DNA from: Oceanospirillaceae bacterium
Lineage (GTDB): Bacteria > Pseudomonadota > Gammaproteobacteria > Pseudomonadales > Oceanobacteraceae
Assembly (NCBI GenBank): GCA_002724925.1
Contig: PBQA01000027.1
Coordinates: forward strand, 62,001-126,000
Reading direction: 5' to 3'
DNA: 64,000 bases
Position numbers and translations under genes: made by a program. A model generated the notes under the pieces. It was not told the DNA's origin. It searched no databases and worked only from the letters and a program-made list of their open reading frames with translations. Positions 1-64,000 of this stretch are shown here, piece after piece. The number at the start of each line of letters is the position of its first letter. The first letter of the stretch is position 1.

Positions 1-48
1 CAGTGGAACTCGTGGAATCGCAACAAGGAAAAGCGCGCAGCTGAGTGA
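1..48 (+). CDS. possible 3' end of an unidentified plus-strand gene
   Basis: Frame 1 is open from the window edge for 15 codons and ends in TGA at 46-48; the visible C-terminus is basic (ends NRNKEKRAAE). It would converge on rsxE, whose stop lies six bases further on. The product cannot be identified from so short a piece, and the frame may be open by chance. In many gammaproteobacteria nth follows rsxE on the same strand, but no nth start is visible here. Confidence 0.3.
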   Translation, partial: QWNSWNRNKEKRAAE

Positions 49-53
49 TTGGC

Positions 54-767
54 TCAGCTGATTTTTCCTGTCACCCGTACCCGTTTCGAACCCGCTTCAA
101 CCGGTGCTGCCTTCGCGGCGGCGGCCTTATCTATCCGGTCATCAATCAAATTCTTGAGGGCGATCAGCAAGCCCATGCCCACAAATGCCCCCGGCGGAAG
201 AATGGCAAAAAGAAAATCAGGGTAACCATCGACCAGAACAATCTTCCAGTCAGCGGCGGAAGGGCCGAACAAGAGTTCCATACTTCCGAAAAGCTGACCC
301 TGCCCCAGAACTTCGCGCAGTGCGCCAAGTAGTACGAGAACAACGGTAAAACCAATGGCCATCATTACACCATCTACCACTGACGGCAGGATGGGGTTCT
401 TGGAAGCGAACGCATCGGCCCGGCCAAGGATTGCGCAGTTAGTCACGATCAGGGGAATAAAAATACCGAGTACCTCATACAGCTCGTAAGTAAACGCCTG
501 CATGGTCAGTTCGGCGACGGTTACGAAAGAAGCAATGATCATGACGAACGCTGGCAGTCTAACCGCGTCAGACACATGGTTGCGGATAAGAGATACTGAG
601 AGGTTCGAACCGACTAATACCATCATGGTCGCCAGACCCAGGCCAAGAGCGTTGACGACAGAGCCCGTCACGGCCAGAAGAGGGCATAGCCCCAATAACT
701 GAACAAGTGCCGGGTTATTTTTCCACAGTCCATCGAGGGATATATCTCTGAGTGACTTAGTTGCCAT
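54..767 (-). CDS. rsxE: electron transport complex subunit RsxE (RnfE)
   Basis: Inner-membrane subunit of the Rnf/Rsx complex, which couples NADH and ferredoxin electron transfer to ion movement and in E. coli keeps SoxR reduced. The 237-residue protein has about six hydrophobic helices and the paired motifs [16 protein letters not shown] near the N-terminus and [13 protein letters not shown] in the middle; these cysteine-containing half-helices match those in RsxA, its paralogue. The start at 767 (MATKSLRD) was preferred to an upstream in-frame start because a GGAG ribosome site precedes it and it leaves only an 11-base overlap with rsxG. It is the last gene of the rsxABCDGE operon. The basic C-terminal tail is normal for the family. 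Confidence 0.95.
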
Positions 768-1422
768 CGCTGTTTTCTCCCGAAAGTGCGTTGCCGTAGA
801 GCAGTTCATCGCGGTGCATATCAAAGAATTTCAATGCGCGTTTCACGGCTCTGACAACGGCACGTGGCGTGATGGTTGCGCCAGTGAATTGGTCAAAGGT
901 ACCGCCGTCTTTTTTCACTGCCCATTGCTCTGGTGCTGGGCTAGCGAGAGATTTCCCCTCGAAACCGGTGATCCAGTCAGACTTCCGGACTTCAACCTTA
1001 TCGCCTAATCCGGGTGTTTCGCGGTGAGCGACGACCCGAACGCCAGCAAGCGTTCCGTCGGCCTTCACACCGACAATCAGATCTACTTCAGCTGTATACC
1101 CATCGGGTGCCACCGCGGGCAGAATGACGGCGCTGACTTCACCGTTATTTCGGGCGCGGTAGATCAGGGCGCTATCGGGCAATGGACCGAGCAGCTGTTG
1201 ATTGAATCGCGCATCAACATTCATTGTGTCGTTAAGCAAGTCATTGTCGTAACTGCTGGCCGGAAGAATTTCATTCAGTGCACGTGCTTCCGCAGCCTTA
1301 ATATTGTACGCAATCCGATCAGCAGTCAGTGTTTGAGCAACAGCAATTGCGCCCGCTGTAACGACGGCAAAAATCGCCAGCCCCACAGCATTCTTGCGGA
1401 TGGCTGAGAGTAACTCGAACAT
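757..1422 (-). CDS. rsxG: electron transport complex subunit RsxG (RnfG), covalent FMN subunit
   Basis: Membrane-anchored, mostly periplasmic flavoprotein of the Rnf complex. One N-terminal transmembrane helix (about residues 10-30) is followed by an FMN-binding domain. The C-terminal motif [11 protein letters not shown] contains the threonine that, in characterised RnfG/NqrC proteins, carries FMN through a phosphoester bond. The length of 221 residues is normal. Its start codon overlaps the rsxD stop by one base (1422), and its 3' end overlaps rsxE, which implies translational coupling. Confidence 0.95.
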
Positions 1423-2474
1423 TATTTATCCCCCGGTTTCAGACCGCGCTTAGGCTTGCTGTGGCCATAGCTTCGTGGCTGGGTGTAGGCATCAATGAAG
1501 GGGGCAGCAAAATTCATCAGAAGCACAGCGAAGGCGACGGCATCTGGGTAGGCTCCCCATGTTCGGATCACGTAGAGAAGAACTCCGATACCCGCACCGT
1601 AGATCAGTTTTCCCGTGGGGGTTGTCGATGCTGAAACCGGGTCTGTGGCAATGAAGAATGCTCCTAGCATAGTTGCACCACTGAGCAAATGCAGTGACAG
1701 CGGCGTATACAGGTCTTCGTCCCACCCCAGAATCAGTGAGCAGATACTGAGCGCTACGAGCATGGATACGGGAATATGCCAGGTAATGATGCGTCGGGCC
1801 ATCAGGAAAAGACCGCCTGCAAGGAACGCCAGATTGACCCACTCCCAGCCACCGTTCAGCCAGCCGTTAAATGTATTTCGCTGGAGAAGCTCATCAGAGG
1901 TCTCCTTGCTGATGAGGTGTTTATATTGGTCAAGCGGAGTGGCGCCTGTGAATGCGTCAGCTGCTGACGACGATCCCGTAAATATGATGCTCAATGCTTC
2001 GCTGAACCCGGCGATCTCAGATCCAGTGACCTGAAAAGAGGTGACCCAGTTTGTGGTCATCTGTACCGGAAATGAAATCAGTACAAGCGCGTAACCGACC
2101 ATCGCGGGGTTAAACGGGTTATTGCCCATGCCTCCGTATATCTGCTTGGCAAAAATGATGGCGAATGAGGTGGCTAGTACGGTGATCCACCAGGGCGCGA
2201 GAGGAGGTAGCGCAAGGCCTAATAGCAGACCCGTGACCAATGCGGTGTTGTCCTTGAGGAAAAAGCTCACAGGATATTTGCGTAGTTTCAGAACAAGCGC
2301 TTCTGAAAATAACGCTGTAACTACAGCGAGCACCGTATTTATCAAGGTGCCAAAGCCGAAAAACCAGGTCATCACTGCAAGGCCTGGCAGAGTAGCCAGT
2401 GCCACCGTCAGCATGATCCGACTGGTACGGTTGGGCCCGTGAGTATGGGGTGAAGACAGCGTCAGCAGTGCCAT
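1422..2474 (-). CDS. rsxD: electron transport complex subunit RsxD (RnfD)
   Basis: Integral membrane subunit, homologous to NqrB, with about eight to ten hydrophobic helices over 350 residues. The motif [11 protein letters not shown] in the central periplasmic loop is the covalent FMN attachment site in characterised relatives, and SGATML near the C-terminus is a second conserved patch. It starts two bases after the rsxC stop and runs directly into rsxG. The C-terminus is basic and Pro/Gly-rich. There is no sign of disruption. Confidence 0.95.
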
Positions 2475-2476
2475 GG

Positions 2477-4681
2477 TTATACTTCTCCTGTGGTACTGGT
2501 CTGAGCTTCGAAGGCTGCCAGTTTTTCAAGCTGTTTGTTCAGCGCCTTCTCGAGTGCATCGACAGAGTCAAGTTTCTCTGCACGTGCCATTTCCAGGCGC
2601 TCTCTGGCCTTTTCTACACGATCTTTCTGTGCGAGCAGTTTCTTTTGAAGCTGTTCTGCGTCGGGCTTCGTTGCTGTCGCTTCTGTCGGTTTATTATCTG
2701 TGCCAGATTTCAGGGCGGCCTCGTAGGCTGCTTTGGCTTCGGCGACCCGGGACTCTTGTTTCTCTACACCAGTGCGTAGTGCATCCACCGTGTCTGCGCC
2801 TTCCGCTTCAGCATCTTCTAAGCGCTTTCGGGCTGTGTCCAATCGAGCGGCTGCCGTTTCCCACTTTTTTTGCAGGCGCTCAGGGCTGTTTGGATCGCCT
2901 TTGTCAGGGCCCGTTGCAGCGGGGGCGGCTTTAGCGGCTTTCTTTGCTGCAGCAATCTCTTTTGCCAACGTTTTGATCTTGTCCTGAGTCTTAGTCAACG
3001 CAGACTCGAATGCTGGTATTTTATCGGCCATCTCCGGGTTTTCACGGGCAGCCTCCAGCTTTTCTTTCGTTTTAGCAACGGCTGCCTGAGCGGCTGATAA
3101 CTGTTTCTGCAGCTTTTCCAGGTCGGCATCTGTAGTGGGCTCAGTTGCAGTGGACTCAGTTGCAGGAGCCGCTTTTGCTATAGGCGCTTCTTTCTTAGCC
3201 GATTGTGCTTTGGCTGCTGCTTCCGCGCGCGCTTTACGCTTCGCTTCTTTTTCTGCTTTCTCGCGTTCCTGACGCTCAATTCGGGCTTCGTAACGAATTC
3301 GCGCCTGTTCTGCTTTTTCCGCAGCTGCGCGTTCTTCGCGGATGGCGCCCTTCGAGAACCGATAGTATTGAACCAGAGGGATTTCACTCGGGCACACGTA
3401 CGAACAGGCGCCACACTCAATGCAGTCGAACAGGTTGTGTTGCTCTGCTTTATCAAACTCCTGCGCTTTACTGAACCAGTAAAGCTGCTGAGGAAGCAGG
3501 TCAGCTGGACATGCATCAGCACACAAGCCACAACGAATACACGCCATGGCTGGGTTATTTGTCGGTAATTCCTTGTCGGTCGGGGCCAGCAGGCAGTTGG
3601 TTGTCTTTACGACCGGCAACCCAGTGGTCGGCAGTGCAAAGCCCATCATAGGGCCACCCATTACGACGCGCTCACGCTTCGCCGGACGGTAACCACTGAG
3701 AGACAGGAGATGGCTGACTGGCGTACCTAAAAGCACTTCCCAGTTGCCTTTATCTCTGACTGCATCGCCGGTCACTGTCGTAATCCGGCTAATCAGTGGG
3801 CGACCCAGGTCGACGGCATCGGCAATGGCGGCGGCTGTGCCTACATTCTGGCAGACGATACCCAGGCTGGCAGGAATGCCACCGGACGGAACTTCTTTAC
3901 CTGTCAGAATCTGGATCAGCTGCTTTTCACCACCTGATGGGTACTTTGTCGGAATGGTGACAACGTCAATGTGGTGTTCTTCATTGTGCTGAACGAGCGC
4001 GTCTTCTAAGGCTGCTATCGCTTCCGGCTTATTGTCTTCTACGCCGATAAGGCAGCGTTCAGCCCCGAGTATCTGTAGCAGAATCTGAGCACCACGAATC
4101 ACTTCGCTGGCGTGTTCGCGCATCAACATATCGTCAGCCGTGATATAGGGCTCGCATTCGGCACCATTAAGAATCAGAGTGTCGATGTTGTGCTGGCCAG
4201 TATGTAACTTAACAGCGGTAGGAAAGCCTGCTCCGCCCATGCCAGCGATACCACAGTCACGGATACGCTCAATCAGCTTTTCTTTCGGAATATCATCGCA
4301 ATGTTCCAGCCCGAGTGCGTCGCATAGGCCCTGATGCTCGGCCCAGGTCTCTTCGCCATCTGGCTCGATGACGATGCAGGTTTCACTGAGACCGGATGCG
4401 TGAGGTACCTGACGTGCTTCGATGGCGCTGATCTTTCCTGATGTCGGTGCATGAAGAGGTGCCGATACAAAGCCCTCTGGCTCCGCAATGACCTGGCCCT
4501 TCAAAACGCTATCACCGACGGCAACGACAGGATTTGCAGGCGCACCAATGTGCTGATGCAGTGGTAAAACCAGCTCAGCAGGCAGGGAGGCTTTGCGGAT
4601 GGGGCGGCTATTTGATTGGCGTTTATTTTCTGGTGGATGGATACCACCATCAAACTCGTGCAGTTGAATCAGGTGAGTCAT
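2477..4681 (-). CDS. rsxC: electron transport complex subunit RsxC (RnfC), NADH-oxidising subunit
   Basis: Peripheral subunit that accepts electrons from NADH. The 734-residue protein has an N-terminal barrel-sandwich region, a glycine-rich nucleotide/FMN fold around [15 protein letters not shown] (about residues 145-160), then two [4Fe-4S] motifs, [12 protein letters not shown] and [12 protein letters not shown] (about 380-430). The last 280 residues are a charged Ala/Lys/Glu-rich predicted coiled coil, as in E. coli RsxC, containing three diverged repeats of roughly 55-65 residues built around LQKK, RLExAR and DALexal-KQ. The gene overlaps rsxB by four bases (ATGA). Confidence 0.95.
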
Positions 4682-5274
4682 GCGTGCGCCTCCGTCGTGA
4701 TAGAGCGGCGGTCCGTTGCAATCAGTTCAACTCCGGTGGTGGGCGCCTGCCAGTACCAACTGCTGGTGTCGGTCGACTGTGGAACCATATCGATACAATC
4801 GACTGGGCAGGGCTCTACGCAAAGATCACAGCCGGTACACTCGTCCACAATGACTGTATGCATTTGTTTTGCAGCGCCGAGAATCGCGTCGACAGGGCAC
4901 GCCTGAATGCACTTAGTACAGCCAATGCACTCGTCTTCACGGATATAGGCGACCATGGGTACATCTTTTTCTGCACCGTGTTCTGCATCCAGTGGCTCAG
5001 GTTCGACCCCGAGTAAATCAGCCAACGCCTGAATTGTGCTTTCACCACCCGGCGGACATTTATTGATTTTCTCGCCATCTGCAATGGCTTCGGCGTAAGG
5101 CTTGCAGCCCGGGAAACCGCATTGTCCGCACTGGGTTTGTGGAAGGAGATCATTCACCTGGTCAACCACTGGGTTACCTTCGACCTTAAAACGGACGGAA
5201 GCAAAGCCGAGCAGAGCGCCGAAGATGGCGGCCAGGCCGGCCAGAACCAGAATAGCGATAATAATAGTACTCAT
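4678..5274 (-). CDS. rsxB: electron transport complex subunit RsxB (RnfB), ferredoxin-like
   Basis: Membrane-anchored iron-sulphur protein that relays electrons within the Rnf complex. One N-terminal helix (about residues 3-25) is followed by a four-cysteine cluster motif [12 protein letters not shown] with a distal cysteine in KCPPGG, then two ferredoxin-type [4Fe-4S] motifs, [12 protein letters not shown] and [12 protein letters not shown]. The 198-residue length is typical. It lies nine bases after rsxA and overlaps rsxC, so the operon reads A-B-C-D-G-E as in E. coli. Confidence 0.95.
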
Positions 5275-5283
5275 GGCATTACC

Positions 5284-5865
5284 TCAGATGCTGACCAGGC
5301 CGGTGAAGCCCAGGAACGCAAGAGACATAAGGCCCGCGGTGATCATGGCGATGGCTGAGCCCTGAAAGGCGACCGGCACATCAGCAACGGCGATACGCTC
5401 TCGCATCGCAGCGAACAGGACCATGACCAGTGAAAAACCAACGGCGGCACCGAAGCCATAAAGGATTGACTCAACAAAAGTGTTGTCGCGTTTGATGTTG
5501 AGCAGCGCAACACCAAGTACTGCACAGTTGGTGGTAATAAGCGGTAGAAAAATACCCAGAACACGATAGAGCAGCGGGCTGGTTTTGCGGATGGCGAGCT
5601 CTGTAAAGCCAACCACCACGGCGATGACCATAATAAAGCTGATGGTCTTCAGGTACGTCAGCTCGAGGGGCACCAGTAGGTAGTTGTATACCAGATAGCT
5701 GCAGACGGAGGCGAGGGTCAGTACGAAGGTGGTGGCTGCACCCATGCCGATGGCGGTTTCCAGCTTATTGGAAACCCCCATAAAGGGGCACAACCCCAGG
5801 AACTGAACAAGCACGAAGTTGTTCACCAGGATAGTACTGACCAGTATCAGGAGGTACTCTGTCAT
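5284..5865 (-). CDS. rsxA: electron transport complex subunit RsxA (RnfA)
   Basis: Inner-membrane subunit and paralogue of RsxE, with six hydrophobic helices and the cysteine half-helix motifs [11 protein letters not shown] and [15 protein letters not shown]. The start MTEYLLIL at 5865 gives 193 residues, the same as the E. coli protein, and was chosen over an upstream in-frame start at 5895. First gene of the operon; a sigma-70 promoter candidate lies about 65-100 bases upstream. Confidence 0.95.
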
Positions 5866-5936
5866 CTTTCCTCTGCTATCGTTATAACCCTGCAAAAACT
5901 GTGTGTTTATGCGGGGTCTGGAGAATTCGGGCGCGC

Positions 5937-5966
5937 ATTATCCCAAAAGAGCGTTATGTCGTACAA
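5937..5966 (-). promoter_or_regulatory. candidate sigma-70 promoter of the rsx operon, with overlapping inverted repeat
   Basis: Read on the minus strand there is a TTGTAC -35 element (5961-5966), an 18-base spacer and a GATAAT -10 element (5937-5942), placing transcription start near 5930. A perfect inverted repeat, TTATGT-N9-ACATAA (5954-5974), covers the -35 region and could be an operator; no regulator was identified. The remaining intergenic DNA up to the next gene at 6198 shows no further gene. Confidence 0.45.
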
Positions 5967-6197
5967 GAACATAAGTCACTAGTAGTAATAGCTATTTGGA
6001 ATAAGATCCACTCCTGTTACCACTCTTAGCAGTAACGCCAATGGGGGAGAGAGCAAACAGATAGTGGCTGTCTGGTTGCTACAAGAGTTTGCCTGATCGC
6101 GAAAAGCTGGCAGACTCGATGAAATTACGATAAAAATCAGTGAACCGGTTAAGCTCAGTTTGCAGTCTGGTCTGCATCCGACCAGTACGGGAGATAA

Positions 6198-8390
6198 ATG
6201 AATACACAGGGATCGCTCGTTGTTGCTGCACTGGCAGTGGCGTTTACGTTTTTCATCAGCGGTTGCGGTGATGGCGCCTGGAATAACCCTCACCCGGCAG
6301 ACGAGGCAGGAAAGAATATCCTGTATTCAAACTTTTCTGGGCCGCCCAAGCACCTTGATCCTGTTATTTCCTACAGTTCAGATGAAGGCCGCTTTATTGA
6401 CCAGATCTATGATCCGCCCTTGCAGTATCATTATCTCAAGCGCCCATTCGAGCTGGAACCGAATACTCTGGCGCAGATGCCAGAGATTGTGTATCTCGAT
6501 GCTGAAGGTAACGAGGTACCGTCAGAGTCACCTGAGCTTGCCTATAGCGACTATTTTTTCGAGTTAACACCGGGCACTTATTATCAACCACACCCCGCGT
6601 TTGCTCTGGATGAAACCGGAGAATCCATTTACGCCTTTGAGTCTGCGGATGACGCAGCCCCGTTTCGGACGTTAAGTGATTTCAGTGAAACAGGCACGAG
6701 AGAACTTATTGCCGAGGATTATGCCTATCAATTGAAGCGCCTTGCAGACCCAACATTGCTGTCGCCGATTCGGGGATTGATGTCGGAATATATCCTGGGG
6801 ATGAACGAGTTTGCAGACATTGCGAAGCAGGCACGGGATGCGCAGGGCGAAGGCGAGTGGCTTGATCTGCGGACGCTCGATTTCAGCGGCGTGGAGGTGA
6901 TCGACCGTTACCGGTTCCGGATACGGCTTAAAGGTAAGTACCCTCAATTCAGTTATTGGCTGGCCTTCCACTTCTTTGCTCCTATACCTTTCGAAGCAGA
7001 CCGCTTTTACAGCATGCCGGGTATGGCCGACAGAAATATCACTCTCGACTGGTATCCGGTGGGTACAGGGCCTTACATGATGACCAGAAATGATCCGAAT
7101 GAGGCCATTGTTCTAGAGAAAAATCCGAATTATCGAGATGATTTCTATCCTGCCGAGGGTGAAATCGCCGACCGTGCCGCGGGATTGCTAGATGACGCTG
7201 GTCAGAAGATTCCGTTTATCGACAAAGTTGTATACCGCCTTGAGAAAGAGTCGATTCCGTTGTGGAGTAAATTCCTGCAGGGCTATTACGACCGCTCAGG
7301 TATAGCCAGCGACAGTTTTGATCAGGCCATCAGTGTCGGCTCAGAAGGCATCGGCCTGTCGGATGAAATGCGTGAGCGTGGAATTACCCTCGATGTCGCC
7401 GTTACTCCTGGCACTTATTATTTCGGCTTTAATATGCTTGATGATGTGATAGGCGATACGGGTACAGCGGATGAACGAGAGAGAAAGCGTCTTCTTCGAC
7501 AGGCGATAGCGATTATTTATGATCAGGAAGAATACATCTCTATCTTCTATAACGGGCGCGGTGAGACTGCGATGAGCCCGATCCCTCCCGGTATCTTTGG
7601 GTATCAGAAGGGGCAGGAAGGCTTAAATGATTCTGTCTTCGACTGGATTGATGGCGAAGCTGTAAGAAAGAGTACGGAGGTCGCTCGTGACCTGATGGTA
7701 AAAGCGGGCTATCCGGACGGGCGCGACGCCGATACGGGTGAGCCTCTGGTGCTGAACCTGGATACGGTCGGCTCTGGCGGCAGTGCGGCTCAGAGCTGGC
7801 TGATTAAACAGTTCAAGAAAATCGGGATTCAACTCAATATTCGTGGTACTGACTACAACCGTTTTAAAGACAAGATGAAAGCGGGTAACGCTCAGTTGTT
7901 CCAGTGGGGTTGGCTGGCAGATTATCCCGATGCTGAGAATTTCCTTTTTCTTCTCTATGGCCCTAATGGACAGGTCGTTACTCAAGGTGCAGGCGTCAAT
8001 TCAAGTAACTTCGATAACGCCAGATACAACGAATTATTTGAAGAAATGAAGCTCATGGAAAATAGCCCAGAGCGAATGGAGATCATTCGGGAAATGCTCG
8101 ATATTCTCCATCATGAAATGCCTTGGGCATCCTCATTCCATCCACACAGCTACGTGCTGAATAACGCCTGGGTCTACAACAGCAAGCCGCATGGCATCAG
8201 TAAGTCGGTTTTGAAATACCTGCGTATTGACCCAGAGCAGCGTGCGCGAATGCAGGCTGAGTGGAATAGCCCCGTTTTATGGCCACTTTTATTGGTCGCC
8301 GTGATCGTTCTGGTGACGGCACTGCCGGGCTATCTGGCCTATCGACGTAGATTAAATCATCGTATTCGCCCCCTTGGTGGAGATAAATAA
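6198..8390 (+). CDS. peptide ABC transporter substrate-binding lipoprotein (SBP_bac_5 family) with C-terminal membrane helix
   Basis: Captures peptides or similar solutes for the permeases encoded downstream. The N-terminus is a lipoprotein signal (hydrophobic stretch, then lipobox FISGC with Cys23). The body is a DppA/OppA/YejA-type binding fold, recognisable from GTGPYMM, LDWYPVG and the late LFQWGWLADYPDAENF region. At 730 residues it is longer than usual (about 530-610). A strongly hydrophobic helix near residues 695-718 followed by YRRRLNHR suggests a second, C-terminal inner-membrane anchor. The stop codon overlaps the next start by one base (TAATG). The closest architecture is the Yej system; the substrate cannot be fixed from sequence. 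Confidence 0.85.
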   Translation: MNTQGSLVVAALAVAFTFFISGCGDGAWNNPHPADEAGKNILYSNFSGPPKHLDPVISYSSDEGRFIDQIYDPPLQYHYLKRPFELEPNTLAQMPEIVYLDAEGNEVPSESPELAYSDYFFELTPGTYYQPHPAFALDETGESIYAFESADDAAPFRTLSDFSETGTRELIAEDYAYQLKRLADPTLLSPIRGLMSEYILGMNEFADIAKQARDAQGEGEWLDLRTLDFSGVEVIDRYRFRIRLKGKYPQFSYWLAFHFFAPIPFEADRFYSMPGMADRNITLDWYPVGTGPYMMTRNDPNEAIVLEKNPNYRDDFYPAEGEIADRAAGLLDDAGQKIPFIDKVVYRLEKESIPLWSKFLQGYYDRSGIASDSFDQAISVGSEGIGLSDEMRERGITLDVAVTPGTYYFGFNMLDDVIGDTGTADERERKRLLRQAIAIIYDQEEYISIFYNGRGETAMSPIPPGIFGYQKGQEGLNDSVFDWIDGEAVRKSTEVARDLMVKAGYPDGRDADTGEPLVLNLDTVGSGGSAAQSWLIKQFKKIGIQLNIRGTDYNRFKDKMKAGNAQLFQWGWLADYPDAENFLFLLYGPNGQVVTQGAGVNSSNFDNARYNELFEEMKLMENSPERMEIIREMLDILHHEMPWASSFHPHSYVLNNAWVYNSKPHGISKSVLKYLRIDPEQRARMQAEWNSPVLWPLLLVAVIVLVTALPGYLAYRRRLNHRIRPLGGDK

Positions 8391-9367
8391 TGCTGGCTTA
8401 CATTATCCGTCGCCTGGTATATGCGATTCCTATTCTTATCGGTGTAAACCTTCTTACTTTCGCATTGTTCTTCGTGGTTAACACTCCAGATCAGATGGCA
8501 CGTGTACAGCTGGGTGATAAGCACGTCACTGAAGATGCTGTTCAGGAATGGAAAGCACAGCGAGGCTATGACAAACCCTTGCTGATCAATGGTGAAGCCG
8601 ATGGGGCAGAGGTATTTATCGACACAATTTTCTTCGAAAAGTCCCTCAGTCTGTTCGTTCTGGATTTTGGTAAATCAGATGCGGGTCGTAATATCGCCGC
8701 AGATATTGAGCAACGGATGTGGCCCAGCCTTGCGGTTGCGCTGCCGACTTTTATCATCGGTATTTCCGTCAATATAGCGTTTGCTCTGTTTGTTGTGATG
8801 TTCCGCGCCAGTATTTTCGATACATCAGCCATGATTCTTTGTGTTGGTCTCATGTCGGTTTCTGGTGTGTTCTATGTGATTGCAGGCCAGTTTTTCTTTG
8901 CCAAAGAATGGAGTCTGGTGCCTATCTCCGGGTATCTGGGAGGTGCAGATGCCTGGCGCTTTCTGTTGCTGCCAGTGACTATCGGTGTGATATCAGGTAT
9001 TGGTGGTGGCACGAGGCTTTATCGCACTTTGTTTCTTGAAGAGGCGAATAAAGATTACGTTCGCACGGCTCGTGCTAAGGGCGTTGCCGAATTGACTGTA
9101 CTTTTCAGGCATATTCTTCCCAACGGTATGATTCCGATATTGACCAGTGTGGTGGTGGTTATTCCTTCGCTCTTTATGGGCAGTCTGCTGGTGGAGTCGT
9201 TCTTTGGTATCCCCGGCCTTGGAAGCTACACCCTGGATGCTATTCAGTCACAGGATTTTGCTATTGTTCGTAGCATGGTTTTCCTTGGCTCTGTTCTTTA
9301 CATCATAGGGCTGTTACTGACTGATATCTCCTACACATTGGTTGATCCACGGGTGAGGTTGTCCTGA
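8390..9367 (+). CDS. peptide ABC transporter permease, DppB/YejB type
   Basis: Inner-membrane permease of the binding-protein-dependent type. Begins MLAYIIRRLVYAIPILIGVN, the standard first helix of DppB/OppB/YejB proteins, with about six helices. The cytoplasmic coupling motif is YVRTARAKGVAELTVLFRH (the EAA loop), followed by the conserved end LLTDISYTLVDPRVRLS. Length 325. Starts within the preceding stop and overlaps the next gene by one base, so it is translationally coupled. Confidence 0.92.
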   Translation: MLAYIIRRLVYAIPILIGVNLLTFALFFVVNTPDQMARVQLGDKHVTEDAVQEWKAQRGYDKPLLINGEADGAEVFIDTIFFEKSLSLFVLDFGKSDAGRNIAADIEQRMWPSLAVALPTFIIGISVNIAFALFVVMFRASIFDTSAMILCVGLMSVSGVFYVIAGQFFFAKEWSLVPISGYLGGADAWRFLLLPVTIGVISGIGGGTRLYRTLFLEEANKDYVRTARAKGVAELTVLFRHILPNGMIPILTSVVVVIPSLFMGSLLVESFFGIPGLGSYTLDAIQSQDFAIVRSMVFLGSVLYIIGLLLTDISYTLVDPRVRLS

Positions 9368-10752
9368 TGGAATTATTCGACGTACGCCTTCATCTGCTCT
9401 GGAGCGATATTTTAATATTCCTCCTGGTAGCTTCCCTTTGTGCTTTTGTCGTTAACGTGGTCCGCAATCCGCTGGCGCGCAAGCGCTGGTCTCAGGTCTT
9501 TGAGTCGCGAATCGGCTCCGCGTCATTCCTGGTGATTCTCTTTTATGTGCTGATCGCATTGACGGACTCTGTTCATTTTCAGAAGAAGCTGGAACAAGCG
9601 GGCGACTCTGAAGACGTGCATTACGCACCGGAGGTGACCAGTCTGCTGGATCTTGCTCTGGCGCCAATGCTGGGGCGGGATGAAAAAACATATTCAGCCC
9701 CCTTTGCGATTCATTCGTTTGCAAAAGAAAATACGGAATTGGCAGAAGGCGGAGTAATCCGTGATTATCCTCGCCTTGAACACGGTGGCAGCCATCTGGA
9801 GGATGATGCCCAGCATGGTGCCGACATCGTTGTAAAAAGTATGACGATTATCGGCTGGACACTGGTGCCAGTATTGATCCTTTTGTTTCTGCATCACGCC
9901 TTCATTAAAAAGCGCGATTCGCGACTGCCATGGCCGGTGATTTACTTTACGTTTTCTGCCGTTGTCGTGGTATCGAGCTGGGCTCTGTATATGAGTCAGT
10001 TCTACCACGTTCTTGGTACCGATAAGGTAGGTCAGGACGTTCTCTATGGTGCGGTGAAAGCGGTCAGAACCGGTGTTCTGATTGGTACACTGGCTACCCT
10101 CGTTACGTTACCCTTGGCTGTTTTGCTGGGGATTTCAGCGGGATATTTTCGCGGCTGGGTCGACGACGTTGTTCAGTATATCTACACAACGCTTAACTCG
10201 ATTCCGGGCATCCTGTTGATTGCCGCCTCTGTGCTTCTGATCGACGTGTATATAGAAACACACCCTGAGCAATTTAAACTGCTCAGTGACCGTGCAGATT
10301 TTAAATTTGTCGCTCTATGTTTCATTCTCGGTATGACCAGTTGGACGGGTTTGTGCCGACTTCTTCGAGCAGAAACACTGAAGCTTAGCCAGCTGGAGTA
10401 TGTGCAGGCGGCGCATGCTTTTGGCGTCAGTCGCTGGCGCGTGATTATGCGTCACATATTACCGAACACGACGCATTTGATTCTGATTGCTCTGGTGCTT
10501 GATTTCAGTGGCTTCGTGCTTGCTGAAGCCGTTCTTAGTTATATCGGTGTCGGTGTCGACCCGTCGATGAAAAGCTGGGGGAATATGATCAACGAGGCGC
10601 GTGCTGAGCTGGCCCGTGAGCCTGTTGTATGGTGGTCCGTTATTGCCGCATTTATCCTGATGTTTGTTCTGGTGCTGGCTGCCAACCTCTTTTCAGATCG
10701 CGTGCGCGATGCCTTTGATCCTCGCATGTCGGGTAGTGGAGACAAACAATGA
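9367..10752 (+). CDS. peptide ABC transporter permease, DppC/YejE type, enlarged N-terminal region
   Basis: Second permease of the transporter. The C-terminal half is a standard permease domain with EAA loop YVQAAHAFGVSRWRVIMRH and the ending SDRVRDAFDPRMSG. At 461 residues it is about 120-150 longer than usual; the extra sequence is a periplasmic segment of roughly 100 residues between the first two helices and a further hydrophobic pair. YejE-type permeases share an extended N-terminus, which supports the Yej-like assignment. Overlaps the ATPase gene by four bases. Confidence 0.9.
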   Translation: MELFDVRLHLLWSDILIFLLVASLCAFVVNVVRNPLARKRWSQVFESRIGSASFLVILFYVLIALTDSVHFQKKLEQAGDSEDVHYAPEVTSLLDLALAPMLGRDEKTYSAPFAIHSFAKENTELAEGGVIRDYPRLEHGGSHLEDDAQHGADIVVKSMTIIGWTLVPVLILLFLHHAFIKKRDSRLPWPVIYFTFSAVVVVSSWALYMSQFYHVLGTDKVGQDVLYGAVKAVRTGVLIGTLATLVTLPLAVLLGISAGYFRGWVDDVVQYIYTTLNSIPGILLIAASVLLIDVYIETHPEQFKLLSDRADFKFVALCFILGMTSWTGLCRLLRAETLKLSQLEYVQAAHAFGVSRWRVIMRHILPNTTHLILIALVLDFSGFVLAEAVLSYIGVGVDPSMKSWGNMINEARAELAREPVVWWSVIAAFILMFVLVLAANLFSDRVRDAFDPRMSGSGDKQ

Positions 10753-12335
10753 AACCATTACTGCAGGTAAATAATCTGGTTGTCAGTGCAGGCAACAGTC
10801 GCCTTGTTGATGATGTCAGCTTTGAAATATATGCAGGTGAAGTGTTCGCGCTCGTAGGCGAAAGTGGCTCAGGAAAGTCTCTGACGAGTCTTGCGATTAT
10901 GCGTCTTCTGGGTGAAGGGTTAAGCATTCGAGGTGGCGATGTGAAGCTTGGCAGTGATTCTTTGTTTGCGTTGAGCGAAACGCAGATGAATGCTGTTCGT
11001 GGACGTCGTGTTGCGATGGTTTTTCAGGAGCCACAGAGTTCACTCAATCCGGTTCAGACCATTGGTAAGCAGATTGCCGAGGTGCTGGCATTGCATCGTG
11101 GCAGTGCTCCGGATGCTGCAATAATTGAATTACTGGACGAAGTCGGTATTCCAAACCCAGAAGAGCGACTTAACTGGTATCCGCACCAACTATCAGGTGG
11201 CCAGAAACAACGCGTAATGATTGCAATGGCGTTGGCGTGTGAACCTGAGCTATTGATTGCGGATGAACCAACCACCGCGCTCGATGTGACCATTCAGAAA
11301 CAGATTCTTGAGCTTCTTAACGAACTCCGCCGCAGTCGCGAGCTTGCTGTCCTGTTAATTACTCACGATATGGGTGTGGTTGCTGAAATGGCAGACAGAA
11401 TTGCGGTGATGCGTCATGGCAATATTCTTGAACAGGCTGAGCGCTCGCAGTTTTTTATTAGTCCTTCCCATGATTACAGCCGGCAACTAATACATGCGTT
11501 GCCACAACCGGATGATTATCTGGAATATCAGGCGCATTCGCCGTTGCTGGATGTGCAGGATGTAAAGGTCTGGTTTCCTGAGCGCCGCGGCGTGCTCCAG
11601 CGTGTTGTCGGGCATACAAAAGCCGTGAATGGCGTCAGCTTTACGATCGGTCGGGGAGAAACACTGGCGCTTGTCGGTGAATCGGGCTCTGGGAAAAGTA
11701 CAGTAGGGCGCGCGATTCTTCGCCTCGAGGACACCGCGGGCGGAAGTATTCAGTTCGATGGGAGCGACATAGGAAGTCTGAGTCAACGTGAATTTGCTCC
11801 GTACCGTAAGCGGATTCAGGTGATCTTTCAGGACCCTTTTTCTTCTATGAATCCGCGTATGACCGTGAGAGAAATCATCGAGGAAGGAATGCAGAGCCTT
11901 GGTCTCGGCGGAACCAACGAATCAAGAGAGACTCAGATTCGCAACCTTCTCGAACGGGTAGGTCTCGAGGCCGGACACCTTAATCGTTATCCGCACGAAT
12001 TTTCGGGCGGGCAACGTCAGAGAATAGCGATCGCACGTGCTATCGCGGTTGAGCCTGAGTTGATTATCTGTGACGAGCCGACCAGTGCGCTTGATGTTTC
12101 TATTCGTGGGCAGGTCTTGCAGTTATTGCAGGAGCTACAGGACGAAATGGGGTTGTCGTATCTGTTCATAACTCACGACCTGTCGATTATTCCACATCTG
12201 GCACACCGTGTTGCAGTGATGCGCAATGGACAGTTGGTTGAGCAGGGCGAGACCCGGCAGGTCATGACTTCTCCGGTACATGAGTACACCCAGCATCTTC
12301 TACAGGCGGTACCCCGGATTCCAGAGCACGCCTGA
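10749..12335 (+). CDS. peptide ABC transporter ATPase with two fused nucleotide-binding domains (YejF-like)
   Basis: Supplies ATP hydrolysis for the transporter; both ABC domains are in one chain, as in YejF and GsiA. Domain 1 has Walker A GESGSGKS (about residue 38), signature LSGGQKQR and Walker B LLIADEPTTALD. Domain 2 has Walker A GESGSGKST (about residue 307), signature FSGGQRQR and Walker B LIICDEPTSALD. Both sets look intact, so both sites should be catalytic. Length 528. Last gene of the four-gene operon; mrp follows after a 59-base gap. Confidence 0.93.
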   Translation: MKPLLQVNNLVVSAGNSRLVDDVSFEIYAGEVFALVGESGSGKSLTSLAIMRLLGEGLSIRGGDVKLGSDSLFALSETQMNAVRGRRVAMVFQEPQSSLNPVQTIGKQIAEVLALHRGSAPDAAIIELLDEVGIPNPEERLNWYPHQLSGGQKQRVMIAMALACEPELLIADEPTTALDVTIQKQILELLNELRRSRELAVLLITHDMGVVAEMADRIAVMRHGNILEQAERSQFFISPSHDYSRQLIHALPQPDDYLEYQAHSPLLDVQDVKVWFPERRGVLQRVVGHTKAVNGVSFTIGRGETLALVGESGSGKSTVGRAILRLEDTAGGSIQFDGSDIGSLSQREFAPYRKRIQVIFQDPFSSMNPRMTVREIIEEGMQSLGLGGTNESRETQIRNLLERVGLEAGHLNRYPHEFSGGQRQRIAIARAIAVEPELIICDEPTSALDVSIRGQVLQLLQELQDEMGLSYLFITHDLSIIPHLAHRVAVMRNGQLVEQGETRQVMTSPVHEYTQHLLQAVPRIPEHA

Positions 12336-12394
12336 CTTATTGTTTTTTGCGGCGTACAATCCGGCCATCTTGTTTTCCTTCAGAGGTTTACCCG

Positions 12395-13486
12395 TTGGCT
12401 GGATTAACACACTCCCAGATTGAAGCCGCATTGAGCGGATACACTGACCCTTATCTTGAGACTGACCTGATCTCTGCTGGCTGCGTCCGCGATATTCGTA
12501 TCGACGGCTCGGCTATCGAAGTGGATATTCATCTCAATTACCCTTCGGAGTACCTGAAAGACGGTATCGCTCAGGTCTTACAGACGTCTCTGGAGAATAT
12601 TGATGGCTGTCAGAGTGCTCGCGTTTACATAACCTGGGAAGTGCAAGAGCATAAGAGTCAATCGGCGCTGGAAGCCATTGCTGGTGTGAAGAATATTATC
12701 GCCATTGCATCTGGCAAGGGCGGTGTCGGCAAGTCGACAACCAGCGTTAACCTGGCGTTGGCTCTCGCCAAAGATGGCGCCAAAGTTGGCCTGCTGGATG
12801 CTGATATTTATGGGCCGAGCCAAGGAATTATGCTGGGCATCGAAGAGGGTACTCGCCCAGAGACCATTGATAACAAGTGGTTCGTTCCCGTTGAAGCTCA
12901 CGGCATTAAGTCGATGTCCATGGCGTACCTGGTGACCGAAAGCACACCGATGGTCTGGCGTGGGCCAATGGTGTCGGGGGCACTGATGCAGATTCTGACC
13001 CAGACACAATGGGGTGAACTTGATTACCTCTTGATTGATATGCCACCAGGCACGGGTGATATTCAACTGACGCTGAGTCAGAAGTTTCCGGTCAGTGGTG
13101 CTGTCATTGTGACCACGCCCCAGGACATTGCACTTGCCGATGCTCGCAAGGGCGTTGAAATGTTCAATAAGGTGAATATTCCCGTACTGGGTATGATTGA
13201 GAATATGAGCATGCATATCTGCTCTCAGTGTGGGCACGCGGAACATATTTTCGGGCAGGATGGTGCTGAGCGTCTGGCAGAAACTTATCAGACTAAGGTG
13301 CTTGGCTCGCTGCCGTTATCGACTTATATCCGTAAACAGAGCGATGAGGGCACGCCAGTGGTTGCCGCTGATGACTGCTCTGAAGTATCCATGATGTATC
13401 GTCACGCCGCGCGTCGACTTGCCGTCACCCTGGCGACGTCAGAAATGGGGCAGAAAATTCCGGATATTCAGATCAGCGACGACTGA
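12395..13486 (+). CDS. apbC: Mrp/ApbC family iron-sulphur cluster carrier ATPase, TTG start
   Basis: Cytosolic P-loop protein that binds and delivers [4Fe-4S] clusters. An N-terminal DUF59/MIP18 domain (about residues 1-85) precedes an NTPase domain with the deviant Walker A GKGGVGKSTTS, Walker B-like YLLIDMPPGTGD and the cluster-binding pair CSQC near residue 270. The start is a TTG at 12395, eight bases after a GAGG ribosome site, giving 363 residues (E. coli Mrp has 369). A further in-frame TTG at 12347 lacks a ribosome site and lies just after the transporter stop. Confidence 0.92.
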   Translation: MAGLTHSQIEAALSGYTDPYLETDLISAGCVRDIRIDGSAIEVDIHLNYPSEYLKDGIAQVLQTSLENIDGCQSARVYITWEVQEHKSQSALEAIAGVKNIIAIASGKGGVGKSTTSVNLALALAKDGAKVGLLDADIYGPSQGIMLGIEEGTRPETIDNKWFVPVEAHGIKSMSMAYLVTESTPMVWRGPMVSGALMQILTQTQWGELDYLLIDMPPGTGDIQLTLSQKFPVSGAVIVTTPQDIALADARKGVEMFNKVNIPVLGMIENMSMHICSQCGHAEHIFGQDGAERLAETYQTKVLGSLPLSTYIRKQSDEGTPVVAADDCSEVSMMYRHAARRLAVTLATSEMGQKIPDIQISDD

Positions 13487-13507
13487 CCCGGATCTGATTA
13501 GCCAGTA

Positions 13508-14821
13508 TTAATGCAGGCTGTCATTAAAGATGCTCACCGCATTGACAGCCTCTCGTGTTCCCTGGCGTATTTCCAGAATCATCTCGCCTGCGCGCGTCGC
13601 CAGGGCAACGCCTTCTCCGGCCTGATGTTGGCAGGACTCCATGCTCTGAATAGCGCGGGAGGTTCCTGACTGCATCTTGTTGATCATTTGCGAAATTTCT
13701 TCTGTCGAACTGCTGGTGCGGGCGGCAAGCTGCCTCACTTCATCAGCTACGACGGCAAAGCCGCGACCCTGATCGCCGGCACGGGCTGCCTCGATCGCCG
13801 CGTTCAGCGCCAGCAGATTAGTCTGGTCAGCGATCCCGCGAATGGTATTGACGATGGAAGTAATCATATCGGACTGTGCACCCAGCTCAGATATGACCGT
13901 TGCTGCCTCGGATACGGCGGCAGAGACTTTGGTCATTTCATCGGAAGCTTGCTGGATGATGTCGGTGCCCGTCGATGCAGATTGCTCGGTGGCTGATGTA
14001 ATGTGATAAGCACTCGCCGCGCGTTCTTTTTCTGTGAGTGCTTTCTGTACATTGCTTGTGATGTCGGTAGCGAATTTAACGACGCCATAGACATCGCCTT
14101 CCGAAGATATGAGAGGTGTATAGGATGCTTCCAGCCAGAGGTCTGTCCCATCTTTGCGTACACGACGGAAGCGGTCACTGAAAAACTTACCGTCGGCCAG
14201 ATTCTTCCAGAACTGCTCGTATTCTGGTTTTAAGGTGTCCTCTTCGGGCACAAAGATTCGGTGATGTTTGCCAAGGATTTCAGTAGCTGGATAGCCAGTG
14301 GCGGCGAGAAAGTTGTCGTTTGCGCGTTGAATGATGCCGTTGCAGTCAAACTCAATGACGGCCATGGATCGCTCAACCGCCTTAAACGCATCAGTGAAGC
14401 GGTTGTTCTCTTCCATCAGAGATGTCACATCGTGCGCGATCTTGACCACCTTCGTAACCTGGCCGCTGTTGTCCCGAATCGGGGCGTAAGTGGCGTCCAG
14501 CCAGATGGTTTTGCCGTCCGCTCGTTTGCGTCGAAACTGGCCATTAACAAGAGTGCCTGCCGCAAGTTTTTGCCAGAACGACGCGTATTCCGGGCTGTTC
14601 ACGTCTTTTGTGTGGCAAAGTTCTTTGTGGGGGCGGTTAACCAGACTTCCATCGCTGCAACCGAACATGTCGTGATAGAGCGAATTAGCGGTTATCACCA
14701 TGCCTTCTGTACTGAACTCCGCAACCGCCTGGGTTTGGTAAATAGATTCCAGCACATTGAGCTTTTCAGCGAGGTTCAACGTTTCCGCAGAGGGTTTGGC
14801 TGGTTTGCGTGAAAAGAACAT
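13508..14821 (-). CDS. soluble methyl-accepting chemotaxis transducer with two PAS domains (BdlA-like)
   Basis: Cytoplasmic sensory transducer: two tandem PAS-PAC units (about residues 25-135 and 148-257) followed by an MCP signalling hairpin (about 260-437) with the conserved tip [20 protein letters not shown] and downstream [15 protein letters not shown]. There is no transmembrane helix and no HAMP domain. The architecture and length (437) match Pseudomonas BdlA, which controls biofilm dispersion, and Aer-like redox sensors; the PAS ligand cannot be read from sequence. Convergent with apbC (21-base gap). Confidence 0.9.
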
Positions 14822-15022
14822 AGGTGTGCCTCGTAAAGATTCAGCTGTACTCAGACTAGTTCATTTTTTCTATGAGGCCAGTAATGAGAGTTATTTTTAT
14901 GTAGTTAGTAGATGTTCTTTTGGGTATCTTTAACGTTAACTTTGATCATTTTAAATGACGGTGAACTGGCTAAACTGAGCCTTATAACCATGACAACTCA
15001 GCCGCAGAGCTGACTTAGATGA

Positions 15023-17068
<2,046 letters not shown>

Positions 17069-17076
17069 ACCAGGGG

Positions 17077-17104
17077 CCGGGCACTGCATGTTTGCAGTGC
17101 CCGG
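17077..17104. terminator. strong stem-loop between convergent fadH and histidine kinase genes
   Basis: A perfect 12-bp stem (17077-17088 with 17093-17104) and TGTT loop, followed by a TTCAATATTT stretch on the plus strand. It lies between two convergent stops (17068 and 17113) and probably serves both directions. Confidence 0.75.
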
Positions 17105-17112
17105 TTCAATAT

Positions 17113-19524
17113 TTACCAGCTAACCAGAGAATCCGGTTGGTTCTCGTCTTCGTCGTCTTTCACCGCCTCAGGTAAGCGAATGCTCAGGGTAAACCCTTGA
17201 GACGACTCCTGGCTGATGATACTGCCCTTCATGATGTTGGTGACCAGGTTTCGCACCTCGTAAAGCCCTAACCCTTTCTTTGTCGCCTCTGAGCGACGAG
17301 TGGTGAAGAACGGCAGAAATATCTTTTCGCGATGATCCGCGCTGATGCCGCGTCCGTTGTCCTGAAACTCAATATCAAGTACTCCGTTGTCGACAGAAGC
17401 TGAGACTCGTACATACAAAGTCTGTTGCTCATATTTCTCAGGGTTATGCACGACGGCGTTTTCGGTGACCTGATTCAGAATCTGCTCCAACAGGTTTGTA
17501 TACCCTCGCCAAAGAGCCGTATCGGGGTAGCTGATAACCTCCAGTTCGAGGTGTCGGTACTGATGTTGTGCCCGTTGTTTCCAGTCGCCTAACCATGCTC
17601 GCAGATAGATGTTCTCGGCGTATTGAGAGGAACTTGCCCCCATGGATGACTGAATCAGCTGATTCAGCTCGGCAAGGCGGGAAATGTTATCAGTTACCTG
17701 ATGAATCGCAGTCTTCAATTCGTCATCGACAGGGATTTCATTATCGTCGACCCGCCCCTTGATGTGAGTGGTAGCTAATCGGATATTACCCAAAGGCGTG
17801 TTCATTTCGTGTGAAACCCCCATTACCAGTTGTTGAAGGGACTGGTTGCGGTTGTCTTCCAGTTTGCGCAGCGCATTTTCCTGATCATACTTTTCTGTGA
17901 CATCCAGAAACGATCCTACCCATTGATACCCATGCTCTGAAGCCTCCTGACGCATGGTCAGAATCGCGTTCACCGCCTTGCCACGGCGAGGCATCAGAAT
18001 CAACTCGTATCCGGTGATCCGAGCGTTGCTGCTGAGTGCTTCCCAGAGTTCGATTGATGCATGGGGAGACTCAACAAACTGATCAAAGTGGGACTTAGCT
18101 TTCACGACTTCTTCTACGGATGAAAAACCGAGTGCCGAAGCAAAGGCTGGGTTGCAGTCGGTAATTTCACCGCGGCTGTTAAGCTGAAAACGCGCTGAAA
18201 TGGAGTTCTGATAGAGGTCCTCGTATTGCTTGAGGTAGCGTATCGCCTGAGACTGGCTATCGCTCAAGCGACGCTGATCTTCTTGCTGGGCCTCGCGCAA
18301 CATATTGATCCGGGCGCCCATTGCCAGCGAGATCAGAATGACATCGAATACCGAGCCAATCTGGTAGCCGTAGAGAATCAGCGGTGTCCCGGGAATGACA
18401 CCGAGTGTACTCATATTGGCGGAAATCACCCCGACCATAAAAGCAAGCCAGGCAAACGTGAAGTACTTGGCCGGCTTGTGCCCCTGAGTCCATGCGCGAA
18501 TCCCGGCAATTAATGTGTACACCGCAAGGAGAGAGTTAACGTAGTTCTGGATACTGACCGCTGTCTGATAGGGAGCCGCCATGGATAATATGGCAAACCC
18601 CAGTGTGACCGGGATATAGACCCGGTAAACCATGGCAGCTTTGGGGCAATAGTTTTTAAGTATCAGCAGTTGCGGCAGGAAGAGAGCGAAGAAGAACTGA
18701 CTGATCGCAAAAGACAGAGGAACCATAAAAGCATTCAGTTCTGGTTTGTCAGGCCAGAAGTAACCAAAGGCGGAGCCCTCAAAGTTCATATGGAAGAACA
18801 GGAAGCTGCATACGAACGCGGTGTAATAGAGATACAGCCGGTCACGCACGGCAAAAAAGAGCACCAGATTGTAGAGGGCCATGGCTAACATGACGGCATA
18901 GTAAGCCCCTCTGAAGACCCCGTTGTTGATCAACTGAGTGTTCAGTGTCGCCTGGTCAACGAATTCCATGGGCAACTGATAGGTACCCTCGGTGGTGACG
19001 TAGAGATACAGGTCATAAGTTGCCCCCGGAGTGAGATCCAGAGGAAGGATTAAATTTGGGTGGTTGATGGCTCGTTCGGTGTAGGGAATCCGGTCTCCTC
19101 CACGGGAAACATGACACTGGCTGGCATCTCGTACCCCCTCAGGGCATTGAAAGAGGGCTACCGTATCGAGAAGTGAATAGCGGTTGCGCAGAAACCAGTC
19201 GCTGGTATCCGACGCCTGAACCTGCATCGTAAACCAGTAACCAGCATCACCGACGCCGAGGTTAGGGTATTCGTCGATACTTTGTTGCCACAAAGATTGA
19301 TCATTCAGGCTGTTGAGCTGTTTGGAAGCCTCTTCGACAGACAGTTGCTCAGTTTTGAAGTATTGCCAATGACTACCTGCCAGGTAGGTCGAACCAGAAT
19401 CAAGGATCAGGGGCTGATGGCTCTGATCCGCCGGAGTGGCCCAGACAGGGAAAACTGTAGCGAGAAGCAGACAGACGGTCGCTACATAAATGGGTATAGA
19501 TGGCACAGATATTCCTTTGCGCAA
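17113..19524 (-). CDS. 7TMR-DISM sensor histidine kinase with PAS domain
   Basis: Inner-membrane sensor kinase of 803 residues. Order: signal peptide (about 1-29, ending VWA), periplasmic 7TMR-DISM extracellular domain (about 35-200), seven transmembrane helices (about 205-400), PAS domain (about 430-550), histidine kinase dimerisation domain with H-box GVSHEMNTPLGN (about residue 570), and an HATPase domain with DNGRGIS and KGLGLYEVRNL. No receiver domain is fused and no response regulator gene is adjacent, so the partner is elsewhere. DISM domains are thought to bind carbohydrate-like or other small ligands; the real signal is unknown. Confidence 0.9.
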   Translation of the reverse strand: MRKGISVPSIPIYVATVCLLLATVFPVWATPADQSHQPLILDSGSTYLAGSHWQYFKTEQLSVEEASKQLNSLNDQSLWQQSIDEYPNLGVGDAGYWFTMQVQASDTSDWFLRNRYSLLDTVALFQCPEGVRDASQCHVSRGGDRIPYTERAINHPNLILPLDLTPGATYDLYLYVTTEGTYQLPMEFVDQATLNTQLINNGVFRGAYYAVMLAMALYNLVLFFAVRDRLYLYYTAFVCSFLFFHMNFEGSAFGYFWPDKPELNAFMVPLSFAISQFFFALFLPQLLILKNYCPKAAMVYRVYIPVTLGFAILSMAAPYQTAVSIQNYVNSLLAVYTLIAGIRAWTQGHKPAKYFTFAWLAFMVGVISANMSTLGVIPGTPLILYGYQIGSVFDVILISLAMGARINMLREAQQEDQRRLSDSQSQAIRYLKQYEDLYQNSISARFQLNSRGEITDCNPAFASALGFSSVEEVVKAKSHFDQFVESPHASIELWEALSSNARITGYELILMPRRGKAVNAILTMRQEASEHGYQWVGSFLDVTEKYDQENALRKLEDNRNQSLQQLVMGVSHEMNTPLGNIRLATTHIKGRVDDNEIPVDDELKTAIHQVTDNISRLAELNQLIQSSMGASSSQYAENIYLRAWLGDWKQRAQHQYRHLELEVISYPDTALWRGYTNLLEQILNQVTENAVVHNPEKYEQQTLYVRVSASVDNGVLDIEFQDNGRGISADHREKIFLPFFTTRRSEATKKGLGLYEVRNLVTNIMKGSIISQESSQGFTLSIRLPEAVKDDEDENQPDSLVSW

Positions 19525-19688
19525 AGCGACCTTATCCAGATTGGCAGTTCAGGCCAGTATACCTTTCAGGGCGACAGAATGCAGCGCGTTAGGCAGACAT
19601 TGTGACAGGGCTCTCATCGGGCTGGCCAACGCGGCATCCTTTAAGTAATCTACTCCTCTTTAATCGCGCTGGAATAATAAGAAATCGT

Positions 19689-21149
19689 ATGTTTTTTGAA
19701 CAGGAACGGGGCCAGTTTTTCCGCCCGTTAACCGGTAAGTATCGAGCGCAGGTCATGGAGTGTCTGAAGGAACTCTACAACAGGCTCTACAGCTCCAGTA
19801 GTGCTGACTATGGGCAGGCGATTCAACGGGACACTGTTATCGAAGTATTTCAGGAGGCACTGGTCCGTGCCCCCGTTCTGGCTGACGGTTACGACAGTGA
19901 TGATGAGTCAAGCGAAAGCCGGTTTCGTACCAGTCGTGAACAGGCCGGCTGGGTACTGAATCAGTTGATTGAATTCGGCTGGCTGGAGAAACAGGTCGAT
20001 GAAGCCAGCCTGCAGAGCACCTTTGGCTTTACCCGCTATGGCCGTCAGTTTACAGAGCCCTTCATCGAAGAAAGCCGGGCCATGGCCCGTACCCGTCATC
20101 GCAATACCCGTAATACCCGTAATTCGCTTGAATCTTTTCAGGAGCGCGGAGACATCTACGACCTGCTCGATGCGTATGAATACTCTGAGCGCATTATCAG
20201 TGACTTTACTGACGTGATTGGCGAGCTTGAAGAGCGTAAACGCGACCTTGTTCGCGAGATGGAAGACCAGTTGCTGATAGAGCGTGCGAGTGAAGCCTTC
20301 TTCGATTTTATGGAAAACCGCTTTCAGCCGGATCTTTCTGTGCGTTTATCAGCCGATAACGTTGAAAAGCACAGAGATCAGATTCAAGGACTGATTGAGC
20401 AGATTCGGAAGCAGGACGTTGATTTCAAAGCGCGTGCAGAAAAGCGTTTGCGTGAGCTGCTTCCCGAGTTAGCGAAAGAGGGCAGTTCAGTGCTCTGGAC
20501 CATCCTGGATGGTATTGAATTGCGTATGCGTAATGCCAGCGACATTATGTTGCCAGCACTGCGCCGGGCGCTGCAGAGCTTTACCAAGCGTGCCGACATC
20601 ATCATCCGTCAGATGAGCTATCTTGCCTCGCAGCAACATAATGATGTGCTCGCTGTGTGCAAACACCTTTCCTCACTTACTGAAGAAGAGCAGACAACGG
20701 CGCTTGAGCGCGCGGGTGAGCTGATGGAAGTGCCGCAGTTGCGTCTGGTGGACCCGGCCTACGTTCGAATGCATGCCACCCGCACACGTCAGAAGATCGA
20801 AGCCGCTCTGGACGATGGCAAAGGTGATTTTGATGTCGATGCCCGTCGAGAGATTTATGTACAGCAGGTGTTGGACCAAGCGTTCCTGGTCAACCAGCAG
20901 GCATTGCGACACTTTATGAGCAGTAAGCTCAGCAGTGGCAAGAAGATATCTACCCGTGACATCCCTATCGAATCGGCCAAAGACTTCCTCGCGGTTGCTC
21001 ACGCAATTGGCCTTGGGGCTGCCGATGGACTCTCATCTGAGTTCGAATTCCTTATTGATTACGATGATAGCCCACGCGAAGAACGCAGTGATGGTTACTT
21101 CATTAAAAAAGACCACTTTACCTTCGAACTTGTTCAGAAACAGTCCTGA
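19689..21149 (+). CDS. JetA/MksF-type kleisin subunit of an SMC condensin
   Basis: 486-residue predicted kleisin that bridges the SMC heads. It has an N-terminal winged-helix-like region (about 1-130), a long charged helical middle (about 140-330) and a C-terminal region with a further helical domain. Recognition rests on similarity to the family called Wadjet JetA-like in databases and on the fixed gene order with JetB/MksE and JetC/MksB. The start MFFEQERG at 19689 was preferred to an in-frame upstream start at 19602, because the upstream stretch is Pro/Leu-rich and atypical. First gene of the operon; divergent from the histidine kinase. Confidence 0.8.
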
Positions 21150-21175
21150 ACAGGTACAGAGAAAAGAATCAGATT

Positions 21176-22138
21176 ATGTTGCATGAAATAGATCGCGAAC
21201 TCGAAAAAGAAGGCCTGAGCCAGAAGGAATATTCTGAACTTCTGGTGCGTCTGCTTGATTACGGCGTTATTTGTCGTGATGAGTCACAGGTTGAACAAAC
21301 ACTGTATGACCGTTTTGTCCGGATCGAAGAACTGGTTGGCGAGTACCTCTCTGTTCTGGGTATCCGTATTCAGCATGACAAGCGCTTTCAGTTTATTCGC
21401 TTGTATCCACCAGGTGCTCAGGTGCCGGGTATGGATGAAGATCAGCAGAATGTCGGCAACCCAGCATTCCGTCAGCGCTTAAATCAAAGTGAAGTGGCAT
21501 TGATTCTCGTGCTGCGCGCGCAGTACGACAAAGCACTACGTGAAGGTGCCGTTGATGAGCAGGGGTGTGTCATGGTGTCTCTTGAGGGCCTGACCATCGC
21601 TATGAAAAACCTGTTAAAGCGCAGCCTGCCCGAAAACGTCACCGAGCGAAAAGCGCTGTTCCGTAAACTGCGTCAGATGCGCTTGGTGCAGCTGCAGAAT
21701 GAAGACAGCGTCCACGACGGTGATATCTGGTTGCGTATTCGCCCGATGATCATGAGCTACGTCAGCGATGAAGTTCTGACGGAACTGATGGCGACAGACG
21801 AAGAATCTGATACTGAGTCAGGTGATGAAGGGGATCCCGGACAGGCAGTCACAGCTTCAGAGGACGCTACTCAGGAAACCACTGACAATACAGCAGAAGA
21901 CACAGCAGAAGATGCCAATGCTCTGGCTGAGAATGACAAGGTAACTGACAGCGAAAATGAAGAAGAAAATCAGGCCTCAGGGGATGGCGACGAAGATAAC
22001 GCCGTGGAGGTTGAGGAAAACACTCCGGTAGTGGAAAGCGCAGACAGCTCGGAAGAGCAAAGCGAAGAAGAGACCTCTGCAGAAAAAGATCAGGCAGAAC
22101 CTGAAACAAAGCAACCCGTCAGCCTGTTCGGAGAATAA
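21176..22138 (+). CDS. JetB/MksE-type condensin subunit with acidic C-terminal tail
   Basis: 320-residue accessory (KITE-type winged-helix) subunit expected to bind the kleisin. The first 205 residues form the conserved globular domain ([20 protein letters not shown] and [14 protein letters not shown] are characteristic). The last 110 residues are highly acidic and low in complexity, almost entirely Glu, Asp, Ser, Thr and Ala, ending KQPVSLFGE. It lies 26 bases after the kleisin gene and six bases before the SMC gene. The tail is much longer than the core family needs. Confidence 0.75.
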
Positions 22139-22144
22139 TACGAG

Positions 22145-25100
22145 ATGTTCCTGAAGAAGTTTATTTACATCAACTGGGGCAATATCCCGGCGACTGAATT
22201 CGAATTTGGTCCGATTAATTTGTTATCGGGCGGCAACGGCTCCGGTAAAACCACCGCAGCAGATGCTATTCAGACCATCATGACCGCAGCGCACGACACG
22301 CTGTTTCACTACAACCCGGGTCAGGACGAAGCGACGCAGCGTGGCCGTGGTAAAAACGTCCGTACGCTTGCGTCGTATGTGCTGGGTTGTGATGACGGTA
22401 GTTATGCTCGTCCGAACGGTGCGGTTGGCTATCTGGCGGCGGTATTTTATCCGACACAGGGTGAAAGCGGTGACCCATTTACCGCGATCATAGGCGTCAG
22501 TGCGACAGTCGACCGTGCTGGTGGTGCTCCGGTGGCGCGTCAGAACGATATTCAGTTCTTTATTGTTGCCGGTGAGGAGCTTTCTCAGAATGACTTCTTA
22601 CTGGATCTGGATGACTCACACCAGGAAGTGATTCCACTGGGTAAACTGACCAAGAATCTTGCACGTCGTATTAACCCTAACAGCGTTGAAAAGTACGACA
22701 CCAAAAAACAATATCTGCGTCGTTTATACGGTGCACTGCGTGGTCGCAACGATGCGGTTCCGGAGCGTGAGGCAATGAATGCCGCGCGTACCTTCTCGCG
22801 CTTTATGGCCTATAAGCCGGTTAAAAGCATTAATGGTTTCGTGGCCAACGAAATCCTTGAAGCCAAAGACATGGGCGACGCCATCCGCAGTGTCTCGGAT
22901 CTGATGAAAACCATCTACGCGATGGAATCAGACGCCAATAAGCTCGCTGACTCTATTGAAATGTTGAGTGGTACTCGAGACAGTGCAGGGCGCTACATTG
23001 ATCAGTGGATTGATTACAACGTTCTCGAATATACCGCAGCTCGCAGCCGTTACCTTAACGACCAGAAAAACTATCTGAATGCTAAAGAAATTCAGCAACA
23101 GATTCGCGAATCACTGACTAAAACTCAGAAAGAGCGTGACGTTGCACAAGATCGTCGTAAGCAGGTTCGCGAGCAGTTAATCAGTATGGAAGCTCGTCGT
23201 CAGGGCATTGATGCGCTGCAGGATAAAGACGCAGCAGAGCAGGCGATTAACGACGGCAAAGCGAAACTGCAACAGCAGGCGATTCCGCTACTTGAGCAGG
23301 ATCAGATGCTACAGGCATCACTGCGGGCGACCGAGCTTTTATACGGCGCTTTACAGAAAACCAATGTTGCGGCAGAAATTCCATCGTTAGGAAGTAAGCG
23401 AATCGCTGAACAAGCGCGTGAAGTCCTGGCTATTAAAGACAATGGCGCCGTCGACTTCCGAAAACTGCTCGGTAAAGACTGGATTGATCTGTCACCTCTG
23501 GAAGCTCACCTCGACGATGCCCGCGCTCAACAGTCACTGGTGAACAGCTGGCGTGATCGTTTCCACGATACTGAACTCGAAAGTAGCGGCGTATCACTGC
23601 GTGACCAGATCGCTCGCGTTGCTGACCGACGTGACCAGAAACTGCAGCAGGCCAAACATCGCATGGTGCAGAAGCAGAATGAGATTTCTGCCCTTGAAGC
23701 GCGTCAGGCGACCTATCCTGGGTATGTGCGTCAGGCACTGGAAGCCATTATGCGTGAGTGCCCACAGGCAGAGCCACGAGTGCTGGCCGATTACGTCGAA
23801 GTCACTGATCCAGACTGGCAGAGCGCCATTGAAGGTTATATCGGCGGTGCGCGTTTCAGCATTCTGGTTGAGTCTGCGTTTGAAGCCGAAGCTGCCCATA
23901 TTCTCCGCCAGATTCCGGGGGGCAGCCGCGCTCGTGTTATTCAGGGCGAAAAAGCGAAAAAAGACAGCGAGCGGATGAAAATTCCGGCGAATTCCATTAT
24001 TCACCTGATGGATTTTGAACACGCAACCGCGCGTTATTATCTGGAAGCCAGCTACGGTACTGTTGAGCAGGTCGCTGACATTCAGGCGCTGCGTATGACC
24101 CGCCGAGGTGTGACCAAAGAAGGTCTGGGTTCGGGGGCATATTCTATTTATCGCTGTGATCTCGAAGATGCAGATCTGGTGTTTGGCCTCGGAGCACGAG
24201 AGCGCGCACTGGCGGCCAAGCGCAGCGAAGTGAATATGTTGGAAGACGTTGCCAACGAAGCAAACTACCAGCTTCGTCAGGCACAACAGTTACTCGATGC
24301 CGTTAATCTTCTGCGTCACGTCACCTTCGCCGATCAGATGCAGTCCATGCTGGATACTCAGTATCAGATGCAGCAGGCAGAGAATTCGTTGCAAGGCGTC
24401 GATGTTTCCAGCTTCGGTGATATTGAACACGAATTTACTGCATTGAAAGAAAAAGCCGATGACCTTGATGCTCAGATCAAAGAGCTCGATGGTGAGCTGG
24501 GTCGTTTGCAGCAACAGCTGAACGACGCGGAAAAAGCCGTGAAGGCGCTCAGTGAACATCAGGAACAGACGTCTGATGTTGCGGATGCCAAAGAAGATGC
24601 TCTTCGTTCAATCGTCGGCATCTGGCCAGACTTTGATCTTGAGAAGCGACTTGAGCAGGCCGACAAAGAAGCCGAAGAAAGTCCGGTTGATGCGATTGAG
24701 AACCTGCGTAAATCGGTTTCTCAGGAACTCAATTCCATTGCTTATGAAATTGAACGCAACATTATAGAGCATAACCAGACGTGTCAGACAGTGGATTCTA
24801 TTGTTTACGCCCCTGACTATCGTGATGAGCACGGTGCGAAATTCTTTACTGGCGTGTGCGATCTTCAACGCGAAGTGGAACGCGTACACAACCGCCTGAA
24901 GAATAACATTCTGGTTGAAAAGCAGGACAAACTGCATCAGCTGCGTGAAAGCTTCAACAACGTTTTCGTCACCAACCTGTGTCACTCGATTTATCAGGCG
25001 ATTAATGACGGCAAGCGTATTCTTGAAGACCTGAATAAAGAACTGGCACACCATCAGTTCGGTGCTGACCGCGAAACTTACTGGTTCGACTGGGAGTGGG

Positions 25101-25786
25101 TGCCTGAGTATAAAGAGTACTTCCAGTTCTTTGATGAAGTCATCAAAAATCCTTCACTGGGCGACGGCGCAACACTGTTCACCGCCGACTTGTCGGCAAA
25201 CTCGGTGAAGGTTCGCGATCACCTGATGAATATGCTGCTTGATGAAGACGAGCAGAAGGCGATGCGCGAATTGGAGCGCCTGTCTGATTACCGTAACTAC
25301 CGTTCATACGAAATCTATAAGCAACCGGCGAATAAAGAGCCGATTGCACTTTCTCAGTACGGAACGGGGTCAGGTGGACAGCTGGAGACGCCAGCGTACA
25401 TTATTCGTTCAGCGGCGATTACCTCGGCGTTCCGATTTAATGAGGGTGATACTCACCTGCGCATTGTGCTGGTCGATGAAGCATTCTCGAAGATGGACGA
25501 AGCCCGTTCGAAAGAAGTGATTAATTACCTCACCGAAAGCCTGGGGCTGCAGTTGTTGTTCATTATGCCGACCAGTAAATCAGGTCCGTTTATGGATCTG
25601 GTATCTAACCAGTTCGTATTCTCCAAGGTACCGTTAACGGGTGGCCAGAAAAAAGGCGAACTGCAGACACGCGTTCTGGTTGACCGGCAGCAGTGTAATC
25701 AGGAGAAAGTGAAGGAGTTGTGGGCGAATCATCGTCGTACCATACGTCATCAGGCGTCGCTCGACTTTATGGAAGAGTTTGCCTGA
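22145..25786 (+). CDS. JetC/MksB-type SMC-like condensin ATPase
   Basis: 1213-residue DNA-translocating or DNA-bridging ATPase. Walker A GGNGSGKTT at residues 29-37; a long first coiled coil; a hinge-like globular domain (about residues 530-690, containing DWQSAIEGYIGGARFSILVE); a second coiled coil; then the signature region GTGSGGQLETPAY (about 1070) and Walker B LRIVLVDEAFSKMDE (about 1105-1118). All ATPase motifs look intact. Subfamily naming (Wadjet JetC against MksB) cannot be settled by eye. It overlaps the downstream globin gene by one base. Confidence 0.88.
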   Translation: MFLKKFIYINWGNIPATEFEFGPINLLSGGNGSGKTTAADAIQTIMTAAHDTLFHYNPGQDEATQRGRGKNVRTLASYVLGCDDGSYARPNGAVGYLAAVFYPTQGESGDPFTAIIGVSATVDRAGGAPVARQNDIQFFIVAGEELSQNDFLLDLDDSHQEVIPLGKLTKNLARRINPNSVEKYDTKKQYLRRLYGALRGRNDAVPEREAMNAARTFSRFMAYKPVKSINGFVANEILEAKDMGDAIRSVSDLMKTIYAMESDANKLADSIEMLSGTRDSAGRYIDQWIDYNVLEYTAARSRYLNDQKNYLNAKEIQQQIRESLTKTQKERDVAQDRRKQVREQLISMEARRQGIDALQDKDAAEQAINDGKAKLQQQAIPLLEQDQMLQASLRATELLYGALQKTNVAAEIPSLGSKRIAEQAREVLAIKDNGAVDFRKLLGKDWIDLSPLEAHLDDARAQQSLVNSWRDRFHDTELESSGVSLRDQIARVADRRDQKLQQAKHRMVQKQNEISALEARQATYPGYVRQALEAIMRECPQAEPRVLADYVEVTDPDWQSAIEGYIGGARFSILVESAFEAEAAHILRQIPGGSRARVIQGEKAKKDSERMKIPANSIIHLMDFEHATARYYLEASYGTVEQVADIQALRMTRRGVTKEGLGSGAYSIYRCDLEDADLVFGLGARERALAAKRSEVNMLEDVANEANYQLRQAQQLLDAVNLLRHVTFADQMQSMLDTQYQMQQAENSLQGVDVSSFGDIEHEFTALKEKADDLDAQIKELDGELGRLQQQLNDAEKAVKALSEHQEQTSDVADAKEDALRSIVGIWPDFDLEKRLEQADKEAEESPVDAIENLRKSVSQELNSIAYEIERNIIEHNQTCQTVDSIVYAPDYRDEHGAKFFTGVCDLQREVERVHNRLKNNILVEKQDKLHQLRESFNNVFVTNLCHSIYQAINDGKRILEDLNKELAHHQFGADRETYWFDWEWVPEYKEYFQFFDEVIKNPSLGDGATLFTADLSANSVKVRDHLMNMLLDEDEQKAMRELERLSDYRNYRSYEIYKQPANKEPIALSQYGTGSGGQLETPAYIIRSAAITSAFRFNEGDTHLRIVLVDEAFSKMDEARSKEVINYLTESLGLQLLFIMPTSKSGPFMDLVSNQFVFSKVPLTGGQKKGELQTRVLVDRQQCNQEKVKELWANHRRTIRHQASLDFMEEFA

Positions 25787-26199
25787 TGTCTGAGGTTTAC
25801 GGTGTCGAGGATGCTTCGTTTCGGGCGGCGGGAGAGTACGAGGGCATCAAAGCCCTCGTCGATGGCTTCTATGACGCCATGGAGATTTTGCCAGAAGCTG
25901 CCCATATCCGTGAGATGCACCCCGACGATCTTACGGAGTCGCGCGATAAGCTGACCCGTTTTTTATGCGGTTGGCTTGGGGGACCGCGCCTGTACCGCGA
26001 AAAATACGGTCCGATTGCCATCCCTCGTGCACATGCGCACTTACCGATAGGCGAAGCTGAGCGCGATGCCTGGCTTGCTTGTATGGCTGAGTCGCTGAAA
26101 ACTCAAGGCTATTCCGATGACTTTAAAGATTATCTGATGACTCAACTGTTCGTGCCAGCCGAGCGGTGTCGTATTGCTTCGCAGGTTGCCAACAATTAG
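25786..26199 (+). CDS. group II truncated haemoglobin
   Basis: 137-residue globin of the 2/2 fold. The motif LPIGEAERDAWLACM in its C-terminal half and the preceding histidines (RAHAHLPIG) fit the group II (TrHbO) haem pocket, with FCGWLGGP-like text (FLCGWLGGP) in the E helix region and Tyr in DGFYDAM at the B10 position. Such proteins bind oxygen or NO, or take part in redox protection. The start at 25786 overlaps the SMC stop (TGATG), so it is co-translated with the condensin operon. That coupling is unusual and functionally unexplained. Confidence 0.88.
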   Translation: MSEVYGVEDASFRAAGEYEGIKALVDGFYDAMEILPEAAHIREMHPDDLTESRDKLTRFLCGWLGGPRLYREKYGPIAIPRAHAHLPIGEAERDAWLACMAESLKTQGYSDDFKDYLMTQLFVPAERCRIASQVANN

Positions 26200-26247
26200 C
26201 AACCGTGCTCTGATAAGCACCAAAATAACAATAAAATAATAGTGCAT

Positions 26248-26661
26248 ATGAAATTACTGATCTCTTTCGTGTCCTCAGGCTTATTGCTATTGGCATCATC
26301 CTCAGCAAACTCTGAAACTATCAATGACTACGCCCTCTGGAATATCAAAAGCGATCCAAGTGAAACGCGCTGGATCCAGATACGCGAGTTTCAACGTGTC
26401 GGCAATGAAGAAATATTCCATATCGATGTCTACTCTCGTGAGAACGGTGATATGCAGGAGTTGGCTATGCGTCTGGCCGATCATATTGCAATTGAGCGGG
26501 ATGCGCTGCTGAACAGTATTGGTCAGCCTGTGGATACTGGTGTTCCGGAGCGGCTCGCATACGACAAGGCGGTAACCCGGTGGATGAAGACGCCAGCAGG
26601 TCAACGTGAAGTCTGCCGGCGCCCGGTACAGCGTTGTCTTGACCCGGTATTCGCTGAGTAA
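26248..26661 (+). CDS. small exported protein of unknown function
   Basis: 137 residues beginning with a clear signal peptide (MKLLISFVSSGLLLLASSSA, cleavage probably after ANS or near SET). The mature part is a mixed alpha/beta domain with two cysteines near the C-terminus (REVCRRPVQRCLDP), which could form a disulphide in the periplasm. ATG at 26248 is used; a GTG six bases upstream is possible, and neither has a good ribosome site. No family recognised. Confidence 0.65.
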   Translation: MKLLISFVSSGLLLLASSSANSETINDYALWNIKSDPSETRWIQIREFQRVGNEEIFHIDVYSRENGDMQELAMRLADHIAIERDALLNSIGQPVDTGVPERLAYDKAVTRWMKTPAGQREVCRRPVQRCLDPVFAE

Positions 26662-26717
26662 GACGCACTGCCTATTTCATCTGACTAACAGAAATAAGCA
26701 TTGAGAACGGGGTAGGT

Positions 26718-28115
26718 TCAGTAGCCCCGCTCGATCAGATCTCTCATAACCTGCTCATAGAAGTCAGCCACGCTGCCCTGGTAGGGCGGTCTTTCCTGCA
26801 GCCAGCTGTCTTGCGGCCCATAGTACTTATTACGCCCGGTGAAATAGTTGTGATAGTAACCGTGGCTGAATATGCTGCCGTCCATTGTTTTAATGTGTTC
26901 GAAATTGCTGCTTCCATCTGTGCAAGGCGCATAACCAATTTCATCGAAGTTCTGTGAATCCATCGTGGTATACCCGTCATTGGGGCCGTAGAGTGCAGTA
27001 ACGCCCAGATAGAAGGTGGCGTCGCCCCAATATTCGTAATCCCAGCTTCTTATCCGGGCGGAGTAGCTGAAATAACCAACGCCGTTGCAGTTTTCGTTCT
27101 GCTCATTCACCAGCTCGTACCAACCGCGCTCACTGAGGCCGATGTCGTTGAGTAAATCAGTCCAGGCGTTTTCATCACGGTAAAAGTCCTCGCGCATATA
27201 GTGGCTGGATAACGAGGCCAGACCGCTTAGGAATGCCCGAAACTGCCCGTGTGTATCCAGGTTATATTCGAGAGGGTCATTGCGGACGTATCCTTCGGTC
27301 AGGACCAGGGGTTGGCTGAACAAGGCCTCATCAGTCGTTGTATCTCCGATCTCACGCCACATCAGATCAGTGCTGAGGCGCTGGCCTTCCTCAAATTCCC
27401 AGAAAGGCTCCCCGGCAACAGGGTCAACCCAACCGTCGCCAAAAACATAGTTCGACAGATATAACCCATTGATGCCGATGGTCGCGATCTCGGCACCGAG
27501 ATGCTCACCGGAAAGTCCGACGACAGCTGCAACATGTTGCTTCATCGTACCGACCTCTGGTGCATTGTCATCGACGGGGAGGACGGTGGTCATAAACCTG
27601 GCATCCTGAGTCCCTTGAGAGGTACCTATGATGACCACTTTATCTTTACCAGTCTCCGCCAGCGCTTGATTTACGGTGTTGCGCAACGACGCCGCTCTCA
27701 CGTGATAGGTCGCATAGGCCGGCTTGTCGGCAATGAAAACATCGTTACCGCAACCCTCTAAGCGATCCACGATATCTTTACTGAAATACCGGTGGTACTG
27801 GGCGATATCACTGGTACGTTTTAAGCGACTGTCGTAAAGGTTGTTTATACGCGGTGAAAGGTGAGCTTCATCTTCTGGGAGTATCCATTCGCGGCACCCT
27901 TGATCGGCATCCCAGTCCGCACAGTATTTTTGCAGATTTTCCGCTTCTCGGGTCATGCACTCATCCGGTGTCCAGCTGTCAGGGCATATGGTGCGTAAAC
28001 CAAAATGATGGGATAGAACAATAGGGTATTGGAGTTTGCAGTCATTGAGCTCCAGAGCATTAATTGCTGGAGATAACATGCTTAACACTAAGGTAAGACG
28101 AAAGCAGACATTCAT
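26718..28115 (-). CDS. secreted lipase-like alpha/beta hydrolase
   Basis: 465-residue exported protein: signal peptide (MNVCFRLTLVLSMLSPAINA), then YPIVLSHHFGL, which corresponds to the oxyanion-strand region of Pseudomonas-type lipases (YPIVLVHG), and a nucleophile elbow VVIIGTSQGTQDARFMTTV of GxSxG form. A candidate catalytic histidine lies in FSHGYY near the C-terminus. Many cysteines suggest disulphides. Start MNVCF at 28115 follows a CAGGGA ribosome site; the longer in-frame extension lacks a signal sequence. No lipase foldase (lif) gene lies next to it. Substrate unknown. Confidence 0.7.
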   Translation of the reverse strand: MNVCFRLTLVLSMLSPAINALELNDCKLQYPIVLSHHFGLRTICPDSWTPDECMTREAENLQKYCADWDADQGCREWILPEDEAHLSPRINNLYDSRLKRTSDIAQYHRYFSKDIVDRLEGCGNDVFIADKPAYATYHVRAASLRNTVNQALAETGKDKVVIIGTSQGTQDARFMTTVLPVDDNAPEVGTMKQHVAAVVGLSGEHLGAEIATIGINGLYLSNYVFGDGWVDPVAGEPFWEFEEGQRLSTDLMWREIGDTTTDEALFSQPLVLTEGYVRNDPLEYNLDTHGQFRAFLSGLASLSSHYMREDFYRDENAWTDLLNDIGLSERGWYELVNEQNENCNGVGYFSYSARIRSWDYEYWGDATFYLGVTALYGPNDGYTTMDSQNFDEIGYAPCTDGSSNFEHIKTMDGSIFSHGYYHNYFTGRNKYYGPQDSWLQERPPYQGSVADFYEQVMRDLIERGY

Positions 28116-28345
28116 ATCGATTCCCTGATCTGGAGGTGATACCCGGTTAAGGGAAGTCACAGTATGGCTGGCGTCAGAGGGTAAGTATGGTGAGTTATGC
28201 AATGAAATGCGCCAATACGTGGTACACATGCGGCCAGATTGTCGTACTCGTTATCCGAAGGTCGAGGATGCTGCTGCGAGGTACTTGCAAATTACGACAT
28301 CGAGCGGCTTACTGGCAGTAAGTAAACCACCGACATGGATTCAGT

Positions 28346-28927
28346 ATGAAAGGAATCATCCTTAGCCTCAGTATCATTGTATTGGTGTCGTGTGCGCAGG
28401 TACCCGCTGATAAGGCTGTTGTTAGTCAACAGCCAGAGACTATCTCTGTGCCAGCTCAGGCGTGTGTCGGCACAACGACCTTGCCATCGTCACTGCGTGA
28501 CAGTTTTGTTCCAGCGGTTGACGCTGAGTTGCTTGACGCTTCTCTGGGACAGCCAGGAAAAGGCGGCTTATGTCAGGGGCAGGTATATATTTCAACGGGA
28601 ATAAAAACCGTCACTCTTTACCGGGCCTGGAACAGCTCCAACCCCGGCAGCACCTATGGCAAGTGGTGGGTGTTTAACAGACCATCAGGAAAGGTTGCTC
28701 AATATCGCCAAGACTTTGAGATCTGCTATCAATGGTCACCGCTGGATAAATTAGTGACATGTGAACTTAAAGCGGGCACTAAAGTAGTGGTTGGAAATGG
28801 TCAGAGTGCCTACTGTTCAGAATATTTGACCTATGGGGTCTCTGCCAGGCAGCAGGTGTATATCAGTGATGCCAGTCAGTCAGTGATTAATTGCGAGACA
28901 GCGGATGGGGTGCTTATCTGGCAGTAG
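28346..28927 (+). CDS. lipoprotein of unknown function, possible ADP-ribosyltransferase/NADase-like domain
   Basis: 193 residues with a lipoprotein signal (IIVLVSC, lipid Cys16). From about residue 75 on, the order of motifs is: LYRAW, then GKWW, then YRQDFEIC followed by W, then ELKAGTKVVVGNGQSA, then a QQVYI strand. This resembles the layout of small ADP-ribosyltransferase or TNT-type NADase toxin domains (an Arg-bearing strand, an aromatic strand, the GTxVxxG turn and a late Gln-containing strand). This is pattern recognition only; no catalytic residue is proven. Six cysteines suggest disulphides in the envelope. Confidence 0.6.
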   Translation: MKGIILSLSIIVLVSCAQVPADKAVVSQQPETISVPAQACVGTTTLPSSLRDSFVPAVDAELLDASLGQPGKGGLCQGQVYISTGIKTVTLYRAWNSSNPGSTYGKWWVFNRPSGKVAQYRQDFEICYQWSPLDKLVTCELKAGTKVVVGNGQSAYCSEYLTYGVSARQQVYISDASQSVINCETADGVLIWQ

Positions 28928-28975
28928 GCCTCCAGATAGCGCGGTGCAACTCAAACACAACATGGAGATATTCTC

Positions 28976-29611
28976 ATGGACAGAGAAATAGCTGGGATTA
29001 TGCTGTCATTTGCGTTGTACCTGACGTATTTTCTGATTCCACTCGTACCTTCAATTCTTATTTATAAAATCTTTCCGAATACGTCTGTGGTTGCCAGCGG
29101 CAGCTTTTCGGGGCTGAAGATTAATTCTTCAGGGGCTTTTGCCGCTTATCTGATTACCCTCGTGATCAGTATTAATGCACTGTCTGAAACGGAAGCCCGT
29201 ATTCTGGAAATTCGTAACCCGAATGAACCGACCTGGAGCATTATCGGAACGCTGGAGCTTCGTGATGGAGAAGGGAATGTCATCAATAATCCAATGCTGT
29301 TTGATCTCCTCGAAATATCACTCGAACCTCGCGTACTGAGTAGTGCTAACGGTGACATTCACTTCAAAATACCGGGTTCTCCGGATGGTTCACCTCCTAA
29401 GAGGATGATCACTCTTGATGTAAAGGGTTTTGGCCGCGGGAAGATTAACCTTACATCTGAAGCCGCATTAACGGGCAGTGATATGGTAGTGAATTACCAG
29501 AACCGAACCATAGAGTTTAATGAGCCTATCGAGATAACAACGCTGACTCAGCCTGGGCAGAGGTATTCTGAAACCTCTTATATGACACCCGTGACAGGAG
29601 CCGGACAATGA
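28976..29611 (+). CDS. membrane-anchored protein of unknown function
   Basis: 211 residues. Two N-terminal hydrophobic helices (about 5-30 and 52-68) carry a soluble beta-rich domain (about 75-205) with ILEIRNPNEPTWSIIGTLELRD and a C-terminal Ser/Thr-rich tail. A GGAG ribosome site (ATGGAGATATTCTC) precedes the ATG. It overlaps the next gene by four bases (ATGA) and probably forms an operon with it and the upstream lipoprotein. No family recognised. Confidence 0.65.
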   Translation: MDREIAGIMLSFALYLTYFLIPLVPSILIYKIFPNTSVVASGSFSGLKINSSGAFAAYLITLVISINALSETEARILEIRNPNEPTWSIIGTLELRDGEGNVINNPMLFDLLEISLEPRVLSSANGDIHFKIPGSPDGSPPKRMITLDVKGFGRGKINLTSEAALTGSDMVVNYQNRTIEFNEPIEITTLTQPGQRYSETSYMTPVTGAGQ

Positions 29612-29925
29612 AGAACATGGTGTTTGTTTTATTGATTCTTGTGTCGGAACTGGCGATGGCGACGAATTTGAGAGGGCGGGTAGATATTCGTCATCCATAT
29701 ACAGGCGATCTTTTTCCGGCATCAGGGGCGACGGTAGAGCTTATAGTGTTCACTAATTTTGGCCCTCAACTTGTATACACTTATTTCACCGGATCAGATG
29801 GTATGTACTACATGCCGAACATCATGCCGGGCAATTACATTCTTCGTATTAATCAGTACCTGGATTACCAGATTCAGGTACTGAATATGCCTTATCAGGA
29901 TTTGCGACCGGTACTTGTGCAATAA
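29608..29925 (+). CDS. exported carboxypeptidase-regulatory-like (Ig-like) domain protein
   Basis: 105 residues: signal peptide (MKNMVFVLLILVSELAMA), then a single beta-sandwich of the CarboxypepD_reg/SdrD B type, recognised from LRGRVDIRHPYTG...GATVEL and SDGMYYMPNIMPGNYILRI. These domains usually mediate adhesion or stabilise surface proteins. It is translationally coupled to the preceding membrane protein, and the pair may form an envelope complex. Confidence 0.65.
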   Translation: MKNMVFVLLILVSELAMATNLRGRVDIRHPYTGDLFPASGATVELIVFTNFGPQLVYTYFTGSDGMYYMPNIMPGNYILRINQYLDYQIQVLNMPYQDLRPVLVQ

Positions 29926-29948
29926 AAAAAGCGGCATCCGTGCCGCTT
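29922..29948 (-). terminator. intrinsic terminator of fadE
   Basis: On the minus strand an 8-bp stem (AAGCGGCA / TGCCGCTT, loop CGGA) is followed by TTTTTTTATTG, 26 bases after the fadE stop. It abuts the convergent gene's stop codon at 29925. Confidence 0.85.
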
Positions 29949-29973
29949 CAAGGGTGCTGAACAAGGGGAGTGT

Positions 29974-32445
29974 TCAACTTACGTTGGCATCCGCCGCCAG
30001 ATCTTTGACTTCAACCTCCGCTTTTTCGAAAAAACTTTTCTCGAATGCATCGGTTAATAGTGCGTCATAGCGTTGCTTGTCGTATTCACGAATGTTGTCA
30101 GCCTCTTGCTGGGTGATAATATTCTGAGCCACAGCACTTGCGAGGCGCGCATCAATATTATCGCCCGCCAGTTTCCCACGTGATTCAGCTTTGTTGTATT
30201 TGCCCCACGCATCTTCCACTGTGAGGAGCTTCTGGTAGGTGCTTTCAACACGTCCAAAGGCGTCAGTGGGCTCAAGGCTGTTGTGAATAAACTTACCAAA
30301 CGTCTGGCGGACTGGATTATCCTCCATAATCAGGTCGCCCAGTGCACGCAGCTGATCATCATCCGGTTTCTTGAGAATACGACCATAAGGAAAGGCCAGG
30401 CGCTTAAAGACGCCAGCAATGCCGGGTACAGTGAAATTGTCGTAGAAATCGAACAGGGCTTCCTGTGCCGTATAAAGTGCCTGATGCAATGATGCGCGAG
30501 CATGCACTTTTTCGGCTGTGCTTGCAGGCTGGTTCTCGTAATATTTCAAGATGCTGCACGCCATGAACAACTGGCTATGTACATCTCCTAACCGGGCACT
30601 CAATAGCTCGCGACGCTTCAGGTCGCCACCCAGAATGCCCAGTGCCAGATCCGCAGAAGAAGCCAAGGCGGCACTCATGCGATCAATTTTCTGATACCAC
30701 TGCTTGGTGAAATCGTCAGCCTTCTCTGGCGCATTGGCCAGACGGTTACCGCTCAAGCCCAGCACAAAGGCGCGCATGGTGCGGCTGATGCTGTTGCCAG
30801 CCAGCGCGAAGAACAGACGGTCGAAATCTTTGAGCCCCTGCTTCTTGTCGTCGGTCTGCAACGTCTGGATAACGTCGAACAGGTACGGGTGGCAACGCAT
30901 AGATCCCTGACCAAAAATCATCAGTGAACGTGTCAGGATGTTTGCGCCTTCAACGGTAATTGCGATTGGAACGCTCTGATAAGGCAGAGCCATAAAGTTA
31001 CGAGGCCCAAGCTGAATTGCACGGCCACCGGCGACATCCATGCCGTGATTGATGAGAGTCCGCATCATTTCTGTGGCGTGATATTTCGCCATGGCGGTGA
31101 TCACGGAAGGAGTACCTGATTCCAGGCTTTTGGTCACCAGGTGGCGCATTGCTTCGAGTGTGTAACCCAGGATCGCAATCTGGGACGTCGCCTCTTGTAC
31201 CCCCTCGAACTTACCGACTTCTGTTTTGAACTGACGGCGGATTTTGCCAAACGCACCGGTCATGCGGTAACCGACTTCGCCGCTCGCTGTGGCCAGCGCA
31301 GGCAGTGATACACCACGGCCGGCACCCAGACACTCAATCAGCATGCGCCACCCTTTACCGGCCATTTCGGGGCCACCAATGATCCAGTCGACAGGAATAA
31401 ACACGTCTTCGCCATTAATCGGACCGTTCATGAAAGGCGCCCCCGGATAATGACGGCGACCAATCTCTACCCCGTCATGGTCGGCAGGAATCAGAGCGCA
31501 GGTAATACCGTAATCCTGAGTGTCGGCGTCACCAAGCAGGCCATCGGGGTCCCGCAGTTTAAACGCCAGACCGATTACGGTCGCGACCGGTGCCAGGGTA
31601 ATCCAGCGTTTGGCGAAATTCAGGCGGATACCGAGCACTTCTTTACCTTCGTGTTCGCCTTTGCAGACGATACCAAGATCCGGGATCGAGCCGGCATCAG
31701 AGCCAACTTCTGGGCCGGTCAGGCCGAAGCAAGGAATTTCTGTGCCTTTCGCAAGGCCGGGTAGCCAACGCTTTTTCTGTTCTTCTGTACCGTACTTGGC
31801 CAGAAGTTCGCCGGGCCCGAGAGAGTTGGGAACCATGGCTGTCACAGCACCTGTAATAGAGCGTGACGCAATCTTGCTCATAATGCGGCTTTGGGCATAA
31901 GGAGAGAAGTGCTTACCACCGTATTCTTCAGGAATGATCAGGCTGAAGAAGCCTTTGTCTTTGAGGAACTGCCAGGCTTCAGGCGGCAGATCTTTGCGGT
32001 AGTGGTGGATTTCCCACTCGTCGAGCATTTCACACAGCTCTTCTACTTCGTTATCGATAAAGGATTGTTCTTTACTCGTCAGAGTAGGCATGGTGATAGA
32101 GGAAAACTTTTCCCAGTCGGGTTTACCTTGAAACAGGTCAGCATCCCACCAGGTCGTACCCGCCTCCAGCGCTTCGCTTTCTGTCTGGCTCATCTGCGGC
32201 ATTACGCCTGAAATTGTCTTATAGGCTGACTTAGTCAGCACTGCTCTGCGCAGTTGCGGGACATTAAGCACCGCCAGCACGCCAGCAAGCAGTACCAGTG
32301 TCACCGGATGTACCATGGCGGGCGTCAGCAAGCCGGTGGTGAGCCACACTGCGGTGAAAATAGCAGAGCCTATGAGAAGCCCCGGGTTAAAGTACATGAT
32401 TGCGGCGAAGGCCACTAAGACACTGAGGAGGGTAATAAGAAACAT
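29974..32445 (-). CDS. fadE: acyl-CoA dehydrogenase FadE
   Basis: Catalyses the first step of fatty acid beta-oxidation, FAD-dependent dehydrogenation of acyl-CoA. The 823 residues include two N-terminal hydrophobic helices (about 1-60), which tether the protein to the membrane as in E. coli FadE (814 residues). A central acyl-CoA dehydrogenase fold follows, with CFGLTGPEVGSDAG and GGRAIQLGPRNF, and a long C-terminal helical extension. Monocistronic. The A+T-rich upstream region (32446-32600) holds the promoter, but no fatty-acid regulator site could be assigned. Confidence 0.93.
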   Translation of the reverse strand: MFLITLLSVLVAFAAIMYFNPGLLIGSAIFTAVWLTTGLLTPAMVHPVTLVLLAGVLAVLNVPQLRRAVLTKSAYKTISGVMPQMSQTESEALEAGTTWWDADLFQGKPDWEKFSSITMPTLTSKEQSFIDNEVEELCEMLDEWEIHHYRKDLPPEAWQFLKDKGFFSLIIPEEYGGKHFSPYAQSRIMSKIASRSITGAVTAMVPNSLGPGELLAKYGTEEQKKRWLPGLAKGTEIPCFGLTGPEVGSDAGSIPDLGIVCKGEHEGKEVLGIRLNFAKRWITLAPVATVIGLAFKLRDPDGLLGDADTQDYGITCALIPADHDGVEIGRRHYPGAPFMNGPINGEDVFIPVDWIIGGPEMAGKGWRMLIECLGAGRGVSLPALATASGEVGYRMTGAFGKIRRQFKTEVGKFEGVQEATSQIAILGYTLEAMRHLVTKSLESGTPSVITAMAKYHATEMMRTLINHGMDVAGGRAIQLGPRNFMALPYQSVPIAITVEGANILTRSLMIFGQGSMRCHPYLFDVIQTLQTDDKKQGLKDFDRLFFALAGNSISRTMRAFVLGLSGNRLANAPEKADDFTKQWYQKIDRMSAALASSADLALGILGGDLKRRELLSARLGDVHSQLFMACSILKYYENQPASTAEKVHARASLHQALYTAQEALFDFYDNFTVPGIAGVFKRLAFPYGRILKKPDDDQLRALGDLIMEDNPVRQTFGKFIHNSLEPTDAFGRVESTYQKLLTVEDAWGKYNKAESRGKLAGDNIDARLASAVAQNIITQQEADNIREYDKQRYDALLTDAFEKSFFEKAEVEVKDLAADANVS

Positions 32446-32600
32446 CCTGATCTCCGAAAGTTAATAACAATACAAAACCTATACAATAACTAATTAATTG
32501 TAAAGGATTGCATTGATTGACAAGTTGATCTGGCGCAGACATGCTCATCCGCCCTGATTTACAGTAAGCCCAAAAAGGCCCTAACCAGAGGTAGGACGGT

Positions 32601-32846
32601 ATGGACAAGATGGAGTTCACTTCTGAAGAGAAGGCGCGCATGGTTCAGAAAGTGAAAATGTATTTTCGTGAGGAGTTGGATCAGGAGCTGGGCGGTTTTC
32701 AGGCCGAGTTTCTGATTGATTTTTTCGCTGAGGAAATGGGCGGCTTTTTTTACAATCGTGGTCTCTATGACGCTGAAACCATGATGACTGAGAAGCTGCG
32801 GGATATTTCGGACGAGTTGTTGATGCTGGAGAAGCCTGTCAACTGA
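32601..32846 (+). CDS. DUF2164 family protein
   Basis: 81-residue acidic cytosolic protein. The pattern MVQKVKMYFREELDQELG followed by FLIDFFAEEMGGFFYNRGLYDA is diagnostic for DUF2164, a small helical family of unknown function widespread in proteobacteria. A GAGG ribosome site precedes the ATG. Stands alone, divergent from fadE. Confidence 0.85.
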   Translation: MDKMEFTSEEKARMVQKVKMYFREELDQELGGFQAEFLIDFFAEEMGGFFYNRGLYDAETMMTEKLRDISDELLMLEKPVN

Positions 32847-32894
32847 GCGGGCCTATGATGCACTGAATAGAGCGCCGAATTATGCAGAGATTGC

Positions 32895-33512
32895 TCAGTA
32901 GTTCACAAACCAGTATTTGTCCCAGGCCATGAGCACTTTTTCAGGATATTTTGTTTTACCCAGGCTGCCGTTGTAGCGGGCGAGGGCGCGAATCAGGTTA
33001 CCTTTTTCACGGTCAAGATAGTGTTTGAGGATCGTACAGCCGTACCTAAGGTTAGTACGGGTATCCATCAGGTTATCTTCAGTCCGCCCGAGTTCATTTT
33101 TCCAAAAAGGCATAACCTGCATATAACCCTGAGCGCCTACGTAGCTCAGAGCAAAACGATCAAATGCACTTTCGACCTGTATCACAGACAGCACCAGTTC
33201 CGGCTGTAGGCCGGCTCGCGTTGCCTCCTGATGAATCATCCGAAGCAATTCGAGGCGAACCTTGTCGTCACGCATGCTGCGATAGCGTTTAAGTCTTCCA
33301 GACATATCCATAAGCCAGACCTGTGCATCGAACTGATCGCCGAAAGAGTCGGAAGCATTGACCGCTTCGATCAATGCAGATCTGAGCTCCGGGTCTGGAT
33401 CGGCGCTGGTCATAGCGCCAGAGGGCAGGGCCAGCACCAGCATTGCCATGGTAAGGCTGGCCCGGACATGCCGGACACAGAACCACAGGAATACGAGCTG
33501 GCATCGGATCAT
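32895..33512 (-). CDS. lytic transglycosylase (SLT domain), periplasmic
   Basis: 205 residues: N-terminal hydrophobic export segment (about 18-33), a helical linker, and a C-terminal SLT domain. Catalytic glutamate in [10 protein letters not shown], then [14 protein letters not shown] and [14 protein letters not shown], the standard order of family 1 transglycosylases that cleave peptidoglycan glycan strands. Its start overlaps the proS stop by four bases, so it is co-transcribed and coupled to the prolyl-tRNA synthetase gene. Confidence 0.9.
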
Positions 33513-35254
33513 CCGAGATTAATCCGCTCTTTCAGAACGCTGAGTACGCTGTCAGCCGGGATTTCTTCTTTTTCATCAGCACTGCGGTGTTTGTATTCCA
33601 GTGCACCGGCTTCGAGGCCGCGGTCACTGATCACAACACGATGAGGAATACCCATCAGCTCCATGTCAGCGAATTTAACGCCCGGGCTGGTTTTCTTGTC
33701 GCGGTCATCCATATAGACCTCAAAGCCGGCTTCGGTCAGCTCGCTATAGAGCTTTTCAGCGGCCTCTTTTACAGCTTCGGATTTGTGCATGTTCATGGGC
33801 ACTATGCCTACATGGAACGGAGCGATGGCGTCTGGCCAGATGATGCCGTTGTCATCATTATTCTGTTCAATGGCTGCTGCAACCACACGGCTGACGCCGA
33901 TACCGTAGCAACCCATCATCATCACGCGGTCTTTGCCGTTTTCGTCCAGTACCGTTGCTTTCAGGGCTTCGGAGTATTTTGTGCCCAACTGGAAGATATG
34001 ACCCACCTCGATACCGCGTTTGATGTCGAGCGTACCCTGGCCACATGGGCTCGGGTCACCTGCAACCACATTGCGCAGGTCAGCGACGGTGCCTTCTTCA
34101 AAATCACGGCCCCAGTTTGCCCCAGTGAAATGAGCGTCGGCTTCGTTCGCACCGCATACGAAATCCGACATGTGTGCGGCACTGCGATCGACGTAAACAC
34201 GCGCAGACAGACCACGAGGGCCAGTGAACCCGGCAACGCCACCAATTTTCTGTACTTCATCGGCGCTGGCAAACTGCAGTGGGCTCAGTACCCCAGGCAG
34301 TTTCTCGGCTTTAATTTCGTTCAGCTGGTGGTCGCCGCGCAGGAATAGCACCACAGGCTCACCGACTTCGCCTTCTTCAGCGTCTTCGGCTTCACTGGTA
34401 CCGCGAACGACAATGGCTTTCAGCACGTTTGAGGCTGCAACGTTCAGCAGTGCAGCAACGTCTTCGATGCTGGTGACGTCTGGGGTAGATACCTTCTCCA
34501 GTTCTTGCGATGCCGCAGGGCGTTCACCGGCCGGTGCCAGCGCTTCTGCGAGTTCGACATTCGCTGCGTAATCTGAACTGTCAGAGAAGGCGATATCATC
34601 TTCGCCGGATTCTGCCAGTACATGGAATTCGTGCGACGATGCGCCACCAATGGAGCCGGTGTCAGCCAGTACCGGGCGGAAGTCGAGGCCCAGACGGTTA
34701 AAAATACGGCTGTAGGCTTCGTGCATACGCTCGTAGGTTTCCTGCAGGCTTTCTTCATTTGCGTGGAAGGAATAGCCATCTTTCATCATAAACTCGCGGG
34801 CGCGCATGACACCAAAGCGCGGGCGCGTTTCGTCACGGAATTTGGTCTGAACCTGGTACAGGTTCATCGGCAGTTGCTTGTAGCTGCTCAGGTTGTTACG
34901 AGCGATGTCTGTCACCACTTCTTCGGCGGTCGGGCCGTAGCAGAACTCGCGATTGTGGCGGTCCTTGAGGCGCATCAGCTCGCCACCATACTGGTACCAA
35001 CGGCCAGATTCTTCCCACAGCTCGGCAGGTTGAACCGTCGGCATCAGGATTTCCTGAGCGCCTGCACGATCCATCTCTTCGCGAACGATGTTTTCGACCT
35101 TACGCAGCGTGCGAAGGCCAAGCGGCATCCAGGTATACAGGCCAGCAGCCAGTTTACGGATCATACCGGAGCGGAGCATCAGCTTGTGGCTGATCACAAC
35201 CGCATCAGCTGGGGTTTCTTTTTCGGTCGCAATAAGAAATTGAGTAGCGCGCAT
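33509..35254 (-). CDS. proS: prolyl-tRNA synthetase
   Basis: Charges tRNA-Pro. Class II synthetase of the bacterial type with an insertion (YbaK-like editing) domain between motifs 2 and 3. Visible motifs: [20 protein letters not shown] (motif 1 region), [19 protein letters not shown] (motif 2) and [17 protein letters not shown] (motif 3). Start [17 protein letters not shown] at 35254 matches the family N-terminus (E. coli MRTSQYLL); an upstream in-frame ATG at 35278 would add eight residues. Length 581. Confidence 0.96.
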
Positions 35255-35550
35255 AGAGACAATAGGCCATCGGGTCATTAGTTAATGGCTGTATTCTAAA
35301 GCATGTACCCTTTATGTATAAGCCCTTTAATGAGTCGGTAAGAACGAAGCCATTAATGATAAATCGCGGCTAACAAGCCTTTTGTCTGACTGTCATGTGT
35401 GACTTTCTGTTGTATGATTTGTGAACAGAATCAAAAAAGACTAAGTATTTCGCCTGATTCATAAGGACGGCCGTTGTGTCATTCTGCGTCTGTGAGATAA
35501 TCCAGTCACACGGACGTGTATAAGAAGACGTTGGAAACCCGGAGAGATCA

Positions 35551-36180
35551 TTGTTAAATAATGAACCAGGGATCGCAGAGCTCCCCACAGCAGATGCGTG
35601 CGTTCGAAATCAACGCCCGATTCTGGACGTACTGGGTAAGTACGCACCTGAAAACGCCTTCATCCTTGAAGTGGGTAGCGGTACAGGTCAGCATGCCGCG
35701 TATATGACAGCAAATCTCCCCGGTATCCGCTGGCAACCTACCGAATTAAGAGAACGTCTTGATGATATTCGTCAGTGGCGTAAGCATGCTGCTCAGAAAG
35801 GCTTTCTTGATCCGCTGGAACTTAACGTTGAACAGGATATCTGGCCAGCACGTGACGCCGATGTCGTTTTCAGCGCTAACGTCGTGCATTTTGTCAGCTG
35901 GCCGGAGGTCGAGAAAATGTTTCGCGGTATTAGTCGCGTGCTTAAAGCTGGCGGTCTGTTGATGCTGTACGGCCCCTATAACTACGATGGCCAATACACC
36001 AGTCAGGGCAATGTAGAGCTTGATCAATGGCTTCGTGGAAGAAACCCGGACAGCGGCATTAAAGATTTTGAGCAGATTCTGCTTCTGGCTCGTCAGTTTC
36101 ATCTGTACCTGCGAGCGGATGAGGAAATGCCTGCCAACAATCGAACTCTGGTCTTTCAGAAAGCCGAAACCGGCGAGTGA
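35551..36180 (+). CDS. DUF938 family SAM-dependent methyltransferase-like protein, TTG start
   Basis: 209 residues with a Rossmann methyltransferase core: ILEVGSGTGQHAAYM (SAM-binding motif I) and VVFSANVVHFVSW, typical of DUF938. The substrate of the family is unknown. The start is TTG at 35551, preceded by GGAGAG; no ATG gives an acceptable N-terminus before the conserved PTADACVRNQRPIL segment. First gene of a probable operon with tag and the DUF924 gene. Confidence 0.85.
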   Translation: MLNNEPGIAELPTADACVRNQRPILDVLGKYAPENAFILEVGSGTGQHAAYMTANLPGIRWQPTELRERLDDIRQWRKHAAQKGFLDPLELNVEQDIWPARDADVVFSANVVHFVSWPEVEKMFRGISRVLKAGGLLMLYGPYNYDGQYTSQGNVELDQWLRGRNPDSGIKDFEQILLLARQFHLYLRADEEMPANNRTLVFQKAETGE

Positions 36181-36191
36181 TTCAGCCTATT

Positions 36192-36761
36192 ATGTCAAAA
36201 CACCTTGAAACCTGCCCGTGGGCGCAGGGTGAACTCTATGTTGAGTATCATGATTCGGAGTGGGGCCAGCCCTGCTACGACGAACATCGCCTGTTTGAAA
36301 AACTCTGTCTTGAAGGCCAGCAAGCGGGACTGAGCTGGATTACAGTACTGAAAAAGCGGCCAAATTACCGGGCGCGTTTCCATGGTTTTGATCCTGCGCT
36401 GGTGGCCGCGATGACGGATGAGGACATAGAGGAGTGTCTTCTGGACGCGGGCCTTATCAGGCATCGGGGTAAACTGGAAGCCATCCGCAAAAATGCCCGC
36501 GCTTGGGTAGCTGCCGAAAAGGAAGGGCTTAACTGGAGCGAGTGGCTATGGTCGTTTGTCGGCGGGTCGCCCATTATAAATCGCTATGCACAATTAAAAG
36601 AGTGTCCAGCCCAGACCGATGAATCGAAAGCAATGAGCAAAGCACTGAAAAAGATCGGCTTTGGTTTCGTTGGCCCAACAACCTGTTATGCCTTTATGCA
36701 AAGCATGGGAATGGTCAATGACCACCTGACCAATTGTCCTTGTCACCCGGATAATTTATAG
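36192..36761 (+). CDS. tag: DNA-3-methyladenine glycosylase I
   Basis: Removes 3-methyladenine from alkylated DNA. The family N-terminus CPWAQGELYVEYHDSEWG is present, with the zinc-ligand Cys and His, and the C-terminal ligands lie in the HLTNCPCH segment. GFGFVGPTTCYAFMQSMGMV is the conserved base-pocket region. Length 189. Start ATG at 36192; an in-frame GTG at 36177 that overlaps the previous stop is the alternative. Confidence 0.93.
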   Translation: MSKHLETCPWAQGELYVEYHDSEWGQPCYDEHRLFEKLCLEGQQAGLSWITVLKKRPNYRARFHGFDPALVAAMTDEDIEECLLDAGLIRHRGKLEAIRKNARAWVAAEKEGLNWSEWLWSFVGGSPIINRYAQLKECPAQTDESKAMSKALKKIGFGFVGPTTCYAFMQSMGMVNDHLTNCPCHPDNL

Positions 36762-36765
36762 CCTT

Positions 36766-37314
36766 ATGGAAATCAGTGCAGACGCCATCCTGGATTTCTG
36801 GTTTGACGAAATCACCCCCAAGCAATGGTGGATCAAAGATGCGATGTTCGACAGTATGCTCAAGGATCGTTTTGGGCATACACTGCACCGGGCAGTGCTC
36901 TGTGAGTTAAGTGAGTGGCGTGAAACAGCAGAAGGCCGCCTGGCTGAAATTATCGTTCTCGATCAGTTCTCAAGAAATATCTACAGGGATACCGCCCAGG
37001 CATTTTCGCAAGACGCACTGGCGCTTGCTCTTGCGCAAGAGGCTGTAACGCGAGGGTCTCTGGACCTACTGAATGATATTGATCAACGTACGTTTCTTCT
37101 GATGCCATTTATGCACAGTGAATCAAAGCAGATTCACGAAGTGGCAGTGCAACTCTTCAGGGAATATACCCCTGAAAATAATTACGAATTCGAGTTGAAG
37201 CATAAAGCCATCGTCGACCGCTTTGGGCGCTATCCTCATCGCAATGCCATACTTGGGCGTCAATCGACAGATGAAGAGTCAGAGTTCCTGAAAGAGCCGG
37301 GTTCTGGTTTTTAA
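36766..37314 (+). CDS. DUF924 family protein
   Basis: 182-residue helical cytosolic protein. ILDFWFDEITPKQWW at the N-terminus, IIVLDQFSRNIYRDTAQAF and FGRYPHRNAILGR are the hallmarks of DUF924, a TPR-like family of unknown function. Starts four bases after tag; probably in the same operon. Confidence 0.88.
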   Translation: MEISADAILDFWFDEITPKQWWIKDAMFDSMLKDRFGHTLHRAVLCELSEWRETAEGRLAEIIVLDQFSRNIYRDTAQAFSQDALALALAQEAVTRGSLDLLNDIDQRTFLLMPFMHSESKQIHEVAVQLFREYTPENNYEFELKHKAIVDRFGRYPHRNAILGRQSTDEESEFLKEPGSGF

Positions 37315-37438
37315 ACGCTGATCGTTATCCTGTCCCCATTCATGACAGTCTATTTTGGAAGTGTCATCTTTAAGTGTTAGCTTAGTGGCACATTCTCTGG
37401 CGAGTCTCTCTACTCACCTCAACCTTTCGGGGTATCTT

Positions 37439-38227
37439 ATGTGGTTAAGCGCGGCCTGTGCGTTAGATTTTAATATTCCAGTAGCAACGCCTTTTTTGCT
37501 GATGATCCGTCCGCGCAGCGGCTACCAGCAGTGGATAGCCCGTGAAGAGTACGTACTCGCACCGAGTGTTCCCGCGGTCGAGTTCACCGACAGTTTTGGT
37601 AACTTGTGTCAGCGCCTGGTAGCGCCACCCGGTCGTTTTTCTATTCACACCTCGGTAGAGATAGAAACAGCCGATGCAGTAGACTCAGCTCCCGGTGCGC
37701 CTTTTATTGAGGTTCAGTCACTGCCCGATGACACTTTGCCATTTCTGCGGCCGAGCCGTTATTGTGAAGCGGATCGTTTCACTGATCTGGCAGCCGGCCT
37801 TGTAGCTGGTCAGTCGCCGGGCTACGACCAGTGTCAGGCGATTGTGACCTACATTCGGGATACTATTCGTTATACACCGGGCCATGGCCAACACATCATC
37901 AGTGCGACAGAAGTTAATGAGCAGGGACATGGCGTGTGTCGTGACATGGCGCACCTGGGCATTGCCTGTTGTCGAGCGTTGTCTATTCCCGCTCGTATGG
38001 TCGTGGGCTACCTTGAAGGTTTACAGCCGATGGATTTGCACGCCTGGTTTGAGGCCTACGTCGGCGATCGTTGGTATACCTTTGATCCGACACAAACCGG
38101 GTTGCAGGGAGGTCGAGTTGCGATTGCTTATGGTCGTGATGCTGCCGATGTAGCTATTTATACTCAGTTTGGCGATCCCGTTGAGCTTCTCAATATGACT
38201 GTGAACGTTGTCAGAAGCTCAGGCTGA
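37439..38227 (+). CDS. transglutaminase-like cysteine protease family protein
   Basis: 262 residues. An N-terminal beta domain ([16 protein letters not shown]...) precedes a transglutaminase core with the triad: Cys in [18 protein letters not shown], His in [12 protein letters not shown] and Asp in YTFDPTQT. This arrangement is typical of bacterial transglutaminase-like proteins encoded near peptide-modifying genes. The start ATG at 37439 follows a GGGG site; an upstream in-frame TTG at 37355 would add a hydrophobic segment and cannot be excluded. Confidence 0.85.
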
Positions 38228-38331
38228 GCGCAGTATTTATGACCCAATCGAAATAGCGGAACTGAGCAGGCAGTTATGGGCTCTTAATGACACTCCGTAA
38301 TTATCCTGAACTATTAACCGGACGAGGTCGT

Positions 38332-39078
38332 ATGTTGTTACATACCTGCAGGGTCTTAATCTTATTCATTGCTTTAACGCTCGCTTGTTACACTCAGGCT
38401 GCGGATAAATCCCCCTGGTCCTGGGGCGTTGCGGTGGTGGGATCTGAGGACGTCTACCGCGACTTTGAAAGCCGGGTTATACCAGTCCCACTGGTTATTT
38501 ATCGTGGTGACCGGCTTAATCTCTATGGTCCTTACGCAACCTACGATGTTTACCGGCCGGGTAATCTGACTGCGTCACTGATACTCAGCCCGGTGTTCGC
38601 GGGCTACCGTGAATCAGACAGCCTTATCTTTGAGGGCATGGACGATCGCGGCTACTCAATGGCAGGAGGCGTAGGGCTTGCTTATCGCCCGGGGCGTTGG
38701 CACCTGAGTGTGAATGCAATCCACGATATTCTGAACGTGTACTCTGGCTATGAGGCTGCTGCGAGGGTTTCCTATGTTATTCCCTTGGGTTCAGTCTTTG
38801 TAGAGCCGGGTATCGGCGCGGAATATCAGAGCACAGATTACGTGGATTACTACTACGGCGTGACCGACGACGAAGCACGTCCATGGCGCCCGGAGTACAC
38901 ACCGTCAGGTACTATCAATCCGGAAGTCAGCCTGGCTTTCTTCACCCGCAGTCTTGCTGGAGGAATGACCCGGCTTCAGCTTACTCACACGACGTATGGT
39001 GATGAAATATCAGACAGCCCCCTGACTGACGCGGAGCAGTCGTTTGGAATAAATTTGTCGTTCGGGCGTATGTTCTAA
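38332..39078 (+). CDS. MipA/OmpV family outer-membrane protein
   Basis: 248 residues: signal peptide (MLLHTCRVLILFIALTLACYTQA), then an antiparallel beta-strand pattern ending in Phe (SFGRMF), as expected of an outer-membrane barrel. The opening SWGVAVVGSEDVYRDFES and the VPLVIYRGDRLNLYGPYATYDV region fit MipA/OmpV, scaffolding or porin-like proteins. Start at 38332 preferred to 38287 because it gives a compact signal peptide. Confidence 0.8.
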   Translation: MLLHTCRVLILFIALTLACYTQAADKSPWSWGVAVVGSEDVYRDFESRVIPVPLVIYRGDRLNLYGPYATYDVYRPGNLTASLILSPVFAGYRESDSLIFEGMDDRGYSMAGGVGLAYRPGRWHLSVNAIHDILNVYSGYEAAARVSYVIPLGSVFVEPGIGAEYQSTDYVDYYYGVTDDEARPWRPEYTPSGTINPEVSLAFFTRSLAGGMTRLQLTHTTYGDEISDSPLTDAEQSFGINLSFGRMF

Positions 39079-39124
39079 CGAGTTATATCGTAACAAAAGT
39101 CGATTTTTCAGGAGTTTTGTGCAA

Positions 39125-39139
39125 GAAACAGATTGTTTC
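39125..39139. promoter_or_regulatory. perfect inverted repeat upstream of the alcohol dehydrogenase gene
   Basis: GAAACA-GAT-TGTTTC, a 15-base palindrome about 80 bases before the start codon. The form is like operators of TetR-family regulators (for example the PsrA-type CAAAC/GTTTG arms), but no adjacent regulator gene is present. Confidence 0.35.
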
Positions 39140-39218
39140 AGACATGTGCGCGGATACTCTGTACGCTTAGACTGTCTATTGAAATCTGATGAATCCAAAG
39201 ACTCTTGAAGGAGCACTG

Positions 39219-40271
39219 ATGAAAACCGTAGGTTACGCAGCACATAACTCTGACGCCGAAATGGTGCCATACCACTTTGAACGTCGCGCACTCCGTGCAA
39301 ATGATGTCGCTATTGAGATTTTGTTCAGTGGCATCTGTCACTCAGACCTGCATACCGTAAATGGTGACTGGGGGCCTCAGCCTTACCCGCTGGTGCCGGG
39401 CCATGAGATTGTTGGTCGTGTGATCGAAGTGGGGGCCGATGTTAAGAACTACAAAGTCGGCGATAACGTCGGCGTAGGCTGTATGGTTGATAGCTGTCAG
39501 GAATGCGATCAGTGTCACGGTCATGAAGAACAGTACTGCCGCGTAGGTATGACTCCTACCTATGGGGCGCCTGATCGTATTGACGGCACCATTACTCAGG
39601 GTGGTTACTCTAAACACATCGTGGTGCGTGAAGAATTTGTGCTCAGTATTCCAGACACTCTTGATATGTCGAAGGCTGCACCCATTCTCTGTGCAGGTAT
39701 TACCACGTTCTCACCACTACGCACCTGGGGCGTCAAAGAGGGTAGTCGTGTTGGTGTCGTAGGCTTAGGTGGTCTTGGGCATATGGCGGTTAAGCTGGCG
39801 GTTGCTATGGGGGCAGAAGTAACCGTGCTGAGCCGCTCAAATAAAAAAGAAGCCGATGCTAAAGAACTAGGCGCGACGGGTATTCTTGCATCCACTGACA
39901 AAGATGCGATGAAAAAAGCGGCGGCTTCTTTCGATCTGATTATTGATACCGTGCCAGTGAAACACGATGTTTCCGTTTACTCGCCATTACTCGATATCGA
40001 CGGCACTATTGTTCTCGTTGGTCAGGTCGGGCCTATGGAAGAGTTTATGACAGTACCTCTGGTGATGGGGCGTCGTCGCGTTGCAGGCTCCCTGATTGGT
40101 GGCATTAAAGAAACTCAAGAAGTACTCGACTTCTGCGGTAAGCATAATATTCACCCTGAATGTAAGATCATTCGCCCGGATGAAGTGAACGACGCTTTTG
40201 AGATTATGGCGAAAGGGGATATATCTCATCGCTACGTGATGGATATGTCGTCACTCGCTGTAGAAGGCTGA
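39219..40271 (+). CDS. zinc-dependent alcohol dehydrogenase (YahK/cinnamyl-alcohol type)
   Basis: 350-residue medium-chain dehydrogenase. Catalytic zinc ligands: Cys in SGICHSDLHT, the GHEIVGRV motif, and a distal Cys. Structural zinc cysteines CMVDSCQECDQC followed by C. Rossmann motif GVVGLGGLGHMAVKLA with a downstream LSRSNKK that suggests NADP preference. Reduces aldehydes or oxidises primary alcohols. The start MKTVGYAAHN at 39219 is preceded by an ideal GAAGGAG site, whereas the upstream ATG at 39189 is not. Confidence 0.92.
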   Translation: MKTVGYAAHNSDAEMVPYHFERRALRANDVAIEILFSGICHSDLHTVNGDWGPQPYPLVPGHEIVGRVIEVGADVKNYKVGDNVGVGCMVDSCQECDQCHGHEEQYCRVGMTPTYGAPDRIDGTITQGGYSKHIVVREEFVLSIPDTLDMSKAAPILCAGITTFSPLRTWGVKEGSRVGVVGLGGLGHMAVKLAVAMGAEVTVLSRSNKKEADAKELGATGILASTDKDAMKKAAASFDLIIDTVPVKHDVSVYSPLLDIDGTIVLVGQVGPMEEFMTVPLVMGRRRVAGSLIGGIKETQEVLDFCGKHNIHPECKIIRPDEVNDAFEIMAKGDISHRYVMDMSSLAVEG

Positions 40272-40294
40272 TTTTCAGGCTTCGCCGTAAGAAC

Positions 40295-40323
40295 AAAACA
40301 CCCCGCTTGACGGGGTGTTTTTT
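40295..40323 (+). terminator. intrinsic terminator of the alcohol dehydrogenase gene
   Basis: Stem ACACCCCG / CGGGGTGT with CTTGA loop, followed by TTTTTT, 24 bases after the stop codon. Confidence 0.9.
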
Positions 40324-40367
40324 CGGCTGTGATACCTTAAGTGAGTATGTGAAAGGGAGGTAATGTG

Positions 40368-40733
40368 ATGAAAGAATCAAATGAAGAATATTGGGGAATG
40401 CCCGTCAGCACCTACTGCACAATGATTCACCTGAGTCAGCTGAGCAGTATTCTGATACCTGGCCTCGGGCTAATTCTGCCTATTGTTATGTGGCTGATGA
40501 ATAAGGACAAAAATGACCAGATCGACCGGCATGGCAAGGTTACTGCCAACTGGTTGTTGAGCCTGGTTATATACTCTATTGTTTGTTTTATTCTCTGGAT
40601 CTTTGTCATCGGTGCATTGGCGTTTTTTGTACTCGGAATTCTGAATCTGGTATTTGCTATCATTGCTGCAGTTAAAGCCAATAATGGAGAACTTTGGGTA
40701 TATCCAATGAGTATTACTTTCTTTAAACCCTAA
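40368..40733 (+). CDS. DUF4870 family membrane protein
   Basis: 121 residues with three hydrophobic helices (about 25-45, 65-85, 87-107). The sequence MIHLSQLSSILIPGLGLILP, then MWLMNKDKNDQIDRHGKVTANW, is the DUF4870 signature; the function is unknown. A strong GGGAGG ribosome site precedes ATG 40368. Monocistronic, between the terminator at 40323 and the cold-shock gene. Confidence 0.87.
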   Translation: MKESNEEYWGMPVSTYCTMIHLSQLSSILIPGLGLILPIVMWLMNKDKNDQIDRHGKVTANWLLSLVIYSIVCFILWIFVIGALAFFVLGILNLVFAIIAAVKANNGELWVYPMSITFFKP

Positions 40734-41149
40734 AACGAATTAGCCCTGTAGGCCGAAGCATCAATTATGGTTCGTCGCTCTGTGTTTCCTGCTCATAGCC
40801 TCAATAGCCTGGAGACTTTGATATTCATAACCAAAGAAAGTGCTTTACTTAACTTTGAGCTACTACTTTGACCCCGACAGTAGGTTAAATTCTTCAAATC
40901 CAGAGAAGACTGGTCTATGTGTCATGTTTTTTGAGTGTTCGAAATAGTTTGACTTTGGTTCAGAAGAGGCAGACTATGGGTACAGCTTGAAAGGAAGTCC
41001 AATTTCGTTACCAACGTTGCGTCGCATTCTTAGTATTACTTCGTCCTGTAGTTTCAGAATTTCTCTTTATATTTCCCGCTCCTCGTGCCCGTTTCGGTAT
41101 TTCACTGAGAGAGGGCGCATAAAAACTCTTATATTTCAGGATATTTATT
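40734..41149 (+). promoter_or_regulatory. gene-free region with probable long 5' leader of the cold-shock gene
   Basis: 416 bases without a credible gene. A TTGACT -35 box (40949-40954), 17-base spacer and weak GACTAT -10 box (40972-40977) would start transcription near 40984 and give a leader of about 165 nucleotides. That is close in size to cold-shock leaders of the cspA type, which regulate mRNA stability and translation. The -10 match is poor (3 of 6), so this is tentative. Confidence 0.35.
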
Positions 41150-41359
41150 ATGTCTAATACTACTACTGGTATTGTAAAATGGTTTAACGAAGCTAAAGGT
41201 TTTGGCTTTATTGAGCAGAAATCAGGTCCAGATGTCTTCGCTCACTTCAGTGCTATTGCAAGCGCTGGATTCAAGACATTGGCTGAAGGCCAGTCTGTTC
41301 AATTTACTGTGACTCAGGGCGCTAAAGGCCCTCAGGCAGAGAACATCGTAGCGATCTGA
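41150..41359 (+). CDS. cold-shock domain protein (CspA family)
   Basis: 69-residue single-stranded nucleic acid binding protein of the OB fold. RNP1 motif KGFGFIEQ and RNP2-like DVFAHFSAI are present, with the usual start [12 protein letters not shown] and end [10 protein letters not shown]. Acts as an RNA chaperone. An AGGA site lies eight bases before ATG. Its own terminator follows 21 bases after the stop. Confidence 0.96.
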
Positions 41360-41380
41360 TCGTTCTGCGTTGATAAAAGA

Positions 41381-41406
41381 AGGCAAGCGTTTCGCTTGCC
41401 TTTTTT
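41381..41406 (+). terminator. intrinsic terminator of the cold-shock gene
   Basis: Stem AGGCAAGCG / CGCTTGCCT with TTT loop and a run of six T. Confidence 0.92.
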
Positions 41407-41420
41407 GTGTCTGTTATTCA

Positions 41421-41451
41421 TAAAAAAGCCCCAGGCCTTGCGGCATGGGGC
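41421..41451 (-). terminator. intrinsic terminator of the nasA-cobA operon
   Basis: On the minus strand GCCCCA / TGGGGC arms with an inner GCC-GCAA-GGC extension are followed by TTTTTT, about 70 bases after the cobA stop. Confidence 0.8.
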
Positions 41452-41520
41452 GAGTCCTAAAGTTCGCTTTTCAGCTTTGGACCAACAGCTTACTTGGGAA
41501 TCCGGCTTGCGCCGGTGTGC

Positions 41521-42276
41521 TTACGCCACGGCTTCACCGTGGGCCAGAACCTGGTTGCGCGCAGCGAACGCTGCGACTTCGCCAACAATTATCAGAGCCG
41601 GACCTGCGCCTGAATATCGATCAGCTAAAAAAGGCAGATCCATTAAGACACCCGTATGTACTTCCTGATTTGGTAATGTGCCATTGGCAATCAGGGCGAC
41701 GGGGGTGGCGTCTGCCAGCCCCTCGCTAAGAAGGCTGGCAGTGATCATCCCGGCCTGCTTTACACCCATATAAAATACCCGGGTGGGGCTCTGGCTTTTC
41801 TGGTACTCACCGAACTGACTGTGGCCGCTGTCGAGCATAAGAGCGTTGCCATATTGACGATGAGTCAGTGGTATTTTTGCTGCGGCTGCACAGCCACCTG
41901 CTGCGGTAATCCCCGGAACAATATCGACCTCAATACCATGCTTCTGCAGATATTCCAGCTCTTCTCCTCCGCGACCAAAAATAAACGGGTCTCCGCCTTT
42001 CAGGCGCACCACACGGGCGTACTTGCGCGCGCTGGTTAGCAGTAGTTTCTGAATATCTACCTGAGTCATTTTGTGTGCACCACAACGTTTCCCGACATGA
42101 ATGCGGGTACACTTCTGCGGCAACATATCGAGTATCTCATCGGAAATAAGGCTGTCGTATAAAACGATATCAGCCTGACTGATGACTCTCATTGCTTTGA
42201 TCGTCAGTAATTCAGGGTCACCAGGACCGCCGCCGACGAGCCATACTTTACCGGGTTGTTTCTGTGTATTTTTCAT
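41521..42276 (-). CDS. cobA: uroporphyrinogen-III C-methyltransferase (sirohaem synthesis)
   Basis: Methylates uroporphyrinogen III twice using SAM, giving precorrin-2, the precursor of the sirohaem that nitrite reductase NirB needs. The 251-residue protein has the SUMT motifs VWLVGGGPGDPELLTIKA, VVRLKGGDPFIFGRGGEE and VPGITAAGGCAAAAKIPLTHR. It lacks the CysG dehydrogenase/ferrochelatase domain. Starts four bases after nasA on the same transcript, so cofactor supply is co-regulated with nitrate reductase. Start MKNTQKQPGK chosen over an upstream in-frame start inside nasA. Confidence 0.94.
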   Translation of the reverse strand: MKNTQKQPGKVWLVGGGPGDPELLTIKAMRVISQADIVLYDSLISDEILDMLPQKCTRIHVGKRCGAHKMTQVDIQKLLLTSARKYARVVRLKGGDPFIFGRGGEELEYLQKHGIEVDIVPGITAAGGCAAAAKIPLTHRQYGNALMLDSGHSQFGEYQKSQSPTRVFYMGVKQAGMITASLLSEGLADATPVALIANGTLPNQEVHTGVLMDLPFLADRYSGAGPALIIVGEVAAFAARNQVLAHGEAVA

Positions 42277-42280
42277 TGTC

Positions 42281-44944
42281 TTACTCCACAGCCTCTGCGG
42301 GCTGGTATTTCGCAATAAGAGATTTCAGCTCTGGGATACAGGAGCCGCAGTTAGTACCGCATTTCAGTTCGGCACCTAACTCATCAGCACCGGTGCAGCC
42401 GCCCGCTATCGCTTTTTGAATGGTGTTTTCACCCACCTGGAAACAAGAGCACACGATGGCGCCTTTATCTTCTACTTTGCCAAGCGGGCGTCCGGCCAGA
42501 ATGGCCCGGCGGTCGTGGATGGAAAGCTCTTCCTGTCCAAAAATATCGATTAGCCACTGTCGGCCACTGAAGTCGTAGTCTTTGTGAATAAATAAAACCG
42601 CCTTGAGTTGGTCTCTTTCAATCAGGCACAGGCGATAGTGCAGGTTGGTCGGGTCGCTGAACATGACCCAATGATCGGATTCAAATTGGTTCCTGACCGA
42701 ACGGATAAATTCGACCGGATCGTTCTGCCCACTGATTTCATACATGTGACCCGTGTCAGTGACGTTATAGACCCAGTAGTCTGTATCGAGGTGACCAAGG
42801 TCTTTGCTGGTCAGGAGAAATCCTTCCCACTCGGTTGAAAATACCGCTGCGTTAACATCCGTCATTTTCAGAGCGGGTTGTCCGGATACCGGGTCATTAT
42901 CTTTGTTGATCAGTGCTCCCATCCGGGCCTTACTGGCATAGCGATTTGTCCAGTGCATGGGTACAAAAATCTCTCCCTTGCGCTGAGCGAGATCGCTGCG
43001 AACCTGAGCGCGTACGATAATCTCGCCACGCTCGCTCCATAATCTGACCAGTTTTTTATCTCTTACTCCTAAGCGCATCGCATCTTCAGGATGAAAATCC
43101 GCGTAAGGTTCTGCGATGTGTCGGGCAAGTACAGGCGCTTTTGCGGTTCTGGTCATTGTATGCCAGTGATCCCTTACCCGACCTGTATTCATAGTCAGTC
43201 CGGTCGCCGATGACGTTGGTGATTTCGCAACGACAGGAATGAATTTCGCTTTGCCCGATCTGGTATAGAAATATCCATCGTCATAAAAACGCGGACGACC
43301 GGCAGGGAAGGCGTCGTTGACCGGCCATTGCACAGGAGCCAGTGCATCGTATTGTTCACGGCTCATGTTGGTCAGGCCACTGAGGTCAAAGTCGCGTGTG
43401 CCATTATTTTCAAACGCTGACAGGCGTGCGTGTTCGTCAAAAATTTCAGCCGGATGTTCATAAGGGAATGCTTCTTCGTATCCCAGGCGGCGGGCGACTT
43501 GAGTAATTATCCACCAATCCGGGCGCGCTTCACCCGGAGGGGGCAAGAAGCCTCGTTGACGAGATATACGGCGCTCGGAATTTGTGACAGTACCGTTTTT
43601 CTCTCCCCAGCTCGCTGCGGGCAAGAGCACATGAGCAGCGGCGGTGGTATCAGTATTAGCCATGCAATCAGATACCACGACAAGTTCGCAGTGCTTCATG
43701 GCTTCTTTAACATCGTCAGCATCTGGCATGCTGACCAGTGGGTTCGTGGACATAATCCAGAGGAATTTAATCTTTCCATTTTTTACTTCGTTGAACAGAT
43801 CGACTGCCTTCAGTCCCGGTTTTTCTGCAATGTGTGGTGATTGCCAGAAGCGCCGCACACGATCCCGGTCGGCCGGCGAGAAATCCATATGGGCGGCCAG
43901 CTGATTTGCCAGCCCACCAACTTCTCGCCCGCCCATCGCATTGGGTTGCCCCGTAATTGAAAACGGACAGGCACCAGGCTTGCCTATCCGACCGGTTGCA
44001 AGATGCAGGTTGATAATACTGTTTGCTTTGTCAGTGCCATCAATACTCTGATTAACGCCCTGAGAGTAAAAGGTCACTGTCTTTGGTGTGTCGCGGAACC
44101 AGGCGAAGAAGGTTTCGAGGTCCTGCTGATTTACGTCGGTAATAGCCGCGAGGTCGCTAAAGTCCTGCGCCGCCTTCGATGCCGCCACAAGTGCCTCGCC
44201 AATGTTTTCTGAACACTGTTCAATAAAGTGTGTGTCCAAAGCATTTTGCTGGTGAAGGTAGGTCAGCAGAGCATTAAATAGAGTGGTGTCACTGCCTGGC
44301 TTTATCGGAAGGTGTAAGTCTGCAATATCGCAGGTCGCTGTTTTTCGTGGATCGACCACAACAACCTTCATACCCGGGCGGGCTTTCTTCGCCGCAGCCA
44401 TCCGCTGGAACAGGATCGGATGAGCCCAGGCAGCATTACTGCCAGTGATGACCAGAAGGTCTGCCTGCTCGAGATCTTCGTAACACCCCGGAACGGTATC
44501 ACTGCCGATAGAGCGTTTATAAGAGGCTACGGCCGACGCCATACACAGACGCGAATTGGTATCCATATTCGCACTGCCTATAAAGCCCTTCATCAACTTG
44601 TTGGCGACGTAATAATCTTCTGTGAGAAGCTGGCCTGACCCGTAGAACGCAACCGCTTCCGGACCATGGGTAGAGACTACCTGGCGGATCTTATCGGCGA
44701 CCAGGTTCAGTGCGGTATCCCAATCAGCTGCCTGGCCATTCATTGTCGGGTGTAGCAAACGGTCGGTTTGATCCAGAGTATCGTGCAGCGCAGATCCCTT
44801 AACGCACAGACGCCCGAAATTTGCTGGGTGCGACTTCATTCCAGCGACAGGCGCAATATCCTTCTCGTCGACAGAAATATCCACACCACATCCTACTCCG
44901 CAGTATGGACATGTTGTCTGAACCTGTAGCTTTTTATGACTCAT
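42281..44944 (-). CDS. nasA: assimilatory nitrate reductase catalytic subunit
   Basis: Reduces nitrate to nitrite in the cytoplasm. 887 residues: N-terminal [4Fe-4S] motif CPYCGVGCGVD with a distal Cys in RLCVKGSAL; molybdopterin oxidoreductase domain (about 60-560), then a molybdopterin dinucleotide-binding domain (about 600-720, RDHWHTMTRT). The C-terminus is a BFD-like [2Fe-2S] domain, with CSCFQVGENTIQKA and CGTNCGSCIPELK. No Tat signal, as expected for the assimilatory enzyme. Electrons probably come from the FAD reductase encoded at 52257-53504. ATG 44944 used; GTG 44956 is possible. Expression is expected to be controlled by the leader terminator at 44993-45026. Confidence 0.94.
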   Translation of the reverse strand: MSHKKLQVQTTCPYCGVGCGVDISVDEKDIAPVAGMKSHPANFGRLCVKGSALHDTLDQTDRLLHPTMNGQAADWDTALNLVADKIRQVVSTHGPEAVAFYGSGQLLTEDYYVANKLMKGFIGSANMDTNSRLCMASAVASYKRSIGSDTVPGCYEDLEQADLLVITGSNAAWAHPILFQRMAAAKKARPGMKVVVVDPRKTATCDIADLHLPIKPGSDTTLFNALLTYLHQQNALDTHFIEQCSENIGEALVAASKAAQDFSDLAAITDVNQQDLETFFAWFRDTPKTVTFYSQGVNQSIDGTDKANSIINLHLATGRIGKPGACPFSITGQPNAMGGREVGGLANQLAAHMDFSPADRDRVRRFWQSPHIAEKPGLKAVDLFNEVKNGKIKFLWIMSTNPLVSMPDADDVKEAMKHCELVVVSDCMANTDTTAAAHVLLPAASWGEKNGTVTNSERRISRQRGFLPPPGEARPDWWIITQVARRLGYEEAFPYEHPAEIFDEHARLSAFENNGTRDFDLSGLTNMSREQYDALAPVQWPVNDAFPAGRPRFYDDGYFYTRSGKAKFIPVVAKSPTSSATGLTMNTGRVRDHWHTMTRTAKAPVLARHIAEPYADFHPEDAMRLGVRDKKLVRLWSERGEIIVRAQVRSDLAQRKGEIFVPMHWTNRYASKARMGALINKDNDPVSGQPALKMTDVNAAVFSTEWEGFLLTSKDLGHLDTDYWVYNVTDTGHMYEISGQNDPVEFIRSVRNQFESDHWVMFSDPTNLHYRLCLIERDQLKAVLFIHKDYDFSGRQWLIDIFGQEELSIHDRRAILAGRPLGKVEDKGAIVCSCFQVGENTIQKAIAGGCTGADELGAELKCGTNCGSCIPELKSLIAKYQPAEAVE

Positions 44945-44992
44945 AGGGCTATCCACATAGTTGGCTTGCTACTCTCAAGCCTTTTCGTGAGC

Positions 44993-45026
44993 AAAAAAAA
45001 ACGCCCGCGGAGTTACCCGCGAGCGC
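44993..45026 (-). terminator. leader terminator (attenuator) of nasA
   Basis: On the minus strand a 9-bp GC-rich stem (CGCTCGCGG / CCGCGGGCG, one T-G pair, loop GTAACT) is followed by nine T residues. It lies inside the untranslated leader, about 50 bases before the nasA start, so transcription would stop unless the hairpin is prevented. Its 5' arm is shared with the hairpin at 45021-45034. Confidence 0.88.
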
Positions 45027-45073
45027 CAATGCTCATAAACACAACACAAAACGACGACACCAACGTTGGTGTC
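45021..45073 (-). promoter_or_regulatory. tandem hexaloop hairpins of ANTAR-responsive type in the nasA leader
   Basis: Read on the minus strand, hairpin 1 (45056-45073) is GACACC-AACGTT-GGTGTC and hairpin 2 (45021-45034) is GAGC-ATTGGC-GCTC. Both six-base loops have A at position 1 and G at position 4, the invariant bases of RNA hairpins bound by ANTAR antiterminators such as NasR, NasT and EutV. Hairpin 2 uses the same bases as the 5' arm of the terminator, so the two structures exclude each other. A linker of about 21 nucleotides separates them. Confidence 0.78.
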
Positions 45074-45125
45074 TGGACCGCTGAATCTGGCTCCCTGCCA
45101 ATGCACAAGGTCTTAGTAATGACTA

Positions 45126-45142
45126 AACAAAAAGAGTGCCAA
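45126..45142 (-). promoter_or_regulatory. sigma-54 promoter of nasA
   Basis: TTGGCAC-TCTTT-TTGTT on the minus strand: a perfect -24 element and a -12 element with one change (TTGTT for TTGCT). Predicted start near 45115, giving a leader of about 170 nucleotides that contains the hairpins and terminator. Confidence 0.7.
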
Positions 45143-45283
45143 CTCTGAGATGCTAGTCATTTATTCATACTCAGACCCGCCTCAACGCCCGTGGCAACTG
45201 AGCCTGGTGATATGTGAGCAGAATCGGCCGGCCCGTTTTCAGAAGTTGATTCGGTAAGTCACTGGTGACCTTGTATCTTATTT

Positions 45284-45329
45284 GCCTTTTTGGGGTGCAA
45301 TAAGACTGTAATGAGCACTCTTCTGGTGC
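45284..45329. promoter_or_regulatory. candidate NtrC enhancer sites between nasA and nirB
   Basis: GCACTCTTCTGGTGC at 45315-45329 matches the dyad form GCAC-N7-GTGC of NtrC sites closely. A second GGTGC half-site with a weak left arm (45284-45298) lies 31 bases away, about three helical turns. They are about 120 bases from the nirB promoter and 150-190 bases from the nasA promoter, suitable for shared activation. The surrounding 45143-45447 region holds no credible gene. Confidence 0.5.
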
Positions 45330-45447
45330 GAAAAGTGGAGTCTGATCACTTTTTCTCTGTGGTTCTGATACTCCCAGCCCACCGACAGGCAGGCTGAAAA
45401 CCAGACGCGACGGCCTGCCATTGCATCTGGCGGTTCTGGATACCGCT

Positions 45448-45464
45448 TTGGCACTCATATTGCT
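45448..45464 (+). promoter_or_regulatory. sigma-54 promoter of nirBD
   Basis: TTGGCAC-TCATA-TTGCT, a full match to the -24/-12 consensus with correct spacing. Predicted start near 45475, about 98 bases before nirB. Confidence 0.85.
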
Positions 45465-45485
45465 AAAGCCTATTCGATACTGTTT

Positions 45486-45527
45486 GCTGCAACGGCGTAG
45501 CGGGTAAGTAGAGCAACGATGCACTTA
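45486..45527 (+). promoter_or_regulatory. two A1/G4 hexaloop hairpins in the nirB leader
   Basis: Hairpin 1 is GCTGC-AACGGC-GTAGC (45486-45501, one G-T pair). Hairpin 2 is TAAGT-(AGA bulge)-GC-AACGAT-GC-ACTTA (45505-45527). Both loops have A1 and G4, as in the nasA and nrtA leaders. No terminator follows; instead an AAGGAG ribosome site starts at 45531. If real, control would be on translation or on an unseen structure. Hairpin 2 is weak because of its bulge. Confidence 0.45.
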
Positions 45528-45545
45528 TTTAAGGAGACAAGAAGA

Positions 45546-45557
45546 ATGTCTGAATAA
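45546..45557 (+). CDS. three-codon minicistron upstream of nirB
   Basis: ATG TCT GAA TAA, preceded by AAGGAG (45531-45536) at a nine-base spacing, a better ribosome site than that of nirB itself (GAGAG). It is in the same frame as nirB and ends 15 bases before the nirB ATG, so termination followed by reinitiation is possible. It may instead be chance. Confidence 0.35.
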   Translation: MSE

Positions 45558-45572
45558 GAGAGAGTCATCGCC

Positions 45573-48137
45573 ATGAGTAAGAAGCGCATCATAGTTGTTG
45601 GTAACGGTATGGTTGGCCACAACTTCCTCGCCACTATGGCCGAATCTGAGAAAGCCTCAGAATTCGAATTAATCACCTTTTCCGAAGAACCTCGCCTTGC
45701 GTACGACCGCGTACAGCTGAGCAAATACTTTTCAGGGGCGACCGCCGCTGACCTGGCACTCACCACAGAATCTGAATACGACGATTCCGGTATTACCTAT
45801 TTAAAGAATGAGAAAGTTGTCGAAATTGACGCCGACAACAAAACCATTACGACCTCAACCGGGCGTATAGAAGGATACGACAAACTGGTGCTGGCAACGG
45901 GTTCCTATCCATTTGTTCCACCGATTCCGGGTAAGGATCAGGATCACTGCCTTGTTTATCGTACGATTGAAGATCTTGAAGCAATTTCTGCGTCCGCTGA
46001 AGTATCCAAAACGGGTGTTGTTGTTGGTGGCGGTCTGCTTGGCCTCGAGGCAGCAAATGCACTTAAAGAAGCCGGCCTTGATACCCACGTTGTTGAATTC
46101 GCTCCGCGCTTAATGGCCGTGCAGCTCGATGAAGGCGGCGGTAATCTGCTGCGACATAAAATCGAATCTCTGGGTGTGTCAGTACACACTGAAAAAAACA
46201 CCAAAGAAATTGTCGCTGGCGAAGAATGCCGCTATCGCATGAACTTTGCCGACGGCTCACACCTTGAAACAGATATGATTCTGTTCTCTGCAGGTATTCG
46301 CCCTCAGGATGAACTTGCGCGACAGTTCGGCATCGACGTCGGCGAACGCGGCGGTATTGTCATTAACGATTATTGTCAGACCTCAGAAGAAGACATCTAT
46401 GCAATTGGCGAATGTGCGCTCTGGGACAGTAAAATTTTCGGTCTGGTCGCACCGGGCTACCAGATGGCAAAAGTCACAGCGGCTCACATCACAGACACCC
46501 TGGTAAATCTGAAAACCCCGGAACTTGCTTTTAAGGGTGCTGATATGAGCACCAAGCTTAAGCTGCTGGGCGTGGATGTCGCATCGATAGGTGATGCGCA
46601 TGGCCATACGGCGGGTTCTCAGTCGTTTGTATTCAGTGACGACATCGAAGAAGTCTACAAGCGACTTATTGTTTCTGCCGACGGTAAAAAACTGCTTGGC
46701 GCCGTGCTGGTGGGTGAAACTGAATCCTACGGTACTTTGCTGCAACTCATGCTTAACGATATGGATATCCCGGGTAATCCAGCTGCACTTATTCTGCCAG
46801 CACTGGGTGACGAAGCGCCTGCAGGCCTGGGGGTAACTGCATTACCCGACACGGCTCAGATCTGTTCATGTTATGACGTGTCGAAGGGGGATATTGCTTC
46901 GGCAGTGCAGGGTGGTTGCTGCACCATGGGCGACATAAAAGGTGCGACTAAGGCGACTACCGGCTGTGGCGGTTGTGCTGCTTTGACTAAGCAGGTGATG
47001 GATTCTGAACTCGCAGCCCTTGGCGTTGAAGTAAATAATGATCTCTGTGAGCACTTCGCTTATACCCGTGCTGAACTCGCTGATATTGTTCGCGTGAAAG
47101 GATATGGCAGCTTTGCAGAAGTGCTGAAAGGGCACGGCAAAGGCCATGGCTGTGAAATCTGTAAGCCAACCATTGGTTCGATCCTGGCATCTTATAAAAA
47201 CGAGTATGTTCTGAAAGATGATCTGATGCCTCTGCAGGATACTAATGACATCTTCCTTGGCAACATGCAGAAAGACGGTACTTACTCTGTCGTACCTCGT
47301 GTTCCAGGCGGCGAAATTACGCCTGATAAGCTGATTGCCATTGGTGAAGTTGCTAAAGAGTTTGATCTCTACACCAAAATTACTGGTGGGCAGCGTATCG
47401 ATTTATTTGGTGCACAACTCCACGAGTTGCCGAAAATCTGGGAGAAGCTGATTGCAGCGGGCCTTGAAACAGGTCATGCCTACGGTAAAGCGCTCCGTAC
47501 CGTTAAGTCCTGTGTAGGTAGCACCTGGTGTCGTTATGGTGTGCTTGATTCTGTCTCCATGGCGGTGGCGCTGGAGAATCGCTATAAGGGGCTTCGCGCA
47601 CCACACAAAATCAAATTCGGCGTTTCTGGATGTACTCGTGAATGTGCCGAGGCACAGTCGAAAGACATTGGTGTGATTGCAACAGAAAGTGGTTGGAACC
47701 TTTATGTATGCGGCAATGGTGGCATGCGTCCACGTCACGCGGACCTGTTTGCGACAGACCTGGACGATGAAACGCTGATCAAATACATCGATCGGGTATT
47801 GATGTTCTATGTACGTACAGCCGATCGCCTGCAGCGTACATCTGTGTGGCTCGAAAACCTCGAAGGAGGCCTCGACTACCTGCGTGAAGTTGTTGTCGAT
47901 AATAAGCTGGATATCTGTGGTGAGCTCGAAAATGATATGACCCGCGTTGTGGGCACCTATCAGTGCGAATGGAAAACCACGGTTGAATCTCCAGAAAAGC
48001 TCAAGCGCTTCAGTCACTTCATTAATGCTGCAGAAGAAGATAACAATCTTCTGTATGTGCGTGAGCGTGGACAGCGACGACCAGCGACAGACAGTGAACG
48101 TATTGAGCTGGTTGAGTTAACCACCGAGAAACACTGA
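45573..48137 (+). CDS. nirB: NAD(P)H nitrite reductase large subunit
   Basis: Reduces nitrite to ammonium with six electrons from NAD(P)H. 854 residues: FAD/NAD-binding domain (about 1-310, starting IIVVGNGMVGHNF), two BFD-like segments (CSCYDVSKGDI with CGGC, about 430-480; CEICKPTIGSI, about 525), nitrite/sulphite reductase ferredoxin-like half-domain (about 560-630), and a sirohaem/[4Fe-4S] domain with CVGSTWC and CTRECAE, whose four cysteines ligate the cluster. First gene of nirB-nirD-narK. Sirohaem comes from the CobA pathway encoded divergently. Confidence 0.96.
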   Translation: MSKKRIIVVGNGMVGHNFLATMAESEKASEFELITFSEEPRLAYDRVQLSKYFSGATAADLALTTESEYDDSGITYLKNEKVVEIDADNKTITTSTGRIEGYDKLVLATGSYPFVPPIPGKDQDHCLVYRTIEDLEAISASAEVSKTGVVVGGGLLGLEAANALKEAGLDTHVVEFAPRLMAVQLDEGGGNLLRHKIESLGVSVHTEKNTKEIVAGEECRYRMNFADGSHLETDMILFSAGIRPQDELARQFGIDVGERGGIVINDYCQTSEEDIYAIGECALWDSKIFGLVAPGYQMAKVTAAHITDTLVNLKTPELAFKGADMSTKLKLLGVDVASIGDAHGHTAGSQSFVFSDDIEEVYKRLIVSADGKKLLGAVLVGETESYGTLLQLMLNDMDIPGNPAALILPALGDEAPAGLGVTALPDTAQICSCYDVSKGDIASAVQGGCCTMGDIKGATKATTGCGGCAALTKQVMDSELAALGVEVNNDLCEHFAYTRAELADIVRVKGYGSFAEVLKGHGKGHGCEICKPTIGSILASYKNEYVLKDDLMPLQDTNDIFLGNMQKDGTYSVVPRVPGGEITPDKLIAIGEVAKEFDLYTKITGGQRIDLFGAQLHELPKIWEKLIAAGLETGHAYGKALRTVKSCVGSTWCRYGVLDSVSMAVALENRYKGLRAPHKIKFGVSGCTRECAEAQSKDIGVIATESGWNLYVCGNGGMRPRHADLFATDLDDETLIKYIDRVLMFYVRTADRLQRTSVWLENLEGGLDYLREVVVDNKLDICGELENDMTRVVGTYQCEWKTTVESPEKLKRFSHFINAAEEDNNLLYVRERGQRRPATDSERIELVELTTEKH

Positions 48138-48164
48138 TTTTTTCAGACAATATTAAAATTTATC

Positions 48165-48186
48165 GCATACAGCACAGGCTGTATGC
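48165..48186 (+). other. intercistronic hairpin before nirD
   Basis: GCATACAG / CTGTATGC stem with a six-base CACAGG loop, ending just before the AGGAG ribosome site of nirD. No T-run follows, so it is not a terminator; it may stabilise mRNA or tune nirD translation. Its loop lacks the A1/G4 pattern. Confidence 0.5.
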
Positions 48187-48198
48187 AGGAGAAGACTG

Positions 48199-48531
48199 AT
48201 GACTGACTGGACAACTGTTTGTTCTCTTGAAGATCTCGTACCTGACACTGGCGTGTGCGCGTTGGTAGAAGGAAAACAAGTAGCGGTATTCCGCTTTGGT
48301 GATGGCGAGACTGTGTACGCTATAAGCAATTATGATCCGTTTGGAAAGGCGAATGTATTGTCACGCGGTATTCTTGGTTCTGTGGGAGAGCGCCCGGTAG
48401 TGGCATCTCCGTTGTATAAGCAGCACTTTGATCTGTCAAATGGCGAGTGCCTGGAAGATGACGCGGTGACGCTGGAACACTTTCCAGTGCGCATTGAAAA
48501 CGGAATTGTACAGGTGAGTTCTGCCGCGTAA
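48199..48531 (+). CDS. nirD: nitrite reductase small subunit
   Basis: 110-residue Rieske-like fold subunit of NirBD. The start DWTTVCSLEDLVPDTGVCALVEG and VASPLYKQHFDLSNGECLEDD are typical. Like other NirD proteins it lacks the full Cys-His cluster ligands of true Rieske proteins. Follows nirB by 61 bases with a good AGGAG site. Confidence 0.94.
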   Translation: MTDWTTVCSLEDLVPDTGVCALVEGKQVAVFRFGDGETVYAISNYDPFGKANVLSRGILGSVGERPVVASPLYKQHFDLSNGECLEDDAVTLEHFPVRIENGIVQVSSAA

Positions 48532-48579
48532 GCGGCACTCTCTATGCCTGATTGCTTGTAATCGTTACTAAGGCCATTT

Positions 48580-50046
48580 ATGACCTCTGAAAAATTTAAC
48601 GTTTTCTCGTTTTCCGGGAAAATGAAAGTATTGCATCTCAGCTGGATTGCATTTTTCATTACCTTTGTCGTCTGGTTTAACCATGCGCCTCTGTTGATGG
48701 CAATCGCAGACAGTCTGGGGCTGACACCGTCAGAGATTAAGACGCTGTTGATTCTGAATGTTGCGCTGACAATTCCTGCTCGTGTTGTTATCGGTATGCT
48801 TACCGACCGTTTTGGTCCGCGAATCGTATACTCGTGCTTGTTGGCGGTGTGTTCCATACCTTGCTTTATGTTTGCGTTTGCAGACAGCTTTGTTCAAGCC
48901 GCTCTAGCGCGCTTCCTGCTGGGCTTTATCGGTGCCGGTTTTGTTATTGGTATTCGCATGGTCAGCGAATGGTTCCCTGCAAACGAGCTGGGAACGGCAG
49001 AAGGTATCTACGGTGGCTGGGGTAACTTCGGTTCTGCCGCGGCAGCTTTCTCGCTGCCTGTTGTTGCTTTGTGGTTTGGTGGTGATGACGGCTGGCGTTA
49101 CGCGGTTGCGACGACAGGTGCGCTGAGTCTTATATTCAGTGTCGTGTATTACATGAATGTTTCTGATACGCCAAAGGGATCGACGTATTTCAAGCCCAAA
49201 AATATCGGTGCAATGGAAGTGACCAGTAAGGGAGATTTCTTCTTTCTTCTGGTTATGAAAGTTCCCATGTACGCCGCACTGGCACTGTTAACCTGGAAGC
49301 TTTCACCAAACGGTGTGGCATTACTCAGTGAGACAACAGCAGTGCTTTGCTATGTCGGTCTGGCATTACTGTTTATCTACGAAGTATCGCATGTCTGGAA
49401 GGTCAACAAAGGTATCTTTGAAAAGCCGGTTCCGGAGATGCATCAATACAAGTTTAAACAGGTTGCTGTTCTGAATATTCTGTATTTTGCGACCTTTGGT
49501 TCAGAGCTCGCGGTGGTGTCCATGTTGCCTCTGTTCTTTGCAGAAACCTTCACTCTGGACCCTGTTATGGCAGGTATGGTCGCGTCGGCGTACGCCTTCA
49601 TGAACTTGATGTCTCGTCCAGGCGGTGGCTGGTTATCTGACAAATTTGGCCGCAAGTCGACTTTGCTGATTCTTACCGCTGGCCTTGCCATCGGCTACTT
49701 TGTAATGTCGACGGTGGACAGCAGCTGGCCGCTCTGGCTCGCCGTAGTTGCTGCCATGGCATGCTCTTTCTTCGTCCAGTCAGGCGAGGGTGCTGTATTT
49801 GCTGTCGTGCCATTGATTAAGCGTCGCCTGACAGGCCAGATCGCAGGCATGACGGGTGCCTACGGTAACGTTGGTGCTGTTACTTACCTTACAGTGCTGT
49901 CGTTCGTCGATTATTCTGTTTTCTTTATGGTAATCGCAGCGACCGCCGTAGTAGGCTTTATTACTCTTCTGTTCATGGAAGAACCGAAAGGCCACATTGC
50001 TGAAGTCCGTGAAGACGGGTCAGTAGAGATGATCAGTGTAAACTGA
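48580..50046 (+). CDS. nitrate/nitrite MFS transporter (NarK/NasA family)
   Basis: 488-residue major facilitator protein with about twelve helices; takes up nitrate or exchanges nitrate for nitrite. The nitrate-signature motifs are visible: [19 protein letters not shown] and [16 protein letters not shown] in the first half, and [15 protein letters not shown] in the second. A long hydrophilic segment separates the halves (about 195-235). Third gene of the nirBD operon. Together with NrtABD it gives the cell two nitrate uptake routes. The symbol is left blank because nasA/narK naming differs between genera. Confidence 0.92.
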
Positions 50047-50062
50047 TCATCCTCGGTTCAGT

Positions 50063-50089
50063 AAAAAAGTGGCTCCGGCCACTTTTTTT
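50063..50089 (+). terminator. intrinsic terminator after the nitrate transporter gene
   Basis: Eleven-base arms (six A then GTGGC, pairing GCCAC then six T) with TCCG loop, lying in the 57-base gap before the phosphatase-kinase gene. It ends about 15 bases before that gene's start, so the downstream gene would depend on read-through. Confidence 0.85.
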
Positions 50090-50103
50090 ATGGGAGAAAG
50101 AAA

Positions 50104-51864
50104 ATGACGTCGTCAGGCAACAAACGTAATCTCGAAGTGATATTTGGAGGTTTCAGTACAGCGGGTAACAAGCCTGAAAATCAGGATGCCTTTGCAGCCT
50201 GGCAGCCGTCGACAAACAGTGCCCGTTATAAAGGAATTGCCTGTTGTATTGCAGACGGCGTGAGTTGTAGCGATAACGCCCAACAGGCAAGCACCACCAG
50301 TGTTACTCATTTTCTAAATGATTATTACAGCACGCCGGATAGTTGGGATGTAAAAACGGCAGCCGGAAAAGTGCTGAGTTCCCTCAATGCCTGGCTGTAT
50401 CATCATGGACAGCAAGCGAGTGCGCGGCATAACTCTCTGGTAACAACTCTTAGCTCGGTCGTGCTTAAATCGAGCACTCTTCATGTCTTTCATGTGGGCG
50501 ACTCGCGTGTATACCGCTTAAGAAACGGTTCTCTGGAATGCCTGACCCGCGATCATACTCATCAACATGGGAATGGTCAGGATTACCTCAGTCGCGCTAT
50601 GGGCATGGACACTCACCTCGAAGTTGACTACCTGAACCAGCCGCTGGAAAGCGACGATGTTCTCCTTATGACGACAGATGGAGTTCACGGTTTTCTTACA
50701 GATAAGCGGATGCGCGACACTCTGATCAAGGAACTGACATCACAGAGCACACAAATTCATTTCGAGAAATGTGCTCAATCTCTGGTTGATCAGGCGTTGA
50801 ATAATGGCAGTAACGATAACCTGACCGCCATGATTATCCGGGTCGAAAGTCTGCCTGAAAAGAATATTGAGGAAACTCATCGGGTATTAACTGAGCGCGT
50901 TATTCCCCCCGTGTTGAATACCGGAGATTGTATTGATCATTACGAGGTTGAGCAGGTTGTCTATGCAGGAACCCGCAGTCATTTATACCGTGTACTGAAC
51001 AGACGTAATCAGAAACGTTATGTGCTCAAGGCACCCTCGCTGAACTTTGAGGAAGACCTAGTCTATCTAGAGGGGTTTGTGCGTGAACAGTGGGTGGGGG
51101 CACGTGTTGATCATGCGAATGTTATGAAAATTCTACCGCCCGAACCACACGCTCGTTTTATGTATCATATCTGTGAGCTGATTGAAGGAGAGTCCCTGCG
51201 TCAGTGGATGAACGATCACCCACAACCGGAGTTGAGCAGTGTAAGAAACATTATTGAGCAGATAGTGATGGCCTTGCGGGCGTTTCAACGCATGGGCATG
51301 GTACATCGCGATCTGAAACCCGAGAACGTCATGATCACCGCTCAGGGGCAGGTGAAACTGATTGATTTTGGTACGGTGCAAGTGAAGGGCCTGGCAGAAG
51401 TTACTAGTCCTGTGGAAGAAGACTGCCCGGTTGGCTCAGTAAATTATATTGCTCCTGAGTACGTTATGTACGGTACGGCGACAACTCAGAGTGATCTGTT
51501 CTCACTAGGAGTGATGGTGTATGAGATGCTTTGTGGAGAACAGCCTTTTCGTATGTCTCATATCCACAGAACGGGAGCACGATCTGTTTCCGAGTGGAAG
51601 TATCAACCGCTGCGGGAAGTACGCTCTGATATTCCTTTATGGCTGGATCTGGCTATCGAAAAATCTTGCCACCCTGATATTCGCGCCAGACATTCCGCAC
51701 TGTCCGAATTCTGGACTGATCTGATAAAGCCGAATGAAGCTCTGGTGAGTACGTATTCTGGCAAGCCTCTGATCGAACGTCACGCGGATAAAGTATGGCC
51801 AGCAGTATCGGCCATACTTATGCTGGTGGTTATACTTCAGTCCTGGTTGCTATTGTCAGAGTAA
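50104..51864 (+). CDS. bifunctional PP2C phosphatase / Ser-Thr protein kinase fusion
   Basis: 586 residues. N-terminal PP2C-type phosphatase (about 15-258) with acidic metal motifs NQDAF, IADGVS, HVGDSRVYRL, MTTDGVHGF and GSNDNLTAMI. Then a Hanks-type kinase (about 280-545) with Lys in YVLKAPS, catalytic loop HRDLKPENVM, DFGTVQ and GSVNYIAPEY. A C-terminal hydrophobic helix (about 563-584) anchors it in the membrane. All catalytic residues look intact. The same fusion occurs beside nirBD and the nitrate transporter in Pseudomonas, which suggests a role in nitrate assimilation; its substrate is unknown. Confidence 0.92.
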   Translation: MTSSGNKRNLEVIFGGFSTAGNKPENQDAFAAWQPSTNSARYKGIACCIADGVSCSDNAQQASTTSVTHFLNDYYSTPDSWDVKTAAGKVLSSLNAWLYHHGQQASARHNSLVTTLSSVVLKSSTLHVFHVGDSRVYRLRNGSLECLTRDHTHQHGNGQDYLSRAMGMDTHLEVDYLNQPLESDDVLLMTTDGVHGFLTDKRMRDTLIKELTSQSTQIHFEKCAQSLVDQALNNGSNDNLTAMIIRVESLPEKNIEETHRVLTERVIPPVLNTGDCIDHYEVEQVVYAGTRSHLYRVLNRRNQKRYVLKAPSLNFEEDLVYLEGFVREQWVGARVDHANVMKILPPEPHARFMYHICELIEGESLRQWMNDHPQPELSSVRNIIEQIVMALRAFQRMGMVHRDLKPENVMITAQGQVKLIDFGTVQVKGLAEVTSPVEEDCPVGSVNYIAPEYVMYGTATTQSDLFSLGVMVYEMLCGEQPFRMSHIHRTGARSVSEWKYQPLREVRSDIPLWLDLAIEKSCHPDIRARHSALSEFWTDLIKPNEALVSTYSGKPLIERHADKVWPAVSAILMLVVILQSWLLLSE

Positions 51865-51905
51865 CCGGGCAGTCTTGAACAGAACCACTGACAAGGAAGG
51901 AACGG

Positions 51906-52256
51906 ATGAAACACGAAAAGATGGATTACGTTGAGTTTGCAGCACGTGATCTTGAAGCAACCAAAACGTTTTTTAATCAGGTATTTCACTGGCAGTTCAC
52001 CGATTATGGTGAGTCGTACACAGCGTTCGACTTTCAGGGGTTAATGGGCGGTTTCTATCAGGCTGAGTTAGCCTCTGACCCCGCCCGAGGTGGTGCATTG
52101 CTGGTGTTTTATAGCCGCAATATAGAAAACACCATGAGTAAGGTCAGTGCTGCTGGCGGTGAAATCGTGCGCCCGGTTTTTGAGTTTCCAGGAGGGAAGC
52201 GTTTCCATTTCCGTGAGCCCAGTGGGAATGAGTTCGCAGTCTGGTCTGATCACTGA
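51906..52256 (+). CDS. VOC (glyoxalase/bleomycin-resistance) family protein
   Basis: 116-residue vicinal-oxygen-chelate fold: YVEFAARDLEATKTFFNQVFHW, then ENTMSKVSAAGGEIV and REPSGNEFAVWSDH, the usual beta-alpha-beta-beta-beta units. Metal ligands are not complete enough to name an activity. Its stop codon abuts that of the convergent FAD reductase gene (52254-52256 against 52257-52259). Confidence 0.85.
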   Translation: MKHEKMDYVEFAARDLEATKTFFNQVFHWQFTDYGESYTAFDFQGLMGGFYQAELASDPARGGALLVFYSRNIENTMSKVSAAGGEIVRPVFEFPGGKRFHFREPSGNEFAVWSDH

Positions 52257-53504
52257 TCAGGCTGCGTCGGAACAATACGCTTGCCCGAATATGAGCATGT
52301 CGCGATAGTCACTGACGTCTGTTTTTTCTTCCATCATTTGGTAGTACCAATGGCTGTCGGTGACATCTCCTATACATAACGCACCTATGATCCGGTTGGC
52401 CTTCAGGATCACTTTCTTGTAGACACCATATTCTCGGTCTTCCAGTACCAGGGCGTCTGCGCCTTCCGGTGTTTCGTACTCACCGATACTATGGATGTCC
52501 AGGCCCGATACTTTGAGTTTGGTCAGGTGTGATCGCTCAATGTAACCACTGGCGTTATCTTTGGATGTTAGTTGTCTGACGATGACGTCGGCCTGATCCC
52601 AGATAGGTGCTACTAAACCGTAAGTGGTTCCTGAAAACTCACAGCATTCTCCCAGGGCAAAGATGTCGTCAGCAGATGTCTGCATTCTTTCATCGACACA
52701 GATACCTCGATTCACGCTGAGTCCTGAGCTATCCGCAAGTTCTTTGTTAGGAAGAATACCCGTTGCAAAGATAACCAGTTGAGTATCGCGTTTTTCGAGA
52801 GTATCGGCGGTTGCAAAGGATACTTCGCGGACCCCTGAGTCGTCTGTCAGAACTTCTTCTGGATTTACTCCAGTGATCACTTCAATTCCTCGTTCCTCCA
52901 AAGCCCCTTTTAAAAGATCAGACGCTTTAGCATCAAGCTGGCGGTTCATTAAAACAGGATTGCGATGAATCAGAGTGACGTCGATTCCTCGTAGTTTCAG
53001 CCCGACGGCAGCTTCTACGCCAAGCAAGCCAGCGCCTATTACGGTTGCATGTTTAAGGCCGTTGAGCTTTTCTTCCATAGCATCAACATCACTCATTGTG
53101 CGAAAACCGATGACATCCGGGTGATCTGCACCTTTGACCGGAGGTATAAACGAACGGCTACCCGTGGCGAATACCAACTTTTCATATGGATAGCTACGAC
53201 CGCTTTGGGTGGTAACGATTTTTTGTTCTGTATCAACCAGAGTGGCACTGTCACCCAGCTGAATCGATATACGGTAGTTGGAATACCATGCGTCATCATG
53301 GGGTGTTATGTTCGCCAGAGTCGTTTCTTTGGCGAGAAGAGGTGAGAGCATAATGCGATTGTAGTGAGGGATCTTTTCATCGCCGAGCACAAGAATCCGG
53401 TCGTATGGATGATCTTCAGCAAGCCCCTCCAGTATGCGATTAGCCGCCATACCGTTACCGATAATTACCAGTTGGTTTTCTACTTTCTTGTCTTCACTCT
53501 TCAC
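52257..53504 (-). CDS. FAD/NAD(P)H oxidoreductase, probable electron donor for nitrate reductase (NasB-like), GTG start
   Basis: 415 residues with FAD motif LVIIGNGMAANRILEGLAE, the ATGSRSFIPP segment, NAD motif ATVIGAGLLGVEAAVGLKLR and FAD-closing IFALGECCEF. This is the same fold as the N-terminal third of NirB and as NasB-type reductase subunits, but it lacks BFD and sirohaem domains. The start is GTG at 53504, after GGAG; the ATG at 53552 lies inside the porin terminator. Last gene of the nrt cluster. Assignment as partner of NasA rests on context; a rubredoxin-reductase role is the alternative. Confidence 0.75.
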   Translation of the reverse strand: MKSEDKKVENQLVIIGNGMAANRILEGLAEDHPYDRILVLGDEKIPHYNRIMLSPLLAKETTLANITPHDDAWYSNYRISIQLGDSATLVDTEQKIVTTQSGRSYPYEKLVFATGSRSFIPPVKGADHPDVIGFRTMSDVDAMEEKLNGLKHATVIGAGLLGVEAAVGLKLRGIDVTLIHRNPVLMNRQLDAKASDLLKGALEERGIEVITGVNPEEVLTDDSGVREVSFATADTLEKRDTQLVIFATGILPNKELADSSGLSVNRGICVDERMQTSADDIFALGECCEFSGTTYGLVAPIWDQADVIVRQLTSKDNASGYIERSHLTKLKVSGLDIHSIGEYETPEGADALVLEDREYGVYKKVILKANRIIGALCIGDVTDSHWYYQMMEEKTDVSDYRDMLIFGQAYCSDAA

Positions 53505-53534
53505 TCGCTTCTCCACACCTTTTATAACAGAATA

Positions 53535-53561
53535 AACGAAAACAGCGGCCACAGGCCGCTG
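53535..53561 (-). terminator. intrinsic terminator after the porin gene
   Basis: On the minus strand CAGCGGCC / GGCCGCTG with TGT loop is followed by TTTTCGTTTATT, 18 bases after the porin stop. It separates the nrt-porin unit from the FAD reductase gene, which may depend partly on read-through. Confidence 0.85.
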
Positions 53562-53578
53562 AGTTTCGTTGCGGGGTA

Positions 53579-54730
53579 TCAGAACTTAGCCTGAACCCAT
53601 GCCCACATTTTAGTGGTATCTACGCCGGTATCACCCGCAGAGTAAAACGCCGCTTTTGCACCTACAGTGAAGGTGTCATCGAGTTTCTTAACTGCCAGAA
53701 GATCCAGTTCGTTACCGAAATCAACGTCATCTTCAACAGAGTTGAAAGTGTGGTAAAAACCGACCAGTTTCACACCAGAGACTTTAGTTACTGCCTTAAC
53801 GTAGGTATCGCTAAGGCCGAGACCGCCGGTGTTAGCATTAGTATTCAGGAACTTATCCGCCCAACCATTAAACTTGTGTTTGGTTGCCAACGGAGTTTCA
53901 AATGCTGCATTACCATCATCGCTACCCAGTGTTTCATTACCCAGTGCCAATGTTACGCCAGATACCACGGCGCCACCCTCAAGGGCAAAGTAGTTAGTGT
54001 CTGCAGTTTCCGTGCTCTGAGTAGCATACTCGGCCTTATAGATGAGTTTAGTGCCATCCATATCATAGCTACCGTTGTAGCTAAGGCCGAATGTGTCACG
54101 TTGACTATTTTCGGTATCATCGTCTTCTAGCAGGTAAGCGTACGCAGTGATTTTACCGGTACCTACTTTATAACCAGCGTTTAGTAAATGGCTTGTCGTA
54201 TCGGCGTCAAACCTCGGCAAGATACCATTGACCTGATCAATGAAAGAGTAGTGCAAAGAAAGCTCATCTTTAGAATAGGTCAGCGTAACAGCATCAAACG
54301 TTTGCTCGTTTGCGCGCCAGCCTACGTTACCAACAAAACGTGCGCCGTCGAGAATAATACGCTGGCGGCCGACGATTGCACCGAATTCGTCTTTTTTGTA
54401 GCTGACCTGGGCCCGGTTCCATTCGCGGGTTTCAGGATCTGCAATAGCATCATAGCCTGCCTTTTCGGGAGCGTAATCGTCAATCAGAGGCTGAACAATT
54501 TCGTATTCTACAAGAGCCGAGAACCCTTCGTAATTGAGCGTTTCAAAGCCGACTGCAGCGTCAGTAATCAGGCCTGTCGCGGCGTCATTATCAGTCGCAT
54601 CGTCAGTATCATTGGTCTCGTAGCGTACTTTGACATCAGCGTAGGCATTGCCGTACTCAGTTTCATACGCAGATGCACCCAGAGTGGCAGTCCCCAATGC
54701 GATCGCCAGTAACGTCTTCTTAGCTTGCAT
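53579..54730 (-). CDS. outer-membrane porin encoded in the nitrate transport operon
   Basis: 383 residues: signal peptide (MQAKKTLLAIALGTATLGASA) and a barrel of alternating beta strands ending WAWVQAKF with C-terminal Phe, the outer-membrane insertion signal. Features resemble alginate-export or OprD-like porins (VGRQRIILDGARFVGNVGWR is characteristic). The sequence is rich in Asp and Asn with few cysteines. It follows nrtD by 40 bases, so it probably admits nitrate across the outer membrane; specificity is inferred from context only. Confidence 0.82.
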   Translation of the reverse strand: MQAKKTLLAIALGTATLGASAYETEYGNAYADVKVRYETNDTDDATDNDAATGLITDAAVGFETLNYEGFSALVEYEIVQPLIDDYAPEKAGYDAIADPETREWNRAQVSYKKDEFGAIVGRQRIILDGARFVGNVGWRANEQTFDAVTLTYSKDELSLHYSFIDQVNGILPRFDADTTSHLLNAGYKVGTGKITAYAYLLEDDDTENSQRDTFGLSYNGSYDMDGTKLIYKAEYATQSTETADTNYFALEGGAVVSGVTLALGNETLGSDDGNAAFETPLATKHKFNGWADKFLNTNANTGGLGLSDTYVKAVTKVSGVKLVGFYHTFNSVEDDVDFGNELDLLAVKKLDDTFTVGAKAAFYSAGDTGVDTTKMWAWVQAKF

Positions 54731-54770
54731 GGCATTCTCCTTTTAATTCGAAGCCTTATTTCAATAGAGG

Positions 54771-55640
54771 TTAAGCAACTTCACCGGTCTTTTTATCGAC
54801 CTTGTCAGCATTACTATCGTCGGAGTCGGCAGCCTTCTTAGCGGGCGCATCTGTGTCCGGCTTTCTCTGTTTTTCATACAGAAAACTAAGAACCTGCTGA
54901 CGGTATCTGTTGTATTGCGGATCGTCGGCAAGTTGAATTCGGTTGCGTGGGCGTTCAAGTTCTACGTCCATGATTTCGCCAATGGTGGCAGCAGGGCCAT
55001 TGGTCATCATCACAATACGATCAGACAGCAATACTGCCTCGTCGACATCGTGGGTAATCATGATGACGGTGTTGTTCAGGTCTTTCTGAATGTCCATCAG
55101 AGAGTCCTGCAGGTGAGCACGTGTCAGGGCATCAAGTGCGCCGAAAGGCTCGTCCATTAGCAGTACCTGAGGTTCCATTGACAGGGCACGAGCGATACCA
55201 ACACGCTGCTTCATACCACCGGAAATTTCATCCGGGCGTTTGTGCATGGCGTGGCTCATGTGTACCAGTTCGAGGTTATGCTCAATCCACTCACGCATTT
55301 CCGCTTTGGACTTCTGACCTTTAAAAACGCGCTTTACAGCGAGTTCAACGTTCTGATAAGCGGTCAGCCATGGCAGAAGAGAGTGGTTCTGGAACACAAC
55401 TGCACGCTCAGGGCCAGGTTCATTCACTTCTTTTCCGCTCAGCACGACACCGCCCTGAGTGGCTTGATAAAGACCAGCCACAATATTCAGTACGGTAGAC
55501 TTACCGCAGCCTGAGTGGCCGATCAACGAAATGAATTCGCCTTTTTTAATTTTCAGGTTCACATTCTGAAGCGCACAGAAAGGACCTTTCGGTGTTGGAA
55601 ATTCGATACCAACATCTGATAGTTCGAGTAATGGGTTCAT
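54771..55640 (-). CDS. nrtD: nitrate ABC transporter ATPase
   Basis: 289-residue ABC ATPase of the nitrate/sulphonate/taurine group. Walker A GHSGCGKST, signature SGGMKQRVGIARALS, Walker B LLMDEPFGALD, and the H-loop ITHDVDEAV. The C-terminal extension is Lys/Asp-rich. It lacks the fused binding-protein domain of cyanobacterial NrtC, so the system is NrtABD. Starts 27 bases after nrtB. Confidence 0.92.
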   Translation of the reverse strand: MNPLLELSDVGIEFPTPKGPFCALQNVNLKIKKGEFISLIGHSGCGKSTVLNIVAGLYQATQGGVVLSGKEVNEPGPERAVVFQNHSLLPWLTAYQNVELAVKRVFKGQKSKAEMREWIEHNLELVHMSHAMHKRPDEISGGMKQRVGIARALSMEPQVLLMDEPFGALDALTRAHLQDSLMDIQKDLNNTVIMITHDVDEAVLLSDRIVMMTNGPAATIGEIMDVELERPRNRIQLADDPQYNRYRQQVLSFLYEKQRKPDTDAPAKKAADSDDSNADKVDKKTGEVA

Positions 55641-55667
55641 AATGAAACTCCTCTGTCCTTTATGTAC

Positions 55668-56672
55668 TTATCGTGTAGCCGCTGATTTATCCCACGACAC
55701 TTTGCGCTGAATCATCAGCATGACGCGGTCAAGTAAGAAGCCAATCAAACCAATGGTGATAACGGCGACCATAATCCGGCCTAAGGAGTCAGAAGAGCCG
55801 TTCTGGAACTCGTCCCAGACGAATTTTCCAAGACCCGGGTTCTGAGCCAGCATTTCGGCTGCGATCAGTACCATCCAGGCAATACCCAGAGAGAGACGCA
55901 GACCGGTAAATACCATTGGGATGGATGAAGGAAGTACGATCTTACGAACATGCTCCATATAGCTCAGGCGCAATACCTGTGACACATTCACGAGATCTTT
56001 TGGAATAGAAGCCACACCCACTGCGGTATTAATAACGGTTGGCCACAGGCAGCAGAGCATGACGGTAATCATCGAAGTCACGAACGACTTGGGTACCATT
56101 GGATCGTCTGATACATAGAGAGCAGATACCACCATAGTGACAATAGGGAGCCAGGCTAACGGTGATACTGGCTTAAAGATCTGGATAACAGGGTTGAACG
56201 CGCTGTAGAGGTTGGCGCTCAGTCCGATAACGATACCGAATGGAATAGCGATCAGAGACGCCAGAATAAAGCCACTCAATACAGTAACAAGGCTGGTTCC
56301 GATCTGGTCGATATAGGTTGGCTTACCTGTGTAGTCCCGGATTTTAGGAACGTACGTCGGGTCTTGTTTAACGCGGGCAGCGTTACGTTTTTCCTGACGC
56401 TCATAAAAAGCGTCTGCTTTTTCGCGTTCAGTAAAGTGTTCGGTTAGCAGACCTTTGGTCTGGGTAACAACGTCACCTGGTCCGGGGAATTGCCCCAGAG
56501 AGGTATTGATATTACTGGCGGCGGCTTGCCAGATCATCAGAAAAACCAATAAGCCAGCCAGTGGCAGACCAATAGTTTTAATAATCGTCTGGATATTTCC
56601 AGAAACATCTTCGCCTTTCGCGATACTTACGAAGGGTGAAATCCAGGCAATATTCGACAGCGCAGTAGTCAT
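55668..56672 (-). CDS. nrtB: nitrate ABC transporter permease
   Basis: 334 residues with about six to seven helices. The permease domain (about 135-325) has the coupling loop VSQVLRLSYMEHVRKIVLPS and ASIPKDLV. The N-terminal 130 residues contain one helix and a charged loop (residues about 80-125), as in other NrtB proteins. It follows nrtA by 100 bases, a gap that holds a stable hairpin. Confidence 0.92.
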   Translation of the reverse strand: MTTALSNIAWISPFVSIAKGEDVSGNIQTIIKTIGLPLAGLLVFLMIWQAAASNINTSLGQFPGPGDVVTQTKGLLTEHFTEREKADAFYERQEKRNAARVKQDPTYVPKIRDYTGKPTYIDQIGTSLVTVLSGFILASLIAIPFGIVIGLSANLYSAFNPVIQIFKPVSPLAWLPIVTMVVSALYVSDDPMVPKSFVTSMITVMLCCLWPTVINTAVGVASIPKDLVNVSQVLRLSYMEHVRKIVLPSSIPMVFTGLRLSLGIAWMVLIAAEMLAQNPGLGKFVWDEFQNGSSDSLGRIMVAVITIGLIGFLLDRVMLMIQRKVSWDKSAATR

Positions 56673-56721
56673 AAAAACTCCTTCGGTCCGGACTATTGAG
56701 TCCGTTGACCCTTTTTAATGG

Positions 56722-56745
56722 GTGGGTGAGGAAAACCTCACCCAC
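56722..56745 (-). other. intercistronic hairpin between nrtA and nrtB
   Basis: A perfect 10-bp stem (GTGGGTGAGG / CCTCACCCAC) with a four-base loop, without a following T-run on the minus strand. Such structures 3' of a binding-protein gene commonly stabilise its mRNA and give higher levels than the permease; that role is inferred here. Confidence 0.6.
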
Positions 56746-56772
56746 TTTGTTGCATCCGACCGGGTATACAGA

Positions 56773-58155
56773 TCAGATTTTCTCGGCGCCTTTCAGGCCG
56801 ATTTCGAACTTCTTCAGGTACTCATTAGGCTTGCTACCGTCATAGACGATATTGTCGATGAAGCCTTTCTGAGCTGGTTTGAAGCCTGTCTCGGTAGCGA
56901 AATCCGGGAAGTCTTTCGCATCAAGCTTGCCTTCTTTGATCAGCTCTTTAGCGGCAGAAGCGTAGATGTCCGGGCGATAAACTTTCTTCGCTGTTTCCAT
57001 GAACCAGTCATCTGATTTTTCTTCAGAAATCTGACCCCAGCGACGCATCTGAGTGAGGTACCAGATTGCATCTGAGTAGTACGGATAGGTCGCGTTATAA
57101 CGGAAGAACACGTTGAAGTCCGGTACTTCGCGCTTATCGCCTTTCTCGTATTCGAAGGTGCCCGTCATTGAGTTAGCAATAACGTCGTAGTCGGCGCCAA
57201 CGTACTGAGATTTAGACAGGATTTTTACTGCTTCCGGGCGGTTGGCGTTGTTGTCAGCATCCAACCATGCCGCTGCGCGAATCATCGCTTTAACCACTTT
57301 CTTGTGAGTAATTGGGTATTTGTCTGCCCACTGTTTGCTCACACCAAATACTTTCTCTGGGTTGTTTTTCCAGATTTCGTAGTCGGTAATAACAGGTACG
57401 CCGATGCCTTTAAATACAGCCTGCTGGTTCCATGGTTCGCCCACGCAGTAACCGTAAATGGTGCCGGCTTCCATCGTTGCAGGCATTTGCGGTGGTGGCG
57501 TGACAGAAAGCAGCGCATCAGCATCAATCTGGCCAGAGGTGTCACCTTTGTGCGGTGCGTAGTAACCAGGGTGAATACCGCCTGCTGCCAACCAGTAACG
57601 CAGTTCATAGTTGTGCGTTGAAACCGGGAACACCATACCCATGTTGAATGGCTTGCCGTCGGCTTTATATTTCTCAACGACTGGCTTAAGTGCATCTGCT
57701 TTGATCGGATGAACTGGCTTGCCATCTTCGTGCGGGATATGTTCTTTCATCTGGCTCCAGATATCGTTCGATACCGTGATGCCATTACCGTTGAGGTCCA
57801 TGCTGAATGCAGTGATGATGTGTGCCTGAGTACCGAAGCCAATGGTTGCGCCCAGAGGTTGGCCGGCCAGCATGTGTGCACCGTCGAGCTGACCATCGAT
57901 AACGCGGTCGAGCAGGACTTTCCAGTTAGCCTGAGCTTCCAGAGTGACGTACAGACCTTCTTCTTCGAAATAACCTTTTTCATAGGCGACGGCCAGAGGA
58001 GCCATGTCGGTCAGCTTGATAAAACCAAACTTCAGTTCTTCTTTTTCTGCCCATTCTTCAGCGGACACCAGTGGCGCTGACATGGTTGCCATACCCGCGG
58101 CCAATACCAGTGCGCTTTTCACAAACGTGCGGCGCAGAGTTTTGATTCCTCGCAT
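56773..58155 (-). CDS. nrtA: nitrate ABC transporter substrate-binding protein, Tat-type signal
   Basis: Binds nitrate or nitrite in the periplasm. 460 residues; the N-terminus has a twin-arginine motif LRRTFVKS followed by a hydrophobic stretch ending VSA. The body is NrtA/CmpA-like: [33 protein letters not shown] and the C-terminal [12 protein letters not shown]-like region. Start at 58155 follows an AAGGA site; an upstream TTG at 58179 lies inside the leader terminator. Expression is expected to require antitermination of the leader at 58178-58277. NasS, the nitrate sensor partner of NasT, resembles NrtA, but NasS lacks a signal peptide. Confidence 0.93.
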
Positions 58156-58177
58156 TTCCTTCCCCTTTTTAAGCAAC

Positions 58178-58228
58178 AAAAAAAGGCGCTACGACAGCAC
58201 TGCTATTAGCAGGAGTCGAAAGCGCCTT
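58178..58228 (-). terminator. leader terminator (attenuator) of nrtA
   Basis: On the minus strand the outer arms AAGGCGCT / AGCGCCTT enclose inner CGAC / GTCG and TGCT / AGCA pairings and are followed by seven T residues (+ strand A at 58178-58184). It lies about 25 bases before the nrtA start, within the untranslated leader. Confidence 0.85.
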
Positions 58229-58277
58229 TGCTTTGTAAATCTTGATTTGAAAATTGCGAACTTCGCCATTGAAGTTC
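58219..58277 (-). promoter_or_regulatory. tandem hexaloop hairpins of ANTAR-responsive type in the nrtA leader
   Basis: On the minus strand hairpin 1 (58258-58277) is GAACTTC-AATGGC-GAAGTTC and begins about two bases from the predicted transcription start. Hairpin 2 (58219-58234) is AAAGC-AAAGGC-GCTTT. Both loops have A1 and G4. Hairpin 2 shares GGCGCT with the terminator 5' arm, so the two compete. The arrangement matches that of the nasA leader, although the stem sequences differ, so the shared loop pattern is unlikely to reflect simple duplication. Confidence 0.82.
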
Positions 58278-58289
58278 TGAATTGCTTAA

Positions 58290-58306
58290 TACAAGCACCG
58301 TGCCAA
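58290..58306 (-). promoter_or_regulatory. sigma-54 promoter of nrtABD
   Basis: TTGGCAC-GGTGC-TTGTA on the minus strand: perfect -24 element, -12 element with one change. Predicted start near 58279, immediately before leader hairpin 1. Confidence 0.75.
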
Positions 58307-58446
58307 TTCGTATTTCTAGCGTTGAATTATTTCGACGACACCAGGTTTTATAGGGGGTTCCGGGGTTTTATATCGTAAAGACAGCGGATTCTATTTGTGA
58401 AAGTGAGAATTATTATTGAGTGTTTGATTATTCATTCGGCTCGTTT

Positions 58447-58483
58447 TGGTGCGGAGTGCCGATGATTGGTGATACTCTGGTGC
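58447..58483. promoter_or_regulatory. paired TGGTGC half-sites upstream of nrtA (possible NtrC sites)
   Basis: TGGTGC at 58447-58452 and again at 58478-58483, 31 bases apart, the same spacing as the two GGTGC half-sites between nasA and nirB. They lie 140-180 bases upstream of the nrtA sigma-54 promoter. The left arms are poor, so NtrC binding is only suggested. The rest of 58307-58530 holds no credible gene; the promoter of the isochorismatase gene must lie here, but no clear boxes were found. Confidence 0.3.
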
Positions 58484-58530
58484 AGCTCCTATCGTAGTCA
58501 CTATAACCATTTGTGAAATAAGGAATTTTT

Positions 58531-59067
58531 ATGCTCAACCGCAAGCGTACCGGCCTGGTCATTGTTGATGTTCAGGGTAAGTTAGCCCGATTGATGCACG
58601 ATTCCGAGGCAATGCATGCCTCTTTGAAAACTCTGATTTCTGGTGCTAAGGCGATTGGTTTACCGATTCTCTGGCTCGAGCAGAACCCAGAAAAGCTGGG
58701 GGCGACTTCGCCTGAGTTAGCCGAACTGATACCGGGCGAGCCAATCCCAAAGTACACCTTCAGTGCCTGTGGTGAGCCGGGTTTCGTTGATGCGATTGAA
58801 GCGAGTAGTGTTCATACTTGGCTGGTGGCCGGTATAGAATCCCACATCTGCGTTTACCAGACAGTCAGAGATCTTATTGAGCTTGGGCGTAAGGTTGAGG
58901 TGGTGACTGATTGTGTGTCGTCAAGAACATCTGCAAACCGCCAGCTAGGGATTGATCGGATGCTGGATGCCGGTGCTCGCCCAACCAGTGTCGAAATGTG
59001 TCTGTTCGAGCTTGTCGGCAGCTGCCGGGTGCCGGAGTTCAAGGATGTACTGCGTTTAATTAAATGA
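58531..59067 (+). CDS. isochorismatase-family cysteine hydrolase
   Basis: 178 residues. Catalytic Asp in LVIVDVQGKL, a Lys in the IPKYTFSA region and the nucleophile Cys in VAGIESHICVYQTVRDL, with the usual cis-peptide VAGIE just before it. Closest in form to the YcaC-like group, whose substrates are uncertain. A TAAGGA ribosome site precedes the ATG. Divergent from the nrt operon and probably unrelated to it. Confidence 0.88.
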   Translation: MLNRKRTGLVIVDVQGKLARLMHDSEAMHASLKTLISGAKAIGLPILWLEQNPEKLGATSPELAELIPGEPIPKYTFSACGEPGFVDAIEASSVHTWLVAGIESHICVYQTVRDLIELGRKVEVVTDCVSSRTSANRQLGIDRMLDAGARPTSVEMCLFELVGSCRVPEFKDVLRLIK

Positions 59068-59128
59068 GTGTCATAGCGGCGGAATGTTCCGTGTTACAAG
59101 AATTCTATGTATCGATAAGCGTTAACGG

Positions 59129-59980
59129 ATGAAAACACCCAGTTCCCTTCTTCCTCTGATCGAGGACGGTATTGTCGATGAAGTCATCTCACAGCTGATG
59201 AGCGGCAAAGAAGCCACGGTTTATACTGTACGGTGTGGGAATGAGATCCGCTGCGCCAAGGTGTACAAAGACTCAGCAAAACGGAGTTTCAAGAAAGCTG
59301 CACAGTATCGCGAGGGGCGTAGCGTGCGTAACTCCAGACGCGGACGTGCGATGGAGAAAGGCAGCAACTTTGGCCGTAAGCAACAGGAAGAAATATGGCA
59401 AAACGCTGAAGTCGATGCGCTTTACCGGCTGGTTGCTGCGGGCGTGCGAGTGCCTCAGCCTTATGGTTGTTTTAATGGCGTTCTTATCATGGACCTGGTC
59501 GCAGATGAGGATGGTAACGTGGCTCCGCGCCTCAATGACGTCAGCATGTCGGAAGAGCAGGCGCTGGAGGATCACGCGGAGATTATGGACGCCATCAAAC
59601 TGATGTTGATAGAAGGCATCGTCCATGGTGATCTTTCTGAATTCAATGTGCTTGTCGATGACTATGGCCCGGTGATTATTGATCTCCCTCAGGCGGTCGA
59701 CGCTGCGGGCAACAACAATGCCTTCGCCATGCTTGAGCGCGATGTGCGCAATATGACTCAATATTATGGTCAGTTCGCGCCTGACCTCCTGACAACCCGA
59801 TACGCCAAAGAAATGTGGGCCTTATACGAGGACGGGGCGCTGCTTGCCGATACGGAGCTGACCGGTGTGTTCGAAGAAGACGCGGAGTCTGCGGATGTCG
59901 ATTCCGTGATCCTGTCGATTAAGGCGGCGCTGGAGGAGGAGGAAGAACGCCTCGCTCGCATGCGTGAGGATGATGAATAA
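59129..59980 (+). CDS. RIO1-type atypical serine kinase
   Basis: 283 residues. Phosphate loop SGKEATVYTVRCG, Lys in IRCAKVYKDS, hinge MDLVAD, catalytic loop IVHGDLSEFNVLV (Asp and Asn) and metal-binding Asp in VIIDLPQAVD: the full RIO kinase set. The Arg-rich flexible insert (about residues 55-85) is characteristic. The C-terminus is very acidic (EEEEERLARMREDDE). Bacterial RIO1 homologues are known but poorly characterised; a link to translation or ribosome maturation is inferred from archaeal and eukaryotic relatives. Confidence 0.9.
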   Translation: MKTPSSLLPLIEDGIVDEVISQLMSGKEATVYTVRCGNEIRCAKVYKDSAKRSFKKAAQYREGRSVRNSRRGRAMEKGSNFGRKQQEEIWQNAEVDALYRLVAAGVRVPQPYGCFNGVLIMDLVADEDGNVAPRLNDVSMSEEQALEDHAEIMDAIKLMLIEGIVHGDLSEFNVLVDDYGPVIIDLPQAVDAAGNNNAFAMLERDVRNMTQYYGQFAPDLLTTRYAKEMWALYEDGALLADTELTGVFEEDAESADVDSVILSIKAALEEEEERLARMREDDE

Positions 59981-60074
59981 GACCATCGGAGTTCAGTTTT
60001 ACACGATTTCGCTTTAGTCGGGGCCTCTGTTTGGGGATAATCCCCCACTAAAGCAGTCAACTTTAGCGGTTTCC

Positions 60075-62255
60075 ATGTCTCTACCTTCGAATCAGAAAGA
60101 AAATCATCTGTTTTCTAACTATCCATACTGGGCAGAGTGTTTCGGCACAGCACCGTTTTTGCCCATGTCGCGGGAAGAAATGGACCAGCTTGGCTGGGAC
60201 TCGTGTGATGTCATTCTTGTCACGGGCGATGCGTACGTAGATCATCCCAGCTTCGGCATGGCGGTGATGGGGCGGATGCTCGAGTCTCAGGGCTTCCGGG
60301 TGGGGATCATCGCTCAGCCAGACTGGAACAACCCTGACGACTTCACCAAACTAGGTAAGCCGAATTTCTACTTCGGTATTACTGCGGGCAACATGGACTC
60401 CATGATCAACCGCTATACCGCAGACCTCAAAGTTCGCTCTGACGATGCCTACACGCCTCACGGTGAGCCGGGTAAACGTCCAGACCGGGCGGTCATCGTC
60501 TATTCACAGAAGTGCCGTGAAGCCTACAAAGATGTGCCTATTGTGATCGGCGGTATTGAGGCATCCCTGCGCAGGATCGCTCAGTACGACTACTGGAGTG
60601 ATCAGGTTCGTCGCTCGGTACTGATCGATTCAGGGGCAGACATCCTTCTGTACGGCAACGCCGAACGCGCAATTGTTGACCTGACCCACGCCCTGGCACA
60701 GGGGCGCAATGTAAGCGATCTCACTGACCTTCGTGGTACCACCATCGTGCGTGATGCCACACCAGAAGGGTGGTCTGAAGTCGACTCAACACGAATCGAC
60801 TGGCCCGGCCGCATTGACGAGATACCGAATCCGTATGAAATGAAAGATACGGAGACGATGTCGTGCAGCACCAATGGTGATGCAGCAGAAGAAGAATCTG
60901 AAGACAGTGATGTGATGCCGGTGAAAATCGTACCCATGCCACTGCACCGCAAGGCTGACCTTGACCCTGAGACCACGGTGATTCGTTTGCCGTCGTTTGA
61001 AAAAGTGCGTAACGACAGCGCGCTCTATGCACATGCGTCGCGGGTGCTTCATCAGGAATCGAACCCGTACAACGCACGACCACTGGTGCAGAAGCACGGA
61101 ACGCGTGAAATCTGGGTAAACCCACCACCGATTCCACTCGAAACTGACGAAATGGACAGTGTGTTTGGTTTTCAGTACCAACGTGTGCCGCACCCATCGT
61201 ACGGAGACGCTAAGATCCCGGCCTACGAAATGATCCGTTTCTCGGTCAACATTATGCGTGGCTGTTTTGGTGGATGTACGTTCTGCTCAATTACTGAGCA
61301 CGAGGGGCGTATTATTCAGAGTCGCTCTCAGGAATCAGTCATTAACGAAATTGAAGAAATCCGCGATAAAGTACCGGGTTTCACCGGCACTATTTCAGAC
61401 CTTGGTGGCCCGACCGCCAACATGTATCACCTGAATTGTAAGAGCCCGGAGATTCTTAAGAATTGTCGCCGCTTGAGCTGTGTTTTTCCGGGGATCTGTA
61501 AAAACCTGAAAACCGACCACAGTGCGACGACTCAGTTGTACCGCGCTGCACGTGCTTTGCCGGGCATCAAGCGTGTCGCGATTGCCTCAGGCCTTCGTTA
61601 TGACCTGGCCGTCAAAGATCCTGAGTACGTGCGTGAACTGGTGACACATCATGTCGGCGGTTATCTGAAGATTGCACCTGAGCACACTGAGATGAATGTG
61701 CTCAATAAAATGATGAAGCCAGGCATGGGCACATACGACGCCTTTAAGCGCATGTTCGATAAGTTCTCGAAAGAGGCGGGCAAAGAGCAGTACCTGATCC
61801 CGTACTTTATTGCCGCGCATCCGGGAACTGAAACCAAAGACATGATGAACCTGGCGTTGTGGCTGAAGCGCAATAAATTCCGCGTGGATCAGGTACAGAC
61901 CTTTTATCCTTCGCCGATGGCTCTCGCGACGGCGATGTATCACTCAGAACGTGATCCACTGCATCGCATGAGTTACAAATCGAAGAAAATGCACATTCCG
62001 CGCAAGCTTGAGGAGCGTCGCTTGCAAAAGGCTTTCCTTCGTTATCACGACTCCCGAGGGTGGCCTGCATTACGAGAAGAGCTTAAGCGTATTGGACGCA
62101 CCGATCTTATTGGTAGTGGCCCGAATGCGTTGATTCCAGCAGAAGACGAAGTGGCTTCAACACGTCATCAGCGCCCTGGGTTTAAGCCCAAGTCGGGTGC
62201 TGCCAAGCGCAAGGGCGGAGTACAGGCCAAAGCGGGGCCGCGTAAGCGTCGCTGA
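60075..62255 (+). CDS. YgiQ family radical SAM protein
   Basis: 726 residues. An N-terminal B12-binding-like domain (about 35-190, with [16 protein letters not shown]), then a radical SAM core with the cluster motif CFGGCTFC (about residue 394) and RGCFGG context, and [11 protein letters not shown]. The C-terminal tail is Lys/Gly/Arg-rich, ending in a basic run that may contact RNA. The YgiQ family is conserved but its reaction is not established. The ATG used begins [10 protein letters not shown]. Monocistronic or paired with the next gene (32-base gap). Confidence 0.92.
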
Positions 62256-62287
62256 ACTCTGACGGCTCGTTAAAGTCCAACCCGGAT

Positions 62288-64000
62288 ATGGACGATATGA
62301 CACAGCAGTTTTCTTCGTACGGTGAAATGGTCGAGCAGGTCATCAAGACCTGCGGGCCGGATATCCGTCTGGCAACCATTCTCGGGTTGGGCAAACCTAA
62401 CCGGTTAATTAACGCATTGTATGATGCCGTTAAAGGCCGCGATGACTTGTCTCTGACCATATTCACTGCACTTTCGTTGAATCCGCCTGAAGCCTCCTCG
62501 GATCTCGAATCCCGATTTCTCACCCCCTTTACTGAACGCCTTTACGGTAAGAACTTTCCGCGCCTGAAATACGCAGACGACATGAAAGCGGGAAGGCTCC
62601 CAGACAATATCCATGTCGAAGAGTTTTATACTCAGCCGGGAAGTTACGTTAAGTCGCCGCAAGGGCAGCAGAATTACAACAGCCTCAATTATACAGAAGT
62701 CGCTGATGCGCTCTCGACCAAAGGCATCAACGTTGTTTTTCAGAGAGTTGCCAGTAAAGACCGTGGTCGATACTCACTGTCATCAAATACCGACCTGACC
62801 CAGGACGTACTTGAACGTATACATCAGGCAGGCCAGCCCCGACCCTATTGCGTCGCCGAAGTTGATAGAAATTTACCCTGGGTGGGAGGTAAGGCAGAAA
62901 TGCCGGCGGGTTTCTTTGATACGGTTCTGGATGTCGACACGACAAACGACCAGTTATTTGCACTGCCTCGCCAGCCGGTGTCCGACAGTGATTTTGCCAT
63001 CGGGTTTTATGCCTCACTGCTGGTAAAAGACGGCGGTACCTTACAGGTGGGCATTGGTGCATTGGCGGATGCACTTTGCTACGCACTGGTGCTTCGTCAT
63101 ACGGACAATGCACTTTATCGTAAGATTATTAACGCGCTGAACCCTGACATTCTGTCGTCTGATCTGGTGCGGGAGTACGGGGGCTGCGAGCCATTCCAAA
63201 CCGGAGTATACGGTTGTAGCGAAATGGTGAACGAAGGGTTCAGGGTGCTCGTCGAACACGGCATCATGAAGCGGCGCGTGGTTGATGACCTGGCCCTGAT
63301 GCGCAAACTCAATTCGGGTGAATTATCCGCCGACGAGAAAGAAGTTATTGAAACCGAAGGCAAGTATCTTCGGGGCGGTTTTTATCTCGGCTCTCCTGAT
63401 TTTTATCAATGGGTTGGTGAGCAGGGTGCCCAAGAAAATACGCTTGAAATGGATCGCATTGGTCGGATTAATTCGGTTACCGGCCCTGATTACGAGCTTG
63501 AAGTTCAGCAGAGACGCCACGCCCGGTTTATGAATATCTGTATGATGGCAACGCCATTGGGTGGTGCCGCCTCAGAGACATTGCCAGATGGCCGTGTAGT
63601 GTCTGGCGTCGGTGGCCAATACAACTTTGTCTCAATGGCGGCTGATTTACCCGAGGCTCGTTCTGTTCTTATGTTTCATGCCGTACGCGGCGAAAAGTCC
63701 GAAAGTAACATTCGCTGGGATCTGCCAAATCTGACGATACCGCGCCATCTTCGCGATATTTACGTCACCGAATACGGCATCGCTGATCTGCGCTTTGCCT
63801 CAGATGAAGAGTGCATCAAGCGCATGCTCCGTATATCGTCATCGGACGCTGTTACAAATCTGAAAGAGAGTGCGGTTGCAGCAGGTAAGCTAGGTTCGTC
63901 TGTTGATTCAAATGAGCTTAATCTGGATGTGATCAGGCAAAGAAATACTCTGGGGGCTCTGGAAAAGCGCTTTGCTGCTTTTCGCCGTAACGGAAGTCTG
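62288..64000 (+). CDS. acetyl-CoA hydrolase/transferase family protein, 3' end beyond the window
   Basis: The frame is open for 571 codons from ATG 62288 to the window edge, so the gene is partial only because the window ends. An N-terminal CoA-transferase-like domain (TILGLGKPNRLINALYD, GGTLQVGIGALADALCYALV) and a C-terminal acetyl-CoA hydrolase domain (GGVGGQYNFVSMAADLPEARS-type segment, here SGVGGQYNFVSMA, then IYVTEYGIADLR) are seen. Related enzymes hydrolyse acetyl-CoA or move CoA between acids. A second in-frame ATG at 62297 is an alternative start. Confidence 0.88.
   Translation, partial: MDDMTQQFSSYGEMVEQVIKTCGPDIRLATILGLGKPNRLINALYDAVKGRDDLSLTIFTALSLNPPEASSDLESRFLTPFTERLYGKNFPRLKYADDMKAGRLPDNIHVEEFYTQPGSYVKSPQGQQNYNSLNYTEVADALSTKGINVVFQRVASKDRGRYSLSSNTDLTQDVLERIHQAGQPRPYCVAEVDRNLPWVGGKAEMPAGFFDTVLDVDTTNDQLFALPRQPVSDSDFAIGFYASLLVKDGGTLQVGIGALADALCYALVLRHTDNALYRKIINALNPDILSSDLVREYGGCEPFQTGVYGCSEMVNEGFRVLVEHGIMKRRVVDDLALMRKLNSGELSADEKEVIETEGKYLRGGFYLGSPDFYQWVGEQGAQENTLEMDRIGRINSVTGPDYELEVQQRRHARFMNICMMATPLGGAASETLPDGRVVSGVGGQYNFVSMAADLPEARSVLMFHAVRGEKSESNIRWDLPNLTIPRHLRDIYVTEYGIADLRFASDEECIKRMLRISSSDAVTNLKESAVAAGKLGSSVDSNELNLDVIRQRNTLGALEKRFAAFRRNGSL

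Follow-up and report, generated by a model that had tools for sequence, protein, structure and literature searches.

When a leader in front of a nitrate uptake gene seems to repeat, element by element, the RNA switch in front of a nitrate reductase gene, two questions have to be asked: is it truly a second copy of that switch, and which protein would read it? The case arises in the 64,000-nucleotide stretch of an Oceanospirillaceae genome analysed here (the window), where the initial annotation had placed such leaders upstream of nrtA and nasA (Table 1). The nrtA start codon was placed at MRGIK (58155), and the best named match of its product among the 80 loci listed, from which the records of the source genome itself were possibly omitted, is that of Thalassolituus marinus (91% identity). 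The naming of nasA rests on neighbouring genes and on model matches that all stay under their cut-offs, the top one being to a formate dehydrogenase alpha model, followed by NasC and NasA models. The two leaders had been called unlinked, which is wrong: the nasA leader (44993-45073) lies about 13 kb from the nrtA leader in one nitrate cluster, and the two belong to separate transcripts.

Table 1. Features of the nitrate cluster, in window coordinates
Feature	Position	Strand	Basis
sigma-54-like promoter of nrtA, TGGCACGGTGCTTGT (-24/-12), TGGCAC-N5-TTGT	58291-58305	-	sequence
nrtA leader hairpin P1, GAACTTC-AATGGC-GAAGTTC, 7 pairs	58258-58277	-	sequence, fold, covariation
P1-P2 linker of nrtA leader, 23 nt	58235-58257	-	sequence
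nrtA leader hairpin P2 (antiterminator), AAAGC-AAAGGC-GCTTT, 5 pairs	58219-58234	-	sequence
nrtA intrinsic terminator (stem 58182-58229, seven Ts 58178-58184)	58178-58229	-	sequence, fold
nrtA (nasF-like), nitrate ABC transporter substrate-binding protein	56773-58155	-	PF13379, E 1e-98
nrtB permease	55668-56672	-	best match TIGR01183, under that model's cut-off
nrtC/D ATPase	54771-55640	-	TIGR01184, over cut-off
sigma-54-like promoter of nirB, TGGCACTCATATTGCT	45449-45464	+	sequence
nirB leader P1, GCTGC-AACGGC-GTAGC	45486-45501	+	sequence, covariation
nirB leader P2-like element, GC-AACGAT-GC, two pairs, no terminator	45513-45522	+	alignment
Shine-Dalgarno-like AAGGAG and mini-ORF ATG TCT GAA TAA, upstream of nirB	45531-45557	+	sequence
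nasA leader P1, GACACC-AACGTT-GGTGTC	45056-45073	-	sequence, covariation
nasA leader P2, TGAGC-ATTGGC-GCTCG	45020-45035	-	sequence
nasA leader terminator, overlapping P2	44993-45027	-	sequence
nasA-type assimilatory nitrate reductase catalytic subunit	42281-44956	-	sub-cut-off model matches and neighbours

Several other features of the window deserve mention. A gene for an alginate-export-type porin (53579-54730, minus strand) lies inside the cluster; nirB of a Pseudoalteromonas plasmid (L265) has a gene annotated as alginate export family for its neighbour, an adjacency that suggests a nitrate porin. An annotated bifunctional kinase/phosphatase gene of the same plasmid adjoins a formate/nitrite transporter gene and, in the window, what looks from its translation like a phosphatase/kinase fusion (50104-51864, plus strand) lies downstream of a NarK-type transporter gene. 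At gathering thresholds, an Rfam search of the whole window returned a sole match, to the cspA thermoregulator (RF01766; 40953-41407, plus strand), and none to an ANTAR leader family.

The description of the nrtA leader between 58178 and 58306 of the minus strand proved correct throughout. The seven-pair hairpin P1 is present near the predicted sigma-54 start, which by a hand count from the sigma-54-like site falls 2-3 nt ahead of it; the -12 element of this promoter is imperfect (TTGT instead of TTGC). Likewise, P2 overlaps the 5' arm of a terminator with a seven-T tail, and the two share 11 nt and so exclude each other. Both hairpins have six-base loops with A in the first position (A1) and G in the fourth (G4). 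Folded by itself, the leader RNA adopts P1 and the terminator (-36 kcal/mol, z -4.88), and none of 200 shuffles is equally stable. Judging from this anatomy and from the comparisons that follow, the nrtA leader is very probably a nasF-type ANTAR antitermination switch, opened by the NIT-ANTAR protein NasR in the presence of nitrate or nitrite.

Could two such leaders have arisen by chance? The initial annotation had deemed this unlikely, and the scans bear it out. A strict detector that combines two A1/G4 hexaloop hairpins with an overlapping terminator, run over both strands of the whole window, picks out the nasA and nrtA leaders and no other site; in five whole-window shuffles it stays silent. 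A looser detector was applied to upstream regions of relatives, 103 for nrtA and 30 for nasA, as left from 110 and 31 loci after removal of duplicates and of upstream stretches shorter than 250 bases. It is positive on 53 and 22 of them, respectively, i.e. on 75 of 133, versus 1 of 1330 shuffles; several of the 53 nrtA positives, the majority of them from beyond the family, look doubtful with their odd P1, and the detector is silent on the other 50 nrtA regions, Alteromonas loci included. An earlier, stricter script had been positive on 27 of 110 nrtA and 19 of 31 nasA regions.

The kinship of the two leaders can be judged from covariance models. With a model made from nasA leaders only (R3), the nrtA leader ranks second in the entire source genome (3.97 Mb) with E 4e-5 and 32.9 bits, the next match there being at E 0.29 and 18.2 bits. 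The proposal that nrtA repeats the nasA switch, with A1, G4 and the terminator overlap retained, is upheld. Over eight genomes, the best match of this model outside the nrtA and nasA leaders (E 0.008, 24 bits) comes from G004, a genome without an ANTAR protein. A joint model (R1), which by construction contains the nrtA and nasA leaders of this genome, finds only these two below E 1 genome-wide; above E 1 it gives two more matches (E 2.5 and 6.2), of which one falls on the nasA leader read from the opposite strand and the other elsewhere.

The pairing of P1 is borne out by covariation. In the alignment of 19 nrtA leaders from the family, 18 of them distinct, six of the seven P1 pairs show two-sided changes, and the whole-structure covariation score is 0.505, with shuffles averaging 0.141 and slid structures reaching no more than 0.169; the count of two-sided pairs as such is equalled by 76 of 500 shuffles, and this measure has no advantage over its control. 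In P2 the inner two pairs are invariant, the third shows two-sided changes and the outer two are frequently unformed. For nasA, four of the six P1 pairs change on both sides and the covariation score lies above all 500 shuffles, the measure of further pair types being matched by 499 of the 500. A1, G4 and the C:G closing pairs of the P1 and P2 loops are invariant in both the nrtA (19/19) and the nasA alignments, and the NasR SELEX consensus given in the text of PMC7496416 agrees with these features of the nrtA leaders. The nrtA alignment took in 19 of 25 leaders (near-identical rows, one with a long linker and the unusual L119 were omitted), the nasA alignment 16 of 24 (near-identical and long-linker rows omitted) and that of nirB, discussed below, 23 of 30 (two near-identical rows and five without the motif omitted); two further alignments took in 30 of 49 and 23 of 26 leaders.

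The initial annotation had also named a loss of A1 or G4 in close relatives as grounds for refutation. For nrtA no such loss was encountered, and the proposal was not refuted: hairpins with A1/G4 loops occupy the expected position in each of the 29 genomes examined from the family that have both an ANTAR protein and nrtA, a retention that is partly built in because the scripts themselves search for A1 and G4, its independent part being the presence of such hairpins at the right place at all. Under the strict rule, 23 of the 29 nrtA regions pass, 21 of them correctly and two (G002, G028) with a wrong P1; the six that fail (G003, G014, G015, G031, G032, G043) carry the motif according to other scripts or to reading, and the leaders of G002, G003, G028 and G040 were established outside the main script for relatives. 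Among the exceptions, P1 has only three pairs in G040 and one mismatch in G028 (read by eye), and P2 has two pairs in G003. For nasA, 23 of 30 ANTAR-carrying genomes pass, the failures including a five-base P1 loop in G029, an unclear P1 in G016 and G at the first position of the P2 loop in G003. Shuffled regions pass in 0 of 700 (nrtA), 0 of 760 (nasA) and 1 of 740 (nirB) cases.

In genomes without an ANTAR protein, the motif was found in none of six nrtA, eight nasA and six nirB regions. The Fisher P values for the association of motif and ANTAR protein (5.7e-4 for nrtA, 1.3e-4 for nasA and 4.0e-4 for nirB) make the case look stronger than it is, since the ANTAR-less genomes all belong to one genus and the co-loss may be a single event. 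This absence bears on the view that nrtA merely has a constitutive promoter-proximal terminator, with the two hairpins incidental to it. The terminator is indeed strong and is favoured by the isolated fold; on the other side, P1 covaries although it lies outside the terminator, the loop positions stay invariant despite changing stems, the excess of real regions over shuffles is large with the looser detector, and the motif is missing from the examined relatives that have no ANTAR protein. A constitutive terminator is thus extremely unlikely to be the whole story. We give equally little credit to a role of the hairpins in the stability or translation of the nrtA RNA in place of transcription termination, a reading for which one could cite the translation-acting ANTAR RNAs described, in the text of PMC8164766, for actinobacteria, as well as the Shine-Dalgarno-like sequence that directly follows the nrtA terminator. 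Against it stand two observations: in those nrtA leaders of the family that were detected, P2 overlaps the terminator's 5' arm, and 56 of 61 upstream regions (family nrtA together with nasA from all sources) contain a terminator-like site.

Which protein would read these RNAs? The source genome, the assembly of which is 99.96% complete, yields a single ANTAR match (E 1.5e-20). It is a NasR homologue of the NIT-ANTAR type (423 aa; PF08376 with E 5e-52, PF03861), encoded on another contig (C6, 33761-35029; L255, 3759-5030), and its best match by sequence in the PDB is Klebsiella NasR (4akk, E 8e-55). The phmmer alignment was read by hand in the numbering of PMC7496416, with an offset of 27 deduced from residues that match. 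Of the amino acids that contact RNA, R340, K345, K347, R366 and N373 are conserved, and Y takes the place of W362, so that RNA binding looks intact. The residues E191, R193 and Q194, which are autoinhibition partners on the NIT side in Klebsiella, align with T, Q and D; autoinhibition may accordingly not be the same in every detail, but a shift of the alignment in the NIT region could also account for the mismatches.

A switch of the ANTAR type might, alternatively, be read by a different regulator, such as a NasT-like protein. Relatives give this idea some substance: G028, of the same genus, encodes a REC-ANTAR NasT (L254, 3182-3799) and NasS (1996-3189) beside nrtA, lacks a NIT-ANTAR protein and nevertheless retains the nrtA, nasA and nirB leaders, and four genomes of another genus encode both NasR- and NasT-type proteins. 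For the source genome it is very unlikely, given that the only ANTAR match in this nearly complete assembly is NIT-ANTAR and that an NrtA query uncovers no NasS-like protein there, the sole match besides NrtA being weak (E 7e-5). NasR stays the preferred reader. Since G028 keeps all three leaders with NasT in place of NasR, the leader RNAs seem to persist through changes of their reader protein; counter to a simple swap of readers, a third genus includes four genomes with NasT only in which the nrtA leader is present and those of nasA and nirB are absent.

NasF of Klebsiella is an NrtA-class binding protein. Hence the nasF leader, the classical target of NasR, corresponds to the nrtA leader, and a switch at nrtA is less surprising than it was first presented to be. 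The nasF leader has a sigma-54 promoter directly upstream of P1; at nrtA the sigma-54-like site in this place has the imperfect -12 element. As far as the published descriptions at hand go, the NasR-nasF system of Klebsiella oxytoca (nasFEDCBA) is alike in its NIT-ANTAR regulator, in the leader placed before the nrtA homologue, in the A1/G4 hexaloops and in the overlap of P2 with the terminator. It differs in having one leader for one operon, whereas here nrtA, nasA and nirB form separate transcripts with leaders of their own and nasR is found on another contig. In other words, the system would be the known nasF/NasR antitermination, split over separate transcripts. A Pantoea plasmid with nasR beside a gene of the NrtA family carries the same kind of leader, with the loops AACGGC and AAAGGC. 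At the Pseudoalteromonas NasR locus, the detector found no dual-loop leader upstream of porin/nirB or of the formate/nitrite transporter gene; one hexaloop (AATGGC) adjoins a terminator upstream of the latter.

In the nasF leader, according to the accounts in PMC3369936 and PMC7496416, nitrate-bound NasR stabilises P2 and thereby prevents the terminator from forming. By this analogy, the following cycle can be envisaged. Under nitrogen shortage, NtrC and sigma-54 would start the transcript at P1. If nitrate is lacking, the predicted fold would prevail, with the 5' arm of the terminator paired with its 3' arm, and the polymerase would stop before nrtA. With nitrate or nitrite, NasR would bind the P1 and P2 loops through A1 and G4 and hold P2, so that the terminator could not form and nrtABC would be transcribed. 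The same NasR would act on the nasA leader, and uptake and reduction would thus open together. We infer binding, the nitrate response and NtrC/sigma-54 initiation here on top of the observed anatomy, conservation, covariation and regulator gene. The EutV work (PMC8934654, in the portion consulted) describes binding of one hexaloop at a time and strong limits on spacing, which, set against the 33 to 73 nt between the loops of different nrtA leaders, calls for caution about the mechanism.

A third element lies between the nasA and nrtA leaders, upstream of nirB (45449-45573, plus strand). A dual-loop element occurs in 27 of the 37 nirB regions examined from the family, and a TGGCA-N6-TTG match precedes nirB in 30 of 30 loci. 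Five of six P1 pairs show two-sided changes; 25 of 31 ANTAR-carrying genomes pass the rule, with a weaker P1 in G016 and G018, and the loops are 23-26 nt apart. The pattern GC-AA.G..-GC is present in all 23 aligned rows, which were chosen by that pattern. The third pair of P2 is unformed in 23 of 23, and with two pairs only the element is, by the published definition, not a standard member of the ANTAR dual-hexaloop class. A terminator was found in none of 27 leaders. Next come a Shine-Dalgarno-like sequence and a mini-ORF. The latter runs to exactly three sense codons in 24 of the 27, with 14 different sequences, and to two, five and eight codons in the others. In the source genome, the nirB leader is the sole match of the nirB model better than E 1 (the next is at E 2.0); among 293 genomes of the order, searched with stricter filters under which weak matches may drop out, accepted hits are confined to eight, all of this family. 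Two matches in G292 were rejected, one of which, when read, falls in GCAAAGGC tandem repeats; these repeats (L263, about 1450-1540) mimic the hexaloop model.

How would such a leader work? Sequestration of the Shine-Dalgarno sequence was considered and rejected, as the pairing partners vary by species and several sites are open; folding revealed no conserved sequestering structure over the ribosome site, a few rows (L167 and L168 among them) having a mis-assigned Shine-Dalgarno sequence. The most economical guess is that the leader acts directly on how the mini-ORF and nirB are translated. More broadly, and only tentatively, one nitrate-sensing ANTAR protein may operate two kinds of switch, with nrtA and nasA controlled by antitermination and nirB by a terminator-less dual loop beside the ribosome site of a mini-ORF that feeds nirB translation, and the lineages may have swapped the reader (NasR or NasT) and left the RNAs unchanged; this picture is perhaps somewhat short of probable.

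Parts of it have precedents. In Enterococcus faecalis, as described in PMC3369931 and PMC3369936, one ANTAR protein of the EutV/EutW system reads several dual-hexaloop leaders; unlike here, it is a two-component regulator of ethanolamine genes, with little tolerance of spacing (PMC8934654). The NasT-NalA leader of Pseudomonas nirBD, as outlined in PMC12830290, resembles the nirB leader in its sigma-54 start, its ANTAR protein and its nitrite reductase operon and differs in employing NasT with NasS and a terminating hairpin, which the nirB leader here lacks. Ramesh et al. 2012 (PMC3369931) had already proposed, in the text available, ANTAR regulons of several operons for nitrogen genes and mentioned hits without terminators near ribosome binding sites; the term nrtA is absent from its main text. 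A search of the literature, mostly of the main texts of non-subscription papers, gave no account of these Thalassolituus leaders among the matches listed. New here are the conserved terminator-less nirB leader with its three-codon mini-ORF and the NasT genome of the same genus that keeps all three leaders.

Taken together, this marine gammaproteobacterium would have divided its NasR switch among transcripts that are wired separately, for nitrate uptake, for nitrate reduction and, probably, for nitrite reduction. With leaders that do and do not contain a terminator, the set suits the study of one ANTAR protein on different RNA layouts, and among the relatives NasR and NasT can be compared in a natural setting on near-identical leaders.
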